Below are positions 1-64,000 of a DNA stretch of 64,000 nucleotides, in pieces. Every line of letters begins with the position of its first letter. The stretch's first letter is position 1. The position numbers and the translations under genes are program-made. Below the pieces are notes generated by a model. That model made no database searches and was not told the DNA's origin. It was given only the letters and a program-made list of their open reading frames with translations. Origin of the DNA: Catellatospora vulcania (lineage in GTDB: Bacteria; Actinomycetota; Actinomycetes; Mycobacteriales; Micromonosporaceae); NCBI RefSeq assembly GCF_009720385.1, contig NZ_WARX01000017.1:1-64000 (forward strand), written 5' to 3'.

Positions 1-2
1 AC

Positions 3-641
3 CTGGAACACGTGCACATCGCCTCCGACCGCAACCTCGTCGACGTCCGGTTCCCCGTCCAGTACGTCATCCGGCCCCAGTCCACGACGGTCACCGACTA
101 CCGCGGCTACGCCGGACAGGTCGCCTCCGGGATCCTCAAGCCCGGCGACGAGGTCATGGTCCTGCCCTCCGGGATGACCACGCGCATCGCCGGTATCGAC
201 ACCGCCGACGGGCCCGTCGCCGAAGCGTTCCCACCCATGTCGGTGACTGTGCGGCTCGAAGACGAGATCGACATCTCCCGCGGCGACATGATCTGCCGAC
301 CGCACAACACCCCGACCCCGGCACAGGACATCGAGGCCCTCGTCTGCTGGATGGACGACAGGCCGCTGACGGTCGGCGCGAAGTACGCGGTCAAGCACAC
401 CACCCGCACGGCTCGCGCGATCGTCAAGGGCCTGCAATACCGGCTCGACGTCAACACCCTGCACCGGGACGAGACGGCCACCCAGCTCGGGCTGAACGAC
501 ATCGGCCGGATCCGACTGCGCACCACGATCCCGCTGATGGCCGACGAATACCGGCGGAACCGCACCACCGGCGGGTTCATCATCATCGACGAGGCCACCA
601 ACCGCACCGTCGCCGCCGGCATGATCATCGAAGCCGCCTGA
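3..641 (+). CDS. cysN: Sulfate adenylyltransferase subunit 1, C-terminal part (5' end outside window)
   Basis: This is the last 212 residues of CysN, the GTP-hydrolysing subunit of ATP sulfurylase, which with CysD makes adenosine 5'-phosphosulfate from sulfate and ATP in the cytoplasm. The G domain lies upstream of the window. What remains matches the two EF-Tu-like beta-barrel domains that follow it: FPVQYVIRP and the block around GILKPGDEVMVLPSG (residues about 18-55), then the third domain ending in GGFIIIDEATN near the stop. The open frame runs to base 3 with no convincing start, so I treat the gene as truncated by the window edge; the GTG at 12 is internal. A 61-bp palindrome begins 21 bp after the stop and is a likely terminator. 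A CysN-CysC fusion is excluded because no kinase domain follows. Confidence 0.93.
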   Translation: MEHVHIASDRNLVDVRFPVQYVIRPQSTTVTDYRGYAGQVASGILKPGDEVMVLPSGMTTRIAGIDTADGPVAEAFPPMSVTVRLEDEIDISRGDMICRPHNTPTPAQDIEALVCWMDDRPLTVGAKYAVKHTTRTARAIVKGLQYRLDVNTLHRDETATQLGLNDIGRIRLRTTIPLMADEYRRNRTTGGFIIIDEATNRTVAAGMIIEAA

Positions 642-661
642 CCACTCGGTCGGCGGCTGAA

Positions 662-722
662 GATCGCCGTTTCGTGTCATGAGCTGGGGTCACACCCCAC
701 GAAGTGACACGAGACGGCGATC
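662..722. repeat. 61-bp GATC-bounded palindrome (type C, copy 1), likely terminator
   Basis: An inverted repeat of 18-bp arms with one mismatch (GATCGCCGTTTCGTGTCA and its partner) around a 25-nt centre. It begins 21 bp after the cysN stop. Three more copies of exactly 61 bp lie at 6447, 23055 and 31955. The transcript would fold into a strong stem without a U-tract. Confidence 0.85.
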
Positions 723-773
723 TTCGCTTTTCCGGGTCAGCGCGGGGACGTGAGGGCTGGTCAGGGTACGTGA

Positions 774-1034
774 GTGGCCAAGTTGAAGGTGAGCAACGAG
801 ACCAGCGCCATGCAGTGCATGTTCGTGGAACCCTGGGGAACAGATCACTGGCTGCTGCCGGGGCAGACGCTGACGGTCGTCACCGAGCAGGAGCTCGAAG
901 AGGCCCCGTTCAGCGTGGCCGTGCACGACCAGGGCATCAGCGTCATGTGCGAGTCGGCCTACTCTGCTGAGGTCTACGACGCCTTCGGCGAAGCTCCCTG
1001 CGGCTACCAGCGCCCGGAACATCCTGGCTGGTGA
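774..1034 (+). CDS. Small conserved-looking hypothetical protein
   Basis: An 86-residue ORF starting at GTG with no obvious membrane segment or signal peptide. The phrase MFVEPWGTDHWLLPGQTLTV (residues 15-34) resembles short actinobacterial proteins of unknown function that read 'lepyg..ywl.pGe.fvv'. That resemblance is from memory and carries no functional assignment. The product is acidic in its centre (EQELEEAP) and has two Cys residues. It is alone in its direction between cysN and the convergent GNAT gene, whose stop lies 31 bp away. Coding use is consistent with neighbours. Start choice is uncertain because no strong Shine-Dalgarno is present. Confidence 0.6.
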   Translation: MAKLKVSNETSAMQCMFVEPWGTDHWLLPGQTLTVVTEQELEEAPFSVAVHDQGISVMCESAYSAEVYDAFGEAPCGYQRPEHPGW

Positions 1035-1035
1035 A

Positions 1036-1076
1036 CCTCAGGGTCATAAGCCTGAGCCTCAGGGTCATAAGCCGAG
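1036..1076. repeat. 21-bp tandem duplication at the GNAT stop codon
   Basis: The unit CCTCAGGGTCATAAGCC plus GAG or TGAG occurs twice in direct tandem at 1036-1056 and 1057-1076. The second copy contains the stop codon of the minus-strand acetyltransferase (1065-1067), so the last codons and the stop have been duplicated into the 3' flank. Confidence 0.8.
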
Positions 1077-1508
1077 GTTGAGCGACACGTACCCGTCGAC
1101 GGGCGCGAAGCCCAGACCGGCGTACAGGGCCAGGGCGGCGGTGTTGGCGGTCTCCGTCTGGAGTGCCACGCGCCGGGCCCCGACGGCACGGGCCTGTGAC
1201 ACCGTCTCGGTCAGCAGCGCCCGGGCGTGACCGCGGCCCCGGTGCGCCGGCGGCACGTACAGGTCGCGGATCATCCAGAACGTGCCGAGTGTGAGCGAGG
1301 CGGGCACCACCAACGCCGTGAGCAGGCCGCATGGACGCCCCTCCGCGAAGGCCGCGCTGATCCGCAAACCTGACGACGTCGCCTGGTCCTGGAGCCACTG
1401 CCGGGTCGCGCCGTACCCCCGCTGCTGCCCGTAGTGCGCGCGGTAGTCGTCGAACAGCTCCGCCACCGCGCCGAAGGCGGCGTCGGACGGGCTCACCCAG
1501 GCGATCAT
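1065..1508 (-). CDS. GNAT-family N-acetyltransferase
   Basis: A 147-residue GCN5-related acetyltransferase that should transfer an acetyl group from acetyl-CoA to an unidentified small-molecule or protein amine. Motif A with the acetyl-CoA pyrophosphate loop is visible as VPPAHRGRGHARALL (residues about 85-99). The beta strand before it (TFWMIRDLYV) and the C-terminal ALALYAGLGFAPVDGY are typical of the fold, and the length is normal for a single-domain GNAT. The ATG at 1508 overlaps the TGA of the SPFH gene by 4 nt (ATGA), so the two are translationally coupled. The substrate cannot be inferred. A longer open frame continues upstream through the SPFH gene in another frame and is a shadow. 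Confidence 0.86.
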   Translation of the reverse strand: MIAWVSPSDAAFGAVAELFDDYRAHYGQQRGYGATRQWLQDQATSSGLRISAAFAEGRPCGLLTALVVPASLTLGTFWMIRDLYVPPAHRGRGHARALLTETVSQARAVGARRVALQTETANTAALALYAGLGFAPVDGYVSLNLGL

Positions 1509-2881
1509 TCGCGCGACGATACCGCCGAGCGGATCGCGGTGACCGCGGCGGCCAGCTCGGCGACGATCCCGGACAGGCTGCCGCCGTCGGCCCCGGACAG
1601 GTTGACCGTACGCAGCTCGTCCGGCTTGGGCAGCTTGGCGACGATCTCCGGAAGCCGTGCGATCAGCTCGGCCTGCACCGCCTCGGGTGAGCGCCCGTTG
1701 GCGATGTCCTGGCTGACCCGGTCGCGCTCCAGCCCCAGCAGGGCGGCGGCGTGCGACTGATCGGCGCGGTCGCGGGCGACGGCCAGTTCGTGGTCCAGGG
1801 TGAGGCGCTGCAGCGTCTGCTCCAGCTCCAGGCGCAGCCGGCGCATCTCGGTCTCCTGAGCGTGCCGCTGCTGCTCCAGCTCCAGCTCGTGCAGGGTGGT
1901 CTCGCTGGCCTGGCTGGCCAGCGCGCGGGCGTCGGCCTGCTCGCGCTCGCCCCGGCGCAGCCGCTCGGCGGCGTCCCGGTCGAACGCGGCGGCGTTGTTG
2001 CGGGCCTTGAGGTCGGCGAGTTCGCGGTCGTTCTCCAGGCGCTGCAACTGGTCCAGGCGCTGGGAGGCCAGTTCCCGGCCGGTGATGATCTCCTGGGCGC
2101 CGAGTTCCGCGAGCCGGGCGAGCTGGCCCTGCTCGGAGCGGAACGGTTTCTGCAGGTTCTCCCAGAGCCGGGCGGAGGTGACCACCGCCTCCTTGATCTG
2201 GACGGTGACGATGCGCAGGCCGAGGCCGGTGTCGCTGTCGCCGGCGCCTTCGGCGACGCCGCGCAGCCGGGCGGTCAGCTCCTCGATGATGGGCTGCTTG
2301 TCGCTGAGCACCTCGTGCACGCTCATGGTGGCGACCTTGTCCTTGATCGCCGCTTCGGCCTGCTCCTTGAGCTGGAGGTTGACCAGGCGCATCGGGTCGG
2401 AGGCGTCGCCGAAGTCGAGCTTGCGGTAGGCGGTGGCGATGTCCTGGACGATCCACTGGACGTACGCCTGGACGAGCACACCCTGCAGTTCGCGGCAGAT
2501 GCAGAAGGCGTTGAGCAGGATGGTCTGCATGGTGCCGGGCACCACCAGGTAGGAGTCGGTGGCCGACCGGTACCGGAAGGACGTGCCGAGGCCCAGGTGC
2601 AGGGGCTTGTCGCGGCCGCGCCGGGTGTGCACGACGAAGGCGTTCGGCGGGACCAGGACGGTCTTCCACGGGCCGAAGCCGGTGACGCGTACGTCGACGG
2701 CGGTGGGCGGGGTGGTGGCCGCGTCGGCGGCGCTGCGCCGGGCCCGGTTGCTGGTGTCGCCGCCACCGCCGGGTGCCGGGGCCTGGGCCGGGGAGGCCTT
2801 CTTGACCCGCAGGTCCTGCTCGAGCTGTGCCGACTGGGCCACGACCTGGTCGAGGTAGACGTTGCGTTCCGCGGAAGCCAT
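1505..2881 (-). CDS. SPFH/band-7 domain protein with long coiled coil
   Basis: A 458-residue protein with a flotillin/prohibitin-like SPFH region (about residues 65-250) followed by a long charged helical stretch (about 250-400) rich in Glu, Gln, Arg and Ala, as expected of an oligomerising coiled coil. No transmembrane segment or signal peptide is seen, so membrane contact would be peripheral. SPFH proteins usually scaffold membrane microdomains, but a specific role here is unknown. I chose the ATG at 2881 because a GGCAGGA Shine-Dalgarno sits 9 nt upstream; an ATG three codons earlier at 2890 is possible, and the open frame extends further without support. The gene is coupled to the GNAT gene downstream through ATGA. 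Confidence 0.8.
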   Translation of the reverse strand: MASAERNVYLDQVVAQSAQLEQDLRVKKASPAQAPAPGGGGDTSNRARRSAADAATTPPTAVDVRVTGFGPWKTVLVPPNAFVVHTRRGRDKPLHLGLGTSFRYRSATDSYLVVPGTMQTILLNAFCICRELQGVLVQAYVQWIVQDIATAYRKLDFGDASDPMRLVNLQLKEQAEAAIKDKVATMSVHEVLSDKQPIIEELTARLRGVAEGAGDSDTGLGLRIVTVQIKEAVVTSARLWENLQKPFRSEQGQLARLAELGAQEIITGRELASQRLDQLQRLENDRELADLKARNNAAAFDRDAAERLRRGEREQADARALASQASETTLHELELEQQRHAQETEMRRLRLELEQTLQRLTLDHELAVARDRADQSHAAALLGLERDRVSQDIANGRSPEAVQAELIARLPEIVAKLPKPDELRTVNLSGADGGSLSGIVAELAAAVTAIRSAVSSRE

Positions 2882-3090
2882 GCGCGGCATCCTGCCGCAT
2901 GCCCGCAAGACCGTCCACTGTGGTGTCGGGAAGGGAACCGTCGGCGCCGGGAGGATTGCCGTGGCCGGTCCGTGTCGACGGGAGCGCGCCCCACGCGGAC
3001 GGTTGCTCGCGGGGCGGCGCGGCACGCCCGTGTGTGCCGGAAGCCTCCGGCCGCTGCCGTGACCAGGGCTCCTGCGCTGACCGCGTTAAG

Positions 3091-3132
3091 AAGGGCACCT
3101 TCTATAACGCGGAGCGTTAAGAAGGTGCCCTT
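3091..3132. repeat. 42-bp palindrome (type A, copy 1), likely terminator of galK
   Basis: Arms AAGGGCACCTTC and GAAGGTGCCCTT enclose an 18-nt centre that itself holds a short stem (AACGC/GCGTT). It lies 12 bp beyond the galK stop on the minus strand. Copies of identical 42-bp length occur at 6529, 52136 and 60415. Confidence 0.85.
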
Positions 3133-3144
3133 CCTTTGACTTTG

Positions 3145-4227
3145 TCAGGAGAGGCGGTGGGCGCCGGGGGAGGGGAGAGCGAGGAAGGTGGCGGGCGGGT
3201 TGAAGCCGCGGGTGGCGAAGGCGGTGGTGACGGCTTCGGCCACGGTGGCGGCCTTTTCGGCTTCGACCAGGGCCAGGACGCAGCCGCCGAAGCCGCCGCC
3301 GGTCATCCGGGCGCCGTACGCGCCGGCGGCCAGGGCCGTCTCGACGGCTTCGTCCACTTCGGGCACCGTGATCTCGAAGTCGTCGCGCATCGAGGCGTGC
3401 GACGCGGTCATCAGGGGGCCGATCTCGCGCAGGCGGCCCTCGCGGAGCAGGGCGATGGTGTCGAGGACGCGGGCGTTCTCGGTGACCACGTGGCGGGCGC
3501 GGCGGAACAGCAGATCGTCGTCGAGCCGGGTCAGGTCGTCGAGGGTGGCGTCGCGCAGCGCGGGGACGCCGAGCAGTTCGGCGGCCCGCTCGCAGGCGGC
3601 GCGGCGGGCGGCGTACTCGCCGTCGACGAGCTGGTGCGGGGCGCGGCTGTCGATGACGAGGATGGCCAGGCCCTGACCGGCCAGGTCGAGCGGGACGTGC
3701 TCGGTGGCCATGCTGCGGCAGTCGAGGAACAGCGCGTGCCCCTCGCGGCACAGCGTCGAGGCCGACTGGTCCATCACCCCGCAGGGCACGCCGACGTACA
3801 CGTTCTCGGCCCGCTGGGCCAGCAGCGGCCGCTGCTCCAGCGGAATGTCGAGGCCGCCGAGGTCGGCCAGCGCCGACAGCACCGCGCATTCGAGGGCCGC
3901 CGACGAGGACAGCCCGGCCCCGCCGGGCACGTCGGAGTCGACGGACAGCCGCGCGCCCGGCACCTCGTGGCCTGCCTCGCGCAGCACCCAGACCACGGCG
4001 GCGACATACGCGGCCCAGCCGGTGACCGGCTCGGACAGGTCGAAGGTGACCGTCTCACCGGTCAGCGTCGACGTGACGGTCCACTCGGGACGGTCCAGCC
4101 GGGTCGCCGTCACGACGGTGCGCTGCGGCAGCGCGAACGGCAGCACGAAGCCGTCGCAGTAGTCGGTGTGCTCGCCGATCAGGTTGATCCGGCCCGGCGC
4201 GGCCCATACGCCCTGGTCGACGGTCAT
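3145..4227 (-). CDS. galK: Galactokinase
   Basis: A 360-residue GHMP-family kinase that phosphorylates galactose to galactose 1-phosphate with ATP. The galactokinase signature GRINLIGEHTDYCDG is at residues about 13-27, the GHMP ATP-binding loop PGGAGLSSSAALE near 90-102, and the C-terminal GHMP motif MTGGGFGGCVLAL near 330. The ATG at 4227 shares one base with the TGA of galE (TGATG), so it is translated by coupling to galE; a GTG one codon earlier is also possible. No galT is present in the window, so uridylyl transfer must be encoded elsewhere. A type A palindrome follows the stop. Confidence 0.95.
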   Translation of the reverse strand: MTVDQGVWAAPGRINLIGEHTDYCDGFVLPFALPQRTVVTATRLDRPEWTVTSTLTGETVTFDLSEPVTGWAAYVAAVVWVLREAGHEVPGARLSVDSDVPGGAGLSSSAALECAVLSALADLGGLDIPLEQRPLLAQRAENVYVGVPCGVMDQSASTLCREGHALFLDCRSMATEHVPLDLAGQGLAILVIDSRAPHQLVDGEYAARRAACERAAELLGVPALRDATLDDLTRLDDDLLFRRARHVVTENARVLDTIALLREGRLREIGPLMTASHASMRDDFEITVPEVDEAVETALAAGAYGARMTGGGFGGCVLALVEAEKAATVAEAVTTAFATRGFNPPATFLALPSPGAHRLS

Positions 4228-5201
4228 CACAGGCCGCTCTGGAAGAAGGTCCAGGCGTCGGCGACGATGTCGCGCAGGTCGGTCTTCACCGGCGTCCAGC
4301 CCAGCTCGGACTTGGCCTTCGCCGACGAGGCGACCAGCTCGGCCGGGTCGCCGGGACGGCGCGGGGCCATCTCGACCGGCAGCGGGTGCCCGGTGACCTC
4401 GCGCACCGCGTCGACGACCTGCTTGCAGGAGAAGCCGGTGCCGTTGCCCAGGTTGTAGACGCGGTGCTCGCCGGGGCGGGCCGCCTCCAGCGCCAGCAAG
4501 TGGGCCTGGGCCAGGTCGCCGACGTGGATGTAGTCGCGGATGCAGGTGCCGTCCGGGGTCGGGTAGTCGTCGCCGAAGATGGCGAGCTTGTCCCGCTGCC
4601 CGGCGGCGACCTGCAGCGCGATCGGGATCAGGTGGGTCTCCGGGTCGTGCCGCTCGCCGATCATCGAGCCGTCCGGCAGCACCAGCGCGCCGGCCACGTT
4701 GAAGTAGCGCAGGCTGACCGCGGCCAGCTCGTACGCGTGCGCCTCGGAGGCGATGGCCATGTCGACGGCGAGCTTGGTCGCGCCGTAGGTGTTGACCGGC
4801 TTGGTGATCGCGGTCTCGGTCAGCGGCAGCTCGGACGGGTCGCCGTAGGTGGCGGCGGTGGAGGAGAACACCAGGCGCTTGACCCCGGCCGCGCGCATCG
4901 CGTTGAGCAGCGCCAGCGAGCCGAGGGTGTTGTTGTCCCAGTGCAGTTCGGGCTGCGACATCGACTCGCCGGCCGAGATCAGGCCGGCGAAGTGCAGCAC
5001 CGCGTCGAACCCGGCGTCGGGGGTGAGCACGGTGGCGGCGTCGTGGATGCGCGCCTGGACGAAGCGGGCGCCCGCGGGCACCTGGGTCGCGTCGTTGCGG
5101 GACAGGTCGTCGAGCACGACGACCTCGTGGCCGGCGTCGACGAGCAGCCGCGCAACGGCGCTGCCGACGTATCCGGCGCCCCCGGTGACCAGTACCTTCA
5201 T
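4227..5201 (-). CDS. galE: UDP-glucose 4-epimerase
   Basis: A 324-residue extended short-chain dehydrogenase that interconverts UDP-galactose and UDP-glucose with bound NAD. The Rossmann motif TGGAGYVGS is at residues 6-14, the catalytic YGATK (Tyr-x3-Lys) follows STAATYGD and TKPVNT near 140, and the length is normal for the family. The ATG is preceded by GAGGAG 8 nt upstream. The gene is first in a two-gene operon with galK and supplies the Leloir step that returns galactose carbon to UDP-glucose. A -10-like TAGGCT lies upstream on the same strand at 5234-5239. The family is very well defined, so confidence is high. Confidence 0.96.
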   Translation of the reverse strand: MKVLVTGGAGYVGSAVARLLVDAGHEVVVLDDLSRNDATQVPAGARFVQARIHDAATVLTPDAGFDAVLHFAGLISAGESMSQPELHWDNNTLGSLALLNAMRAAGVKRLVFSSTAATYGDPSELPLTETAITKPVNTYGATKLAVDMAIASEAHAYELAAVSLRYFNVAGALVLPDGSMIGERHDPETHLIPIALQVAAGQRDKLAIFGDDYPTPDGTCIRDYIHVGDLAQAHLLALEAARPGEHRVYNLGNGTGFSCKQVVDAVREVTGHPLPVEMAPRRPGDPAELVASSAKAKSELGWTPVKTDLRDIVADAWTFFQSGL

Positions 5202-5233
5202 GTAAGACGCTCCTCGAACTGCTGGTGCGGGCC

Positions 5234-5239
5234 AGCCTA
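5234..5239 (-). promoter_or_regulatory. Candidate -10 element (TAGGCT) for galEK
   Basis: Read on the minus strand, TAGGCT fits the actinobacterial TANNNT consensus and would place the transcription start about 26 nt before the galE ATG. No convincing -35 hexamer is visible at normal spacing. Confidence 0.4.
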
Positions 5240-5417
5240 GCCCGCGCCGTGGCGGTCGTGTCGTATCGCTATCTCATCACATTCAAACATAAAGCAACAG
5301 GCTCCAACGTCCCCGGTGGGCTGTCGGCCCCCCGTCAGGCTGCCGCGAAATCCCGGAAATCGCGGTCCCCCACCTGCCTGTGCCGCTCGTCATGCGAGAA
5401 CGGTTATCCGGGAACGC

Positions 5418-5423
5418 TAATAT
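5418..5423 (+). promoter_or_regulatory. Candidate -10 element (TAATAT) for a leaderless CBS-protein mRNA
   Basis: TAATAT ends 6 nt before the ATG at 5430, and no Shine-Dalgarno lies between them. This spacing places the transcription start at the start codon itself, as in leaderless actinobacterial messages. Confidence 0.5.
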
Positions 5424-5429
5424 GCGCCC

Positions 5430-6416
5430 ATGTCCGTGCCCCGGCAGAACACCCCCCGCCAGCGGGATACCCATGGCCGCGAGCCGCGCCGCCGGGAGCC
5501 CCGGTTACGTCCGCCCGGGCGGATGGCCCGTGCCGTGGCACCGGCCATCGTACGGGCCGCCGACGCGCTGACGCGCTGGACGAGCCGCGTGCTGGGAGTC
5601 GAGGCGACCGCGGGGCGCGAGCGGATCACCGAGGCCCAGCTGCGGGAGCTGATCGCCGTGAACACGGCGCTCGACCCGGAGGAGCGGCACATCATCAGCA
5701 AGGCGCTGTCGCGCTCGGCGGCCACGCTGCGCGAGGTGATGGTGCCGCGTACCGAGGTGTGGTTCCTCGCGGTGGAGATGACCGTCGCGGAGGCGATCGC
5801 CGAGGCCCGCGAGGCCGGGCACACCCGGCTGCCGGTCACCGACGGCAGCCATGACGACGTGGTGGGCTTCGTCCACCTGCGGGACCTGCTCTGGGACGAG
5901 CGGCCGGACCGGCCGGTGCGCGAGCTGTCCCGGGAGATCAAGCGGCTGCCCGCCAGCAAACCGGTGCTCGCCGCCCTGTCGGAGATGCGGCGTGAGCGGC
6001 ACACCATCGCCGTCGTCGTCGACGAGTACGGCGGCACCGCGGGCATCGTCACCCTCGAGGACCTGATCGAGGAGCTGGTCGGGGAGATCCACGACGAGTA
6101 CGACGACACCCCCGCCGCGCACGCCCCGGGCGGCCCCATGCCGGACGAGGTCGACGGCATGCTCAACCTCGCCGACTTCGCCGAGCGCACCGGCATCACG
6201 CTGCCCGCCGGGCCGTACGAGACGGTGGGCGGGTTCCTGATGAGCGCGCTCGGCCGGCTGCCCGCGGCCGGGGACAGCGCCATGGTGGAGGCGTACCAGC
6301 TGACCGTGCTCGCCCTGGACGGCCGCCGCGTCGCCCGCGTCCGGCTCACCCCGGTGGACCCGGCCCCGGTGGAGCCGATCCCCGTGGACCCGGCCCCGTT
6401 ACCCGACCCGGCCTGA
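5430..6416 (+). CDS. CorC/HlyC-family CBS-pair protein lacking the membrane domain
   Basis: A 328-residue cytoplasmic-looking relative of magnesium/cobalt efflux proteins CorC and HlyC. A tandem CBS pair spans about residues 90-215: the first repeat follows VMVPRTEVWFL and the second contains HTIAVVVDEYGGTAGIVTLED. A CorC_HlyC transporter-associated domain follows to about residue 310. The N-terminal DUF21 membrane domain present in larger family members is absent; residues 1-35 are Arg/Pro-rich instead. The tail is a Pro/Asp repeat (PVDPAPVEPIPVDPAP). The family is linked to divalent-cation export or regulation by adenine-nucleotide sensing, but no substrate can be assigned. The start is an ATG without a Shine-Dalgarno, consistent with leaderless expression. 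Confidence 0.87.
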   Translation: MSVPRQNTPRQRDTHGREPRRREPRLRPPGRMARAVAPAIVRAADALTRWTSRVLGVEATAGRERITEAQLRELIAVNTALDPEERHIISKALSRSAATLREVMVPRTEVWFLAVEMTVAEAIAEAREAGHTRLPVTDGSHDDVVGFVHLRDLLWDERPDRPVRELSREIKRLPASKPVLAALSEMRRERHTIAVVVDEYGGTAGIVTLEDLIEELVGEIHDEYDDTPAAHAPGGPMPDEVDGMLNLADFAERTGITLPAGPYETVGGFLMSALGRLPAAGDSAMVEAYQLTVLALDGRRVARVRLTPVDPAPVEPIPVDPAPLPDPA

Positions 6417-6446
6417 CCGGCCGCCTGCTGGCCGCTGCCCGCTGAT

Positions 6447-6507
6447 GATCGCTGTTTCAGGTCGGAAAGTGGAGTCGGAGCACACTTTCTGACCCGAAAC
6501 GGCGATC
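6447..6507. repeat. 61-bp GATC-bounded palindrome (type C, copy 2)
   Basis: Imperfect arms beginning GATCGCTGTTTC and ending GAAACGGCGATC, with a middle stem AAAGTG/CACTTT variant. It lies between two convergent genes (stops at 6416 and 6602) and is followed at once by a type A palindrome, so each transcript meets two stems. Confidence 0.85.
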
Positions 6508-6528
6508 ATCGCCGAAGCGCATGTTGGG

Positions 6529-6570
6529 AAGGGCACCTTCTTCTACGTATAGCGATGGGAAGGTGCCCTT
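6529..6570. repeat. 42-bp palindrome (type A, copy 2)
   Basis: The same 12-bp arms and the same 42-bp length as copy 1. The centre differs in sequence but keeps its 18-nt length. It is 32 bp beyond the stop of the minus-strand sigma-factor gene. Confidence 0.85.
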
Positions 6571-6601
6571 CCTTCGGCGCGGTGGGTGGGCCGAGGGGCG
6601 G

Positions 6602-9174
<2,573 letters not shown>

Positions 9175-9209
9175 CCGGCACAGGTTGGCGCCGGCAGGTT
9201 GGAGTCAGT

Positions 9210-9237
9210 CTGGCGCCGCAGGCGCCAGGCGAATTTT
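9210..9237 (+). terminator. Hairpin with short T-run after trpS
   Basis: CTGGCGCC GCA GGCGCCAG is a perfect 8-bp stem with a 3-nt loop, followed by GCGAATTTT. It could act as a weak intrinsic terminator or attenuator between trpS and the phosphoesterase gene, whose Shine-Dalgarno begins immediately after it. Confidence 0.5.
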
Positions 9238-9247
9238 GGAGGCGTCG

Positions 9248-9769
9248 GTGGAACGCACCATCGGTATCGCGATCGGCATCCCGCAACCGTGGGGTGCCGA
9301 ACTCGACGCGGCCCGCGCGTCCACCGGCGACCCGCTCGCGGCGCTGATCCCCTCGCACGTCACGCTTCTCGGCCCGACCATGCTGCCGGTCTCCGCCGAC
9401 CTGGACCGCCGTATGGACGAGCTGCTGCTGAGCGTGGCTGAGCGGAACGCGCCGTTCTCCATCCAGCTGCGCGGCACCGGCACCTTCCGCCCGGTCAGCC
9501 AGGTGGTGTTCGTGGCGCTCGCGACGGGGATCGGGGAGTGCGAGCAGTTGGCGGGCGCGATCCGCACCGGTCCGCTGGCCCGCGACCTGGCGCACCCGTA
9601 CCACCCGCACGTCACCATCGGCCACGACGTGCCGGAACCGGCCCTCGACGACGTCTTCGACCGCATGGCCGACTACTCGGCCCGCTTCGACGTGGACCAC
9701 TTCACCCGCTACGAACACAACGGCAGCGGCAGCTGGCAGCCCATCCGCGCCTACCCGCTGCGCGGCTGA
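9248..9769 (+). CDS. 2H phosphoesterase superfamily protein (LigT/2'-5' RNA ligase-like)
   Basis: A 173-residue protein with the two His-x-Thr motifs that define 2H phosphoesterases: HVTLLGP (residues about 37-43) and HVTIGHD (about 121-127). The family includes 2'-5' RNA ligases and cyclic phosphodiesterases acting on RNA ends or nucleotide 2',3'-cyclic phosphates; the true substrate here is unknown. The GTG at 9248 is preceded by GGAGG with 5-nt spacing. The gene follows trpS by 73 bp in the same direction and probably shares its transcript past the weak hairpin. A palindrome lies beyond the stop, facing the next convergent gene. Confidence 0.82.
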   Translation: MERTIGIAIGIPQPWGAELDAARASTGDPLAALIPSHVTLLGPTMLPVSADLDRRMDELLLSVAERNAPFSIQLRGTGTFRPVSQVVFVALATGIGECEQLAGAIRTGPLARDLAHPYHPHVTIGHDVPEPALDDVFDRMADYSARFDVDHFTRYEHNGSGSWQPIRAYPLRG

Positions 9770-9801
9770 CCCCCGCACCCGCGCGGCGCTTCCCCCACCA
9801 A

Positions 9802-9869
9802 GATCGTTTGCAGTTTCGGGGAAACTGTGCGAAACGAGGTCATCGTTCGCGCAGTTTCCCCGAAAGTGC
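9802..9869. repeat. Imperfect palindrome (type D), likely bidirectional terminator
   Basis: CAGTTTCGGGGAAACTG on one side pairs with CAGTTTCCCCGAAAG on the other, extended by a GCGAA/TTCGC inner stem. It lies between two convergent genes (stops at 9769 and 9895). Only the left end carries GATC. I see a single copy of this type in the window. Confidence 0.7.
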
Positions 9870-9894
9870 AGAGCTGGACCCGCCTGGTGGTGGG

Positions 9895-10314
9895 TCAGGG
9901 GGCGGTGAGGCGGGCGCCGATACGGGCGAAGCCCGCTTTGAGCTCGTCGGCGCTCGGGGCTTCGACCACGTGGTCGTCATGGTCGTGGTCATGGTCGTGT
10001 TCGTCGTCGTCCGTGTCGTCGTCGAGCACGTCGTCGATCTCGTCGGCCTCCTGCGCGGCCAGGTCCTGCGCGTTGGCGATCTCCGCGCGGATCTGTTCGA
10101 GCGAGGTGGCCGGCAGCAGCGGTTCGACGACCGCCATCAGGTCCTCGTCGGCGACGACGTGCTGCGCGAGCGCGAGCGCGTGCGGGCGCTCATACGGCCC
10201 GCACACCACCGGCTCCCACTCCTCGTCGTCGTCGAGCGGCCCGAAGGTGATGATCCAGGGAAGGTCGAGCTGCGGCGCTCCGGCCGGCAGCTCCAAAGTC
10301 ACGAGTGCACCCAC
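9895..10314 (-). CDS. Hypothetical acidic protein with His/Asp-rich stretch
   Basis: A 139-residue protein with no membrane segment. The C-terminal third contains a run of Asp, Glu and His (DDDTDDDEHDHDHDHDDH, about residues 98-115) that could chelate divalent metals such as nickel, zinc or cobalt; this is inference from composition only. The N-terminal part (LDLPWIITFGPLDDDEEWEPVVCGPYERPHALALA) looks like a small globular domain. The GTG at 10314 lies 7 bp after the stop of the YihY/BrkB gene on the same strand, so the two form an operon. I do not recognise a named family. Confidence 0.7.
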   Translation of the reverse strand: MGALVTLELPAGAPQLDLPWIITFGPLDDDEEWEPVVCGPYERPHALALAQHVVADEDLMAVVEPLLPATSLEQIRAEIANAQDLAAQEADEIDDVLDDDTDDDEHDHDHDHDDHVVEAPSADELKAGFARIGARLTAP

Positions 10315-10321
10315 GCGACCA

Positions 10322-11416
10322 TCATCGAGCTTCGCGATGCTTTTCGGGGGTGTTCGGCGTATCCGGCGCGTCGGAGTCGTCCGGCGCCTCCTGCCGGGCG
10401 GCCCGTTCCGCGGCGTCGTCCGCGGTCTCCGCCGCCACGGCTTCCGCCTCGGCCCTGGCGATGTCGCCGGGCGGCACCCACTCCAGGTGGTGCTTGCGCG
10501 GGCGGCCCCAGGCCAGGTCGAACACCTTGCCGTTGGGGGAGGTGGCCGCGTAGGAGACCGCCCAGAGCACGATCTGGTTGAACAGGTACAGGTACAACAG
10601 CAGACCGACGGACGCGGCCACCGCGACGTAGGCCGGGTTGTTCTCGGTGCGCTGGACGAAGTACCTGCCGAACTCGTTGAGCAGGGTGAAGCCCACCCCG
10701 ATGATGCCGATCGCGGGCAGCAGCCGCCGGGGCGTCATGTGCACCCGCGGCAGCACCGTGACCAGCGCGAATCCGATCATCGCGTTGACCAGGACCGCCA
10801 CCGCGTACGACGTCACCTTCAGCCAGAACGCGCCGCTGGTGCCCGGGATGAGGTCGAACAGGGTGGCCAGGCCGTCGATCGCGGTCAGCGAGACGCCCAT
10901 CAGCAGGCCCAGCGCGAGCAGCATGCCGAAGTCGGTCAGCCGCAGCACGAGGAAGTTGCCCGGGTGCTGGTCCAGCCCCCAGATCGCGCGCTGCGACGAG
11001 CGCCAGGCGTCCACCCAGCCGATCCCGGCCAGCACCAGGCTGATCAGACCGACGGTGCCGATGGAGCCGGCCGCGGTGCGCAGCTGCTCGGTGTTCATCG
11101 CCGGGAAGTAGTTGGTGAGGAACCGGTCGACCTCGGCCACCAGTTCGGCGTCCCCGGAGAAGACCTTGACCAGCACCGCGTACGCCACCATGGCCAGTGC
11201 GAACGCGGCGAAGAAGGCGTAGTAGGCGATGGCCGCGGCCAGCCGCCCGGCGAGCACGTCGGCGTAGCGCTCCTTCATCCGCCACAGGTGGTCGAATGCG
11301 GCGGACCGCTTGCGAGCCCGGTCCACCATCGCGTCATAACGGGCGCCGACGTCCTCGGTCATCCGCTGCACCCAACCCACCACAGCCACCACCCCCTCAT
11401 CCTCCCCGACCCGCAC
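10322..11416 (-). CDS. YihY/virulence factor BrkB-family membrane protein
   Basis: A polytopic inner-membrane protein of up to 364 residues. After a basic N-terminus come about six transmembrane helices, with family hallmarks LAAAIAYYAFFAAFALAMVAY, AGIGWVDAWRSSQRAIWG and LYLYLFNQIVLWAVSYAA. The C-terminus is cytoplasmic, acidic and Pro-rich. The family was once called ribonuclease BN in error and its transport or structural role is unresolved. The start is uncertain: the longest frame begins at a GTG at 11416 directly against an artefactual poly-C tract; GTG codons near 11383 with a GAGGGG upstream, or the ATG at 11362, are plausible. It is followed at 7 bp by the His/Asp-rich gene. Confidence 0.85.
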   Translation of the reverse strand: MRVGEDEGVVAVVGWVQRMTEDVGARYDAMVDRARKRSAAFDHLWRMKERYADVLAGRLAAAIAYYAFFAAFALAMVAYAVLVKVFSGDAELVAEVDRFLTNYFPAMNTEQLRTAAGSIGTVGLISLVLAGIGWVDAWRSSQRAIWGLDQHPGNFLVLRLTDFGMLLALGLLMGVSLTAIDGLATLFDLIPGTSGAFWLKVTSYAVAVLVNAMIGFALVTVLPRVHMTPRRLLPAIGIIGVGFTLLNEFGRYFVQRTENNPAYVAVAASVGLLLYLYLFNQIVLWAVSYAATSPNGKVFDLAWGRPRKHHLEWVPPGDIARAEAEAVAAETADDAAERAARQEAPDDSDAPDTPNTPEKHREAR

Positions 11417-11563
<147 letters not shown>

Positions 11564-11585
11564 CGCGACTCTTTAAGACTTGCGG
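11564..11585. repeat. Half of a type E palindrome
   Basis: The 22 bases reading from CGCGACTC to ACTTGCGG match, in reverse complement, 21 of 22 bases of one arm of the palindrome at 39639-39695. The partner arm should lie to the left, where the poly-C stretch is. It is 34 bp beyond the stop of the alpha-glucosidase gene. Confidence 0.7.
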
Positions 11586-11619
11586 TCTGGGTCCGGCCGG
11601 GCGGCCGGGCGGTTCAGGG

Positions 11620-13218
11620 TCAGGTGGTGAGCCAGATGGTGGTGTCGGGGGGGAGGTGGCCGTCGGGGTGGAGGGGGCCGCTGGACAGGAGGATGTCGCC
11701 GGTCAGGTTCAGTTCGGCGAGGTCGACGGCGCGGTCGGCGATGTTGACGACGACCACGACGCCGGGGTCGCGGCTGAAGGCGAGCACACCCTCGGGTGCG
11801 TCCAGCCAGGTCACCGTGCCGCCGCCGAGCGCGGGCAGCTCCTTGCGCAGGCGCAGGGCCGCCCGGTAGAAGTTCAGCGTCGAGTCCGGGTCGGACTCCT
11901 GCGCCTGGGCGGTCAGCGCCTCCCACTTCGCGGGCTGCGGCAGCCACGGCGTGCCCAGGCCGTCCGGGTTGAACCGGAAGCCCTCGGCCGCCGTGCCGCC
12001 CCAGGGCAGCGGCACCCGGCAGCCGTCGCGGCTCTCCCCGGTACGCAGGAACGACGGGTCCTCGCGCAGCTCGTCGGGCAGGTCGAGGACCTCGTTGAGA
12101 CCCAGCTCCTCGCCGTTGTAGAGGTACGCCGAGCCCGGCAGGGCCAGCATCAGCAGGGTGGCGGCGCGGGCCCGGCGCAGGCCGAGATCGCCGTCGCCGT
12201 ACCGGGTGACGTGGCGGAATTTGTCGTGGTTGGACAGCACCCAGGTGGTCGGGGCGCCGACCAGGGCAGCCTCGGCCAGCGACTTGTCGATGATGGCGCG
12301 GAACGACGCCGGGTCGAAGTCGGCCATCATGAAGTCGAAGTTGAAGGCCTGGTGCAGCTCGTCGGGGCCGATGTAGCGGGCCAGCCGCTCCGCGGACTCC
12401 ACCCACGCCTCGGCCACGGCCATCCGGCCGCCCGGGTACTCGTCCAGGATGGGCCGCCACTCGCGGTAGATGTCGTGCACGCCGTCCTGGTCGAAGTACG
12501 GCAGGCGCTCGCTGCCCAGCATCTCGACCTGGCGGCCGCCGTCGTCGGACGAGCGTCCGACCGAGGGCAGCCCGGCCTCCTTGATCATGCCGTGGGCGAC
12601 GTCGATGCGGAACCCGTCCACGCCCCGGTCCAGCCAGAACCGCAGCACGTCGCGGAACTCCGCGCGCACCTCGGGGTTCTCCCAGTTCAGGTCGGGCTGC
12701 TCGGGGGCGAACAGGTGCAGGTACCACTGGCCGTCGGGCACCCGGGTCCAGGCCCGGCCGCCGAAGATGGACTCCCAGTCGTTGGGCGGCAGCTCGCCGC
12801 TCTCGCCCTTGCCCTCGCGGAACATGTACCGCTCGCGCTCGGCCGAGCCGGGGGCTGCCGCCAGCGCCTCCTGGAACCAGGCGTGCTGGTCCGAGGAGTG
12901 GTTGGGGACCAGGTCGACGATGATCCGGATGCCCAGCGCGTGGGCGTCCTTCATCATGTCGTCGAAGTCGGACAGCGTGCCGAACCGCGGGTCCACGTCG
13001 CGGTAGTCGGCGACGTCGTAACCGCCGTCGGCCAGTGGCGACGTGTAGAACGGGCTCAGCCAGACCGCGTCGATGCCGAGCTCGCGCAGGTACGGCAGCT
13101 TGCCGCGCACGCCCTGCAGATCGCCGGTGCCGTCACCGTCGGCGTCGGCGAAGCTGCGCGGGTAGATCTGGTAGACGACGGCGTCGCGCCACCAGTCGTC
13201 GTTTGCCTGCGTGGTCAC
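11620..13218 (-). CDS. Alpha-glucosidase (GH13), intracellular
   Basis: A 532-residue glycoside hydrolase of family 13, subfamily of alpha-glucosidase and oligo-1,6-glucosidase type, that releases glucose from short maltodextrins. The (beta/alpha)8 barrel motifs are intact: DLVPNHSSDQH (region I), GFRIDVAHG with the nucleophile Asp (II), the acid Glu in VAEAWVE (III) and VLSNHDKFR (IV). There is no signal peptide, so it acts on imported sugar. The GTG at 13218 follows AAAGGA by 7 nt; a longer frame begins upstream but lacks support. It lies 49 bp after the secreted amylase gene on the same strand, and both adjoin the LacI regulator and malEFG, which defines a maltodextrin regulon. Exact linkage preference is not determinable. 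Confidence 0.93.
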   Translation of the reverse strand: MTTQANDDWWRDAVVYQIYPRSFADADGDGTGDLQGVRGKLPYLRELGIDAVWLSPFYTSPLADGGYDVADYRDVDPRFGTLSDFDDMMKDAHALGIRIIVDLVPNHSSDQHAWFQEALAAAPGSAERERYMFREGKGESGELPPNDWESIFGGRAWTRVPDGQWYLHLFAPEQPDLNWENPEVRAEFRDVLRFWLDRGVDGFRIDVAHGMIKEAGLPSVGRSSDDGGRQVEMLGSERLPYFDQDGVHDIYREWRPILDEYPGGRMAVAEAWVESAERLARYIGPDELHQAFNFDFMMADFDPASFRAIIDKSLAEAALVGAPTTWVLSNHDKFRHVTRYGDGDLGLRRARAATLLMLALPGSAYLYNGEELGLNEVLDLPDELREDPSFLRTGESRDGCRVPLPWGGTAAEGFRFNPDGLGTPWLPQPAKWEALTAQAQESDPDSTLNFYRAALRLRKELPALGGGTVTWLDAPEGVLAFSRDPGVVVVVNIADRAVDLAELNLTGDILLSSGPLHPDGHLPPDTTIWLTT

Positions 13219-13267
13219 TGGCAGTCCTTTCCAAGGGTGGCGCATGAGCGGTTGCGCGGTCTGTCGG

Positions 13268-14698
13268 TCATGAGGGGAGCAGGGCCGCGGCCGTCGTGGC
13301 CGGGACGGTCAGGGTGAGCCGGCCGGCGCCGTCCACGTCGGCGGTCTGCCCGGAGACCACGTCGCGGTAGCGGCCGGCCGGCAGGCCGGTCTCGAAGGTG
13401 CGGGTCATCGGCGTCGGCGCACGATTCACCACGAAGTATCCGCTGCCCCGGGCGAAGGCCAGCGCGTCGCCCTGCGCCCACCAGGCGGTGACCGGGGCGT
13501 CGCCGACCGCTTCGCGCCAGGACAGCAGTGCCCGGACCGCGGGCAGCCGGTGCTCGCAGACGAACGCCTTGCCGTCGCAGACCACGGACCGGGTGCGGCC
13601 GGCGGCGTCGGCGGGCGGGCCGTCGTCGAAGCCGTCGTACGCGAAGCTGCTCATCACCAGCGGGGTGCCGTAGGGCCAGGCCAGCATGAACTGGACGGCG
13701 AGGGTGTGCAGCGGGCCGTCGGCGTGGGTGAGCGTGCTGCCGTTGCGCTGCGAGTCGTGGCTGTCGACGTACACCACGGAGCCTGTGGAGGGCAGCAGGT
13801 CGGTGAACGGGGAGCCGGTCTGCGCGCCGAGGTCGGCCAGCGAGGTCAGCGTGCCGTTGCGGAAGGCCCGGCTCACCGTGTCGGCGTAACGGGGCTCCAG
13901 GGTGGCGCCGAGGTCGCGGTACTCGGTGGGCTGGATCGGCTCGGTGGGGCTGTAGAGCACCTCGGACCAGACCACGGCGGGGCGGTCGAGCAGGTCGAGG
14001 ATCGCGCGCAGGTCGGCGGCGGGCAGGTGCTTGGCCGCGTCGATCCGGAACCCGTCGACCCCGAGCGACAGCAGGTCGTTCAGGTACGCCGCCAGGCGCG
14101 AGCGCACGGGCTCGGTCTCCGTGGCGAGGTCGGCGAGGCCGAGCAGTTCGCACTGCTGCACCTGGTCGCGGTCGCCGTAGTCCTGCACGGCGCACGGCGT
14201 GTGGAAGCTGCCCGCGGGCTGGTCCGGGTAGGTGTAGTGGGTGAACGCCGTACCTGCCGAGCCGGTCCCGGCCGCCTGAGCGGTCATGTGGTTGACCACG
14301 GCGTCGGCGTAGATCTTGACGCCCGCGCGGTGGCACGTCTCGACCATCGCGGCCAGCGCCGCCCGGTCGCCGCGGCGGCTGGTCAGCGTGTACGAGACCG
14401 GCTGGTAGTCCTGCCACCACGGGTGGCCGGGCAGCACGGCGTGTTCCTGCGGTGGGGAGAGCTGCACGCCGGTGTACCCGGCCGCGGCCAGCGCGGGGCA
14501 CTCTGCGGCCACGTCCGCCCAGGGCCACTGGAACAGGTGGACCAGCACCCCGGAGGGATCGTGTACGCGCTGCTCAGCGGCGGGGGAGGCCGTTGCGACC
14601 GGCTGAGAGAGCGGTTTCTCGCCGGCCGTGCCGCAGGCGCCGGAGAGCAGCACGACCGCCGCGCCGATGACGGCTGCGGCGCTGCTGCTGCGGCGCAT
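13268..14698 (-). CDS. Secreted alpha-amylase (GH13), predicted lipoprotein
   Basis: A 476-residue family 13 amylase that would cut starch outside the cell. The N-terminus is a lipoprotein signal peptide with lipobox LLSGAC (Cys at about residue 22), so the enzyme is probably anchored to the outer face of the membrane. Catalytic motifs are present: DAVVNH (region I), GFRIDAAKH with the nucleophile (II), VWSEVLY with the acid Glu (III) and VDSHDSQR (IV). A Ca-binding alpha-amylase arrangement (HLFQWPW, GYTGVQLSPPQEH) is typical of animal-like bacterial alpha-amylases. The ATG has GGAGGAAA upstream. It is divergent in function from the cytoplasmic alpha-glucosidase downstream but co-transcribed with it. 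Confidence 0.92.
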   Translation of the reverse strand: MRRSSSAAAVIGAAVVLLSGACGTAGEKPLSQPVATASPAAEQRVHDPSGVLVHLFQWPWADVAAECPALAAAGYTGVQLSPPQEHAVLPGHPWWQDYQPVSYTLTSRRGDRAALAAMVETCHRAGVKIYADAVVNHMTAQAAGTGSAGTAFTHYTYPDQPAGSFHTPCAVQDYGDRDQVQQCELLGLADLATETEPVRSRLAAYLNDLLSLGVDGFRIDAAKHLPAADLRAILDLLDRPAVVWSEVLYSPTEPIQPTEYRDLGATLEPRYADTVSRAFRNGTLTSLADLGAQTGSPFTDLLPSTGSVVYVDSHDSQRNGSTLTHADGPLHTLAVQFMLAWPYGTPLVMSSFAYDGFDDGPPADAAGRTRSVVCDGKAFVCEHRLPAVRALLSWREAVGDAPVTAWWAQGDALAFARGSGYFVVNRAPTPMTRTFETGLPAGRYRDVVSGQTADVDGAGRLTLTVPATTAAALLPS

Positions 14699-14826
14699 GT
14701 TTTCCTCCAGGAGCGAGCGTCTCGCGGGCTATGAACGCCGTGAGGACCCATGAAGGATGTCGTGCAAGTTGCGCAAGAGTCAAGCAGAGGATTTCAGAAA
14801 GTTTCAATCGTCATACTGACGCAGGG

Positions 14827-15843
14827 TCACCCGCTGTGGGCGGCGGTGGACCCCCGAACGACCAACTCGGGCCGGAAAATGTACTCCGAGTGGGGCGCCG
14901 GGTGGCCCTTGATCTCGTCCACGAGCGCCCGGACGGCGGCCACGGCCATCGCCCGCACGGGCTGGCGCAGCGTGGTCATGGGCGGGTCGGTGAAGGCGAT
15001 CAGCGGCGAGTCGTCGTAGCCGACCACCGAGACGTCCGTGGGCACCTGCAGGCCGCGCTGGCGCACCGCGCGGATCGCGCCCAGCGCCATCAGGTCCGAG
15101 CCGCAGACGAAACCGGTCACGCCCTTGTCCAGCAGGCGCGATGCGGCGGCGTCGCCGCCCTCCACGCCGAACAGGGACAGCGAGATCATCTCGTTGATCT
15201 GCGCGTCGCTGAGGTTCAGCAGGCGGCGCATGGCGGTCCGGTAGCCCTCGATCTTGCGCTGCACCGGCAGGTAGCGGTCCGGGCCGGAGATCAGGCCGAT
15301 CTTCTTGTGGCCGAGCGCCACCAGGTGGGCCACGGCCAGCTCGCCGGCGGCCCGGTCGTCGCAGGAGATGAACGGCGCCTCGATGTTCTCGGCGTAGCCG
15401 TTGACCAGCACGATCGGCAGCGGGCGGGCGAGCAGTTTGCGGTAGCGCTCGGGGTCGCTGGTCGAGTCGGCGTGCAGGCCGGAGACGAAGACGATGCCGG
15501 AGACCTGCCGGTCGAGCAGCATCTCGACGTACTCGTCCTCGGTCACCCCGCCGGGGGTCTGGGTGCACAGCACCGGGGTGAAGCCCTGCTGAGCCAGGGT
15601 CGTCTCGATGATCTGGGCGAACGCCGGGAAGATCGGGTTGTCCAGCTCCGGCACCACCAGGCCGACCAGGCCCGCACTGCGCTTGCGCAGCCGGGCGGGG
15701 CGCTCGTAGCCCAGCACGTCGAGAGCGGTCAGCACGGCCTGCCGGGTGTCGGCGGAGACGCCGGGCCGGTCGTTCAGCACCCGGGAGACGGTGGCTTCGC
15801 TCACCTCCGCCTGCTGGGCGATGTCAGAGAGTCGTGCGCGCAT
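14827..15843 (-). CDS. LacI-family transcriptional regulator, probable maltodextrin repressor
   Basis: A 338-residue repressor. Residues 1-50 form the LacI helix-turn-helix and hinge (LSDIAQQAEVSEATVSRVLN, then LGYERP), followed by a periplasmic-binding-protein-like sugar domain with GLVVPELDNPIFPAF and the closing SVVGYDDSPLIAFTDPPMTT. It lies between the amylase genes and malE and is divergent from malE, so it most likely controls both arms by binding sites in the 265-bp intergenic region, with a maltodextrin as inducer. That role is inferred from context. Length and domains are normal, and the start at the ATG directly precedes the HTH. Confidence 0.93.
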   Translation of the reverse strand: MRARLSDIAQQAEVSEATVSRVLNDRPGVSADTRQAVLTALDVLGYERPARLRKRSAGLVGLVVPELDNPIFPAFAQIIETTLAQQGFTPVLCTQTPGGVTEDEYVEMLLDRQVSGIVFVSGLHADSTSDPERYRKLLARPLPIVLVNGYAENIEAPFISCDDRAAGELAVAHLVALGHKKIGLISGPDRYLPVQRKIEGYRTAMRRLLNLSDAQINEMISLSLFGVEGGDAAASRLLDKGVTGFVCGSDLMALGAIRAVRQRGLQVPTDVSVVGYDDSPLIAFTDPPMTTLRQPVRAMAVAAVRALVDEIKGHPAPHSEYIFRPELVVRGSTAAHSG

Positions 15844-15888
15844 GGCGGCACTCTAGCCGAAGACAGCCGCATGTTGATATGGGCACGT

Positions 15889-15920
15889 TGCAAGGTCTTC
15901 CATTGCTTGCAAAGGCTTGC
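15889..15920. promoter_or_regulatory. Candidate LacI-type operator cluster between malR-like gene and malE
   Basis: TTGCAAGG at 15889 and TTGCTTGCAAAGGCTTGC at 15903-15920 give three closely spaced TTGC/GCAA half sites, the kind of motif bound by actinobacterial MalR-type repressors. They lie about 190 bp upstream of malE and 46 bp upstream of the regulator gene. Assignment is by motif resemblance only. Confidence 0.5.
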
Positions 15921-15993
15921 TAACCTCCCGGCAACAAACTCTGTAACACCCATCACAACCCCGGCAACGGGGTGCTGTGGTGCGTCACCGATT

Positions 15994-16009
15994 CTGGAAG
16001 ACCTTCCAG
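15994..16009. promoter_or_regulatory. 16-bp palindrome upstream of malE
   Basis: CTGGAAG AC CTTCCAG is symmetric except for its central dinucleotide and lies about 100 bp before malE. It could be a regulator site or form a small stem in the leader. A related GGTCTTCC occurs at 15894-15901 in the operator cluster. Confidence 0.45.
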
Positions 16010-16108
16010 GAACGGTGATGCGTCGACCCCTCTCCGCCGCACGGGTGCGTGGATACGCCCGCGCGGCACCCCCGGGTCACCTGCGTGACCCTTCTCGAAG
16101 GAGTGCTC

Positions 16109-17359
16109 ATGCGCATCCGTACCGCGGGTGTGATCGCCGCCGCCGGGCTGCTGATGCTCGGTGTCGCGGCTTGTGGCGGGACCAACGAGCCGGCCGCCAC
16201 CCCCAGCAAGGACAAGGGCAACGGCAAGCTCGTGCTGTGGACCGACCCGACCCGGGCCCCCGTGCTCAAGCCGTTCGCCGAGGCGTTCGGCAAGGAGAAC
16301 GGCGTCACGGTCGAGGTCAAGGAGATCAGCGAGAACCAGCAGCAGACCTTCATCACCGCCTCGCAGCAGGGCAGCGGCCCGGACATCATGGTCGGCGCGC
16401 ACGACTGGATCGGCAACATGGTGCAGAACGGCGCCATCGACCCGGTGCAGCTGACCGCCGAGCAGAAGGCCGCCTTCCACCCGAACGCGATCAAGGCCGT
16501 GACCTTCAACGGACAGATCTACGGCGCGCCGTACGCGATGGAGAACGTGGCCCTGATCCGCAACACGGAGCTGGTGCCCACCGCCCCGGCCACGATCGAG
16601 GACCTGATCAAGACCGGCAAGGAGCTCAAGGCCGCCAAGAAGGTCCAGGAGATCCTCTGCGTGCCGTTCGGGGCGGCCGGCGACGTGTACCACACGTACC
16701 CGCTGTTCTCGGCGGCCGGCGGCTCGCTGTTCGGCACCACCGCCTCCGGTGACCCGGACCCGTCCAAGGTCACCGTGAACACCCCCGAGTCGATCGCCGC
16801 CCTGGAGAAGATGAAGGCGCTCGGCGAGAAGGGCGAGGGCGCGATCAAGACCTCGATCGGCAACGAGAACGGCATCCCGAGCTTCGTGCAGAAGAAGTGC
16901 GCGTTCCTGATCTCCGGCCCGTGGTCGATGAACGACGTCAAGAAGGCCGGCTTCGCGTACGACATCACCGCCGTCCCCGGCTTCGCGGCCGGCGGGCAGG
17001 CCAAGCCGTTCCTCGGCGTGCAGGCGTTCTACGTGGCGGCCAAGGGCAAGAGCAAGGTGCTGGCCCAGGAGTTCGTGGCCAACTACGTCACCAACAAGGA
17101 CGTGGCCCTGGCGCTCTACAACGCCGACCCGCGCCCCGCGGCGCTGACCGCCGCCGCCGACGCCGTGAAGTCGCTGGACCCGAACGCCGAGAAGTTCGTG
17201 CTGGCCGGCGCCAACGGCATCCCGATGCCCGCCATCCCGGCCATGGGCGCGATCTGGGGCCCGATGGCCAACGCCGAGGTGGCGGTGGTCAAGGGCGGCG
17301 ACGCCAAGACCGCGGCCGAGGCCGCCGCGAAGACCATCACCGCTGAGATCAACAAGTAG
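16109..17359 (+). CDS. malE: Maltodextrin ABC transporter substrate-binding lipoprotein
   Basis: A 416-residue extracellular solute-binding protein (family 1) that captures maltose or maltodextrins and delivers them to MalFG. The signal peptide ends in the lipobox LGVAAC (Cys at about residue 24). The mature part has MalE-like features: GKLVLWTDPTRAP, the aromatic block VGAHDWIGNMV, PYAMENVALIRN and MNDVKKAGFAYDITAVPG. The ATG at 16109 follows GAAGGA; the frame upstream is not a signal peptide. It is the first gene of malEFG. No ATPase gene is present in this cluster, so a shared MsiK-type ATPase encoded elsewhere is expected, as in other actinomycetes. Confidence 0.94.
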   Translation: MRIRTAGVIAAAGLLMLGVAACGGTNEPAATPSKDKGNGKLVLWTDPTRAPVLKPFAEAFGKENGVTVEVKEISENQQQTFITASQQGSGPDIMVGAHDWIGNMVQNGAIDPVQLTAEQKAAFHPNAIKAVTFNGQIYGAPYAMENVALIRNTELVPTAPATIEDLIKTGKELKAAKKVQEILCVPFGAAGDVYHTYPLFSAAGGSLFGTTASGDPDPSKVTVNTPESIAALEKMKALGEKGEGAIKTSIGNENGIPSFVQKKCAFLISGPWSMNDVKKAGFAYDITAVPGFAAGGQAKPFLGVQAFYVAAKGKSKVLAQEFVANYVTNKDVALALYNADPRPAALTAAADAVKSLDPNAEKFVLAGANGIPMPAIPAMGAIWGPMANAEVAVVKGGDAKTAAEAAAKTITAEINK

Positions 17360-17368
17360 TCCTGCCTC

Positions 17369-19009
17369 ATGACCACTGAGGTGACGGGTGCGGGGAGCGC
17401 GAGCTCCCCGCACCCGGGGTCGTCCGGGCAGGCCCCCGAGCAGCGCTCCCGGGGTGGACGGCGCGGTGATGCGGAGCAGGTCCGCCGCACCCGCGAGGTG
17501 TCCACCGGCTTCATCGTGTCGCGTATCGCGGTGCTGGGCATCGTCGCCGCACTGCTGATCTACGCGCTCCCGCCGCTGATCCAGACGGAGGCCTGGACCG
17601 CCCTGGGCGTCGTCGGCGTCGTCACGGCGCTCGTCGCCTACCTCTACCTGACCCCGCGCCACATCCCGGCGAAGTACCTGGTGCCGGGCACGATCTTCCT
17701 CATCGCGTTCGCCATCGTGCCGATCGTGCTGACCTTCATCACGGCCTTCACCAACTTCGGCGACGGGCACCGCGGCACCAAGGACGAGGCGATCCGGGCC
17801 ATCGAGACCAGCTCGGTGACCCAGGTTCCGGGCTCCCCGGAGTACTACCTGACCATCGCCGAGAGCGACGGGAAGATGGTGTTCCTGCTGGTCGACCCGG
17901 CCACCAAGGCGGTCCAGGCGGGCACGGCCGACGGCCTGTCCCCGGTCGCCGGAGCCGACGTGTCACTGACCGGCAAGGTGCTGTCCGCCGCCGGGTACAC
18001 CGTCATCCCGACCGCCCAGGCGGCCGAGCGCGACGCGGAGATCGCGGCGTTCTCGGTGCCGACCGCGGGCGGCGCCGTCAAGGCCACCGGCCTGAGCCGG
18101 GCCTTCGAGGGCAAGGCCGACAAGTCCTACGACGCGGCCTGCGACTGCGTGACCAGCCCGAGCGGCGGCCGGTGGGTCGCCGACGAGGTCGAGGGCTACT
18201 TCGTCGACGCCGAGGGCAAGCACCTCGACCAGGGCTGGAAGGTCGACGTCGGGTTCGCCAACTTCGCCAAGGCGCTGACCGACCCGACCATCTCCGGGCA
18301 CTTCCTCAACGTGCTGATCTGGAACTTCGTCTTCGCGCTCAGCGCGGTCGCGACGACGTTCGCACTCGGCATGATCGTGGCGCTGGCGCTGCACTCGCCC
18401 CGGGTGCGCGGCACGAAGTTCTACCGGATCATGCTGATCCTGCCGTACGCCATGCCGGGCTTCGCCATGCTGCTGATCTGGCGGGACATGTTCAACACCG
18501 ACTTCGGACTGATCAGCAAGCTGTTCGGGGTGCACGACTGGCTCGGCACGCCGACCACGGCCCGGCTCGGCCTGATCGTGATCAACCTGTGGATGGGCTT
18601 CCCGTACATGTTCCTGGTGATCACGGGTGCGCTGCAGGCCGTGCCGCGGGAGCTGACCGACGCGGCCCGCATCGACGGCGCGTCCGCGTGGGCCGGCTTC
18701 CGGCGGGTCACCCTGCCGCTGGTGCTGGTGGCGCTGACCCCGCTGCTGATCTCGTCGTTCGGCTTCAACTTCAACAACTTCAACAACATCAAGCTGGTCA
18801 CCAACGGCGGGCCGTACGCCATCGACAACAGCACCGTCGGCGCGACCGACCTGCTGATCAGCTACACGTACCGGGTCGCTGGCTTCGACTCCGGCGTGGC
18901 CGACTTCGGCTTCGCCGCGGCCATCTCGGTGTTCATCTTCGCGATCGTGGCCACGGTCTCCACGGTGGCGTTCTGGCGCAGCCGGGCGCAGGAGGAGGTG
19001 TACTCGTGA
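17369..19009 (+). CDS. malF: Maltodextrin ABC transporter permease MalF
   Basis: A 546-residue permease. Three N-terminal membrane helices (about residues 48-128) are followed by a large extracytoplasmic domain (about 130-310) as in MalF, then five more helices. The EAA loop that contacts the ATPase is visible as ELTDAARIDGASAWAGF (about 428-444). The protein is longer than simple sugar permeases because of the loop, which supports a maltose rather than a generic assignment. The ATG is 9 bp after the malE stop and lacks a good Shine-Dalgarno. A GC-rich hairpin covers codons 7-15. The stop overlaps malG by GTGA. Confidence 0.92.
   Translation: MTTEVTGAGSASSPHPGSSGQAPEQRSRGGRRGDAEQVRRTREVSTGFIVSRIAVLGIVAALLIYALPPLIQTEAWTALGVVGVVTALVAYLYLTPRHIPAKYLVPGTIFLIAFAIVPIVLTFITAFTNFGDGHRGTKDEAIRAIETSSVTQVPGSPEYYLTIAESDGKMVFLLVDPATKAVQAGTADGLSPVAGADVSLTGKVLSAAGYTVIPTAQAAERDAEIAAFSVPTAGGAVKATGLSRAFEGKADKSYDAACDCVTSPSGGRWVADEVEGYFVDAEGKHLDQGWKVDVGFANFAKALTDPTISGHFLNVLIWNFVFALSAVATTFALGMIVALALHSPRVRGTKFYRIMLILPYAMPGFAMLLIWRDMFNTDFGLISKLFGVHDWLGTPTTARLGLIVINLWMGFPYMFLVITGALQAVPRELTDAARIDGASAWAGFRRVTLPLVLVALTPLLISSFGFNFNNFNNIKLVTNGGPYAIDNSTVGATDLLISYTYRVAGFDSGVADFGFAAAISVFIFAIVATVSTVAFWRSRAQEEVYS
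17389..17412 (+). promoter_or_regulatory. GCGA-loop hairpin at the start of malF
   Basis: TGCGGGGAGC GCGA GCTCCCCGCA is a perfect 10-bp stem with a GNRA-type tetraloop, 20 nt into malF. In the malEFG transcript it could stabilise the malE 3' end or hinder entry into malF, lowering permease output relative to the binding protein. Confidence 0.55.
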
Positions 19010-19851
19010 AGTGGCTCCGAGAGGTCGGCTGGCGCTACGCGGTGGTACTGGTGGTCTGCGCGTTCGCGCTGTTCCCGGTGCTGTTCGTGGTGTCCGCCGC
19101 GATCAACCCGCTGGGCACGCTCGGCTCCACCGGGCTCATCCCGGAGGGCGCCAGCCTGAAGAACTTCGTGGACCTGCTGACCGGTGACCACCCGTTCACC
19201 AAGTGGTTCCTGAACTCGGTCATCATCGCGCTGATCTCGGCCTTCGCCGGTCTGCTGATCAGTGTGGCGGCGGCGTACGCCTTCAGCCGGATGCGGTTCC
19301 GGGGCCGCCGGGTGGGCCTGCTGTCCATCCTGCTCATCCAGATGTTCCCGCAGTTCCTGGCGATCGTGGCCATCTTCATCGTGTTCACCGAGGTCACCGA
19401 GCTTTACCCGACGTTCGGCTTCAACAAGCCGTGGGGCCTGCTGGTGCTCTACCTGGGCGGCGCGCTGGGCGTGAACACGTACCTGATGAAGGGTTACCTG
19501 GACACGGTGCCCAAGGAGATCGACGAGTCGGCCACCATGGACGGCGCGTCGCACGTGCAGACCTTCTTCCGCATCATCCTGCCGCTGGTCGGCCCGGTGC
19601 TCGCGGTCACGGCGATGCTCTCCTTCATCGGCACCATCAACGAGTTCCTCATCGCGAACGTCTTCCTCCGCGACACCGAAGCCAAAACCCTCGCGGTAGG
19701 CATGTACGGCATGTTGACCGACAAGCGGGACGCCAACTTCGGCATGTTCGCCGCCGCCACCCTCCTGACGGCCATCCCCACCGTGAGCCTCTTCCTCTGG
19801 CTCCAGAAATACATCGTCAGCGGCCTCACCGCCGGCGCAGTCAAGGGCTGA
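19006..19851 (+). CDS. malG: Maltodextrin ABC transporter permease MalG
   Basis: A 281-residue inner-membrane permease with six predicted helices. The first (YAVVLVVCAFALFPVLFVV) begins near residue 10. The EAA motif EIDESATMDGASHVQTFF lies near residue 170 and couples the pore to the ATPase. It pairs with MalF to form the translocation path for maltodextrins. The GTG at 19006 overlaps the malF stop by 4 nt (GTGA) and has GGAGGAGG upstream, so translation is both coupled and independent. The gene ends the operon, and a 55-bp palindrome starts 16 bp after the stop. Confidence 0.95.
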   Translation: MKWLREVGWRYAVVLVVCAFALFPVLFVVSAAINPLGTLGSTGLIPEGASLKNFVDLLTGDHPFTKWFLNSVIIALISAFAGLLISVAAAYAFSRMRFRGRRVGLLSILLIQMFPQFLAIVAIFIVFTEVTELYPTFGFNKPWGLLVLYLGGALGVNTYLMKGYLDTVPKEIDESATMDGASHVQTFFRIILPLVGPVLAVTAMLSFIGTINEFLIANVFLRDTEAKTLAVGMYGMLTDKRDANFGMFAAATLLTAIPTVSLFLWLQKYIVSGLTAGAVKG

Positions 19852-19866
19852 CCCTTTCGCCGCGTT

Positions 19867-19921
19867 GATCATGAACTTATGGCACGGCTCGACGGTGTGT
19901 CGTCGCCACAACTTCATGATC
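19867..19921. repeat. 55-bp GATC-bounded palindrome (type B, copy 1), likely terminator of malEFG
   Basis: Arms GATCATGAACTT.TGGC and GCCACAACTTCATGATC surround a conserved centre GGCTCGACGGTGTGTC. The length from first GATC to last GATC is 55 bp, the same as copies at 32620, 57550 and 57649. It is flanked by GTT and AAC, which extend the symmetry. Confidence 0.88.
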
Positions 19922-20039
19922 AACACGGTGGGGGTGGGGCAGCAGTAGCAGTAGCTGCAGTGTCGCGACCTCGGGTTCCGGTGACGGGACTGCGGGCTGA
20001 AACGTCGACATCCTCTGAAAACGGAAGGATGGCGCGACA

Positions 20040-21875
20040 ATGCGTCTCATCGAACAGCCGCATCATGACGGCTCGGCGCTCTACATTTCGGACACCGCAC
20101 CGGGGCTGGGCGACGTGGTCACCGTGTGGGTGCGGGTGCCGGTCGCGGCGGACGTCAGCGCGGTGCACGTGCGGAGCACGCCGGACGGGGAGCCGTCGTT
20201 CGTCGCGGCAGAGGTGGATCCGGATCGGACCGGCGCCGCGGTCGGCGGGTACGGCGCGACCGACGTCTGGTGGCGGGCGGCGCTGACCGTGCGCAACCCG
20301 GTGACGAACTACCGCTTCCACCTGCGCACGGCGGCCGGGGACACGTACTGGCTGACCGCGGGCGGGGTCGTGGAGCACGAACTGCCCGACGACACCGACT
20401 TCCGGGCCGTGGCGTACGACGCGCCCCCGGCCTGGTCCGCCGACGCCGTGCTGTACCAGATCTTCCCGGACCGCTTCGCCCGCGCGGCGGACGCGAAACC
20501 GATGGCGGCGCTGGACCTGCCGGACTGGGCGCTGCCCCGCGAGTGGGACCGCGACGAGGTCATCGGGCAGGGGCCGGGCACCGCCGAGCAGCTGTTCGGC
20601 GGCGACCTGGACGGCATCGCCGAGCACCTGGACCACATCCAGGGGCTGGGCGTGAACACCGTGTACCTCACCCCGGTCTTCCCGGCCCGGTCAAACCACC
20701 GCTACGACGCCTCCACCTTCGACGAGGTGGATCCGCTGCTGGGCGGGGATGCGGCGCTGGCCCGGCTGGCCGAGGCCGTGCACGCGCGGGGGATGCGGCT
20801 GATCGGCGACATCACTTCCAACCACTGCGGCGACGCCCATGAGTGGTTCACCGACGCGTCCTCCGATGTGGACTCCGCTGAGCGGGAGATGTTCTATTTC
20901 GATCCCGAGACCGGCGACTACGAGGCCTGGTGCGGGGTCAGGAGCCTGCCGAAGCTGAACTGGGCGAGCCCGCTGGTGCGGCAGCGGATGACCGCGGTGC
21001 TGCGGCGCTGGCTGGTGCATTTCGACGGCTGGCGGGTGGACGTGGCCAACATGACCGGCCGCCGCGGCGCGCAGGACGACGCCCACGAGGTGGCCGCGCT
21101 GATCCGCCGGGCCCTGCCCGCCGAGGCGATGCTGGTCGGCGAGCACATGCACGACGCCACCGGCGACCTGGACCGCGACGGCTGGCACGGGGCCATGAAC
21201 TACCTCGGGTTCACCCGCCCGGTCTGGGCCTGGCTGCGCGGCGAGGCTCCGGGCCTGCCCAACTTCTTCGGCACCCCGGGCGACGTGCCGAGCCGGGACG
21301 GGACGGCGACCCACGCGACCATGCGGGCGTTCGCGGCGCGGGTGTCCTGGCGGTCGCTGATCCACTCGTGGAACATCCTCGACTCGCACGACTCGGCCCG
21401 CATCCGCACCGTCACCGGCTCCGCAGCCCGGCAGCTGGTCGCGCTGGGCATGCAGGTCACGCTGCCGGGAACCCCCATGGTGTACGCCGGCAGCGAGTTC
21501 GGCCTGACCGGCTGGAACGGCGAGAACGCGCGTACCCCGATGCCCTGGCGCCGGCCGGCCGATCGCGACGAGCAGACGCTCGCGGCCTACCGGGAGTTGC
21601 TGGGGTTGCGGGCCGCGGAACCGGCGCTGCGCCACGGCGGGCTGCGCTGGCTGCATGTGACCAGCGATACCATGGTCTACCTGCGGGAATCGGAGCAGAA
21701 TGCACTTCTGGTGGCGGCTTCGCGCGCGGCCGGTGAGGATGTCTCACTTGCCCTGGGCGCGCGGGCTGTCGGCGTCTTCGCTGCTACGGACCTCGAACCG
21801 GACGGCACGGGTCGGCTGACCCTGCCGGGCGACGGTCCGGCCCTGCGCGTGTGGCGACTGGAACCACCCCGCTGA
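20040..21875 (+). CDS. GH13 maltodextrin hydrolase (neopullulanase/cyclomaltodextrinase-like)
   Basis: A 611-residue family 13 enzyme with an N-terminal beta-sandwich of CBM34 type (about residues 1-120) followed by the catalytic barrel. Motifs: DITSNHCGD (region I), GWRVDVANM with the nucleophile Asp (II), LVGEHMHDA with the acid Glu (III) and LDSHDSARI (IV). The CBM34-barrel order is that of neopullulanases, cyclomaltodextrinases and maltogenic amylases, which act on branched or cyclic imported dextrins. There is no signal peptide. It follows malEFG by 188 bp, separated by the type B palindrome, so it probably has its own promoter. The ATG has GGAAGG upstream. Precise linkage specificity is open. 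Confidence 0.9.
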   Translation: MRLIEQPHHDGSALYISDTAPGLGDVVTVWVRVPVAADVSAVHVRSTPDGEPSFVAAEVDPDRTGAAVGGYGATDVWWRAALTVRNPVTNYRFHLRTAAGDTYWLTAGGVVEHELPDDTDFRAVAYDAPPAWSADAVLYQIFPDRFARAADAKPMAALDLPDWALPREWDRDEVIGQGPGTAEQLFGGDLDGIAEHLDHIQGLGVNTVYLTPVFPARSNHRYDASTFDEVDPLLGGDAALARLAEAVHARGMRLIGDITSNHCGDAHEWFTDASSDVDSAEREMFYFDPETGDYEAWCGVRSLPKLNWASPLVRQRMTAVLRRWLVHFDGWRVDVANMTGRRGAQDDAHEVAALIRRALPAEAMLVGEHMHDATGDLDRDGWHGAMNYLGFTRPVWAWLRGEAPGLPNFFGTPGDVPSRDGTATHATMRAFAARVSWRSLIHSWNILDSHDSARIRTVTGSAARQLVALGMQVTLPGTPMVYAGSEFGLTGWNGENARTPMPWRRPADRDEQTLAAYRELLGLRAAEPALRHGGLRWLHVTSDTMVYLRESEQNALLVAASRAAGEDVSLALGARAVGVFAATDLEPDGTGRLTLPGDGPALRVWRLEPPR

Positions 21876-21881
21876 CAGGCG

Positions 21882-21916
21882 GTGGCGGCACGCGGTTCGA
21901 CCCCGTGTGCCGCCAC
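21882..21916 (+). terminator. GC-rich stem-loop after the neopullulanase-like gene
   Basis: GTGGCGGCACGCGG and CCCCGTGTGCCGCCAC form a stem of about 14 bp with one G-U wobble and a small loop, 6 bp after the stop. No T-run follows, as is usual for actinomycete terminators. Confidence 0.6.
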
Positions 21917-21926
21917 TTGCCGTAAA

Positions 21927-21938
21927 CGTGTCGACACG
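21927..21938. promoter_or_regulatory. 12-bp perfect palindrome CGTGTCGACACG
   Basis: A perfect palindrome about 110 bp upstream of the AbiEi-like gene and just beyond the preceding terminator. It may be an operator; no partner regulator is recognised. Confidence 0.3.
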
Positions 21939-22036
21939 CCGTGTGATCGTGAGATTTCCACATGATCGATCGCCGGTATGTCCTTTTCGGGCGTGTCGCC
22001 CTCGCGACTCACGCAAGATCGCGTGAACCGGGGTCT

Positions 22037-22042
22037 TACGCT
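22037..22042 (+). promoter_or_regulatory. Candidate -10 element (TACGCT) for a leaderless mRNA
   Basis: TACGCT fits TANNNT and ends 7 nt before the GTG at 22050, with no Shine-Dalgarno between. This supports leaderless expression and the choice of this GTG. Confidence 0.4.
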
Positions 22043-22049
22043 GACGCCC

Positions 22050-22901
22050 GTGCCCAAGCCGCCGCTGCGCCCCGAAGCGCTCGCCCGCCGGATCTTCCGG
22101 GGAGCCGACGCGCTGGAGTCGGGTCTGCTCACCCGTGCCCAACTACGCAGCTCCGCCTGGCGGCCGCTGTTCCGCGGGGTGTACGCCGACCGCGACCTGA
22201 CCATCACCCACCGCCTGCGCTGCCTGGCCGTGAGCGACTTCCTGCTGCCCGAGGACGGGGTGATCGCCGGCCGCTCCGCCGCCAGCCTGTACGGCGCGCC
22301 GTACGGGGCGGACGAGCCGGTGGAACTGCTCACCCCGGGCCGGTTCGGGCCGATGGCGGGCATCGTCGTGCACCGCGGACCCGTGCCGGAGAAGGACGTG
22401 ACCCGGCGGGTCGACGGCATCCGGGTCACCACGCCCCAGCGCACCGGCTGGGACCTGGCGCGCTGGCTCGACGTGGTGGAGGCGGTGGCGCTGCTCGACG
22501 TGATGGTGTCCCGGGGCGCGGTGAGCGTCGGCGCGCTGACGGAGTACGCCCAGGCCCGCATCGGCAAGCCCGGCTGGGGGCGGCTGCTGAAGGCGGCGCA
22601 GCTGGTCGACCCGGCCGCGCGCGGGGCGCACGAGAGCCGGGTGCGGGTGCGGCTGGTGCTGGCCGGGGTGCCGGCCCCGGTGGTGAAGTACGTGCTGGCC
22701 CGGGACGGGGAGCCCGCGGTGCGGCTCGACCTGGCCTGGCCGGCTCACCGGGTGGCGGTCACCTGCGCGGACGAGCCCGCGCCGGGGCCTGGTGGCGAGT
22801 GGCTGACGGTGCCCGCGGACCCGCAGCGCGTCGCCGCGGACTTCGACTCCCTGGTCCGCGACCTCAAGGCCGCCCTCCGCGCCCGCCGCCCCCACCCCTG
22901 A
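22050..22901 (+). CDS. AbiEi-like / type IV antitoxin-related protein, orphan
   Basis: A 283-residue protein resembling the widespread actinobacterial proteins related to AbiEi antitoxins. The N-terminal part looks like the winged-helix region (ADALESGLLTRAQLRSSAWRPLFRGVYA, about residues 24-51). It continues with GVIAGRSAASLYGAPYG and the strand-rich VVHRGPVP...VTTPQRTGWDLAR typical of the family. The C-terminus (residues 200-283) is where related proteins carry a DUF559-type nuclease-like domain, but here I do not see the usual catalytic pattern. No AbiEii nucleotidyltransferase toxin lies next to it, so it is an orphan. The GTG at 22050 fits a leaderless start; a longer frame begins at 21978. 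Function is unknown. Confidence 0.75.
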   Translation: MPKPPLRPEALARRIFRGADALESGLLTRAQLRSSAWRPLFRGVYADRDLTITHRLRCLAVSDFLLPEDGVIAGRSAASLYGAPYGADEPVELLTPGRFGPMAGIVVHRGPVPEKDVTRRVDGIRVTTPQRTGWDLARWLDVVEAVALLDVMVSRGAVSVGALTEYAQARIGKPGWGRLLKAAQLVDPAARGAHESRVRVRLVLAGVPAPVVKYVLARDGEPAVRLDLAWPAHRVAVTCADEPAPGPGGEWLTVPADPQRVAADFDSLVRDLKAALRARRPHP

Positions 22902-22920
22902 CCCGGCTGCTCGGTGCGGG

Positions 22921-23012
22921 GCCTCCGCCTCCGCGCCCGGCTGCCTTGACCCGGCCTCCGGCCTCCGCTCCCGGCTGCCTTGACCCGGCCTCCGCCTCCG
23001 CGCCCGGCCGAC
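22921..23012. repeat. Tandem repeat, 33-34 bp unit, about 2.7 copies
   Basis: Units beginning GCCTCCG and ending CCTTGACCCG occur at 22921-22953 and 22954-22987, then a partial third to 23012. It is intergenic between two convergent genes and precedes a type C palindrome. Confidence 0.8.
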
Positions 23013-23054
23013 CGCTGGTGCGTTTCCCGCCCGGCTTCGGCCGGAAACGAGGAA

Positions 23055-23115
23055 GATCGCTGTTTCGTGTCGAGATCTGCGTTTGGACCACAGCTTTTGA
23101 CACGAAACAGCGATC
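23055..23115. repeat. 61-bp GATC-bounded palindrome (type C, copy 3)
   Basis: Perfect 17-bp arms GATCGCTGTTTCGTGTC and its complement around a 27-nt centre. It lies between convergent genes (stops at 22901 and 23170). The length is identical to the other three type C copies, and the centre resembles that of copy 4. Confidence 0.9.
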
Positions 23116-23169
23116 TTGACCGTGACGCCGGCCGCGGTCGCCACCGCCGCGAGGACGGTGGCGGGACGG

Positions 23170-23562
23170 TCAGCGCCAGAAGACGGCTACGGCGGCGTTG
23201 ACCAGGGTCAGGCCGATGATGGCCAGGAAGTGGCCCTTGTTGACCGTCTCGCGCTTCTTGAGGTACGGGATCAGCACCATGATGAAGATCATGATGGCGA
23301 TGACACCCTTGACCGCCAGCTTGACCGGGTCGGGCTGGACCTCGCGGCCCAGCGGCGCGGCCAGTGCGACGCCGGTGACCACCTGGATGGTCGCGCCCCA
23401 CAGCATGACGGCGTTGATGTAGATGCGTCCCGTGTAGTACTGCACCAGCGCGCCGCCCAACAGCAGGGCGAAGCCGACAAGGTGCGCGTATCGCAGGATC
23501 AGGCGTACAGCTTCCAATGCGTCCACGATCGCCGAGGGTACGCGAGCAGGTGTCGCGGACAT
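23170..23562 (-). CDS. Small integral membrane protein
   Basis: A 130-residue protein with four predicted transmembrane helices: LRYAHLVGFALLLGGALV, INAVMLWGATIQVVTGVALA, LAVKGVIAIMIFIMVLIPY and HFLAIIGLTLVNAAVAVFW. A His in the first helix (RYAHLVG) and the spacing of the helices resemble small conserved actinobacterial membrane proteins of unknown role; heme binding or a CopD-like function is possible but not shown. The ATG at 23562 is preferred; a GTG at 23526, 12 codons later, is the alternative. It stands alone, convergent with the AbiEi-like gene. Confidence 0.75.
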   Translation of the reverse strand: MSATPARVPSAIVDALEAVRLILRYAHLVGFALLLGGALVQYYTGRIYINAVMLWGATIQVVTGVALAAPLGREVQPDPVKLAVKGVIAIMIFIMVLIPYLKKRETVNKGHFLAIIGLTLVNAAVAVFWR

Positions 23563-23827
23563 CACGCCCCGGTCCCAACCAGGTATGGACCTGAAAGAAT
23601 GCCCGGTTCGTACCTTGCTGTGTGAGTTAAGGCGGGCATGGCCGACGCAGCTTCGTGACCCATTACACGTCCTGGTCACGCGGGGGTAACGACCGTTCAA
23701 CAACCCTGCACGATTGTCGTCCGGACAGCGATATGAAGGATATGTTGCTGGGCGAGGTTCACCGTGCCGCCATCTGTACACAAGATGGAAGACCATGTGC
23801 GGTGTCTTTATGGGAGAGGAGACCGTC

Positions 23828-24910
23828 TTGCGCCCTGTGCGTGGGATGAAGATTGTCGCGCTTGTCGCGTCTGCGGGCCTCGCGTTCGCCGCAGCCGCCT
23901 GTGCCAAGCCGACTGAAGAGACGCCGGGTACCGGCACCAGCGCCGCTGCTGCCAAGTACAGCGCGTGCATGGTGACCGACACCGGTGGTATCGACGACCA
24001 CTCGTTCAACGCGTCGTCCTGGGCGGGCCTGCAGGCCGCCAAGGCCGCGAACCCTGCGATCGACCCGACCTACACCGCGTCGACCAGCATGGCTGACTAC
24101 GACCCGAACCTGGCCAACTCGGTCACCAAGGGTTGCAAGTACATCCAGGCTGTCGGCGGTCTGATGGGCGACGCGACCAAGAAGGCCGCGACCGCCAACC
24201 CGACCACGCAGTTCTCGATCGTCGACGCCGACAACCTCGGCCTGACGAACGTGTACCCGATCCAGTTCCAGACCCAGCAGGCGGCGTACCTCGCCGGCTA
24301 CCTGGCCGCTGGCTACTCGAAGTCGGGCAAGGTCGGCACCTACGGCGGCATGAAGATCCCGCCGGTGACGATCTTCATGGACGGCTTCGCCGACGGTGTG
24401 GCCGCCTACAACAAGGCCAAGAGCAAGAACGTCCAGGTGCTCGGCTGGGACAAGGCCAAGCAGGACGGCCTGTTCACCGACGACTTCGGCTCGCAGGACA
24501 AGGGCAAGCAGAAGTCGGACACGCTGGCCGCCCAGGGCGCCGACGTGATCTTCCCGGTCGCGGGTGGCGCGGGCCTCGGCTCGGCCGCCAACGCCGGCAG
24601 CAAGTTCGTCGTGATCTGGGTCGACGCGGACGGTTTCGACACCACCAAGTACGGCTCGGTCATGCTGACCACCGTGGTGAAGAACTCGACCGACGGTGTG
24701 AAGGAGGCCGTGACCAAGGCCGCCGGCACCCCGGGCACCCTGCTGACCGGCGGCTTCATGGGCACGCTGGCCAACAACGGCGTCTCGCTGGCTCCGTACC
24801 ACGACTTCGACAGCAAGATCGACCCGGCCCTCAAGGCCGAGGTCGAGGCGCTGAAGCAGGACATCATCTCCGGCAAGATCGTGGTTGAGTCCCCGGCCCA
24901 GCCGAAGTGA
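23828..24910 (+). CDS. bmpA: BMP-family nucleoside-binding lipoprotein of an ABC importer
   Basis: A 360-residue lipoprotein of the basic membrane protein (PF02608) family that binds purine or pyrimidine nucleosides outside the cell. The signal peptide ends with lipobox AAAAC (about residue 20). The mature part has the family motifs TDTGGIDDHSFNASSWAGL, AVGGLMGDATKKAA, NVYPIQFQTQQAAYLAGYLA and the pocket strand VIFPVAGGAGLGS. I place the start at TTG 23828, 8 nt after GGGAGAGGAG; GTG 23837 or ATG 23846 are possible. It is followed by a strong stem-loop and then the transporter genes, which explains high binding-protein expression. Salvage genes downstream support nucleosides as ligand. Confidence 0.9.
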   Translation: MRPVRGMKIVALVASAGLAFAAAACAKPTEETPGTGTSAAAAKYSACMVTDTGGIDDHSFNASSWAGLQAAKAANPAIDPTYTASTSMADYDPNLANSVTKGCKYIQAVGGLMGDATKKAATANPTTQFSIVDADNLGLTNVYPIQFQTQQAAYLAGYLAAGYSKSGKVGTYGGMKIPPVTIFMDGFADGVAAYNKAKSKNVQVLGWDKAKQDGLFTDDFGSQDKGKQKSDTLAAQGADVIFPVAGGAGLGSAANAGSKFVVIWVDADGFDTTKYGSVMLTTVVKNSTDGVKEAVTKAAGTPGTLLTGGFMGTLANNGVSLAPYHDFDSKIDPALKAEVEALKQDIISGKIVVESPAQPK

Positions 24911-24921
24911 CACCCGGTCGT

Positions 24922-24950
24922 CCTCTCCGGTGAGATGATCACCGGAGAGG
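24922..24950 (+). terminator. 12-bp perfect stem-loop between bmpA and the transporter ATPase gene
   Basis: CCTCTCCGGTGA GATGA TCACCGGAGAGG lies 11 bp after the bmpA stop. A stem in this position commonly stabilises the binding-protein message or terminates part of the transcription, giving excess binding protein over membrane components. Confidence 0.65.
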
Positions 24951-25154
24951 GCGGCCTCGCTTTCCTCAACCGGCCGCTGTCCCCGCCACGGAATCCGTGG
25001 TCGAGATGGCGGCCGGACCGGTTGACGCCGCAGTGCGGACCGGGGAGTGCGCTCCCCCCGGGGCCGCCCACATAATGAGCGCACACTCGCCCTCGGCAGA
25101 CGGAACGTCGCGGCCCCCGCCGCCCGGCCCGCTCCGGTGGAGCACGGGACCAAC

Positions 25155-25165
25155 GGAGGTCGGAG

Positions 25166-25168
<3 letters not shown>
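25155..25168 (+). promoter_or_regulatory. Shine-Dalgarno GGAGG placing initiation at a CTG codon
   Basis: GGAGG at 25155-25159 is 6 nt before CTG at 25166-25168. No ATG, GTG or TTG occurs in frame between here and the Walker A motif, so this ribosome site decides the start. Confidence 0.6.
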
Positions 25169-26748
<1,580 letters not shown>

Positions 26749-26752
<4 letters not shown>

Positions 26753-28158
26753 CGTCGCACGAGCCGATCGAGGCCGAGCCCGGCGCGACCGCGGCGTCGC
26801 CCGACAAGGGCCCGGCCCAGCCGACGCCCGGCGTGGACCAGTACCACGTCGATCCGTCGCTGCCCGCCGCCGGTGTCGAGGAGCGCCACGACCAGGCGGA
26901 GCGGCAGCCGAAGCACCGCGCCCCCGCGCCCGAGGAAGGAAAGCGGTCCTTCGGGCGTACGTTCCGCGAGGAGCTGTGGGCGAACAACAACTTCACGGTC
27001 ACGCTGCTGGCCATCGTGCTCGCGCTGATCTGCGGCGGCGTGCTGATGGTCATCGGCAACGCCGAGGTCCGCGACCAGTGGCAGTACCTGCTCTACCAGC
27101 CGGGCAAGACGATCGGCGACACCTGGGCCTTCGTCAGCACCGCGTACACCGACATGTTCAAGGGCGCGGTCGTCAACCCGGACACGGTGAACCGCTGGTA
27201 CTGGAACATGACCACCTGGCAGCAGGTGTTCTACCCGATCTCGGAGACGCTGACCAACGCCGCTCCGCTGATCTTCACGGGCCTGGCGGTGGCGGTGCCG
27301 TTCCGCGCCGGCCTGTTCAACATCGGCGGCCAGGGCCAGGCGATCATGGGCGCCATCGGCGGCGGCACGGTCGGCCTGGCGCTGTCCCTGCCCGCGATCG
27401 TCCAGGTGCCGCTCGGCGTGCTCGCGGGCGCGCTGCTCGGCGGTCTGTGGGGCTACCTCGTCGGCATCCTCAAGGCGCGTACCGGCGCCCACGAGGTCAT
27501 CCTGACGATCATGCTCAACAACATCGCGTTCCTGTTCCTGGGCTGGTTCATCCTGCAACAGGGGATCAAGGATCCGGCCCGCTCGGACGCGATCAGCAAG
27601 CCGATCCAGGAGTCCGGCCGGCTGCCGCAGCTGATCCCGGACCCGCTGCTGCGGGCCAACCTCGCCATCGTGCTGGCCGTGCTGGCCGCGGCCGGGGTGG
27701 CCTGGCTGCTCAAGCGCGGCCGGTTCGGCTTCGAGCTGCGGGCGGTCGGGCACAACCCGCACGCCGCGGCCACCGCCGGCATCAAGGTCGGCACCACGGT
27801 CGCGCTGACCATGGCGCTGGCGGGTGCGCTGGCCGGTCTCGGCGGCACCAGCGTCGCGCTGGGCACCGCCCCGGCGCTGACCGTCGACATGCTCGGCCAG
27901 ATCGGCTTCAACGGCATCCTGGTCGCGCTGCTCGGCCGGGTCCGGCCGTGGGGTGTGGTCGGCGCCGGGCTGCTGTTCGGCGCCCTGCAGGCGGGCGGCA
28001 ACGCGATGCAGACCTTCTCCGGGGTGTCCGTGGAGCTGGTCGGCGTGATCCAGGCACTGATCGTGCTCTTCGTCGCCGCCCCGGCGCTGGTGAAGGCGAT
28101 CTACAGGCTGCGCAGGTCGCCGGCTGCGGCCGCGCAGGCCGGATTGGCGAAGGGCTGA
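26749..28158 (+). CDS. Nucleoside ABC transporter permease 1
   Basis: A 469-residue permease of the BPD_transp_2 family. A hydrophilic, Pro-rich cytoplasmic extension of about 75 residues precedes the membrane part, which is unusual in length. About ten helices follow, including [21 protein letters not shown], and the hallmark [14 protein letters not shown] sits after the second helix. The cytoplasmic ATPase-contact region includes [12 protein letters not shown]. The ATG is in an ATGA overlap with the ATPase gene. With permease 2 it forms the heterodimeric pore for nucleosides. Family assignment is firm; exact substrate is inferred from the bmpA and salvage neighbours. Confidence 0.93.
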
Positions 28159-28160
28159 GC

Positions 28161-29429
28161 ATGACTACCTCCACGATGGACGTCGAGCTGGCGGTGCCGG
28201 AGGCGTACTGGACCCGGGCCCGCAAGACCGGCGCGGTCATGATCGTCCTAGGCCTGCTGGCCACGATCCTGTTCGGTGCCCTGGCCAGCTCCGAGAACGC
28301 GCGCTTCGCGCTCGGTGAGAACGTGTCCGGGGCCGGGTTCGACATCCCGGGCACCGCCGGCGCGATCCTCTTCGGGCTGGTCGCGCTCGCGGCCGGCGCG
28401 GCGCTGCTGGTCACCGGCAAGCACTTCGGGGTGCTGACCGGCGTCGCCCTGATGGGCTTCATCATCTCGGCGCTGTGCTGGCAGATGTCGGTGTCCCCGG
28501 TGTCGCACATCATGCCGCTCGGCTTCATCGCCGCGGCCACCTTCACCGCCGCTATCCCGCTGATCTTCGGTTCGCTCGGCGGCGTGCTGTGCGAGCGCAG
28601 TGGCGTGGTCAACGTCGCGATCGAGGGACAGCTGCTCACCGGCGCGTTCTTCGGGGCGCTGTTCGGCACGCTCACCGGCAGCTTCTGGCTCGGCCTGCTG
28701 GCCGCGGCGATCGGCGGCGCGCTGCTGTCCGCGATCCTGGCCGTGTTCGCGATCAAGTACCTGGTGGACCAGGTCGTCGTCGGCATCGTGCTGAACGTGT
28801 TCGCGGGCGGTCTCACCGCGTTCTTCTACGAGCAGGTGATGCGGCCGGACACGGACGCGTACAACTTCCCGGGCAAGGTGCCGAGCTGGCCGATCCCCGG
28901 GCTGGTCGACATCCCGATCATCGGGCCGGCGCTGTTCAACGGCAACATCTTCAGCTACGGCTCGCTCATCGCGGTGGCCGTGATCACGATCGCGCTGTTC
29001 CGCACGCGCTGGGGCCTGCGTACCCGGGCCGTCGGCGAGCACCCGGCCGCGGCGGACACCGTCGGCATCCGGGTGCTCGGGCTGCGCTACGCGAACGTGC
29101 TGATCGCGGGCCTGGTGGCCGGGTTCGGTGGCGCGTACTTCTCGATGCTGTCGACCACCGGGTTCAGCAAGTACATGGTCAGCGGCGCGGGCTTCATCGC
29201 GCTGGCCGCCATGATCTTCGGCCGGTGGCACCCGGTCGGGGCTTTCTTCGCGTCGCTGTTCTTCGGCTTCTTCGGCGCGCTGACCGGCTTCCTGACCAGC
29301 ATCAGCAGCCCCATCCCGAGCCAGTTCCTGAGCATGCTGCCGTACGTCGCGACGATCTTCGCGGTGGCCGGGCTGGTGGGACGCGTCCGCGCGCCCGCGG
29401 CCGACGGCAAGCCCTACGTCAAGGGCTGA
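28161..29429 (+). CDS. Nucleoside ABC transporter permease 2
   Basis: A 422-residue BPD_transp_2 permease, 2 bp after permease 1. It has about ten membrane helices. The family motif VVNVAIEGQLLTGAF corresponds to the N-terminal hallmark, and GEHPAAADTVGIRVL is the ATPase-contact loop. Compared with typical second permeases (about 310 residues) it has roughly 110 extra N-terminal residues that contribute three helices (MIVLGLLATILFGALA and following). The gene ends the transport part of the operon; a 26-bp palindrome and then cdd follow. The ATG start is in frame with good coding signal throughout. Confidence 0.93.
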   Translation: MTTSTMDVELAVPEAYWTRARKTGAVMIVLGLLATILFGALASSENARFALGENVSGAGFDIPGTAGAILFGLVALAAGAALLVTGKHFGVLTGVALMGFIISALCWQMSVSPVSHIMPLGFIAAATFTAAIPLIFGSLGGVLCERSGVVNVAIEGQLLTGAFFGALFGTLTGSFWLGLLAAAIGGALLSAILAVFAIKYLVDQVVVGIVLNVFAGGLTAFFYEQVMRPDTDAYNFPGKVPSWPIPGLVDIPIIGPALFNGNIFSYGSLIAVAVITIALFRTRWGLRTRAVGEHPAAADTVGIRVLGLRYANVLIAGLVAGFGGAYFSMLSTTGFSKYMVSGAGFIALAAMIFGRWHPVGAFFASLFFGFFGALTGFLTSISSPIPSQFLSMLPYVATIFAVAGLVGRVRAPAADGKPYVKG

Positions 29430-29454
29430 CGGCTAGGCTGGATGGTCCGATCTT

Positions 29455-29480
29455 GCGTGGCGCCCGGCCGGGCGCCACGC
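29455..29480. terminator. 26-bp perfect palindrome between permease 2 and cdd
   Basis: GCGTGGCGCCCGG is followed directly by its complement CCGGGCGCCACGC. The transcript would form a very stable hairpin 25 bp after the permease stop and 29 bp before cdd. It may limit read-through or mark an RNA-processing site. Confidence 0.6.
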
Positions 29481-29509
29481 CGGACGGGCGAACGTGGAAA
29501 GGGGCCGTG

Positions 29510-29917
29510 ATGGACGTCGACTGGGAGATGCTGCGCGAAGAGGCGGTGCGGGTGATGCACCGCGCCTACGCGCCCTACTCGAAGTTCCCGGTGGGCGCCG
29601 CGGGGCTGGTCGACGACGGCCGTGTCGTCGTCGGCTGCAACGTCGAGAACGCCGCGTACGGCGTGGTGCTGTGCGCCGAGTGCGGCATGGTGTCCCAGCT
29701 GCACGCCACCGGTGGCGGCAGGCTGGTCGCGATGGCGTGCGTGAACGCCTCCGGCGATCCGCTGCTGCCCTGCGGGCGCTGCCGCCAGCTGCTGTGGGAG
29801 CAGGGCGGCCCGCGCATGCTGATCGACGCCGAGGGGGGCCCGCTGACCATGGCGGAGCTGCTCCCGCACGGGTTCGGCCTGGCCGAGCTGGAAGCTGTCA
29901 ACGGAGGAATGCAGTGA
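29510..29917 (+). CDS. cdd: Cytidine deaminase
   Basis: A 135-residue tetrameric-type cytidine deaminase converting cytidine and deoxycytidine to uridine and deoxyuridine. The zinc site is complete: Cys55-x-Glu57 in VVLCAECGM (Glu57 is the proton shuttle) and Cys88/Cys91 in LLPCGRCRQ. Substrate-binding FPVGAA and CNVENAAYG are present. The ATG at 29510 is one codon after a possible GTG. The gene follows the nucleoside importer, and its last 4 nt overlap a 19-codon ORF that leads into deoA. Role: first step in using imported pyrimidine nucleosides. Confidence 0.95.
   Translation: MDVDWEMLREEAVRVMHRAYAPYSKFPVGAAGLVDDGRVVVGCNVENAAYGVVLCAECGMVSQLHATGGGRLVAMACVNASGDPLLPCGRCRQLLWEQGGPRMLIDAEGGPLTMAELLPHGFGLAELEAVNGGMQ
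29903..29907 (+). promoter_or_regulatory. Shine-Dalgarno GGAGG serving the 19-codon ORF
   Basis: GGAGG lies inside the last codons of cdd, 6 nt before the GTG at 29914. It is a full-strength ribosome site and has no other start codon to serve. Confidence 0.6.
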
Positions 29918-29973
29918 GCGAGCGGGTCATGGGCGCGGTCGTCGAAGCCGGTCGGAACGAGGAGCAGGCATGA
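29914..29973 (+). CDS. 19-residue micro-ORF coupling cdd to deoA
   Basis: An ORF of 19 codons plus stop, encoding MSERVMGAVVEAGRNEEQA if GTG initiates. Its GTGA overlaps the cdd stop by 4 nt and its final ATGA overlaps the deoA start by 4 nt, and it has its own GGAGG. The three reading frames therefore form an unbroken chain of translational coupling. The peptide is charged and has no membrane segment. It may have no function beyond passing ribosomes from cdd to deoA, or be a remnant of a fused or larger gene. It is too short for standard gene callers. Confidence 0.55.
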   Translation: MSERVMGAVVEAGRNEEQA

Positions 29974-31247
29974 GTTTCGCGGCTGTCGACGTCATCCGGG
30001 CCAAGCGGGACGGTGGCGAGCTCGACGACGAGCAGATCGACTGGGTCGTCGACGCGTACACCCGCGGCCATGTCGCGGATGAGCAGATGTCTGCGCTGGC
30101 CATGGCCATCCTGCTGCGCGGCATGACCGACCGGGAGATCGCCCGGTGGACCGCCGCGATGATCGCCTCCGGGGAGCGGCTGGACCTGTCCAAGGTCTCC
30201 CGGCCGACCGTGGACAAGCACTCCACCGGCGGCGTCGGGGACAAGATCACACTGCCGCTGACCCCGCTCGTGGCGGCCTGCGGCGCGGCCGTGCCGCAGC
30301 TGTCCGGCCGCGGGCTCGGCCACACCGGCGGCACACTGGACAAGCTGGAGTCGATCCCCGGCTGGCGGGCTGCGCTGAGCAACGAGGAGTTCATCTCACA
30401 GCTGCGTGATGTCGGCGCGGTGATCTGCCAGGCGGGCGAGGGCCTCGCTCCGGCGGACCGCAAGCTGTACGCGCTGCGCGACGTCACCGGGACCGTCGAG
30501 GCGATCCCGCTGATCGCCAGCTCGATCATGAGCAAGAAGATCGCCGAGGGCACGGGCGCGTTGGTGCTCGACGTGAAGGTCGGTCGGGGCGCGTTCATGA
30601 AGTCGGTCGAGCATGCCCGCGAACTGGCCCGCACCATGGTCGAACTCGGCCGGGCGCACGGCGTCGACACGGTCGCACTGCTCACCGACATGAACACCCC
30701 GCTGGGCCGGACCGTCGGCAACGCCGTCGAGGTGCAGGAGTCGCTGGACGTGCTGGCCGGCGGCGGCCCCGCCGACGTGGTCGAGCTGACCCTGGCGCTG
30801 GCCCGCGAGATGCTGTCCGCGGCCGGGCTGTCCGACGTCGACCCCGCCGACGCGCTGCACGACGGGCGGGCCATGGACTCCTGGCGGGCGATGATCCGCG
30901 CCCAGGGCGGCGACCCGGACGCGCCGCTGCCCGTGGCGAACGAGATCGAGCAGGTCAAGGCCGAGCGCTCCGGCATCGTGGCGTCGGTCGACGCGCTCGG
31001 CATCGGCCTGGCCGCCTGGCGGCTCGGGGCGGGCCGGGCCCGCAAGGAGGACCCGGTCAGCGCCGCCGCCGGGGTCGTGCTGCACAAGCGTCCCGGTGAC
31101 CGGGTCGCCGCCGGCGAGGTGCTGTACGAGCTGCGCGCCGACGATCCGTCCCGGCTGCCGGCGGCCCGCGTCGACGCCGCGTCGGCCGTCGTCGTCGGGG
31201 ACGGGCCGGCGCCCGTACGCCCGCTGATCATCGACCGGATCGGCTGA
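29970..31247 (+). CDS. deoA: Thymidine phosphorylase (pyrimidine-nucleoside phosphorylase)
   Basis: A 425-residue enzyme that splits thymidine, deoxyuridine or uridine with phosphate to the base and (deoxy)ribose 1-phosphate. The family signature SGRGLGHTGGTLDKLES is at about residues 111-127, preceded by the phosphate-binding KHSTGGVGDK (about 82-91). The N-terminal alpha domain and C-terminal PYNP domain (LHKRPGDRVAAGEVLYEL) are complete. The ATG overlaps the micro-ORF stop by 4 nt and has AGGAG upstream. Its product deoxyribose 1-phosphate feeds a phosphomutase and DeoC, encoded later in the window. Confidence 0.95.
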   Translation: MSFAAVDVIRAKRDGGELDDEQIDWVVDAYTRGHVADEQMSALAMAILLRGMTDREIARWTAAMIASGERLDLSKVSRPTVDKHSTGGVGDKITLPLTPLVAACGAAVPQLSGRGLGHTGGTLDKLESIPGWRAALSNEEFISQLRDVGAVICQAGEGLAPADRKLYALRDVTGTVEAIPLIASSIMSKKIAEGTGALVLDVKVGRGAFMKSVEHARELARTMVELGRAHGVDTVALLTDMNTPLGRTVGNAVEVQESLDVLAGGGPADVVELTLALAREMLSAAGLSDVDPADALHDGRAMDSWRAMIRAQGGDPDAPLPVANEIEQVKAERSGIVASVDALGIGLAAWRLGAGRARKEDPVSAAAGVVLHKRPGDRVAAGEVLYELRADDPSRLPAARVDAASAVVVGDGPAPVRPLIIDRIG

Positions 31248-31252
31248 CCGGC

Positions 31253-31930
31253 GTGGCACTGCCCGCACCGGACCCCCTCGCCGTGCGCGCCGCCAGCTTC
31301 CAGGAGCTGACCCGGCTGGGCGTGCCGCTGCCACCGGACACCTACCCGCTGGTATGGGAACCGGGGGACACCGTCGAGCTGCGACCCACGGGCGAGCTGG
31401 AGGCCCGCGCGGCGATCCTGCACGTGGCGCTGGAGCGGGTCTTCGGCATGCCGCCCGCCGAGGCCGAGAAGTGGCTCGACGCGAACGCCCTCATCCCGGA
31501 CGTGACCGAGCCGGAGTGGGCCTGGATCGTCGACGAGCTCGGCGACCGGCAGTCCTTCGTGCTGCACATGGACGCGCTCGCCGGGATCTGCTGGGTGCTC
31601 GGCGTCATCAAGACGCTCGACCCGCTGCTGGTGCCGCCGCGTCTGATGGAGTCCCTGCCGGACCTGCACGGGGGCGAGACCTTCCCGGCCTGGCAGGCCC
31701 GCATCCTGGCCGCGCCGCGTGACCCCACGGTCGTCGCGGCAGCGCTCGACCTGCACTACTGCCTCGACTGGTCGTTCCAGGAGATGGAGCGCCAGGGCCT
31801 GCGGCCACCCGGCGAGCTGAACGCCAACGCGATCGGCCAGCGGCGCTGGGCGCTGGAGTGGTCGTCGGTGTTCCTCGGCGAGTTCCACGACCCGCCGGGC
31901 GGTTGGGAAGAGGTCGACCTGTCGGTCTGA
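31253..31930 (+). CDS. DUF4272 domain protein
   Basis: A 225-residue soluble protein that matches the DUF4272 family as I recall it: an N-terminal helical region with ELEARAAILHVALERVFG, the central EWAWIVDELGDRQSFVLHMDALAGICWVLG and the C-terminal RRWALEWSSVF. The function of this family is unknown. The GTG is 5 bp after the deoA stop, so it is the last gene of the salvage operon, but nothing in its sequence suggests a nucleoside enzyme. A type C palindrome begins 24 bp after the stop, facing a convergent gene. Confidence 0.8.
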   Translation: MALPAPDPLAVRAASFQELTRLGVPLPPDTYPLVWEPGDTVELRPTGELEARAAILHVALERVFGMPPAEAEKWLDANALIPDVTEPEWAWIVDELGDRQSFVLHMDALAGICWVLGVIKTLDPLLVPPRLMESLPDLHGGETFPAWQARILAAPRDPTVVAAALDLHYCLDWSFQEMERQGLRPPGELNANAIGQRRWALEWSSVFLGEFHDPPGGWEEVDLSV

Positions 31931-31954
31931 CCGGCCCGCGGGTCCGGAGGGCAA

Positions 31955-32015
31955 GATCGCTGTTTCGTGTCGAAAGGTGCGGTTGGACCGCAGGTTCTGA
32001 CACGAACCGGCGATC
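31955..32015. repeat. 61-bp GATC-bounded palindrome (type C, copy 4)
   Basis: Arms GATCGCTGTTTCGTGTC and GACACGAACCGGCGATC with two mismatches; same 61-bp length as copies 1-3. It lies between convergent stops at 31930 and 32060. A short GGTGGC microsatellite follows at 32020-32041. Confidence 0.88.
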
Positions 32016-32019
32016 ATGG

Positions 32020-32041
32020 CGGTGGCGGTGGCGGTGGCGGA
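32020..32041. repeat. GGTGGC hexamer microsatellite
   Basis: About 3.5 tandem copies of GGCGGT between the type C palindrome and the stop of the methyltransferase gene. Confidence 0.75.
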
Positions 32042-32059
32042 GTGATGGGACCGGGGCGG

Positions 32060-32905
32060 TCAGCGGGGGCGGTAGGTTCCGATGCGGACGGAGGCCGTGC
32101 AGGTCACCGGGGCTGTGGCGCGGGACTGGCTGTGGAAGGCGTTGGGACCCATCGCGATCAGGTCGTCGGCTTGCGTGGCGGTCAGGTGGAGGTCCCACTC
32201 CAGCAGCTGTTCGCCGGTCTGGGTGAAGTCGCGCAGCTCGTGGGCGAGGCGTTCGGCCTTGGACGGATCGACCGACAGCAGGCCCAGCCGCTCGCGCAGC
32301 TCCGCGAGGTGCCGTTCGGTCGGGGTGACCACCACCAGCAGGCCGCCGGGCTTCAGCACCCGGCGCATCTGCGTGCCGTTGCGCGGGGCGAAGACGTTGA
32401 GCAGCAGGTCGACGCTGTCGTCGGCGAGCGGCAGGGTGCCCCAGGTGTCGGCGAGCACCGCTCCGGCCCGCGGGTGTGCCTTCGCCGCCCGCCGCAGCGC
32501 CGCCTTGCTGACGTCGAACGCCAGCCCCTGCGCCTGCGTCCAGCCGTCGAGCACAGCCGCCAGGTAGTACCCCGTCCCGGCACCCAGATCCACCACCAGC
32601 GGCACCGTCCCGCCGCGCTGATCATGAAGTTGTGGCCGCGACACGCCGTCGACCCGTGCCATAAGTTCATGATCAACCAGGTTGGTGAGGGTGGTGGCGA
32701 GGGGGAGGTAGTGGGCGGCGGAGAGGAAGGCGGTGCGGGCGGCGACCATGGCGGGGGTGTCGCCTTCGGGGAGCTTGCGGCCGGTGCCGAGGGTGACGTA
32801 GCCGTGTTTGTTGAGGTCGAAGCTGTGGTTGTTCGGGCAGCGCAGGGTGGGGTCGGTGCGGGTCAGGGGCTGGGCGCAGACGGGGCAGCGCAGCGCGTCA
32901 GTCAT
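32060..32905 (-). CDS. RlmA-type rRNA (guanine-N1) methyltransferase with an in-frame palindrome insertion
   Basis: A 281-residue SAM-dependent methyltransferase of the RlmA family, which methylates N1 of G745 or G748 of 23S rRNA; the G748 branch (TlrB) confers macrolide resistance in actinomycetes. The zinc site Cys7-x2-Cys10...Cys23-x3-His27 ([12 protein letters not shown]) and SAM motif [10 protein letters not shown] (about 104-112) are present. The gap between HYLPL and motif I is about 34 residues, against about 18 in Escherichia coli RlmA. The extra stretch, residues about 78-96, is encoded exactly by a type B palindrome. I prefer the ATG at 32905; a GTG five codons earlier is possible. 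It is divergent from add by 34 bp. Confidence 0.88.
32620..32674. repeat. 55-bp GATC-bounded palindrome (type B, copy 2) inside a coding sequence
   Basis: In reverse complement it differs from copy 1 at only a few positions and has the same 55-bp length. Unlike the other copies it lies inside an open gene, and the minus-strand reading frame passes through it without a stop, encoding [18 protein letters not shown]. Confidence 0.9.
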
Positions 32906-32926
32906 CTCGGCGGTGAGCACACCGAA

Positions 32927-32932
32927 TATCTT
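32927..32932 (+). promoter_or_regulatory. Candidate -10 element (TATCTT) for leaderless add mRNA
   Basis: TATCTT fits TANNNT and ends 7 nt before the GTG at 32940, with no Shine-Dalgarno. It lies in the short divergent region shared with the methyltransferase gene. Confidence 0.4.
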
Positions 32933-32939
32933 GGTGCAT

Positions 32940-34007
32940 GTGACTCCGACCTATGACGAGATCGTGAAGGCGCCCAAGGCACTGCTGCACGACCACCTCG
33001 ACGGCGGCCTGCGCCCGGCCACCATCGTCGAGCTGGCCGCCGAGATCGGGCACGAGCTGCCCGCCACCGATGCCCGGGAGCTGGGCGAGTGGTTCGTCTC
33101 CGCGGCCGACAGCGGATCGCTGGAGCGCTACCTGGAGACGTTCTCGCACACGGTGGCGGTCATGCAGACCGCGCCCGCGCTGCGCCGGGTGGCCCGCGAG
33201 TGCGCGCTGGACCTGGCCGCCGACGGCGTGGTGTACGCCGAGGTGCGGTACGCCCCCGAGCAGCACCTCACCGCCGGGCTGACGCTGCCCGAGGTGGTGG
33301 AGGCGGTGCTGGCCGGGTTCGCCGAGGGCAGCGAGCAGGCCGCTGCGGCGGGCACCCCGATCCGGATCGGCACCCTGCTCACCGCGATGCGGCACGCGGC
33401 CCGCTCGATGGAGATCGCCGAGCTGTCCACGGCGTACCGCGACGCGGGGGTGGTCGGCTTCGACATCGCCGGGGCGGAGGCGGGCTACCCGCCCACCCGG
33501 CACCTGGACGCGTTCGAGTACCTCCAGCGGGAGAACTTCCACTTCACCATCCACGCCGGCGAGGCGTTCGGGCTGCCCTCGATCTGGCAGGCGCTGCAGT
33601 GGTGCGGGGCGGACCGGCTGGGCCACGGCGTGCGCATCGTCGACGACATCGAGCCGGGCACCGGCAAGCTGGGCCGGCTGGCCGGGTACGTGCGGGACAA
33701 GCGGGTGCCGCTGGAGCTGTGCCCGTCGTCGAACGTGCAGACCGGGGCCGCCGCCTCGATCGCCGATCACCCGATCGGGCTACTCCGCGACCTGCGCTTC
33801 CGGGTGACGGTCAACACCGACAACCGGCTGATGAGCGGCACCTCGATGTCGCGGGAGATGGCGCTGCTGGTGGAGGCGTTCGGCTGGGGCTGGGTGGAGC
33901 TGCAGTGGTTCACCATCAACGCCATGAAGAGCGCGTTCATCCCGTTCGACGAGCGGCTGACGATCATCAACGAGGTGATCAAGCCGGCTTACGCGAAGCT
34001 GCTGTGA
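32940..34007 (+). CDS. add: Adenosine deaminase
   Basis: A 355-residue zinc hydrolase that deaminates adenosine and deoxyadenosine to inosine and deoxyinosine. Metal and catalytic motifs are visible: [12 protein letters not shown] (residues about 14-25, metal His pair), [10 protein letters not shown] (catalytic Glu), [11 protein letters not shown] and the metal Asp in [10 protein letters not shown]. The variant DHLDGGLRP rather than HxHLxG is common in actinobacterial adenosine deaminases. The GTG at 32940 is chosen because a -10-like TATCTT ends 7 nt upstream; GTG 32934 is possible. The last 29 nt overlap the 3' end of the convergent kinase gene. It fits the nucleoside-salvage theme. Confidence 0.92.
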
Positions 34008-34590
34008 CCAGCAGCCGCGCGCGGCGGTGCAGCGCCGCGGCGGTGGTGGGCCGGCAGCCCAGCTCGCACTGCCGGCCCAGGACCTGGGCGTCCTCGCGCC
34101 ACAGGCGCAGCCCGCGGCGCACCAGGACCAGCGGCGGCTTGCGGTGCTCAGCCAGGTCGCGGACCAGCCGCCGGGCGAACGTGACGGTGCGCGGCCGGTG
34201 CAGCGCCAGCGCGTCCGCCAGCACTCCTGCCTGCGTACACGCGCCGACCATCTCGGCCGCGAAGATGCCCTCGGCGATGAACAGGGGCGCGCCGTCGAGG
34301 TGGAACGGCCTCGCGCCGATCCGGGCACTGAGGCTGATGTCGTACACGGGCACCTGAGTGTGACCCGTTTGAGCCAATTGTGTGACCGCAGTCATAGCCG
34401 CGTCCAGGTCCCAGGAAAAAGGGGACTCCCAGTCGGCCATCTCATTCACTCGGGGGAGTGTCGGGTCGGTGCCTTCCTTGTAAAAATCATCGAGGCACAG
34501 GACCGGAAGCCCGGTCTGGCGCGCTACGTACGATTTGCCCGATCCGGAAGGACCGGCAAGAAGGATAACTCGGGCGCTTTGGACACTCAC
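33979..34590 (-). CDS. Uridine kinase-like P-loop protein
   Basis: A 203-residue P-loop kinase of the uridine kinase/phosphoribulokinase type. The Walker A loop [14 protein letters not shown] begins at about residue 8, [16 protein letters not shown] (about 30-45) matches the acceptor-site segment of uridine kinases, and VPVYDISLS and [10 protein letters not shown] follow in the expected order. It would phosphorylate uridine or a related nucleoside with ATP or GTP. The GTG at 34590 puts the P-loop near the N-terminus and has GGAG 9 nt upstream; a longer frame from 34782 looks non-coding. Its 3' end overlaps that of add by 29 nt in antisense orientation. Confidence 0.82.
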
Positions 34591-34824
34591 CGTGCGTGAC
34601 TCCAAGGAAACTGCGGGCTGAACTGTGCGGTTGGCCTGCAAGAGCATCCCATCCGGTGTCGGATTCCAGGCAGCCTGGGCTTTCCTCTTTTCACCGGGCG
34701 TGATGGAATCTCGGGGGTCCGTCCCTAGCTCGCCGGGATGGGCTGTGTACGGTGCCCGGCGCGACCCCCGCGCCATCCGCACTTTCGCGGATCTCGATGG
34801 TGGTACCGACAGGAGGGCGGTGAC

Positions 34825-37800
34825 GTGAGCAAGCGGCCAGGAACGCAGAACAACGCGGTCCTTTCGCGTCTCCGACGGCCTGTGAGCCGGCTCCGGGACA
34901 TGCCGATCTGGTCCAAGCTGGGCCTGATCATGATCGTTCCGACTCTGGCCACGATCGTCGTGGGCACCAACGGTCTGTTGGACAACCTCGACACAGCGAC
35001 GGGCGCCGACCGCACACGGATTCTCTCCGTGTTGGTGAAGGAGTCAGGCGCACTCGTCGACGACCTCCAGAACGAGCGTGCGGCAGCGGTCATGCTGCTC
35101 GGCACGACCAACACGCCGCCGGCGTCGTACGAGAACTCCGGCAAGCTGGTCGACGAGGCCAAGAAGCCGTACGCGCAGCAGCGCGGCGCGCTGGTCGACG
35201 TCGACGACAGCCTCCGGGACCTGCTCGTGCAGATCGACTCGGGACTTTCCAGCCTGCCCTCCGTGCGAGAGCAGGTGAAGGACCGCAAGATCAAGCAGTC
35301 CGACGCGGCGATGCGCTACCAGGTGATCATCGATTACCTGCTGCAGATCCGTGACAGCGCCGCCCAGATCGCCGGTGGCGGCGACCTCGGTGACGGCCTG
35401 CGCGCGGCCAGCGCGATCGCCACGTACAAGGAATTCCTCTCGCAGGAACGGGTCATCGTGCACCGGGCATACATGCTCGGTGGCCTGAACACGGGTCTGC
35501 GCAAGGACTTCATCGCCACGCTGACCGGCCAGGAACAGGCGCGCGACGCCTTCGAATCGGTGGCCAGCGACGCGGACATGGACCTGTTCAACAGCCAGGT
35601 GACCGGCCCGACGCTGCGCAAGTCGTCGAAGTTCCAGGCCGACATCGAGGCGCTGCTGGGCGAGTCGCTGTCCTCGCTGAACTTCTCCGCGGCCGAGTGG
35701 GACCAGAGCATGCGCGACCACGGCGGAGTGCTCCGCAAGGTCGAGCAGCAGCTGGACTCCGACGTCGAGGTGACCGCGAGCGACCTGCGTGACGAGGTCA
35801 CCCAGCAGGTTCTCGTGCAGACCGGCCTGCTGCTGGGCATGCTGCTGCTGGCGATCCTCTTCGCCTGGCTGGTGGCCCGCTCGATGGCCCGGTCGCTGCG
35901 CGAACTGCGCCACGGCGCGCTCAGCATCGCCCAGTACGGCCTGCCCCAGGCCGTGGCCCGGCTGCGCGACCCGGCGCTGTCCTCACAGCTGTCGCCGGTG
36001 CAGGTCGCCAACCAGATCGCCGAGCCTCTGCCGGTGCGCAGCAAGGACGAGTTCGGGCAGGTGACCGAGGCGTTCAACGCGGTCCACCTGGAGGCCGTCC
36101 GCACCGCCGCCGAGCAGGCAGCCCTGCGGTCGTCCGTCGCGACGATGTTCGTCAACCTCGCCCGCCGCTCGCAGATCCTGGTCGACCGGCTCATCGGTCA
36201 CCTGGACCGCCTGGAGCGCGGCGAGGAGGACCCGGACCGGCTGGCCGAGCTCTTCCAGCTGGACCACCTCGCCACCCGAATGCGCCGCAACGACGAGAAC
36301 CTCCTGGTCCTCGCCGGCGCCGACTCCACCCGTGTGCAGCGCGAACCCGCGGCTCTGCTGGACGTGCTCCGTGCCGCCCAGTCCGAGGTCGAGCACTACA
36401 CCCGGATCGAGTTCGGGGTCATCGACCGTGACATCGAGGTCGCCGCGCACGCGGTCAACGACCTGGTGCACCTCATCGCCGAGCTGTTCGACAACGCGAC
36501 CGCGTTCTCCCCGCCGGACTCGACCGTCATGGTCGAGGCACGCCGGGTGGGCGACCGCGCCGTGCTCTACGTCGAGGACCACGGCATCGGCATCTCGCCG
36601 GACATGCTCAACGAGATCAACGAGAAGCTGGCCAGTCCGCCGCAGGTGGACGTGGCGGTCTCCCGGATGATGGGCCTGGTCGTGGTCGCGCGGCTCGCCG
36701 CACGGCACGGGGTCAAGACGGAGCTTCGGCTCTCGGCCGACCGGGGCATCATCGCCGACGTCACGCTGCCGACCGCGGTCCTGGTGCCGCGTGCCCTGGC
36801 AGGCGGCCGCGCCGCCGGCCCGCCGCGGGAACTGCCCGGGTTCGCCCCGGCTCCCAACGTGCGCCAGCAGCCCCCGGCAGCTCCCGCGCAGCGCTCGTCC
36901 TCCTTCGCGCCGCTGGCGCTGGAGTCGGGCTCCGGGCTGGGTGCTCCGGCCGGTGCCGGCCGCCCGGTCAACGGCGGCGGCAGCGGCGGGCGGCTCTTCG
37001 ACGCCCCGCCGGCTCCGCCCGCTCCGGAACTGCCCGTCAGCGCGCCGCCCTCGCGGGCCGGCATGCCGGCGTGGTCGGACCTGACCGGTGTCAACGGCTC
37101 CAACGCGGCGCAGTCCAGCTTCGGCGAGGCGCTCCCGCAGCGGCGGGTGCCGGCCGACACCGATCGGCCGGACTCGTTCAACCAGCCGCAGATCCCGCGG
37201 CAGTCCTCGTCGCCCGCCGAGGAGCGCGCCAACCCGTCCTGGAACCAGCAGAGCTGGGCCGGGCCGGCGGTGCCCGCTCCGGCGTCTCCGCAGACGCCGA
37301 GCAGCCCGTACACGAGCCCTGGCATGCCGATCTCGGCCGTCCCGGTCTCCGCGGTGCCCGTCTCGGCAGCGCCCGTCTCGGCGGCCCCGCTGGACGTTCC
37401 CGCGTCCGCCGTGCCGCCGGTCTGGCCGCCGGTCAGCCACGAGGACAGCAGGGCGGCGACGCCGGACATGACGGCCGAGATGCCGCGGATTCCGGACGAG
37501 TACCCGGTCGTGGACACGCGTATCCCGTTCGCTGACGAGACGATGGAGCTGCCGATCTTCCGGGAGCTCGAGTCGGCCTGGTTCAGCACGCGGCGTACGG
37601 CAGTCGATACACCAGGTCAGGACGAGAAAACTGCCCCTCCCGCGAACGTCCCCCAAGACACTACGATCACCGCACAGTTCCCCGCCGTTGAGCGCAACGG
37701 TCACGGGAGCAACGGTGGACCGAAGGTCAGCACAGCGGCGGGAGCTTCCGACCTGCCGAGCAGGGACGTGAGCATGGGGAGTACACAGTCTGGCCGCGAG

Positions 37801-38136
37801 GCCGCCGGATACGAGGTACCGGCGCCTTACCGGCCGAGCTGGCAGACAGCCGCGGACGACGGATGGGCGGCCGCCACGGCGATCGCCAACAACACGGCAC
37901 CTTCGGAATCGACGGCCGCCGGGCTGCCCAAGCGCACCCCGATGGCACAGCTGGTCCCCGGCGGTGTGGAGAAGGGCGCTACCACCGTGCAGCGCCGTAC
38001 GCCGGAGGGCGTCCGCGGACTGCTCTCCGCCTACCACCGCGGGGTGCAGCGTGGCCGCACTCAGCACAAGGACGATGATGTGATTCCGGGCTCCACCGAG
38101 ACCGGAAGCCAGTCTGGCAAGGAGCAGGAGGCATGA
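34825..38136 (+). CDS. cvnA: Conservon histidine kinase with NIT sensor domain (CvnA-type)
   Basis: An 1103-residue sensor kinase, first gene of a conservon. A membrane helix ([18 protein letters not shown], about residues 30-47) is followed by an extracytoplasmic nitrate/nitrite-sensing NIT domain (about 55-320), a second helix (about 329-353), HAMP, a helical dimerisation region ([20 protein letters not shown]) and a HATPase_c domain with [12 protein letters not shown] and VEDHGIGIS (about 545-650). From about 660 to 1103 the chain is Pro/Ser/Ala-rich and disordered, with [19 protein letters not shown] repeats, and ends in a conserved tail ([37 protein letters not shown]). The GTG at 34825 has AGGAGG upstream. 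The stop overlaps cvnB by ATGA. Conservons act as membrane-linked G-protein-like signalling units. Confidence 0.93.
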
Positions 38137-38537
38137 CCACTACGCAGGATCTTGGTTGGCTGTTGGCCAACTTCGCCGACCGGGTGCCGGGCGTCGCCCA
38201 TGCGGTCGCGGTGTCCGCGGACGGCCTTCTGCTCGCGTCCTCCCGGGATCTTCCCCGGGACCGGGCCGACCAGCTGGCCGCCATCTCATCCGGTCTGGTG
38301 AGCCTCACGCAAGGTGCCGCCCGCTGTTTCGAGGGCGGGGCGGTGTTGCAGACTGTCGTGGAGATGGACAACGGGTTCCTTTTCCTGATGTCCATCTCCG
38401 ATGGTTCCTCGTTCGCGGTGCTCGCTTCGCGAAGCTGTGACGTGGGCCAGGTCGGGTACGAGATGGCGCTTCTCGTGGACCGGGTGGGCGACGCGCTCAC
38501 CCCGGCCCCGCGCAGCGCCGCAGGCGTGCTGGGCTGA
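38133..38537 (+). CDS. cvnB: Roadblock/LC7 domain protein (CvnB-type)
   Basis: A 134-residue roadblock/LC7 protein ([32 protein letters not shown] at the N-terminus; [15 protein letters not shown] near the end). Such proteins dimerise and regulate small GTPases, and in conservons CvnB contacts the kinase and the GTPase CvnD. The ATG overlaps the cvnA stop by 4 nt, so the pair is translationally coupled. Length is typical of the family. It acts in the cytoplasm, probably at the membrane with CvnA. Confidence 0.95.
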
Positions 38538-38595
38538 GGCACAACCGTCCCGGAGGGTCCGGGGACGGCACTGGGGAAGGGGGTGAACGGCGACG

Positions 38596-38973
38596 ATGCC
38601 CGACAGAGAAGAACCGACCGGCGCATTGGTACGGCCGTACGCCGTGACCCGTGGCCGCACCCGGCCGCGATTGGAGATCGCGATCGAGGCGCTGGTGGAG
38701 ACGACCGTACGTGGTCGCTCTGCCGGCACCTCGGGTCGCGGCGGCCACGGGCGGGAACATCAACACATCGCGTCTCTCTGCGACGGCAAGGTGCAGTCGC
38801 TCGCGGAGATCGCAGCACGGATGCGGCTGCCGCTCGGTGTCGCCCGTGTCCTCATCGCGGACATGGCGGCAGACGGCCTGGTCGCGGTATACGAGCCGAC
38901 GTCGTTTGAGAGTAACGACGCGGTAGGCACTGAACTGCTGGAGAGGGTACTCAGTGGACTTCGGAGGCTCTGA
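38596..38973 (+). CDS. cvnC: DUF742 protein (CvnC-type)
   Basis: A 125-residue DUF742 protein, the third invariant conservon member. The family pattern LVRPYAVTRGRTRP (about residues 11-24) and the winged-helix-like C-terminal half (SLAEIAARMRLPLGVARVLIADMAADGLVAVY) are clear. A helix-turn-helix-like fold suggests a nucleic-acid or protein contact, but the biochemical role is not established. It lies 58 bp after cvnB and overlaps the next gene by 20 nt. The middle section is slightly longer than usual because of a Gly-rich insert (RSAGTSGRGGHGRE). Confidence 0.94.
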   Translation: MPDREEPTGALVRPYAVTRGRTRPRLEIAIEALVETTVRGRSAGTSGRGGHGREHQHIASLCDGKVQSLAEIAARMRLPLGVARVLIADMAADGLVAVYEPTSFESNDAVGTELLERVLSGLRRL

Positions 38974-39571
38974 CATGTCACACCGCCCGGCGCAACAGCC
39001 TGGCGGTCGTGTGACATCGGCGAAGATTGTCATCGCCGGCGGCTTCGGCGTCGGTAAGACGACGCTGGTTGGGTCCGTTTCGGAGATCACGCCGCTGACC
39101 ACTGAAGCGATTATGACTTCGGCCGGCGTCGGCGTGGACGACACGCGCTCGGTCCCCAACAAGACCACCACCACGGTGGCCATGGACTTCGGCCGTATCT
39201 CCATCGATCGCGACCTGATCCTGTACCTGTTCGGCACGCCTGGCCAGACGCGTTTCTGGTTCATGTGGGACGAGCTGGTGCGGGGCGCGATCGGCGCGGT
39301 GGTCATGGTGGACACCCGCAGGTTGGCGGACTGCTTCGCGGCGATCGACTTCTTCGAACACCGCAAGCTGCCCTACCTGATCGCGATCAACCAGTTTGAC
39401 GGTCAGCAGTACCACAACGCCCAGGACGTTCGCGACGCGCTCGCGATCTCCTCGGACGTGCCCGTGGTCAGCTGCGACGCGCGTAACCGCGAGTCGACCA
39501 AGCAGGTGCTGATCTCCCTGGTGGAGTACGTGCTCTCGATGCGGCGTACCCGCACCGGAGCCCCCGCCTGA
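38954..39571 (+). CDS. cvnD: Conservon small GTPase (CvnD-type)
   Basis: A 205-residue Ras-like GTPase of the bacterial MglA/CvnD class. The G1 loop GGFGVGKTT lies at about residues 29-37, the switch region carries KTTTTVAMDFGR, G3 is reduced to FGTPGQTRF, and the base-specificity motif appears as AINQFDG in place of NKxD. It should cycle between GTP and GDP states under control of the roadblock protein CvnB. The GTG start gives VDFGGSD, the usual N-terminus, and overlaps cvnC by 20 nt. No P450 gene (CvnE) follows. Two palindromes lie downstream, then a convergent gene. Confidence 0.94.
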   Translation: MDFGGSDMSHRPAQQPGGRVTSAKIVIAGGFGVGKTTLVGSVSEITPLTTEAIMTSAGVGVDDTRSVPNKTTTTVAMDFGRISIDRDLILYLFGTPGQTRFWFMWDELVRGAIGAVVMVDTRRLADCFAAIDFFEHRKLPYLIAINQFDGQQYHNAQDVRDALAISSDVPVVSCDARNRESTKQVLISLVEYVLSMRRTRTGAPA

Positions 39572-39603
39572 CATAGCCAGGCACCTCAAGGCCCGCCGTC
39601 CCC

Positions 39604-39628
39604 GGACAGCGGGCCTGAAGTGCTGTCC
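39604..39628. terminator. Stem-loop after cvnD
   Basis: GGACAGC and GCTGTCC form a 7-bp stem with an 11-nt loop 33 bp after the cvnD stop, directly upstream of the larger type E palindrome. Confidence 0.5.
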
Positions 39629-39646
39629 GGCCCCTTTGCCGCAAGT

Positions 39647-39695
39647 CTTAAAGACTCGCGCCCTCAGACGGTCTCTGAGGGCGCGAGTCTTTAAG
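39647..39695. repeat. Type E palindrome, 22-bp perfect arms, likely bidirectional terminator
   Basis: The arm that starts CTTAAAGACTCGCGCC is repeated as an exact inverse at 39674-39695 with a 5-nt loop. It lies between convergent stops at 39571 and 39773. One arm plus flank (39639-39660) recurs next to the poly-C stretch at 11564-11585. Confidence 0.9.
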
Positions 39696-39706
39696 AGTTG
39701 TGCCAG

Positions 39707-39754
39707 AAGGCCAGAGGTCGGGCGGGCCAGAGGTCGGGCGGGCCAGAGGCCGGG
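39707..39754. repeat. Tandem repeat of GCCAGAGGTCGGGCGG, about 2.5 copies
   Basis: A 16-bp unit repeats between the type E palindrome and the end of the substrate-binding-protein gene. It is intergenic and has no evident function. Confidence 0.7.
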
Positions 39755-39772
39755 GTGGTCAGGAAGGGAGGG

Positions 39773-40975
39773 TCAGCTGAGGCGGACCCAGGCGCCCTGG
39801 CGGACGACGAAGGGGGCGAGGGCGTCGGCTTCGAGGCCGCCGTGGGAGATGGGCTGGAAGGCGTAGGCCCCGGTGATGCCCTCGATCGGACCGCCCTCGA
39901 GGCGGCCGCGCAGGCGTTGCGGATCGGTGCTGACGGCCCGGCGGGCGGCGGTGGCCATCAGCGTCAGCGCGTCAGCCCCGTACGGCGCGAAGCCGGTGAA
40001 CGAGCCGTACTGCTGGATGTAGCGGTAGATGAAGGTGCGCTGGGCGCGTCCGGAGGGCGTGGTGGCCACCGTGGGGGCCCCGGCGAGCACAGCGGGGTGC
40101 ACGACGTAGGCGCCTTCCATCGCGCGGGCGTTGGGGCCGTTGAGGGTCTCGTCCGCGCCCGCACCGGCGTCGAGGAACACCTTGCCCTCGTAGCCGGCGT
40201 TGCGCAGCGCGGCGACCGCGGCGGCGCTCACCGGGGCCTGCGCCCAGATGATGACCGCGTCCGCCTCGGCGTCGGCGATCCGTGCGGCGGCGCTGCCGTA
40301 GGCCCGGCCGGACCGGGGCAGGCGCACGGTGTCGACGATGTCGCGTCCGCTGGCGAGCATGGCCCGGGGCAGCGCGCGCACACCCGCGTCGCCGTGCCCG
40401 TCTGCGGTCGCCAGCACGGCGACCTTCACCAGCTGCTGCTTGCGGATCTCGCGGCCCATGACGGCCGCGACATCCGAGGCGTTCGCGCCGAGCTGGTAGA
40501 CGAACTTCCGGTTGGGCAGCGGCACGGTCATGTCGTCACCGCTGTTGAGGCACAGGAACGGGACCTTGCCCGGCTCGGCCACGGAGATGATCGCGCGGGC
40601 CGTCTCGACGGTCGCGCCGCCGATGATCGCGCTGACCTTGTCCTGCTCGATGAGGTCCTTGGCCTGCTGCATCGCGGTCGCCGCGTTGCCGCCGTTGTCC
40701 TTGACAACCAGCCGGATGTAGAGGCGGCCCTCGCCGTACGGGATGCCGATCGAGTTGATCTCGTCTGCGCCGACCTTCAGCGCCTGCTCCTGGAGCTTGC
40801 CGAGAGTCGAACCGGCGCCGGTGAGCTCCAGGTTGACGCCCAGCACCAGCTCCCCGGTGGCGCCCGCGGCCGTCGCGTCGGGCTCGGCGCAGGCGGCCAG
40901 CAGCACCCCGGCGGCCAGTCCGAGTCCGCCGGTGAGGGCGCTTCGTCGGGTCAGTCCACCTGTGGCGCTGTTCAT
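39773..40975 (-). CDS. Orphan periplasmic-binding (Leu/Ile/Val-type) Tat lipoprotein
   Basis: A 400-residue type 1 periplasmic-binding protein like those of branched-chain amino-acid or amide importers (GELVLGVNLELTGAGSTLGK, IIGGATVETARAIISVAE, GFAPYGADALTLMATA). The N-terminus has a twin-Arg signal (LTRRSALTGG) joined to a lipobox LLAAC, so it is probably exported folded and lipid-anchored. The ATG at 40975 has GAAAGG upstream; a longer frame is not supported. No permease or ATPase gene adjoins it. It lies convergent to the conservon and next to a gene sharing the conservon-kinase tail, so a receptor role is possible but unproven. Confidence 0.88.
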   Translation of the reverse strand: MNSATGGLTRRSALTGGLGLAAGVLLAACAEPDATAAGATGELVLGVNLELTGAGSTLGKLQEQALKVGADEINSIGIPYGEGRLYIRLVVKDNGGNAATAMQQAKDLIEQDKVSAIIGGATVETARAIISVAEPGKVPFLCLNSGDDMTVPLPNRKFVYQLGANASDVAAVMGREIRKQQLVKVAVLATADGHGDAGVRALPRAMLASGRDIVDTVRLPRSGRAYGSAAARIADAEADAVIIWAQAPVSAAAVAALRNAGYEGKVFLDAGAGADETLNGPNARAMEGAYVVHPAVLAGAPTVATTPSGRAQRTFIYRYIQQYGSFTGFAPYGADALTLMATAARRAVSTDPQRLRGRLEGGPIEGITGAYAFQPISHGGLEADALAPFVVRQGAWVRLS

Positions 40976-41105
40976 GACGTGCCTTTCCGTGGTGCAGGGG
41001 TGCGTGGGCAGTGGCGTGAGCCACTGCCGCACACGTATCGTGCTGTCCCGCCGGCGCGGGGGTCAAGCCAGGGGACTATGGCCTGGGACACACTGAAACT
41101 GCAGG

Positions 41106-43754
41106 TCAGCGGTAGTTCGCCGCGCGGTAGTTGTAGTCGTCCCGGTCGTCGCGTGCGTCCTGCTCGCGGCTGAAGTCCCAGCCGTTGGCAGACTCCCGGC
41201 CCGGTCGGCCGCCGACGGCGAAGCCGCCCTGGCCGGGCGCGCCGCCCAGTTCCTGGTTGCCGCGGCGCCAGCCGCGGAAGTAGTTGCTGGTGTGCGCGGC
41301 GATGCCGGCGGCGTCGCGGACTATGCGCAGCGGGCGCTCCTCGCGCTCCGGCGTGGAGCCGGGCACCAGGTTGGCCTGCGGGACGCGGCGGGGCAGGCCC
41401 GCCGTGGTGTCGACGCCGACCTGCGGGCGCGCTGCCTGCTCGGCGGCGCGCCAGCCGGTGTCCATGGTCGAGTTCCAGGTGGTCTCGGTGTCGTCGCCCG
41501 GCCCGGCGAACCAGGCCGAGGAGACCGACGCGAAGATCAGCAGGTCGTCGTCCTCGCCGGAGGCCGGGCTGGAGGCGCGCTCGGTGCGGCGCGGCTTGGG
41601 CCGGGCCCCGGTCAGCGCGCTGTCGTCGACCAGGCGCAGCGGGGGTTCGTCGCGCACGCCGCGGCCGTTGCGCCGGGCGGGTTCGTCCACCAGCCGCAGC
41701 GACGGGGACTCGGGCAGCACCAGGTCGTCGTCGAGCCAGGGCGGGGTGATCCGCCCGTCGGCGGGCCGGGCCGGCTCCTCCGGCTCGGGGTTCAGCGGCC
41801 AGTTGGCGCGCGAACCGGCGGGCGCCGCGGGCGGCTGCGGCGTCATGCCCAGCGGGTCGACCTGCATCCGGGTGATGTCGCTCGGCACGTCGGTCGCGGA
41901 CGGCGCGTTGTAGCGCGGCCGCTCCCCGGTGTCGCGCAGGTTGTCCTGCCCGAAGCCGCTGCGGGCGCGCTCGGCGAGCTCGTTGGCCAGCCGCTCGGCG
42001 GCCGACGGCTGGTAGCCGCGCGGGGCGCGGTCGTCGTAGTCGTTGGCCCGGTCCGTTACGGGCGGCTGGTAACCACCACGCGGGGCGCGGTCGTTCGCGG
42101 GCTCGGCGGCCTGCTGGTAACCACCACGGGGGGCGCGGTCGTTCACCGGCTCGGCGGGCGGCTGGTAGCCGCCGCGGGGGGCGCGCTCGGCCCGGTCGTT
42201 CGGCAGCTCCGGGGCGGGCTGCTGATAGCCGCGCGGCGCGTCGTTCGCCGGTTCGGCCGAGGGCTGGTAGCCCCGCGGCGCGTGGTCCGCCAGGTCGGCG
42301 GCGGGCTGCTGGTAGCCACGCTGCACCGGCTCGACGGACTCGTCGGGCAGGTCCGCGGACGGGGCCTGGTTGAACCCGCGCGCGGCACGCTCACCGCTGA
42401 TGACGGCATTGGTCAGGGTCGGCACGAACGGCTTGCCCGCGTCGGCCGGCGGCCGCGAGGTGCGCTGCGCCGGGATCGGGGTCTGCCGGGCCGGGATCGG
42501 GGTGGGCGCCTGCCGGGTGGGGGCGGCAGGGGCCTCCTGGCGCGCCGCAGCGGGCGTGGCGACGATCGGGGTACCCGTGATCGGGGTCGGCTCGAAACCG
42601 GGCGGCACGGGCGGCGTGGAGGGCGCCCACGCGGGACGCTCCACCGGCGGCGGGGCCAGGGGCGTGGCGGACACCGGTTCCGGGGCAGTCGGCGGGGCCT
42701 GCACCGGGCGCGGCTGCGCCGGGGCGGCGTTCACCGCGGTCGGCTGCACCCGGCGGCGGGCGCCGGTCGCGGCGGCCATCGCGGGCGGTGCGGAGGTGAC
42801 CGGAACCCCGGTCCGCCGGGCTGCGGGCTGGGCGGGCACGGCGGCCGCCTGCGGGGCCATCCGCTCGGCGAGGGCGTCGATGATGGCGGCGCCGGCGGCG
42901 TCGGAAGAGCGCACCGCGGCCACGCTGTGCCGCACGGACTCGGCCACGGCAGCGGTCAGCTGCTTGCCGATGCCGTTGCGGCGCGGGGTCTCGGCGATGG
43001 CGACGCGCAGCGCGGTGACCGCCTCCAGGGCGGTGCCGCTGTCGCAGACGCCGTCGGCGACGAGCCGGGCGGCGACGGTCTCGGCGGTCGCGCCGTTGTC
43101 ACGGTTGCGGGAGCCGGACTGGCCGGCCAGCATGCCCGGCTCGGGCAGCGCCTCGAGCACGGCCAGGGCGACCGGTGCGGCCGGGTCGGGGTAGGCGCGC
43201 AGGGCGGCGGGGTACAGCTCGCGCAGCACCTCGCGCAGGGCCACCGCGGCGGCGTGCCGGCCGACGGCCAGCGCGGCGTGCGCGGCCAGCACCGGCTTGA
43301 AGGCGACGAACTCGCGGGGCGCGGGACCGACCACTGCGGACAGCGCACCGGCCTGCAGCGCGCGGGCGAGCCCGACGGCACGGCGCTCGTCGGGGGAGGA
43401 GTTGACCTCGTCCAGGGACTCGTCGTCGGCGAACCGGTCGGCGAAGTCGTCGGCGGACTCGTCATCGGTGTACGCGATCGCCCGGCCTGCCGCGGCGAGC
43501 AGCGAGATGACCTGCTGGTCGTCGCTGTCGGCGGCCACCGTGACCATCGTCGAGCCGCCGAACCTCTCCGCCAGCAGCGACGTCACCAGCGCGTAGCCGG
43601 TGGGATCGTCGTTGATGACGCAGAACTCCAGCAACCTGCCGGAGTCGTCGACAACGGCGACGGTCAGCCGGTTGACGGCCGCCGCAAGGTTGTCCCCCGC
43701 GTCGACCTCCGGAGCTGTCGACGCGATACCGCAGTACACCCGCACGAGCGCCAC
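41106..43754 (-). CDS. Large repeat-rich protein: IS110-transposase-like N-terminus and conservon-kinase-like C-terminal tail
   Basis: An 882-residue protein I do not know by name. Residues 1-270 resemble the DEDD domain of IS110-type transposases: VYCGIAS, LTVAVVDDSGRLLEFCVIND, LLAAAGRAIAY, and LREVLRELYPAALRAYP followed by VALAVLEALPEPGML. The acidic catalytic positions look lost (GIAS for GIDxxK). A Pro/Ala linker follows, then about eight imperfect RGGYQPPAEPxNDRAP repeats (about 460-610). The last 140 residues carry the tail of CvnA in the same order: SAWF, DTGWRAAEQAA, AGLPRRVPQANLVPG, YFRGWRRG. The GTG at 43754 has GGAGGAGG upstream. It follows an acidic hypothetical gene by 59 bp in one operon. 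Probably a domesticated, non-transposing protein in the conservon network. Confidence 0.8.
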   Translation of the reverse strand: MALVRVYCGIASTAPEVDAGDNLAAAVNRLTVAVVDDSGRLLEFCVINDDPTGYALVTSLLAERFGGSTMVTVAADSDDQQVISLLAAAGRAIAYTDDESADDFADRFADDESLDEVNSSPDERRAVGLARALQAGALSAVVGPAPREFVAFKPVLAAHAALAVGRHAAAVALREVLRELYPAALRAYPDPAAPVALAVLEALPEPGMLAGQSGSRNRDNGATAETVAARLVADGVCDSGTALEAVTALRVAIAETPRRNGIGKQLTAAVAESVRHSVAAVRSSDAAGAAIIDALAERMAPQAAAVPAQPAARRTGVPVTSAPPAMAAATGARRRVQPTAVNAAPAQPRPVQAPPTAPEPVSATPLAPPPVERPAWAPSTPPVPPGFEPTPITGTPIVATPAAARQEAPAAPTRQAPTPIPARQTPIPAQRTSRPPADAGKPFVPTLTNAVISGERAARGFNQAPSADLPDESVEPVQRGYQQPAADLADHAPRGYQPSAEPANDAPRGYQQPAPELPNDRAERAPRGGYQPPAEPVNDRAPRGGYQQAAEPANDRAPRGGYQPPVTDRANDYDDRAPRGYQPSAAERLANELAERARSGFGQDNLRDTGERPRYNAPSATDVPSDITRMQVDPLGMTPQPPAAPAGSRANWPLNPEPEEPARPADGRITPPWLDDDLVLPESPSLRLVDEPARRNGRGVRDEPPLRLVDDSALTGARPKPRRTERASSPASGEDDDLLIFASVSSAWFAGPGDDTETTWNSTMDTGWRAAEQAARPQVGVDTTAGLPRRVPQANLVPGSTPEREERPLRIVRDAAGIAAHTSNYFRGWRRGNQELGGAPGQGGFAVGGRPGRESANGWDFSREQDARDDRDDYNYRAANYR

Positions 43755-43813
43755 GGACTCGTCCTCCTCCCGGACCCCTCGTGTGCCAAAGACTGATGTT
43801 CCCTGGTTAGGGG

Positions 43814-44641
43814 TCAGTCGCGCCAGTCCACAGCGCCAGAGATCTTGCCAATTACCGAACGCCAGCCGATGGATGCCTGCTCTGCCCCGATTTTCTTCAG
43901 CTTTCGCTTTGCGAAGAACGCACCGACGCCGCCCCCTTCCGAAGCGCGCAGCGCATCGTCGAGGTCGTCGAGCGGGGAGCCGGGGGAGAGCGCCACCATG
44001 ACGGGCTTGAGGCGAAGAGCGTAGCTCACATCTCTGGCAAACTCCCCGGCGCGCAGCACGAGCTCGGCGTCCCAGGCATCCGGGCCACCGCGCAGGTTCT
44101 CCACGACCAGGTCCAGTTCGTACGCGTCGTCCTCGCCCGCGACCACGTCGGTGGCCTTGACCGACTTGGCGAGCTTCGCCCAGCCTTCGAGTTGCTTCAT
44201 GTCGTGCGGTGCGCCGGAGCGCACGAAGTCGGCCAGGCCCTTGGCCGACAGGAACAGCAGCAGGCGGCCCTTGTGCGAGAGGAAGACGGGCACCTCCTCG
44301 TCGGAGACGGCGGCGTCCTCGTCGTCCTCCTCCTCGGCCTCCTCGGCCTCGGCGGACTCCACGACGCGCTCGGCGACCTCGTCCTCGGCGGGAGCCGCGG
44401 CGACCTCGTCCAAGGCCTCCTTGGTCCACTGGAACTCCGGCAGCTCTTCCTCGTCCGCGACGCCCATGGGACGGCCGGTGCGGCCAGCGAAGATCGCGTC
44501 GTCGTCCTCGCGATCGGCGATGTCGGTCGGGGTCAGCTCGCTCGCGGGACGGTACGCCCGCAGCGTCATGCCGACCTTGCCACCGGGCAGGGCTACCTCC
44601 ACCGGCGAGACCTGGTACTCGTCCCAGAGCGTGCTTGCCAC
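43814..44641 (-). CDS. Hypothetical protein with acidic middle region
   Basis: A 275-residue soluble protein of unknown family, probably conserved in related actinomycetes because it is the first gene of an operon with the large tail-bearing protein. The N-terminus (LWDEYQVSPVEVALPGGKVGMTLRAYRP) looks like a small beta domain. A strongly acidic run of Glu, Asp and Ala spans about residues 80-118. The C-terminal half (VPVFLSHKGRLLLFLSAKGLADFVR; ELVLRAGEFARDVSYALRLKP) may be a second globular domain, ending in basic FFAKRKLKKIG and IGWRSVIGKISGAVDWRD. The start is GTG at 44641. Nothing in it points to an enzyme. Confidence 0.75.
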   Translation of the reverse strand: MASTLWDEYQVSPVEVALPGGKVGMTLRAYRPASELTPTDIADREDDDAIFAGRTGRPMGVADEEELPEFQWTKEALDEVAAAPAEDEVAERVVESAEAEEAEEEDDEDAAVSDEEVPVFLSHKGRLLLFLSAKGLADFVRSGAPHDMKQLEGWAKLAKSVKATDVVAGEDDAYELDLVVENLRGGPDAWDAELVLRAGEFARDVSYALRLKPVMVALSPGSPLDDLDDALRASEGGGVGAFFAKRKLKKIGAEQASIGWRSVIGKISGAVDWRD

Positions 44642-44712
44642 TGCTGACCTCCGCCGTTCAGCTGCCGACCTCTACCGGGTCGGTGACTCTCCGCACACCC
44701 TAGTGGTTCGTG

Positions 44713-46548
44713 TCAGCCCCCGTGCGCCCGCACCCAACCCTGCGTTCCGCGCTCCTTCACGCGTCCGCCGTCCAGCACCACGACCTCGTCGAACGCGTCG
44801 AGACCGGAAAGCCGGTGGGTCACCAGCACCACCGAGCGGCCGCGCCGGTGCGCCAGCACGGCGGCGAGGACCGCGTCGGCCTGCGCGGGGTCCAGGCCCT
44901 CGGTCGGCTCGTCGAGCAGCAGCACCTGCGGGTCGGCCAGCACAGCCCGGGCCAGCGCGAGCCGCTGCCGCTGGCCGCCGGACAGCTCGGCCCCGTCCTC
45001 GCCGACGCGCACGTCCAGGCCGTGCGCGTCCACCCAGTCCCCCAGCCCGGCGGTCCGGCAGGCGGCGACCAGCTCGTCCTCCGTCGCGTCGGGTCGGCCC
45101 AGCAGCAGGTTGTCCCGGACCGAGGCGTGGAACAGGTGTGCGTCGGCCAGCAGCCCGGTCACCGCGGCGGGCCACTGATGCCGGTCGAACGCCGCGATCG
45201 GCATGCCGACGCCGGGCGCCGAGGGCGCCAACGCTGACCCGTCCGTGTCGCCGTTTTCGGCGGTCGGGTCGGTGGACCGCGCGGCGTGGGCCGGTTCGGC
45301 GGTCGCGGTGCCGGAGTCCGGGGTGATCGCGCCGGTGAGCAGGGCGAGCAGGGTGCTCTTGCCGGCGCCGGAGGGGCCTACGACCGCGATCCGGCGGCCG
45401 GGTGGCAGGTCGAGGTCGATGTCGTGCAGGGCCGGCGCGGCGTCGGCGCGATAGCGCACTCCAGCCCCGCGCAGGCGCAGGTGTACGGATCCGTCCGGGA
45501 CCGGCAACCCGCCGTCCGCGGCGGCCGCGGGCTCGTCCAGCAGCTCGGCGACGCGGCGCAGGCTGCCCTGGATCTCGGCGCCCTTGCGGGCGGCGGCCAG
45601 CAGCGACAGCGCCAGCTCCCCGGTGGCGAGGGTGGCCACCGCGAGCACCGCCAGCCACACCCCGGGCAGGCCGCGCGACAGGGCGGTGATCATCACGGCC
45701 ATCGCGGTCACTGCGCCGAGCGTGGTCGCCGCGGCGTCCACCGCGAACGAGCGCAGGGCCAGGGCACGTTCCACCCGGGCCAGTTCGGCGGCGTGTGCGG
45801 TGCCGCGGGCCTCGTACTCCGGACGGGCGCCGAAGGCGGCGAGGTCGGCCGCGCCGTGCACCAGGTCCACCGTGTCGACCGCGTACGCGGCGCGCAGCGG
45901 GGCCAGCCGGGCCGCGCCGTGCCGGGCCAGCCGGGCGGCCAGCAGCGGCAGCGCCACGCCGGTGACCAGCAGACCGGCCAGCAGCACCAGGGCGACGGCG
46001 GGGTCGGCGAACATGGCCGTGCCGACCGCGGCGACGGCGACCAGCCCCGCGGCCGCCATCGGCAGCATCACCCGGATCACCAGGTCCTGCACCGCGTCGA
46101 CGTCGGAGACCATCCGGCTGAGCGCGTCGGCCCGGCGGGCCGGGGGCCGGTCCACCAGCGCCGCGAAGATGCGGGCCCGCACCTCGGTGACCATGCGCAG
46201 CACGGCGTCGTGGCTCGCCAGCCGCTCCACGTAACGCAGCACGCCACGCCCGATGGCCAGCGCCCGCACCAGCACGATCGCGATCGACAGCGCGATCAGC
46301 GGGGGCTGCCCGGCCGCCGTCGCCAGCAGCCACGTCGCGGCGGCCATCAATCCCAGGCCCGCCGCCTCGGTCCCGGCCGCCAGCAACCCGGCCCCGACAA
46401 ACCGCCACCGCAACGGGTACGCGAACGCCAGCACCCGCCGCACGGCCGCGTCACCCGGACCGCGCCCGCTCGCCTTCCCGAGTTCGCTGCCCGGCAGGTC
46501 TGCGGAGCGCGCCGCGACGGCGTGCGGCGAGGCGGCGGACGTGGTCAT
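44713..46548 (-). CDS. cydC: Thiol reductant ABC exporter subunit CydC
   Basis: A 611-residue half-transporter with six membrane helices and a C-terminal ATPase. With CydD it exports glutathione or cysteine (mycothiol-linked thiols in actinomycetes) needed to assemble cytochrome bd. Walker A GPSGAGKSTLLALL, signature LSGGQRQRLALARA and Walker B VLLLDEPTEGLDP are intact. About 40 extra residues (TATAEPAHAARSTDPTAENG and following) sit between Walker A and the Q-loop, which is longer than usual. The ATG overlaps the cydD stop by ATGA. No cydA or cydB lies in the window. A longer same-frame ORF extends through cydD and is a shadow. Confidence 0.92.
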   Translation of the reverse strand: MTTSAASPHAVAARSADLPGSELGKASGRGPGDAAVRRVLAFAYPLRWRFVGAGLLAAGTEAAGLGLMAAATWLLATAAGQPPLIALSIAIVLVRALAIGRGVLRYVERLASHDAVLRMVTEVRARIFAALVDRPPARRADALSRMVSDVDAVQDLVIRVMLPMAAAGLVAVAAVGTAMFADPAVALVLLAGLLVTGVALPLLAARLARHGAARLAPLRAAYAVDTVDLVHGAADLAAFGARPEYEARGTAHAAELARVERALALRSFAVDAAATTLGAVTAMAVMITALSRGLPGVWLAVLAVATLATGELALSLLAAARKGAEIQGSLRRVAELLDEPAAAADGGLPVPDGSVHLRLRGAGVRYRADAAPALHDIDLDLPPGRRIAVVGPSGAGKSTLLALLTGAITPDSGTATAEPAHAARSTDPTAENGDTDGSALAPSAPGVGMPIAAFDRHQWPAAVTGLLADAHLFHASVRDNLLLGRPDATEDELVAACRTAGLGDWVDAHGLDVRVGEDGAELSGGQRQRLALARAVLADPQVLLLDEPTEGLDPAQADAVLAAVLAHRRGRSVVLVTHRLSGLDAFDEVVVLDGGRVKERGTQGWVRAHGG

Positions 46549-48218
46549 GCGGTCACCAGTTCGTTGAGGGTGCCGTGGTCGATGCGCACCACGCGGGTGG
46601 CCGCGGCGAGCAGGGCGGGTCGGTGCGCGACCAGCAGCGCGGTGCGGCCCTCGACCAGCGACAGCGTGGACTCGACCACCGCCTGCTCGCTGGCGGCGTC
46701 CAGCCGGGCCGTCGGCTCGTCGAGCAGCAGCAGGGGAGCGTCGCGCAGGAAGGCGCGGGCCAGCGCGAGCCGCTGGCGCTCGCCGCTGGACAGGCCGTGT
46801 CCGCGCTCGCCGAGCACGGTGTCCAGGCCCTGCGGCAGGGCGTCGACCACCGGGCCGAGGGCGGCGGCGCGGGCCGCCCGCGCGACGCGCTCCCGGGCGG
46901 TGCCCGGCGCGCCCAGCGCGATGTTGGCGGCGAGCGTGTCGGCGAACAGGTGGGCGCGCTGCGGCACCCAGCCGAGCTGCCGCCGCCAGCCGTCGAGGTC
47001 GAGCTCGGCCAGGTCGGCGCCGTCGACCAGGATCCGGCCCGCGGTCGGCGTCGTGAAGCCGAGCAGCAGGTTGAGCAGGGTGCTCTTGCCGCCGCCGCTC
47101 GGGCCGACCAGGGCGATCCGCTCGCCGGGGCGGATGGTGAGGTCGACGTCGCGCAGGGCCGTGGTGCGCTCGTACGCGACGGTCACCCCCTGCAGCTCGA
47201 TCACGCCGGGGCGCGGCGCGGTGCGGGCGCTGCCGGCTGATCCGCTCCCCGATGTTTCGCCGTCGGCGGCCGCGAGCAGGGTGAACGCCTGATCCAGCGC
47301 GGTCAGGCCCTCCATGCTGGCGTGGAACCTGGTGCCGGCGGCGCGCAGCGGGGCGTACGCCTCCGGGGTCAGTAGCAGCACAGTGAACGCGGCGGCCAGC
47401 GTCATGCCGCCGCCCAGCAGCCGCAGGCCCACCGGCACCGCCACCAGCGCGACCGAGATCGTGCCGACCAGCTCCAGCACCAGCGCGGACAGGAAGGCGA
47501 TGCGCAGCGTGCCCATGGTCGCCGTACGGTGCCGGTCGGCCATCTCGCGCACCGCGGTGACCTGGGCGCGCGCCCGGCCGAACGCCTTCAGCGTGGGCAG
47601 GCCGGACAGCATGTCCAGGAAGTGCCCGCCGAGCATCCGCAGCCGCCGCCACTGGCGCTCGGTCGCGATGCGGGTCTGCCAGCCGACGAGGATGCCGAAG
47701 ATCGGGATGAGCGGCAGGGTGACCAGCACGATCACCGCCGAGGCGAGATCGGTGAAAGCGAGAGTGGCCAGCACCCCGATCGGCACCGTCACGCCCAGCA
47801 CGAGCTGGGGCAGGTAGCCGGTGAAGTAGCCGTCGAGCGCGTCCAGCCCTCGGCCGGTGAGCGTGGCCAGCTCCCCCGCCCGCTGCCCGGCCAGCCAGCC
47901 GGGACCGCGGCGGCCCACCGCGGCGAGCAGGTCGGCCCGCAGGGTCGCCTTGGCGGTGGCCGCCATCCGCGCCGCGACCACGCCCAGCCCGCTGGTGAGC
48001 GCGGCGCGGGCGGTCAGCGCGAGCAGGAACACGGTGATCGCGGCCGGCTCCAGGCGCAGCTCGACCGCGGCGGCCAGCGCTCGGGCGAGCGCGACCGCCG
48101 CGGTCACCACGGCGACGGCGACGGCCGCCCCGAGCACCCCCAGCAGGAGCACGTCCCGCCGGGTGGACGGGACCTGCCGGAGCAGACGGGGATCGAACGG
48201 GCGGGCCACGCTGTCCAT
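46545..48218 (-). CDS. cydD: Thiol reductant ABC exporter subunit CydD
   Basis: A 557-residue half-transporter, partner of CydC. Six helices (the first, VLLLGVLGAAVAVAVVTAAV, near residue 25) are followed by an ATPase domain with Walker A GPSGGGKSTLLNLL, signature LSSGERQRLALARA and Walker B LLLLDEPTARLD. The motif TGRGLDALDGYFTGYLPQLVL in the membrane domain is characteristic of CydD. The ATG at 48218 lies 18 bp after the stop of the sigma-factor gene on the same strand, so the sigma gene, cydD and cydC probably form one operon. The Shine-Dalgarno is poor, which suggests coupling. Confidence 0.93.
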   Translation of the reverse strand: MDSVARPFDPRLLRQVPSTRRDVLLLGVLGAAVAVAVVTAAVALARALAAAVELRLEPAAITVFLLALTARAALTSGLGVVAARMAATAKATLRADLLAAVGRRGPGWLAGQRAGELATLTGRGLDALDGYFTGYLPQLVLGVTVPIGVLATLAFTDLASAVIVLVTLPLIPIFGILVGWQTRIATERQWRRLRMLGGHFLDMLSGLPTLKAFGRARAQVTAVREMADRHRTATMGTLRIAFLSALVLELVGTISVALVAVPVGLRLLGGGMTLAAAFTVLLLTPEAYAPLRAAGTRFHASMEGLTALDQAFTLLAAADGETSGSGSAGSARTAPRPGVIELQGVTVAYERTTALRDVDLTIRPGERIALVGPSGGGKSTLLNLLLGFTTPTAGRILVDGADLAELDLDGWRRQLGWVPQRAHLFADTLAANIALGAPGTARERVARAARAAALGPVVDALPQGLDTVLGERGHGLSSGERQRLALARAFLRDAPLLLLDEPTARLDAASEQAVVESTLSLVEGRTALLVAHRPALLAAATRVVRIDHGTLNELVTA

Positions 48219-48236
48219 CGTGCCCGATGGCGTGGG

Positions 48237-49679
48237 TCACTGCCCCGCAGGCCCGGCCACCGTGATGCTCTCGGCGAACCGGATGAGGTCGGTCTCGTCG
48301 AGATCACCCGCGTCCTGCGTCACCGACAGCACCCGCTGCTCGTCCAGCCGGACCCACAGCGTCGTCGGCGGGGCCCCTGGATCACCCCGCTCCAGCCGGG
48401 CCGGACGGCCGCCGACCAGCAGCGAGCGCTCGGGGCCGACCATGCTCGTATCGGTGCCGATGTTGATGCACACCCCCACCGGGTCCTCCGGGCGCAGCCG
48501 GGGCTCCCGGCTCAGGCACAGGTGGTCCACGCCCAGGCTGTCCAGCTCGTACCCGGCGGGGGCCAGCGAGTAGCGGATCCGCGGGGAGGCGGTCAGCCGG
48601 CCGGGGCGCAGCTCGCGGGCGAACCGCTCGACCTCGGCCACGGTCAGCAGGCCGCCGAAGCTCTGCACGGTCAGCCAGCGGCTGTCCCGCCGCCAGGTCA
48701 GCCCGACCGCCGGACCGGTCTCGTAGTCGCCGGTGCGCAGGGTCGCGCTGACGCCGTTCACCTGCACCGTGCGCGTCTGCTCCGCCTCCCAGTCCCACCG
48801 GTAGGGCGTCGGCGCGGCGTAGACGAGCAGGTATCCCGGCCGCCCGGTGCTCTCCAGGCCGGTCATGTCCAGACTGCTGACGACCTCCAGCGGGCCGACC
48901 TTGTCCGGCAGCCAGCCCGGCTCGTACGCGAACGACGGCAGCTCGCCACCGGACCCCACCGGCACCAGCACCGACGGCGCGGCGGCCGACGGCGACGGCG
49001 TGGCCGGCGACGTCGGGGTGGGCGTGGTCACCGGCGGCGGCTGCGTACCCCGCCAGCCGGGCACCAGCATGATCAGCGCGACGATCACGGCGGCCACCGC
49101 GGCGGCCAGCCCCGCCTGCCGTCGCCGCCGCACGCCGACCGCCCGGCGACGCACCGACTCGACCGGCACCGCCGGGAAGCTCCGCTCGCCCGCGGGCACC
49201 GGCACCGGGTTCGCCAGCCTGGAACGCAGCGCGGCCAGCCCGCGGTGGGCGTGCACCCGCACCGTGGCGGGCGAGCAGTCCATCAGCTCGGCGATCCGCT
49301 CGTCGTCGAGGTCCTCGAAGAAGCGCAGCACCAGCACCGTGCGCTGGCGGCGGGGCAGCGTGCCCAGCAGCGCCCACAGCTCGTCGCGTACCGCGTGGCG
49401 CTGCACGAAGTCGTCGTCGCCCGCGGCGTCGGGAGCCGTCTCCAGCGGACGCTCCCGGTGCGACAGCCGCCGCCACCAGGACGAGTGCGCCCACACCACG
49501 GCCTTGCGCAGGTAGGCGTCCGGGTTGTCGGCCTCGATGCGGTCCCAGCGGCGGTACGCCTTGGCCAGTACCTCCTGCACCAGATCCTCGGCCAGGTGGC
49601 GGTCGCGGCAGAGCAGGTACGCGAAGCCGACCAGGGGCCCGGAACGGGCGCGGACGTAATCCTCGAATTCCGGGTGCAC
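48237..49679 (-). CDS. SigE-family ECF sigma factor with transmembrane anchor and extracytoplasmic domain
   Basis: A 480-residue fusion. Residues 1-165 are a SigE-family sigma factor: region 2 with FAYLLCRDRHLAEDLVQEVL and YLRKAVVWAHSSWWRR; region 4 with LPRRQRTVLVLRFFEDL and CSPATVRVHAHRGLAAL. A basic stretch (RRRAVGVRRRRQ) precedes one membrane helix (AGLAAAVAAVIVALIMLVPGW, about 192-212). A Thr/Pro/Ser linker leads into a 250-residue domain outside the cell with no recognised fold and two Cys near its end that could form a disulfide. No anti-sigma gene adjoins. The GTG has GAGGAGA upstream. It lies 18 bp ahead of cydD and may control this operon in response to an envelope or redox cue. Confidence 0.87.
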   Translation of the reverse strand: MHPEFEDYVRARSGPLVGFAYLLCRDRHLAEDLVQEVLAKAYRRWDRIEADNPDAYLRKAVVWAHSSWWRRLSHRERPLETAPDAAGDDDFVQRHAVRDELWALLGTLPRRQRTVLVLRFFEDLDDERIAELMDCSPATVRVHAHRGLAALRSRLANPVPVPAGERSFPAVPVESVRRRAVGVRRRRQAGLAAAVAAVIVALIMLVPGWRGTQPPPVTTPTPTSPATPSPSAAAPSVLVPVGSGGELPSFAYEPGWLPDKVGPLEVVSSLDMTGLESTGRPGYLLVYAAPTPYRWDWEAEQTRTVQVNGVSATLRTGDYETGPAVGLTWRRDSRWLTVQSFGGLLTVAEVERFARELRPGRLTASPRIRYSLAPAGYELDSLGVDHLCLSREPRLRPEDPVGVCINIGTDTSMVGPERSLLVGGRPARLERGDPGAPPTTLWVRLDEQRVLSVTQDAGDLDETDLIRFAESITVAGPAGQ

Positions 49680-49785
49680 GGGGGTCTCCTCAGCCGGTGA
49701 GCGGTGGTCTCGCGGCTAAGACGTCACGGCACGGCCGCGCTGTTTACCCGTTCCGTAAGAAATCTCGGCGGGGCGGCGGCGGCGC

Positions 49786-50793
49786 TCAGGGTTGCGCGGC
49801 CGGCCGCAGGCGGGCGAGCAGGGCGTCGCGAATGGCGGGACGGTTGCCGAAGACCAGCAGGAACGCCGCCTCGCGGAGCAGCCGCTGGGCGTGGTCGTCA
49901 CGCAGCACCGCCCGCGCGCCGGTCTGCACGGCGAGCTGTGCGGTGGCCCGCAGCACCAGGTCGGAGGCGGCCGCACGGGCGGCGGGCACCGCGTCCGCGT
50001 CGGCGGCCAGCAGGGCGGCGCGGGCCGCGGCCAGCTCGGCGTCGAGCGGGCCCGGCCCGAGCAGGCGGCAGCACCGGTTCACCACGCCGAGCGCGAGGAA
50101 GCCGTTCAGCGCCGAGCCGCTCGCGTCCGATGACGACCATCTCCGGTACGCCTGCACGTCGGCGAGCCGGTCGGCGGGCACGAAGTGGCCGTCGAAGCGG
50201 ACGTCCACGGTCCGGCTCGCCTGCACGGCGACCAGTTCCAGCGGAGTGGTGACCAGGGTCGGCGCGTCGGCGGCGTCGACGAACAGGAAGTGCACGTCGT
50301 CGTGCTCGTCCCGCGCCGCGGTGTAGAGGGTGTCGATCATGTCCCAGCCGGTCACCCACGGCACGATCCCGTCGAGCAGGTAGCCGCCGTCGACGGTGCG
50401 CACCCGCATGGGCGCGGTGGCGCTGCGCAGTCCGGCCAGCGCGATGCCGGCCCGGCGTACCCCCTGGGCGAAGGGTTTCAGCCAGGTGTCGCGGATGCCG
50501 GGACGGTCGCTGTGGGCCGCGGCCAGGACCGGGCCGTGGTGCTGGAGCCAGACGAACGCGGTGGTCAGGCAGCCGCTCGCGAGGGTCTCGACCAGCGCCG
50601 CCGCCAGCGGGAAGTCCATGCCGAACCCGCCTTCCCCGGGCGGCGCGGCGATGCCGTAGAAGCCCTCGGCGGCCAGCAAGTCCAGCTGGGACGCGGGGAT
50701 CCGGTCGGCTGCGTCGACCGCGAGGGCGGCGGGGAACAGGACCTCGTCCGCGATCTCCCGTGCCCGTGCCCGCATCCGGCTCGCCTCATCCAC
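49786..50793 (-). CDS. Acyl-CoA dehydrogenase family protein
   Basis: A 335-residue flavoprotein-like member of the acyl-CoA dehydrogenase superfamily. The N-terminal helical domain (ADEVLFPAALAVDAADRIPASQLDLLAAEGFYGIAAP), the middle beta domain with IVPWVTGWDMIDTLYTAA and a shorter C-terminal helical domain are present. It is somewhat short and lacks an obvious catalytic Glu motif, so it may be a flavin monooxygenase or Dsz-like desulfurase rather than a fatty-acid enzyme. It is monocistronic. The GTG at 50793 has GGGAG 7 nt upstream. The substrate cannot be inferred from neighbours. Confidence 0.8.
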   Translation of the reverse strand: MDEASRMRARAREIADEVLFPAALAVDAADRIPASQLDLLAAEGFYGIAAPPGEGGFGMDFPLAAALVETLASGCLTTAFVWLQHHGPVLAAAHSDRPGIRDTWLKPFAQGVRRAGIALAGLRSATAPMRVRTVDGGYLLDGIVPWVTGWDMIDTLYTAARDEHDDVHFLFVDAADAPTLVTTPLELVAVQASRTVDVRFDGHFVPADRLADVQAYRRWSSSDASGSALNGFLALGVVNRCCRLLGPGPLDAELAAARAALLAADADAVPAARAAASDLVLRATAQLAVQTGARAVLRDDHAQRLLREAAFLLVFGNRPAIRDALLARLRPAAQP

Positions 50794-50845
50794 GCGACAC
50801 TCCCGTCATCGCCCCAGGATCGCACCGAGACCGCCGCGCGGGCCA

Positions 50846-50893
50846 GATCTTGTGCACTTCGTGCTGCTGGGGCGACACGAAGTGCACAAGATC
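50846..50893. repeat. 48-bp GATC-bounded palindrome (type F), likely terminator
   Basis: Perfect 18-bp arms GATCTTGTGCACTTCGTG and complement with a 12-nt loop, 17 bp beyond the stop of the minus-strand membrane-protein gene. It is the only copy in the window but shares the GATC ends of types B and C. Confidence 0.85.
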
Positions 50894-50910
50894 CGAAGAG
50901 CTTGCCGGAG

Positions 50911-52014
50911 TCAGGGGGTGCGTGGCCGGATCTCGTCGCTCGGGTCGGGAGCGATGAGCAGGCCGCCCTGCACCCCGATGAAGTGGTAGCTGACCTGGCG
51001 TAACGGCCAGACGACCCAGGGCCGCTCGTCCGCGGCGATCGTGCGGCCGTCGGCGTGCCCGGCCGCGCCGACCAGCACCCAGGAGTAGGTGGTGGACAGC
51101 ACGGTGATCGAGTCGCCGGTGACGCCGACGGGGGTGATCCCGCGGGGCAGGCCGTCGCGCACCTCGTCGGCGGTCTCGTCGTCGGCGTACAGCACGGCCC
51201 GGAGGGTGGCGACCGCGTCGCTGTCGTCGGTGGTGAACGTCGCGCGCACGGTCAGGTAGCAGTTGCGCAGGTTGAGCAGCTTGTCGTCGGGCAGGACCCC
51301 GTCGCAGCCGCGCTGCTCGGTGGCGGCGACCCGGACGAGGTGGTCGCCGTTCATGGTCAGTTCGGCGGGGAAGACGTCGGCGGCGCGTACCCAGGTGGGC
51401 TCGCTCCTGCTGGTGGCCGGCGGCAGCACCGCGGCCATCAGCACCACGGCGCCGACGAGCGCGACCGTGTTGTAGTGGCGGTCGACGGCGGGCACCGCCC
51501 TGCCCACGAAGACCAGGACCAGCAGGAACAGCAGCACGGCCCCGGCCCCGCCCAGCGCCCACAGGATGCCGCCGTCCACCGCTTCGCTGCCCGGTCCCTT
51601 GACCAGGTCCGACAGGTCGCGTTTGTGGCCGGGGAAGAAGGTGAAGGCGACCAGGCCGACCACGGCGGTCGCGGTGCCCAGCGCCACCCGCCCGCGCTTG
51701 GCGAGCCGGTTCCACAGCGCGGCCACCAGCAGCAGCATCGCGGCGGGCGTGGTGACGATCAGCCACCCGGCGACGGTCATGCCGGCGGCGGAGCAGGCCG
51801 ACAGGTCGCAGGCGAAGCCGAGCAGGGCGGCGCGCACATGCCCGCCGAGGCGGATGTAGGCGATGACCGCGCCGAAGAAGCCGATGACTACCAGCAGAGT
51901 CCACAGGCACCCCGAGCGCGAACTTCGGCGACTGCCTGCCGCCTGGCTCGCGGCGCGGCGATCCGCCTTGCCGACGTACTCGATCGGGCCGCTGCCGGAG
52001 GTGGGCTTGCTCAT
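50911..52014 (-). CDS. Hypothetical membrane protein with extracytoplasmic C-terminal domain
   Basis: A 367-residue protein with a basic N-terminus and four to five membrane helices (LWTLLVVIGFFGAVIAYI; MTVAGWLIVTTPAAMLLLVA; VALGTATAVVGLVAFTFF; AVLLFLLVLVFVG; TVALVGAVVLMAAVL). The 180-residue C-terminal part (after PPATSRSEPTWVRAADVFP) is predicted to be outside the cell and is rich in beta strands with a Cys pair (RGCDGV, RNCYLT). I do not recognise a family. The ATG at 52014 fits the first hydrophilic segment; the upstream frame is an artefact of the GC bias. A type F palindrome follows the stop. Confidence 0.75.
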   Translation of the reverse strand: MSKPTSGSGPIEYVGKADRRAASQAAGSRRSSRSGCLWTLLVVIGFFGAVIAYIRLGGHVRAALLGFACDLSACSAAGMTVAGWLIVTTPAAMLLLVAALWNRLAKRGRVALGTATAVVGLVAFTFFPGHKRDLSDLVKGPGSEAVDGGILWALGGAGAVLLFLLVLVFVGRAVPAVDRHYNTVALVGAVVLMAAVLPPATSRSEPTWVRAADVFPAELTMNGDHLVRVAATEQRGCDGVLPDDKLLNLRNCYLTVRATFTTDDSDAVATLRAVLYADDETADEVRDGLPRGITPVGVTGDSITVLSTTYSWVLVGAAGHADGRTIAADERPWVVWPLRQVSYHFIGVQGGLLIAPDPSDEIRPRTP

Positions 52015-52135
52015 GATCGGCCACCCTAGCGAACCCGCGCACACCCGACCTCCGGCTGCCCGCCCTCGCCGCCGAGCAGGCGGCCGCGCGCGATCCAGAG
52101 GCCGAAACGGCAGCTCGACAGCTTGAGATGTGAGG

Positions 52136-52177
52136 AAGGGCACCTTCTGCATCGCATGGCGACGTGAAGGTGCCCTT
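52136..52177. repeat. 42-bp palindrome (type A, copy 3)
   Basis: The arms AAGGGCACCTTC/GAAGGTGCCCTT recur with an 18-nt centre, 8 bp beyond the stop of the short aldehyde dehydrogenase gene. Length is identical to copies 1, 2 and 4. Confidence 0.88.
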
Positions 52178-52184
52178 CGTCCGT

Positions 52185-53090
52185 TCACAGGCCCTTGGGG
52201 TGCCAGACGGTCTTGGTTTCGAGGTACGCCGTCATGGGGGCGAGGCCGGGGTCGGCGGACCAGTCCGGCGCGGGGGCCGGGCGGCGTACCCGCTTGAGGG
52301 TCTCCGCGGCGGCCTGCTCCAGTTCGAGGGCGAGCTTGGCGTCGGCCAGGCCGGTCAGGTCGAGGCCGTTGACGTCGCTGTGCGAGGCCAGCCAGGGGGC
52401 GACCTCGGCCGCGGAGCCGGTGAGGATGTTGACCACGCCGCCGGGGACGTCAGAGGTGGCCAGCACCTCGGCCAGGGTGATCGCGACGCGCGGGGCGTCG
52501 GTGATCACGATGACGGTGTTGCCGGTCGCGATCGCCGGGGCGATGACGCTGACCAGGCCGAGCAGGGTCGGCTCGGACGGCGCGACGACCGCGACGACGC
52601 CGCTGGGCTCGGGCGAGGAGATGTTGAAGTACGGCCCGGCCACCGGGTTCGCCCCGCCGACGACCTGCGCGAGCTTGTCGGTCCAGCCCGCGTACCAGAC
52701 CAGCCGGTCGATCGCCTCGTCCACCTCGGAGGCCGGCACCTCCAGCGCGGCGAACTCGTCGCGGCGGGCCTCCAGCATCTCCGCGATCCGGTAGATGACC
52801 TGGCCCTTGTTGTACGCCGTGGCGCCGGACCACTTGCCGAACGCGGCCCGGGCTGCGAGCACGGCGTCACGGGCGTCCTTGCGGGAGGCCTGGGCGGCGT
52901 TGGCCACGAACTGCCCCTTGCTGTCGGCGACGACGTAGGTGCGGCCCGACTCGCTGCGCGGGAACGCACCACCGATGAACAGCTTGTACGTCTTGCGTAC
53001 GGCCAGCCGCGGCGCGACGGCGACGCCGCCCGCGGTGACCCGGGTGGCGGAGGCGACGGAGTCCGCGGACTCCTTCTTCTTAGCCGGCAA
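52185..53090 (-). CDS. Truncated aldehyde dehydrogenase paralogue, predicted catalytically inactive
   Basis: A 301-residue protein with only the N-terminal NAD-binding half of an aldehyde dehydrogenase (YKLFIGGAFPRSESGRTYVV, YNKGQVIYRIAEMLEARRDEFA, APSEPTLLGLVSVIAPAIATGNT, VPGGVVNILTG). The ELGGK and catalytic Cys segments are absent, so it cannot act alone as a dehydrogenase. The start is TTG at 53090, 6 nt after GGAGG, overlapping the last 11 nt of the full-length paralogue. Tandem full plus short copies suggest a regulatory or structural partner rather than decay; the reading frame is clean. It is the last gene of the deoC operon and is followed by a type A palindrome. Confidence 0.84.
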   Translation of the reverse strand: MPAKKKESADSVASATRVTAGGVAVAPRLAVRKTYKLFIGGAFPRSESGRTYVVADSKGQFVANAAQASRKDARDAVLAARAAFGKWSGATAYNKGQVIYRIAEMLEARRDEFAALEVPASEVDEAIDRLVWYAGWTDKLAQVVGGANPVAGPYFNISSPEPSGVVAVVAPSEPTLLGLVSVIAPAIATGNTVIVITDAPRVAITLAEVLATSDVPGGVVNILTGSAAEVAPWLASHSDVNGLDLTGLADAKLALELEQAAAETLKRVRRPAPAPDWSADPGLAPMTAYLETKTVWHPKGL

Positions 53091-54510
53091 GGTAGGCCTC
53101 CAGCCCGTGGCGGCCGCCCTCGCGGCCGTAACCCGATTCCTTGTAACCACCGAACGGCGAGGTCGGGTCGAACTTGTTGAACGTGTTCGCCCAGACGACG
53201 CCGGCCCGGAGCTGGTCGGCGATGGCGAGGATGCGGGAGCCCTTCTCGCTCCACACCCCGGCCGACAGCCCGTACGGCGTGTTGTTGGCCTTCTCTACCG
53301 CCTCGCCGGGGGTGCGGAAGGTCAGCACCGACAGCACCGGCCCGAAGATCTCCTCGCGGGCGATGCGGTGCGCCTGGGACACGCCGGTGAAGATGGTCGG
53401 CGCGAACCAGAAGCCGCGCTCGGGCAGCTCGCACGCGGGCGACCAGCGCTCCGCGCCCTCGGCCGAGCCGATCTCGGCCAGCGCCTTGATCCGCGCCAGC
53501 TGCTCGGCGGAGTTGATCGCGCCCACGTCGGTGTTCTTGTCCAGCGGGTCGCCGACGCGCAGGGTGGCCATGCGCCGCTTGAGCGATTCGAGGAGCTGGT
53601 CGGCGACGGACTCCTGGACCAGCAGCCGGGAGCCCGCGCAGCAGACGTGGCCCTGGTTGAAGAAGATGCCGGTGACGATGCCCTCGACGGCCTGGTCGAT
53701 CGCGGCGTCGTCGAACACGATGTTCGCCGCCTTGCCGCCCAGCTCCAGGGTGACCTTCTTCTTCGTGCCCGCGACGGCCCTGGCGATGATCCGGCCGACC
53801 TCGGTCGAGCCGGTGAAGGCGACCTTGTCCACGTCGGGGTGGTTCACCACGGCAGCCCCGGTCTCGCCCGCGCCGGTGACGATGTTGACCACGCCCGGCG
53901 GCAGCTCGGCCTGCTGGCAGATCTCCGCGAACAGCAGCGCGGTCAGTGGGGTCGTCTCGGCGGGCTTGAGCACCACCGTGTTGCCCGCGGCCAGCGCCGG
54001 GGCGATCTTCCACGCCAGCATGAGCAGCGGGAAGTTCCACGGGATGACCTGCCCGGCCACGCCCAGCGGGCGCGGGTCGGACCCGTAGCCCGCGTACGGC
54101 AGCTTGTCGGCCCAGCCCGCGTAGTAGAAGAAGTGCGCCGCGGCCAGCGGCACGTCCACGTCGCGGGACTCCTTGATCGGCTTGCCGTTGTTCAGCGTCT
54201 CCAGCACGGCCAGCTCGCGGCTGCGCTCGGCGATGATCCGCGCGATCCGGAACAGGTACTTGGCCCGCTCCCGGCCCGGCATCGGGCCCCACACGTCGGT
54301 GTAAGCCCGGCGGGCGGCCTTGACGGCCCGGTCCACGTCGGCGGTCGAGGCCTCGGCGACCTCGGCCAGCACCTCCTCGGAGGCGGGGGAGATGGTCTTG
54401 AAGCTGCCTGCGCCGTCGACGAACTCGCCGTTGATGAACAGCCCGTACGACGGCTGCAGCTTCACGATCGAGCGCGACTCCGGTGCCGGCGCGTATTCGA
54501 ATCTGCTCAT
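53080..54510 (-). CDS. NAD-dependent aldehyde dehydrogenase
   Basis: A 476-residue enzyme that oxidises an aldehyde to the acid. All motifs are present: GQVIPWNFPLLM and KPAETTPLTA for the cofactor, FTGSTEVGRII, the general-base Glu in LELGGKAANIVF, and the catalytic Cys in FFNQGHVCCAGSRLLV. It lies 2 bp after deoC, whose reaction releases acetaldehyde, so acetaldehyde oxidation to acetate is the likely role. That role is inferred from context; betaine- or semialdehyde-type substrates are not excluded. The gene overlaps its short paralogue by 11 nt. The ATG start gives a normal family length. Confidence 0.93.
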   Translation of the reverse strand: MSRFEYAPAPESRSIVKLQPSYGLFINGEFVDGAGSFKTISPASEEVLAEVAEASTADVDRAVKAARRAYTDVWGPMPGRERAKYLFRIARIIAERSRELAVLETLNNGKPIKESRDVDVPLAAAHFFYYAGWADKLPYAGYGSDPRPLGVAGQVIPWNFPLLMLAWKIAPALAAGNTVVLKPAETTPLTALLFAEICQQAELPPGVVNIVTGAGETGAAVVNHPDVDKVAFTGSTEVGRIIARAVAGTKKKVTLELGGKAANIVFDDAAIDQAVEGIVTGIFFNQGHVCCAGSRLLVQESVADQLLESLKRRMATLRVGDPLDKNTDVGAINSAEQLARIKALAEIGSAEGAERWSPACELPERGFWFAPTIFTGVSQAHRIAREEIFGPVLSVLTFRTPGEAVEKANNTPYGLSAGVWSEKGSRILAIADQLRAGVVWANTFNKFDPTSPFGGYKESGYGREGGRHGLEAYLAG

Positions 54511-54512
54511 GT

Positions 54513-55460
54513 CTAGTCCAGGGTGAAGTAGTCGGGGCCGCTGTAGTGGCCGGTGGCGAGCTTGGTGCGCTGCATCAGCAGGTCATTGAGCAGCGTGGAC
54601 GCGCCGAACCGGAACCAGTCCGGGTCGAGCCAGCCGTCGCCGGCGATCTCGTTGACCATGACCAGGTACTTGATGGCGTCCTTGGTGGTGCGGATGCCGC
54701 CCGCGGGCTTCACGCCGACCTTGCGGCCGGTGGTGTCGAGGAAGTCCCGCACCGCCTCCAGCATGATCAGCGTGACGGGGAGGGTGGCCGCGGGGGCGAC
54801 CTTGCCGGTGGAGGTCTTGATGAAGTCGCCGCCCGCCAGCATGGCCAGCCAGGACGCGCGCCGCACGTTGTCGTAGGTGACCAGCTCGCCGGTCTCCAGG
54901 ATGACCTTCAGGTGCGCCTTGCCGCAGGCTTCCTTGATGGCGACGATCTCCTCGAAGACCTCCAGGTAGCGGCCGGACAGGAATGCGCCCCGGCTGATCA
55001 CCATGTCGATCTCGTCGGCGCCCGCGGCGACCGCGGCCCGGGTGTCGTCCAGCTTCACCTTCAGCGGGGCCTGCCCCGACGGGAAGGCGGTGGCGACGCT
55101 GGCCAGGTGGATGCCGGAGCCGCGCAGCGCCTCGTGGGCGGTCGGCACCATCGACGGGTAGACGCAGATCGCGGCTACGGACGGGCAGTTCGGGTCGCCC
55201 GGGTCGGGCTGCCGGGCCTTCGCGCACAGCGCCCGGACCTTGCCCGGGGTGTCGGAGCCCTCCAGCGTGGTCAGGTCCACCATCCGGATGGCGAGGTCGA
55301 TCGCCCACGCCTTCGCGGTCGTCTTGATCGAACGGGTGCCCAGTCCCGCGGCGCGCGCGTCGGCGCCGACCCGGTCGACGCCGGGCAGGCCGTGCAGGAA
55401 GGTCCGCAGCGCCGCGTCGGAGCGCGTGACCTCGGACAACGGTGAGATGGTGGCCGTCAT
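54513..55460 (-). CDS. deoC: Deoxyribose-phosphate aldolase
   Basis: A 315-residue class I aldolase that splits 2-deoxyribose 5-phosphate into glyceraldehyde 3-phosphate and acetaldehyde. The Schiff-base Lys is in KVGVKPAGGIRT (about residues 237-248), with the acidic partner in ADEIDMVISRGAFL and DFIKTSTGK. Compared with the 220- to 260-residue enzymes it has an N-terminal extension typical of actinobacterial DeoC. The ATG at 55460 has no Shine-Dalgarno but a -10-like TAGACT 7 nt upstream, so the message is probably leaderless. It leads an operon with two aldehyde dehydrogenase genes and completes deoxynucleoside catabolism started by DeoA. Confidence 0.94.
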   Translation of the reverse strand: MTATISPLSEVTRSDAALRTFLHGLPGVDRVGADARAAGLGTRSIKTTAKAWAIDLAIRMVDLTTLEGSDTPGKVRALCAKARQPDPGDPNCPSVAAICVYPSMVPTAHEALRGSGIHLASVATAFPSGQAPLKVKLDDTRAAVAAGADEIDMVISRGAFLSGRYLEVFEEIVAIKEACGKAHLKVILETGELVTYDNVRRASWLAMLAGGDFIKTSTGKVAPAATLPVTLIMLEAVRDFLDTTGRKVGVKPAGGIRTTKDAIKYLVMVNEIAGDGWLDPDWFRFGASTLLNDLLMQRTKLATGHYSGPDYFTLD

Positions 55461-55467
55461 GCCGCGA

Positions 55468-55473
55468 AGTCTA
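55468..55473 (-). promoter_or_regulatory. Candidate -10 element (TAGACT) for leaderless deoC mRNA
   Basis: On the minus strand TAGACT ends 7 nt before the deoC ATG; the intervening bases contain no Shine-Dalgarno. Confidence 0.5.
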
Positions 55474-55597
55474 CGCGGTCTCATGAATATCGATCTTGTC
55501 CACGTCGTGGGATCGGCGGATCGGTGGCCGCCGTCACCACATCCGGCCGACATGCCGCGTTAACGCCGCATCAACGCTGGTCACCGACCGTCTTGGT

Positions 55598-56893
55598 GTG
55601 CGCATCATGCACTTCACCGACACGTACCTGCCGCGTCGCGACGGAGTCGTCACGTCGCTGCGGACACTGCGCGCGGCCCAGGCCGCCGCCGGACACGACG
55701 TGCACTGCGTCGTGCCGGCCCACGGGGACCAGGTCGACGAGCCCGGCCTGCTCCGGCTGCCGGCGCTCGCCTGCGGGGTCGCCGACCTGCGGCTGGCCCG
55801 CTGGGCGCTGTGCGCCCGGGGGACCCGCGAGCAGCTCGTCGCCGACCTCGGCGAATACCGGCCCGACGTGGTCCACGTGCACACGCCCGGACCGGCCGGG
55901 CTGCTCGGGGTGCTGCTGGCCGCCCGGCTCGGGGTGCCGCTGGTGCAGACGTACCACACGGACCTGCACGCCTACGCCGAGGCGTACCGGGTGCCGGGGT
56001 GGGCGCTGCGGCTGCTGCTGCGCCTGTACGCGGGGCGGCTCGGGCAACCCGCGCGACTCGTCGGCGGGCGGGCCGCCGTGCTCAGCGAGGGCAACCGGCT
56101 GCTGCTCGGCGACGCCCGCGCGGTGGTGGTGCCGACCCGGGCGGTGCTCGACCGGGTGGCGCTGCCGGTGCATCCGACGCGGATGGCGCTGATCCCCACG
56201 GGGGTTGGTGAGCGCCCGGCGTCGCGGGCCGAGGCGGGCGCGTTCCGGGCCGGGCACGGTATCGGCCCCAAGGATCCGCTGGTGCTGTTCGTCGGCCGGG
56301 TCAACCGGGAGAAGGGCGTCGACCTGCTGGTCCCGGCGTTCGCCCGGGTGCTGGCGGCGTCGCCGAAAGCCCGGCTGGTGCTGGTCGGCGCGGTCTACGA
56401 GCGGCGCTGGCTGGCCCGGCTGCTGCGCGAGGCCGGACCCGGGGTCGCCGACCGGGTGGTGCTGACCGGGCAGCAGCCCCCGCATGTGGTGGCGGCCGCG
56501 TACGCGGCGGCGGACGTGTTCGCCTTCCCGTCGCGTACCGACACGCAGGCCCTGGTGCTGCAGGAGGCCGCGCTGGCCGGACTGCCCGCGGTGCTGGCCG
56601 ACCCGTCCCTGCACCGCTACGGCACCCTCGACGGAAACGCCGTGCTGGCCGACCCCGATCCTGAGGCGTTCGGCGACGCCGTGCTGAGACTGCTCACGGA
56701 CCGCCGGGCCGCCCGCCGCCTCGGGGCCGCCGCGCGGGCCTGCGCCGCCGGGCACACCCCCCAGCGGTACGCCGAGGCCATGCACGCCGTCTACACCGCC
56801 GCGGGGACGTGTCCCCTGGACGGGGCGGCCTACACCACCGTGCCGGGGGCCGGGACACCGGTTGGCACGACGCGGGCGGCTACGGGCGGGTAG
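55598..56893 (+). CDS. GT4 glycosyltransferase (mannosyltransferase-like)
   Basis: A 431-residue GT-B enzyme of family 4. The N-terminal acceptor domain begins MHFTDTYLPRRDGVVTSLRTL and contains PDVVHVHTPGPAGLLG and TYHTDLHAYA. The C-terminal donor domain has LFVGRVNREKGVDLLVPAF and the ExxE-type nucleotide-sugar site in FPSRTDTQALVLQEAALAGLP (here Thr-Asp replaces the first Glu region). The closest remembered relatives are GDP-mannose-dependent alpha-mannosyltransferases of glycolipid and phosphatidylinositol-mannoside synthesis, so a cell-envelope role is likely. The GTG at 55598 precedes the domain; ATG 55607 is possible. The stop codon TAG forms part of the upp -10 element. Confidence 0.87.
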   Translation: MRIMHFTDTYLPRRDGVVTSLRTLRAAQAAAGHDVHCVVPAHGDQVDEPGLLRLPALACGVADLRLARWALCARGTREQLVADLGEYRPDVVHVHTPGPAGLLGVLLAARLGVPLVQTYHTDLHAYAEAYRVPGWALRLLLRLYAGRLGQPARLVGGRAAVLSEGNRLLLGDARAVVVPTRAVLDRVALPVHPTRMALIPTGVGERPASRAEAGAFRAGHGIGPKDPLVLFVGRVNREKGVDLLVPAFARVLAASPKARLVLVGAVYERRWLARLLREAGPGVADRVVLTGQQPPHVVAAAYAAADVFAFPSRTDTQALVLQEAALAGLPAVLADPSLHRYGTLDGNAVLADPDPEAFGDAVLRLLTDRRAARRLGAAARACAAGHTPQRYAEAMHAVYTAAGTCPLDGAAYTTVPGAGTPVGTTRAATGG

Positions 56894-56896
56894 TTT
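56891..56896 (+). promoter_or_regulatory. Candidate -10 element (TAGTTT) for leaderless upp mRNA
   Basis: TAGTTT includes the TAG stop of the glycosyltransferase gene and ends 6 nt before the upp GTG, with no Shine-Dalgarno between. Confidence 0.5.
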
Positions 56897-56902
56897 CACG
56901 TC

Positions 56903-57535
56903 GTGGACGTACTCGTCGTTGATCACCCGTTGGCCCAGGCCCGCCTCACCGCCATGCGCGACTCCCGCACCGACTCGAGCAGTTTCCGGGCGGCGTTGCA
57001 CGAGCTCACCACCATGCTGGCGTATGAGGCCACCCGTACCTTCAAAGCCGACACGTTCCCGGTCGAGACCCCGGTCGCGACCGCGGTGGGCACCCGCCTG
57101 GCGAACCCGCCGCTGCTGGTGCCGGTGCTGCGCGCCGGGCTAGGCATGGCCGACGCCGCGCTGAGCCTGCTGCCCGAGTCCTCGATGGGCTTCGTGGGCC
57201 TGGCCCGCGACGAGCACACCTTCGAGCCCCGCGCCTACATGGAGTCCCTGCCCGCCGACCTCACCGGCAAGCCGGTCCTGGTCCTGGACCCGATGCTCGC
57301 CACCGGCGGCTCCCTCGAACACTGCTGCCGCCTGCTCGCCGACCGCGGCTGCACCGACATCGTGGTGCTCTGCGTCCTGGCCGCCCCCGCCGGCATCGAC
57401 CGCCTGCGCGACTCCGGCCTCCCCCTCCGCATAGTCACCGCATCCATCGACGACCACCTCAACGAGCACATGTTCATCGTCCCCGGCCTCGGCGACGCCG
57501 GCGACCGCCAATTCGGCGGCATGCCCCGCTTCTGA
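56903..57535 (+). CDS. upp: Uracil phosphoribosyltransferase
   Basis: A 210-residue enzyme making UMP from uracil and PRPP. The PRPP-binding motif [13 protein letters not shown] is at about residues 125-137, the substrate loop [13 protein letters not shown] near 73, and the uracil-binding C-terminus [16 protein letters not shown] is complete. Length is typical. The GTG start has a -10-like TAGTTT 6 nt upstream. It salvages the uracil released by DeoA-type phosphorolysis, linking it to the nucleoside cluster 25 kb away. Two type B palindromes follow the stop. Confidence 0.96.
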
Positions 57536-57549
57536 GGTCCTCTCGCGTC

Positions 57550-57604
57550 GATCATGAACTTATGGCACGGCTCGACGGCGTGTCACTGCCATAAGTTCAT
57601 GATC
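57550..57604. repeat. 55-bp GATC-bounded palindrome (type B, copy 3)
   Basis: Perfect 18-bp arms GATCATGAACTTATGGCA and complement around a 19-nt centre with CGGCTCGACGGCGTG. It is 14 bp after the upp stop. It is the most symmetric of the four type B copies. Confidence 0.92.
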
Positions 57605-57648
57605 ACCTAGCGTGCGGCACCCGCCCCCGCGCCTTTCCCGAGGTTATT

Positions 57649-57703
57649 GATCATGAAGTTGTTCACGTGACACGCCGCTGAGCCGTGCCATAAGTTCATG
57701 ATC
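57649..57703. repeat. 55-bp GATC-bounded palindrome (type B, copy 4), supplies the stop codon of the next gene
   Basis: Arms differ between AACTTATGGC and AACTTC variants, but the length is again 55 bp. Its end overlaps the TGA stop (57702-57704) of the minus-strand methyltransferase gene. Confidence 0.9.
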
Positions 57704-58451
57704 AACCCGGAAAGGCGGGGCGGCGGAGGACGGCGAGGACGGACTGGCCGAACGGGGGGCGCAGGCGGGACTCCAGGCGGCGGGTGACCGGGGTGACGAG
57801 GGAGTCGTAGACGCGCATCATCACGCCGCCCTTGGGGGACATGCCGAGCAGGCGCGCGGTGATGAAGTAGCAGATGAAGCCGAGGGAGTTGACGTACTCC
57901 ATGCGCTCGACGGTGAGGCCTGCCGACAGCGCGACGTCGGTGAGGGTGCGGCGGGTGTAGCGCCGCCAGTGGCCGGTCGCCACGTCGACCTTGCTCATCG
58001 CGATCGGGAACGCGGGCACCACCAGCACCATCGGCGCGCCGGGCTGGATCAGCCGGGCCATGCTGCGCAGCGCCGCCACGTCGTCCTCGATGTGCTCCAG
58101 GACGTTGTAGCTGACCAGGGCGGTGTGGTCGCCGGAGGAGTCGGTGGGCAGCAGCATCTCGCGGGCCTCGACCTTCGGGTCGTCGGCGAAACGCTGCTTG
58201 AGACTGACGAGCCGCTCCGGGTCGGCCTCGGTGGCGGTGAAGCGGTCCACGTACGGCAGCCACTCCATGAGGTAGTCGCCGAGCCCGCTGCCGATCTCGA
58301 TCGGGTGCGCGCCGAGGTAGGGGGTGGCCATGCCGGCGAACCAGGTGCGGTGGTTCACCGCCTCGGCCAGGCTTTCCAGCACCGCGGCCTGGATCTTCTG
58401 GTCCCCGGTGAGGAGGCTCGGCTCCGTGGCGTACGTCGTCATCGACTGCAT
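57702..58451 (-). CDS. Class I SAM-dependent methyltransferase
   Basis: A 249-residue methyltransferase (Methyltransf_11/25 type). Motif I is HPIEIGSGLGDYLMEWL (about residues 50-66), with the acidic residue at the end of strand 2 in FTATEADPERL and the later LVSYNVLEHIEDDVAALRSM and PGAPMVLVVPAFPIAMSKVD. Such enzymes often act on lipids or sugars; the substrate here is unknown. It is divergent from a membrane glycosyltransferase-like gene and may belong to the same envelope pathway. The ATG at 58451 or the ATG three codons later could start it. Its stop codon lies in a type B palindrome. Confidence 0.87.
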   Translation of the reverse strand: MQSMTTYATEPSLLTGDQKIQAAVLESLAEAVNHRTWFAGMATPYLGAHPIEIGSGLGDYLMEWLPYVDRFTATEADPERLVSLKQRFADDPKVEAREMLLPTDSSGDHTALVSYNVLEHIEDDVAALRSMARLIQPGAPMVLVVPAFPIAMSKVDVATGHWRRYTRRTLTDVALSAGLTVERMEYVNSLGFICYFITARLLGMSPKGGVMMRVYDSLVTPVTRRLESRLRPPFGQSVLAVLRRPAFPG

Positions 58452-58533
58452 CCGTCCGATAGCTGCAACGTGAACAGGATTCCTATTTGTCCCTAGCTTT
58501 CAGGGCTAATCCGGACAGATTACCTAAATGCCG

Positions 58534-58539
58534 TACATT
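58534..58539 (+). promoter_or_regulatory. Candidate -10 element (TACATT) for a leaderless mRNA
   Basis: TACATT ends 8 nt before the GTG at 58548, with no Shine-Dalgarno in the gap. Confidence 0.45.
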
Positions 58540-58547
58540 CGACGCTC

Positions 58548-60374
58548 GTGAAGACCGAAATTCAGGAGTGGCACCGGGCGCGGCCCGTCCCCGCCGAGCG
58601 CCCCCATCGGGTCAAGAGCCGTGCTGACCAGCCACGACGCCGCCTCAACGGGAATCTCGCGGTGGTGGCCGGATACCTGCTCGCGGCCCTGTACGTGACG
58701 TCCGGGCTGTGGAAGGACGGGTCGCGCGCGCTGCTGTCGACGAACATCCCCGACCAGGTCTTCTTCCAGTTCGTGCTGCGCCACGCCCTCGACGTGCTGA
58801 CCGGCGACGCCGCCCCGTTCTTCACCACGCAGATGAATGCCCCGCACGGGGTCAACCTGATGGCCAACACGGTGATCCTCGGCCTCGGCATCCCGCTCGC
58901 GCCGATCACCGCGATCTGGGGTCCCCAGATCAGCTTCGCCGTGCTGACGGTGCTCGGCCTGGCCGGCACGGCCACCGCCTGGTACTGGTTCCTGCGCCGG
59001 CACGTCACCACCTCGGCGGCGGCCGCGGCCGCGGGGGCGGCGCTGTGCGGCTTCGGCCCCGGGATGATCAGCCAGGCGAACGGGCATCCGAACTGGACCG
59101 CCCAGTTCCTGGTGCCGTTCCTGGTGCACCGGGCGCTGCGGATGGGCGAGCCGGGCCGCTGGCTGCGCAACGGGGTGCTGCTCGGGCTGCTGGTCACCGT
59201 GCAGGCGTTCGTCAACGAGGAGGTGCTGCTCTACACGGCGCTGGCCTGCGCCGCCTTCCTCGCCGCATACGCCGCGGTGACCTGGCCCGCGCAGCGGGCG
59301 GCGATCCGCCCGGTGCTGGCCACGAGCGCGGTCGCGGCGCTGGTCGGGGGCGCGCTGCTGGCGTACCCCCTGTGGTCGCAGTTCTTCGGCCCGCAGAGCT
59401 TCCGCGGCCTGCCGCCCGGCGCCTCCGCCTACGGCGCGGACCTGGCGAGCTTCGCGGCCTTCCCGCGGCAGTCGCTGGGCGGCAACGTCGACGCGGTCCG
59501 GCTGCTGGCCCCCAACGCCGCCGAGGAGAACACCTTCCTCGGCTGGCCGCTGCTGGCGGTGCTGGCCCTGGCCGTGGCGGGCTGGCTGTGGCAGCGCCCG
59601 CTGGTCCGGGCGCTGCTGCTGACGGGCGGCCTGTTCGCGGGCTTCGCGATGGGCAGGCAGGTGTTCGCGGGCGGCGAGCGCACCGCGCTGCCCGGTCTGT
59701 GGCGGCCGCTGGGGCACCTGCCGCTGCTGGAGTCCGTGGTGCCGGTCCGGTTCGGGCTGGTGCTGCTCCCGGTGGCCGGGGCGCTGATCGCGCTGGCGAT
59801 CGAGGCGGTGGCCCGGCTGCCGAAGGCGGGTGAGTTCCCGGTGCGGCGGCTGGCGTACGCGCTGATCGGGCTGGCGCTGGTGCCGCTGCTGCCGCTGCCG
59901 CTGCTGACCCACCGCGGGCTGCCCGTGCCGAGGTTCATCACCGAGGGGACCTGGCGGGCGTACGTGCCGGCGGGGCGCACCCTGGTCACGGTGCCGGTCA
60001 CCAGCAGTCATCACAGCGACGGCATGCACTGGTGGGCGCAGTCCGGCGCGGACTTCGCGATTCCGGGCGGGTACTTCATCGGCCCGGGGCGGCTGCCGGG
60101 CACCGCCACGTTCGGGCCGCCGCCGCGCCCGACCGACCTGCTGCTGGCCGCCGTCGCCGAGGGCGCCAAGGCGCCGAAGGTCACCGCGCGGATGCGCGAG
60201 GGGCTGATCGCCGATCTGCGGTTCTGGCGGGCGGGCGCGCTGGTGCTGACCGACCGCGAGCCGCGCGCCGACGTGCTCCGCAAGCTGGTCACGGACCTGA
60301 CGGACACCGATGGCGTACGCACCGGCGGCGTCACCGTCTGGGACGTCGCCCCGCTCGTGTCCCCGACGACCTGA
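58548..60374 (+). CDS. Polytopic membrane protein, GT-C glycosyltransferase-like
   Basis: A 608-residue protein with about eleven membrane helices (LAVVAGYLLAALYVTSGLW; FAVLTVLGLAGTATAWYWFL; LLGLLVTVQAFVNEEVLLYTA; and others). After the first helix an extracytoplasmic loop contains NIPDQVFFQFVLRHALDVLTGD, where an Asp is placed like the catalytic Asp of GT-C mannosyl- and arabinosyltransferases that use polyprenyl-phosphate sugars. The C-terminal 140 residues are soluble. The assignment to GT-C rests on topology and this loop only. The neighbouring methyltransferase and GT4 genes suggest a cell-envelope glycan role. The GTG fits a leaderless start. Confidence 0.8.
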   Translation: MKTEIQEWHRARPVPAERPHRVKSRADQPRRRLNGNLAVVAGYLLAALYVTSGLWKDGSRALLSTNIPDQVFFQFVLRHALDVLTGDAAPFFTTQMNAPHGVNLMANTVILGLGIPLAPITAIWGPQISFAVLTVLGLAGTATAWYWFLRRHVTTSAAAAAAGAALCGFGPGMISQANGHPNWTAQFLVPFLVHRALRMGEPGRWLRNGVLLGLLVTVQAFVNEEVLLYTALACAAFLAAYAAVTWPAQRAAIRPVLATSAVAALVGGALLAYPLWSQFFGPQSFRGLPPGASAYGADLASFAAFPRQSLGGNVDAVRLLAPNAAEENTFLGWPLLAVLALAVAGWLWQRPLVRALLLTGGLFAGFAMGRQVFAGGERTALPGLWRPLGHLPLLESVVPVRFGLVLLPVAGALIALAIEAVARLPKAGEFPVRRLAYALIGLALVPLLPLPLLTHRGLPVPRFITEGTWRAYVPAGRTLVTVPVTSSHHSDGMHWWAQSGADFAIPGGYFIGPGRLPGTATFGPPPRPTDLLLAAVAEGAKAPKVTARMREGLIADLRFWRAGALVLTDREPRADVLRKLVTDLTDTDGVRTGGVTVWDVAPLVSPTT

Positions 60375-60414
60375 ACCGAGCTAAAGGCCAGGTCAATCGC
60401 CATCAAGCGTTAGG

Positions 60415-60456
60415 AAGGGCACCTTCTACAACGCATAGCGTTAAGAAGGTGCCCTT
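60415..60456. repeat. 42-bp palindrome (type A, copy 4)
   Basis: Same arms and length as copies 1-3, with centre TACAACGCATAGCGTTAA. It lies between convergent stops at 60374 and 60475. Confidence 0.9.
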
Positions 60457-60474
60457 CCTTTGTCCTAAGCGGGG

Positions 60475-62148
60475 TTACGGGCTGACGGACCAGATGCCGA
60501 GGGCGGCGGCCACCTCGGTGCGCAGGGCGCGGATGGTGGCGGCGGCGCGTTCGCGGGACGCGGTCACGTCGCCGTCGGAGACCGGCTCCACCACCTCCAG
60601 GTATGCCTTGAGCTTCGGCTCGGTCCCGGACGGGCGGACCACCACGCGTGCGGTGTCGGTGCGCAGGATGAGCACGTCGGCGGCCTCGTCGGCGGGGCGG
60701 TCGAGCAGGTCCTCGGTGGACGTCACGGGTTCGTCCAGCAGCGAGGTGGGCAGCTTGGCGCGCAGGTGTGCCATCATCCGGCCGATCTCGTCCAGATCGT
60801 CCACCCGCACCGAGAGCTGGTCGGTGACGTACAGCCCGAACTCGGCGGCCAGCTCGTCGAGCCGGTCGGACAGGGTGCGCAGCTCCGCCTTCAGCCCGGC
60901 GGCCAACTCGGCGACGAGCAGCGCCGCGGTGATGCCGTCCTTGTCGCGGGCCATCCACGGCGAGACGCAGATGCCGAGCGCCTCCTCGTATCCGTAGGCG
61001 AGGTCGGGGGCCGCACGGGCGATCCACTTGAACCCGGTGAGCGTCTCGGCGTACCCGACGCCGCGCTTGGCGGCCATGGCGCGCAGCATCGACGACGACA
61101 CGATGGTGGTCGCGTACGTGCCGGTGCGGCCCAGGCGCATCAGGTGGTCGGCGAGCAGCACGCCCACCTCGTCGCCGCGCAGCATGCGCCAGCCGTTGCC
61201 GTTGCCGACCGGCACCGCGACGGCGCAGCGGTCGGCGTCGGGGTCGTTGGCGATGACGATGTCGGCGCGGCGCTCGGCGGCCAGCGCGAGGACCAGGTCC
61301 ATCGCGCCCGGCTCCTCCGGGTTGGGGAACGCCACCGTGGGGAACGTGCCGTCCGGCTCGGCCTGGGCCGGCACGATCGCGGGCAGGGCGAACCCGGCGC
61401 GCAGGAACGCGTCGCCGAGCACCTTGCCGCCGACGCCGTGCAGCGGCGTGTACGCCACCGCCAGGTCCTTGGGCTGGTCGTCCTGCACCACCGCGGCGGC
61501 CGCGGTCAGGTACGAGTCCACGATGTCGTCGCCGAGCACGGTGCCCGGGTGGCCGAGCGGCACCTCGGACAGCAGCTTGACGGCGCGGATCTCGGCTTCG
61601 ATCTCCTGGTCGGCCGGGGGCACGATCTGCGCGCCCGCGCCGAGCGGGCCGCCCAGGTGCTCGCCGAGGTAGACCTTGTAGCCGTTGTCCTGGGGCGGGT
61701 TGTGCGAGGCGGTCACCATCACGCCCGCGACCGCGTCCATGGCGCGCACCGCGTACGCCAGCACCGGCGTGGGCAGCGGGCGCGGCAGCAGCGCGGCGCG
61801 CATCCCGGAGCCGGTCGCGACGCGGGCGGTCTCCAGCGCGAACTCGTGCGAGCCGCGGCGCGCGTCGTACCCGATGACCAGCAGGCCGCCCGGCTCGTGC
61901 TTGGTGAGCCAGTTGACCAGCCCGGCGGCGGCCTGGCGGACGACGGCCAGGTTCATGCCGTACGGGCCGGCCCGCAGCGGCCCGCGCAGGCCGGCGGTGC
62001 CGAACGTGAGCGGTCCGCTGAACCGGTCGGCGAGTTCCGCCTCGGTGCCCGGCAGGGCGTCCAGCAGCTGCTGGAGCTCCGTACGGGAGTCGGGGTCGGG
62101 GTCCTGGGCGATCCAGTGGCGTACGCGATCGGCAAGGTTGTCGGTCAT
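60475..62148 (-). CDS. Phospho-sugar mutase (phosphoglucomutase/phosphomannomutase family)
   Basis: A 557-residue alpha-D-phosphohexomutase. The catalytic Ser lies in VMVTASHNPPQDNGYK (about residues 144-159), the metal site in IVIANDPDADRCAVAV, the sugar-binding loop in GYEEALGIC and the phosphate-binding loop in VVRPSGTEPKLKAYLE. The size and the N-terminal helical segment (WIAQDPDPDSRTELQQLL) match the longer PMM/PGM2-like enzymes, some of which also act on pentose phosphates. It could therefore link the deoxyribose 1-phosphate from DeoA to the DeoC substrate, or serve glycogen and maltodextrin metabolism. That choice is open. The ATG start is clear. Confidence 0.92.
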   Translation of the reverse strand: MTDNLADRVRHWIAQDPDPDSRTELQQLLDALPGTEAELADRFSGPLTFGTAGLRGPLRAGPYGMNLAVVRQAAAGLVNWLTKHEPGGLLVIGYDARRGSHEFALETARVATGSGMRAALLPRPLPTPVLAYAVRAMDAVAGVMVTASHNPPQDNGYKVYLGEHLGGPLGAGAQIVPPADQEIEAEIRAVKLLSEVPLGHPGTVLGDDIVDSYLTAAAAVVQDDQPKDLAVAYTPLHGVGGKVLGDAFLRAGFALPAIVPAQAEPDGTFPTVAFPNPEEPGAMDLVLALAAERRADIVIANDPDADRCAVAVPVGNGNGWRMLRGDEVGVLLADHLMRLGRTGTYATTIVSSSMLRAMAAKRGVGYAETLTGFKWIARAAPDLAYGYEEALGICVSPWMARDKDGITAALLVAELAAGLKAELRTLSDRLDELAAEFGLYVTDQLSVRVDDLDEIGRMMAHLRAKLPTSLLDEPVTSTEDLLDRPADEAADVLILRTDTARVVVRPSGTEPKLKAYLEVVEPVSDGDVTASRERAAATIRALRTEVAAALGIWSVSP

Positions 62149-62193
62149 CGGAGTTTCATAACACGCGGACCGGTGCTTTGCGCAGCAAACCCC

Positions 62194-64000
62194 TCAGGTC
62201 GCGGTGATCGCGAACGACTCGACCGCCTGGTCGAAGACCGCCTTGTCCTGGGCGAACGAGTCCTCCCACGTCGAAAGGTAGACGTGGTACGCCGTGCCGC
62301 CCTCGACCCCGATCCGCCACACCGCGTGCCGCGGGTTCTTGTTGGGCGGGGTGCACTGGTACTCCAACTGCGCCGCGGTCTCCAGCGTGCTCAGCTTCTG
62401 GTTGCTCAGCTCGACCCGCTGGTAGGTGTCCGGCTGGCAGCGGTCGGGCTTCTTGAAGTTCTTCTCCGCGCCTTCCAGCTCCCGGGTCGGGTTGCCGCCC
62501 GACCGGTAGACGTTGATGCGCAGCCAGCGTTCCTTGTCGTTCGGGTCGCGGTAGTCGACGTAGCTGCCCGACTTGGCCGGTGTCCAGCCCTTCGGGATCA
62601 GCACCTTCACGTTCTTGAAGGTGACCCACTCCATGCCCTCGGGCGCCGGGGTCTGCGCGGCGGCGGAGGAGGCGGCCGGGGCGCTCGGCGTGCCGCCGAC
62701 CGCCGCGCCGGGCGGGGTCTCGTCGTCGCCGCCCATCACGGCCCAGGCCACGCCGGTGATCAGCAGCACGGCGGCCAGGCCCGCGCCGACGGCCAGGCGC
62801 ATCTTCTTCGGCAGGGCCTTGACCTGCCCGACCACGCCGTCCAGCGCCGACGGGCCGGCGGGCTTGGGCGGGACCGCCCTGGGCGTGACGGTCTGCATGG
62901 CGCCGGTCGGCGCGGGGTGCGCCCCGGTCGGCATGTCCAGGGGGTCCGGCGCGCTCGGTCGGCCGTGGCCGCCCGAGCGGGAGGACGGCATCTCGCCGGT
63001 GTGCAGCAGCGCCCGGCCGCCGATCTCCTTGGCGGGCCGTTCGGGCTGTGCCGCCGCCGGGGTGACCCAGGCGGTGGTGGCAGGCTGCGGCGCGACGACG
63101 GCCCAGGGGTCGGTGACGTGCTGCGGCACGGCGTTCTGCGCCAGCGCGCCGGCCAGCAGCTCGCGCAGCGTGGCGCGGGCGGTGGGCACGTCCCAGCGCC
63201 GGTCCGGGTCCTTCTCCATGAGGCCGTAGAGCACCTCGCGCAGCGGACCGCAGCGCTGCGGCGGGACGGGCTCCTCCTCGACCACGGCGTGCATGGTGGC
63301 CAGCGGGTCGCCCTTGTCGAACGGCGGGCGGCCCTCGACGGCGGTGTACATGGTCACGCCGAGCGAGAACAGGTCGCTGGGCGGGCCGAAGCGGTGGCCG
63401 AGAGCCCGCTCGGGGGAGATGAAATGCGGCGAGCCCAGCACCATGCCCGGGGTGGTCAGCTGCACGTCGGTCGGCAGCTTGGCCACACCGAAGTCGGTGA
63501 GCACGCAGCGGCCGTCCTTGGTGATCAGGACGTTGGCGGGCTTGACGTCGCGGTGCAGCACGCCCGCGGCGTGCGCCACCTCCAGCGCGCCCAGCAGCGC
63601 GATGCCGATCTTGGCGACCGCGCGCGGGGCCAGCGGGCCGTCCTCGATCACCATGTCGGCCAGGCCGCGGGCGTCGAGCAGCTCCATCACGATCCAGGGC
63701 CGGCCGCCCTCGGTGACCACGTCGAAGACCTGGACCACGCTCGGGTGCGACAGGCTGGCCGCGGCGCGGGCCTCGCGCAGCGTGCGCTCGTACATCGAGG
63801 CGGCGTCGCTGGCGGCCAGGCCCGGCGGCAGCACGACCTCCTTGACGGCGACCTCGCGGCGCAGCACGGTGTCGGCGGCACGCCAGACCGTGCCCATGCC
63901 GCCGTGCCCGATCGCGGTGCGGAGTGAATAGCGTCCGCCGATGACGGTGCCCGGAGCCGCGCGGCCGGGGGTAGGGCTGCCGCTCCAGGTGGATGCATGG
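62194..64000 (-). CDS. Ser/Thr protein kinase with membrane anchor (5' end outside window)
   Basis: A Hanks-type kinase, 602 residues visible with the start beyond the window edge. The Gly-rich loop reads GHGGMGTVWRA; VAVKEV gives the ATP Lys, HRDVKPANVL the catalytic loop and LTDFGVAKL the metal-binding Asp; SPE replaces APE. A Pro-rich linker (about 300-400) leads to one membrane helix (MRLAVGAGLAAVLLITGVAWAVMG) and an extracytoplasmic domain of about 170 residues without PASTA repeats, containing a Cys pair (DRCQP, EYQCTP). The ATG at 63897 is inside the Gly-rich loop and cannot be the start. The kinase probably senses an extracellular signal through this domain. Confidence 0.93.
   Translation of the reverse strand, partial: HASTWSGSPTPGRAAPGTVIGGRYSLRTAIGHGGMGTVWRAADTVLRREVAVKEVVLPPGLAASDAASMYERTLREARAAASLSHPSVVQVFDVVTEGGRPWIVMELLDARGLADMVIEDGPLAPRAVAKIGIALLGALEVAHAAGVLHRDVKPANVLITKDGRCVLTDFGVAKLPTDVQLTTPGMVLGSPHFISPERALGHRFGPPSDLFSLGVTMYTAVEGRPPFDKGDPLATMHAVVEEEPVPPQRCGPLREVLYGLMEKDPDRRWDVPTARATLRELLAGALAQNAVPQHVTDPWAVVAPQPATTAWVTPAAAQPERPAKEIGGRALLHTGEMPSSRSGGHGRPSAPDPLDMPTGAHPAPTGAMQTVTPRAVPPKPAGPSALDGVVGQVKALPKKMRLAVGAGLAAVLLITGVAWAVMGGDDETPPGAAVGGTPSAPAASSAAAQTPAPEGMEWVTFKNVKVLIPKGWTPAKSGSYVDYRDPNDKERWLRINVYRSGGNPTRELEGAEKNFKKPDRCQPDTYQRVELSNQKLSTLETAAQLEYQCTPPNKNPRHAVWRIGVEGGTAYHVYLSTWEDSFAQDKAVFDQAVESFAITAT

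Follow-up and report, generated by a model that had tools for sequence, protein, structure and literature searches.

As described by Di Nocera et al. (2013; PMC3733652), most REPs are found on the 3' side of genes, while a number of them sit within genes and are coding. The repeat that we describe here from Catellatospora resembles them in several ways: both are dispersed, short, imperfect palindromes, mostly on the 3' sides of tandem or convergent genes, with some inverted pairs and some intragenic copies (PMC3733652). However, the REPs of that account carry GTAG or CGTC tags and are linked with RAYT, whereas the Catellatospora repeat has 55 bp, GATC ends and no RAYT in the genomes searched. 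It also differs from them in having a hardly palindromic form, the X type, and one coding copy that is fixed genus-wide.

The Rickettsia palindromic elements (RPEs), as treated in the review PMC10969869, are about 150 bp long, and R. conorii has 44 of them inserted in genes. Like the repeat in the Catellatospora RlmA gene, they are palindromic repeats that add residues in frame to apparently intact proteins. RPEs occur in many genes, whereas of 100 classed copies of the 55-bp repeat, all of those deep inside a gene are in RlmA. MITEs and the repeat (in its S type) are both short, non-coding and multi-copy, with inverted-repeat ends, but the latter has no demonstrated target-site duplication, empty site or partner transposon. 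As for the host protein, it shares the Zn ribbon, the SAM domain and the fold of the RlmA(I)/RlmA(II) 23S rRNA N1-guanine methyltransferases (1p91, MyrA, Erm32, ChrB), but has 16–20 extra residues ahead of motif I.

In-frame intragenic repeats have been described before, but how old they are and what later becomes of them can seldom be seen. In the 11 species of Catellatospora, coding and nucleic-acid constraint can be contrasted cleanly within the same 55 bases, and it becomes testable whether dispersed repeats rewrite coding sequence. The repeat is a REP-like family of gene 3' ends that has entered coding sequence only exceptionally among the classed copies.

An RlmA-type gene with an in-frame copy of the repeat

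The window is a 64,000-nucleotide stretch of Catellatospora vulcania DNA (NZ_WARX01000017.1, positions 1 to 64,000). A preliminary description had placed a GATC-bounded 55-bp palindrome inside a methyltransferase gene and related copies at three other sites, and all four are present (Table 1). The palindrome has inverted arms, but it is imperfect, the arms being 89% complementary. As had been claimed, the frame is open: the host ORF (286 amino acids, GTG start) runs through the repeat without a stop, and the repeat codes for residues 83–100, just before SAM motif I. The spacer between HYLPL and motif I was given correctly as well; by hand count it has 34 residues here compared with 18 in E. 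coli RlmA (1p91 alignment).

Table 1. Positions of the repeat copies and of the RlmA-type gene and its parts in the window.
Feature	Position	Strand	Basis or remark
Intergenic copy	19867..19921	+	15 nt past predicted stop codon; site occupied in 7/8 genomes compared
RlmA-type 23S rRNA methyltransferase gene	32060..32920	-	ORF, Pfam domains, PDB 1p91 sequence and fold
SAM motif, residues 109–117	32570..32596	-	Downstream of insert; from translation
In-frame 55-bp repeat copy, S type	32620..32674	-	+ orientation on gene strand; codons 83–100
N-terminal RlmA Zn ribbon, residues 11–44	32789..32890	-	Pfam
Intergenic copy	57550..57604	+	After + gene of convergent pair
Copy at - gene end of same convergent pair	57649..57703	-	2-nt overlap with predicted gene end

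The protein matches Pfam Zn_ribbon_RlmA and Methyltransf_25/11 above their cut-offs, and G113 and G115 of its SAM motif are invariant among 40 aligned orthologues. Its best named orthologues, from C. paridis, C. coxensis, C. methionotrophica, C. sichuanensis and C. bangladeshensis, are 72–84% identical in the best segment. The best NCBIfam matches (MyrA, Erm32 and ChrB, G748-type) all score under their curated cut-offs, and thus the RlmA-type label is only provisional as to the target base. E. coli RlmA (PDB 1p91) was the best fold match to the predicted structure, with a TM of 0.80. The AlphaFold model has a mean pLDDT of 90.5, against 69 for residues 81–90 and 52 for residues 91–100; a helix stops at residue 86, and residues 87–107 have no assigned secondary structure. 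In the model, the repeat-derived residues are a helix end and a low-confidence loop of a confident RlmA fold, in agreement with the surface loop that the preliminary description had expected. These residues are most likely a tolerated loop of the methyltransferase.

We found the insert in RlmA of all 11 Catellatospora genomes, at the same place, on the same strand and in the same frame, and with no stops. RlmA orthologues are present in 344 of 354 Micromonosporaceae genomes. A family-wide search with an insert-free query returned 30 loci, 24 of them outside the genus, and these 24 were inspected for the insert. The 22 that could be parsed by script (L139 and L164 included) all have the short spacer and lack the insert, a comparison that the preliminary description had proposed for related Micromonosporaceae. 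The other two, L137 and L138, also lack it by match length (783 and 777 bases end-to-end for 263 and 262 query residues). Because 11 of 11 genomes within the genus have the insert and none of the 24 outgroup orthologues does, the insertion is, on this comparison, older than the Catellatospora radiation.

The same comparison bears on two doubts raised at the outset. One was that orthologues might encode the same residues from DNA with no palindrome. Part of this holds: seven orthologues encode similar residues (DHE...D/G-GV..PP...RD) from the hardly palindromic X type. However, X belongs to the repeat family as well, and thus the idea of an insertion survives. The other was that the gene might be a pseudogene, or the insert an assembly error. 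Nothing speaks for this, and an open-frame insert in 11 separate genomes, with domains and fold conserved, contradicts it so plainly that it can be set aside for practical purposes. These results support the view that a member of the repeat family has been turned into coding sequence of a methyltransferase that still looks intact.

The dispersed repeat and the 3' ends of genes

A genome-wide search, as had been proposed, found 66 end-to-end copies of the exact-end pattern in the 8.83-Mb C. vulcania genome and none in the reversed control. Thus, the repeat in the RlmA gene is not there by chance. The family has at least one copy in 136 of 354 Micromonosporaceae genomes, in seven of 44 genera and in all 11 Catellatospora genomes. 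Another large genus of the Micromonosporaceae, g23, has the same arms with a different interior (e.g. ..AAGTTATTGCC..). As far as these searches indicate, the family thus has a broader range and more variety than Catellatospora alone shows. Searches of titles and abstracts found no description of such a repeat in the Micromonosporaceae, and a query with the arm sequence likewise found none.

Two types can be told apart. The S type, ..ATGGCACGG..CAACTTCATGATC, is almost a palindrome: positions 1–9 and 11–12 pair in all 43 distinct copies, with ends that the search pattern itself sets, and 35 of the 43 have C.C at position 10/46. The X type has the left arm and core of the S type but ends in ..CCGTGATC. 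Its ends form five standard pairs, one T.G and one further G-C before a mismatch. GATC is found at both ends of the listed copies; the patterns fix these ends, yet RlmA orthologues found through their protein sequence also show GATC. The mean single-sequence MFE of family copies is -17.7 kcal/mol for X and -23.2 kcal/mol for S.

We classed 100 exact-pattern copies (53 of the 66 in C. vulcania, 13 in genome G084 and 34 in G089) with a simple codon-usage gene finder. The exact patterns miss decayed copies, such as the RlmA copies of G084 and G087. Three of the 100 lie in a gene. Two of them are RlmA copies, from two genomes; the third (L188, 2001–2055) is read through by a predicted gene (672–2072) that stops 17 nt after it, so that the repeat would code for a C-terminal tail. 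The likeness to the RPEs that was drawn in the preliminary description therefore holds for the in-frame insertion relative to orthologues, but not for a family that invades proteins.

The repeat had also been described as marking gene ends, and the non-coding copies agree with this. The left end of the element faces the 3' end of a gene in 41 of 51 copies in C. vulcania, nine of 13 in G084 and 26 of 33 in G089, and the median distance from stop codon to element is 18, 25 and 21 nt respectively. Among the 97 non-coding copies, 35 lie in convergent regions and two in divergent ones. In tandem regions, the + orientation of the element is that of the upstream gene in 39 cases, against 19 in which it is not (binomial p=0.012). 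Several convergent regions have two copies in opposite orientation, as at 57550/57649 in C. vulcania, and more are found in G089. Taken with the unrelated strong hairpin that replaces the element at 19867 in G086, the position after stops, the excess in convergent regions, the orientation bias and the paired copies suggest a role at 3' ends for the intergenic copies, perhaps as terminators or mRNA ends.

The X-type copies of G089 are often paired in inverted orientation, with some tens of bases between them, as in REP doublets (e.g. C1:542303 and 542388). In the 65844 region (L166) and the 108739 region (L168), C. vulcania copies are missing in G084 along with about 100 bp of adjoining 3' sequence. 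As these copies are missing together with the neighbouring 3' sequence, whole gene ends turn over.

At site 19867, the copies of C. vulcania and G087 are identical over 55 bp and their flanks differ. The element is inverted in G084, and the flanks just outside it differ between species; in G086, an unrelated strong hairpin stands where seven other genomes have the element. We had noticed by eye flanking inverted repeats (ccgcgtt..aacgcgg) and considered them as part of the element. This was rejected: over 44 copies, complementarity at positions 4–20 was 0.357 compared with 0.337 under shuffled pairing, where the largest of 1000 values was 0.386. At site 19867 itself, flank pairing at positions 4–12 was 0.84 within species and 0.80 across, with weak covariation. 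Rfam gave no family at gathering score on the window, and two matches on three loci (MIR7533, 42.5 bits of 230 required; Actino-pnp, 23.9 of 47.7) were taken as chance.

Constraint on the nucleic acid and the types of the RlmA insert

The codons of the insert were compared among the 11 RlmA orthologues, which had been retrieved by protein homology and not by arm sequence. Third positions of the gene are mostly G or C, whereas 6–11 of the 18 insert codons end in A or T in each species. In comparisons with an unchanged amino acid, the A/T ending of a codon is retained in 660 of 715 cases within the insert, against 476 of 1383 outside it. Of the amino-acid-invariant codons in the insert, four of seven end in A or T in all 11 species. 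Outside the insert, RlmA has no such codon among 121, and eight neighbouring genes together have 20 among 2748 (Fisher p=1.5e-7 for the insert against these genes, which is only a guide as the species are related). In the four codons of the left arm, the 11 species show a single change at a second position and none at a third; the 13 codons of the middle differ at first, second and third positions alike. Because the arms keep rare A/T-ending codons in all 11 species while the amino acids between them vary, the constraint is on the nucleic acid. Selection on the protein alone does not explain the conservation of the arms.

One candidate for this constraint was a hairpin in the rlmA mRNA, which the preliminary description had suggested might affect translation. 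This idea is weakened by the seven of 11 orthologues that carry the less palindromic X type. RNAalifold gave practically no covariation term for either type. Given the weaker folding of X and the lack of covariation, a conserved hairpin in rlmA mRNA is the less likely explanation. Another candidate is that the arm is kept as a functional nucleic-acid site in rlmA, for protein binding, RNA processing or a slow-codon pause between domains, rather than through exchange with other copies. Left-arm codons with no third-position change in 11 species, next to middle codons that vary throughout, are what such a site would predict; by itself, however, it would leave the change of the whole interior block unexplained, and we consider it doubtful. 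Most likely, exchange with intergenic copies maintains the nucleic acid of the insert, or else it is kept by the same process as the intergenic family itself.

S and X differ at 13 diagnostic positions, and both are found at the same RlmA codons in different species. The insert is S in C. vulcania (G000), G087, G084 and G085, with 10–12 of the 13 diagnostic bases, and X in the other seven Catellatospora genomes, with 8–13 of 13. None of the 11 RlmA inserts is intermediate; by eye, S/X hybrids exist among intergenic copies. Counted with the exact patterns, and with the RlmA copy included where a pattern fits, the S/X copies are 66/0 in G000, 45/0 in G084, 47/1 in G087, 68/4 in G085, 42/4 in G088, 6/3 in G086, 37/31 in G083, 27/54 in G089, 10/36 in G090, 10/34 in G091 and 9/14 in G092. 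The four S-type inserts thus belong to the four genomes with the lowest share of X, in an ordering that ignores kinship.

Trees built from RlmA or adenosine deaminase singly had poor support, and a tree of eight neighbouring genes was used instead: ((G090,(G091,G092)),((G083,G089),(G085,((G000,G086),(G088,(G087,G084)))))). It has 100% support for G088 with G087 and G084, and 70% for G000 with G086. By hand count, the insert types need at least three changes on this tree.

Proposed history of the RlmA insert

We propose, as the probable history, that a 3'-end repeat was inserted in RlmA in ancient times and kept as a loop, that its arms were held at the nucleotide level and that its block was switched between S and X in place. 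A REP-like, 55-bp element of gene 3' ends would have entered the gene in sense orientation and with an open frame before the Catellatospora radiation. It would have landed past the linker helix and ahead of SAM motif I, and its 16–20 extra residues (the number depends on the outgroup) there form a predicted flexible loop. As the insert was tolerated in this form, the enzyme would have been retained and presumably remained active. Its later evolution was not that of ordinary coding sequence; the 55-bp block would have been swapped from S to X or back, with dispersed copies as donors and most likely through gene conversion or replacement directed by the element. Replacement of the type in place is our best reading of the sequences, the inverted element at 19867 in G084 included, although gene transfer may account for part of the pattern.

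Two other histories would account for the types with no such replacement. After one insertion and vertical descent, they could have been spread by ordinary gene transfer, with RlmA passing from one species to another. The eight neighbouring genes reject a single S clade (AU p=2.5e-7), whereas the sequence of RlmA itself, whose tree is weakly supported within the clade, does so only marginally (AU p=0.044, SH p=0.060); because of this, gene transfer could replace some of the switches. The identical copies of C. vulcania and G087 at 19867, with their differing flanks, also look vertical. Against transfer, G085 (S) and G088 (X) have similar residues after the insert, as if the repeat alone had changed, and the same difference of type recurs at the orthologous intergenic pair 57550/57649, which is X in G089 and S in G000 and G084. 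We therefore find it unlikely that transfer explains the whole pattern. The clean split of types, with no RlmA intermediate, could instead mean that S and X were inserted independently, in at least two events, at one codon. A preferred junction is conceivable, as the left flank is GTT (last base in 40 of 44 copies, the two before it in 42–43 of 44). However, the base position, orientation and frame would have to be identical each time, rare events would have to repeat in one gene, and the outgroups include no intermediate occupied state. Independent insertion is quite improbable, more so than transfer.

A stronger version of in-place replacement is concerted evolution, in which the in-gene copy exchanges with 3'-end copies, the 18 RlmA residues track the common type of each species and the arms are synonymously fixed. 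We hold this tentatively, at somewhat below an even chance. If true, a non-coding repeat family would rewrite a stretch of a conserved enzyme. At position 13, three of the four S-type RlmA inserts deviate, while 42 of 43 distinct family copies agree; thus, any conversion was not recent or not complete there. The right ends of S and X are alike over a short stretch only, which leaves little homology for recombination. The C. vulcania RlmA insert is identical to one intergenic copy. We do not take this as proof of exchange, as about 0.23 such matches are expected by chance; six of 53 copies have an identical partner.

With regard to mobility, four unoccupied counterparts were compared between C. 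vulcania and G084; the adjacent 6–42 nt differ too, and neither a target-site duplication, an exact empty site nor the exact length of the insertion could be read from them. A search for Y1_Tnp found no match in the C. vulcania genome and nine matches in six of the 11 genomes of the genus, with the element arm at none of the nine loci. These matches give no support to a RAYT or IS200 as mobiliser.

The RlmA orthologues of G085, G088 and G086 (L117, L118 and L119) have about 20–30 more low-complexity residues after the insert. By eye, these extra residues end alike in G085 and G088 despite the differing types of their inserts. The insert junction seems to be a hot spot of length change.
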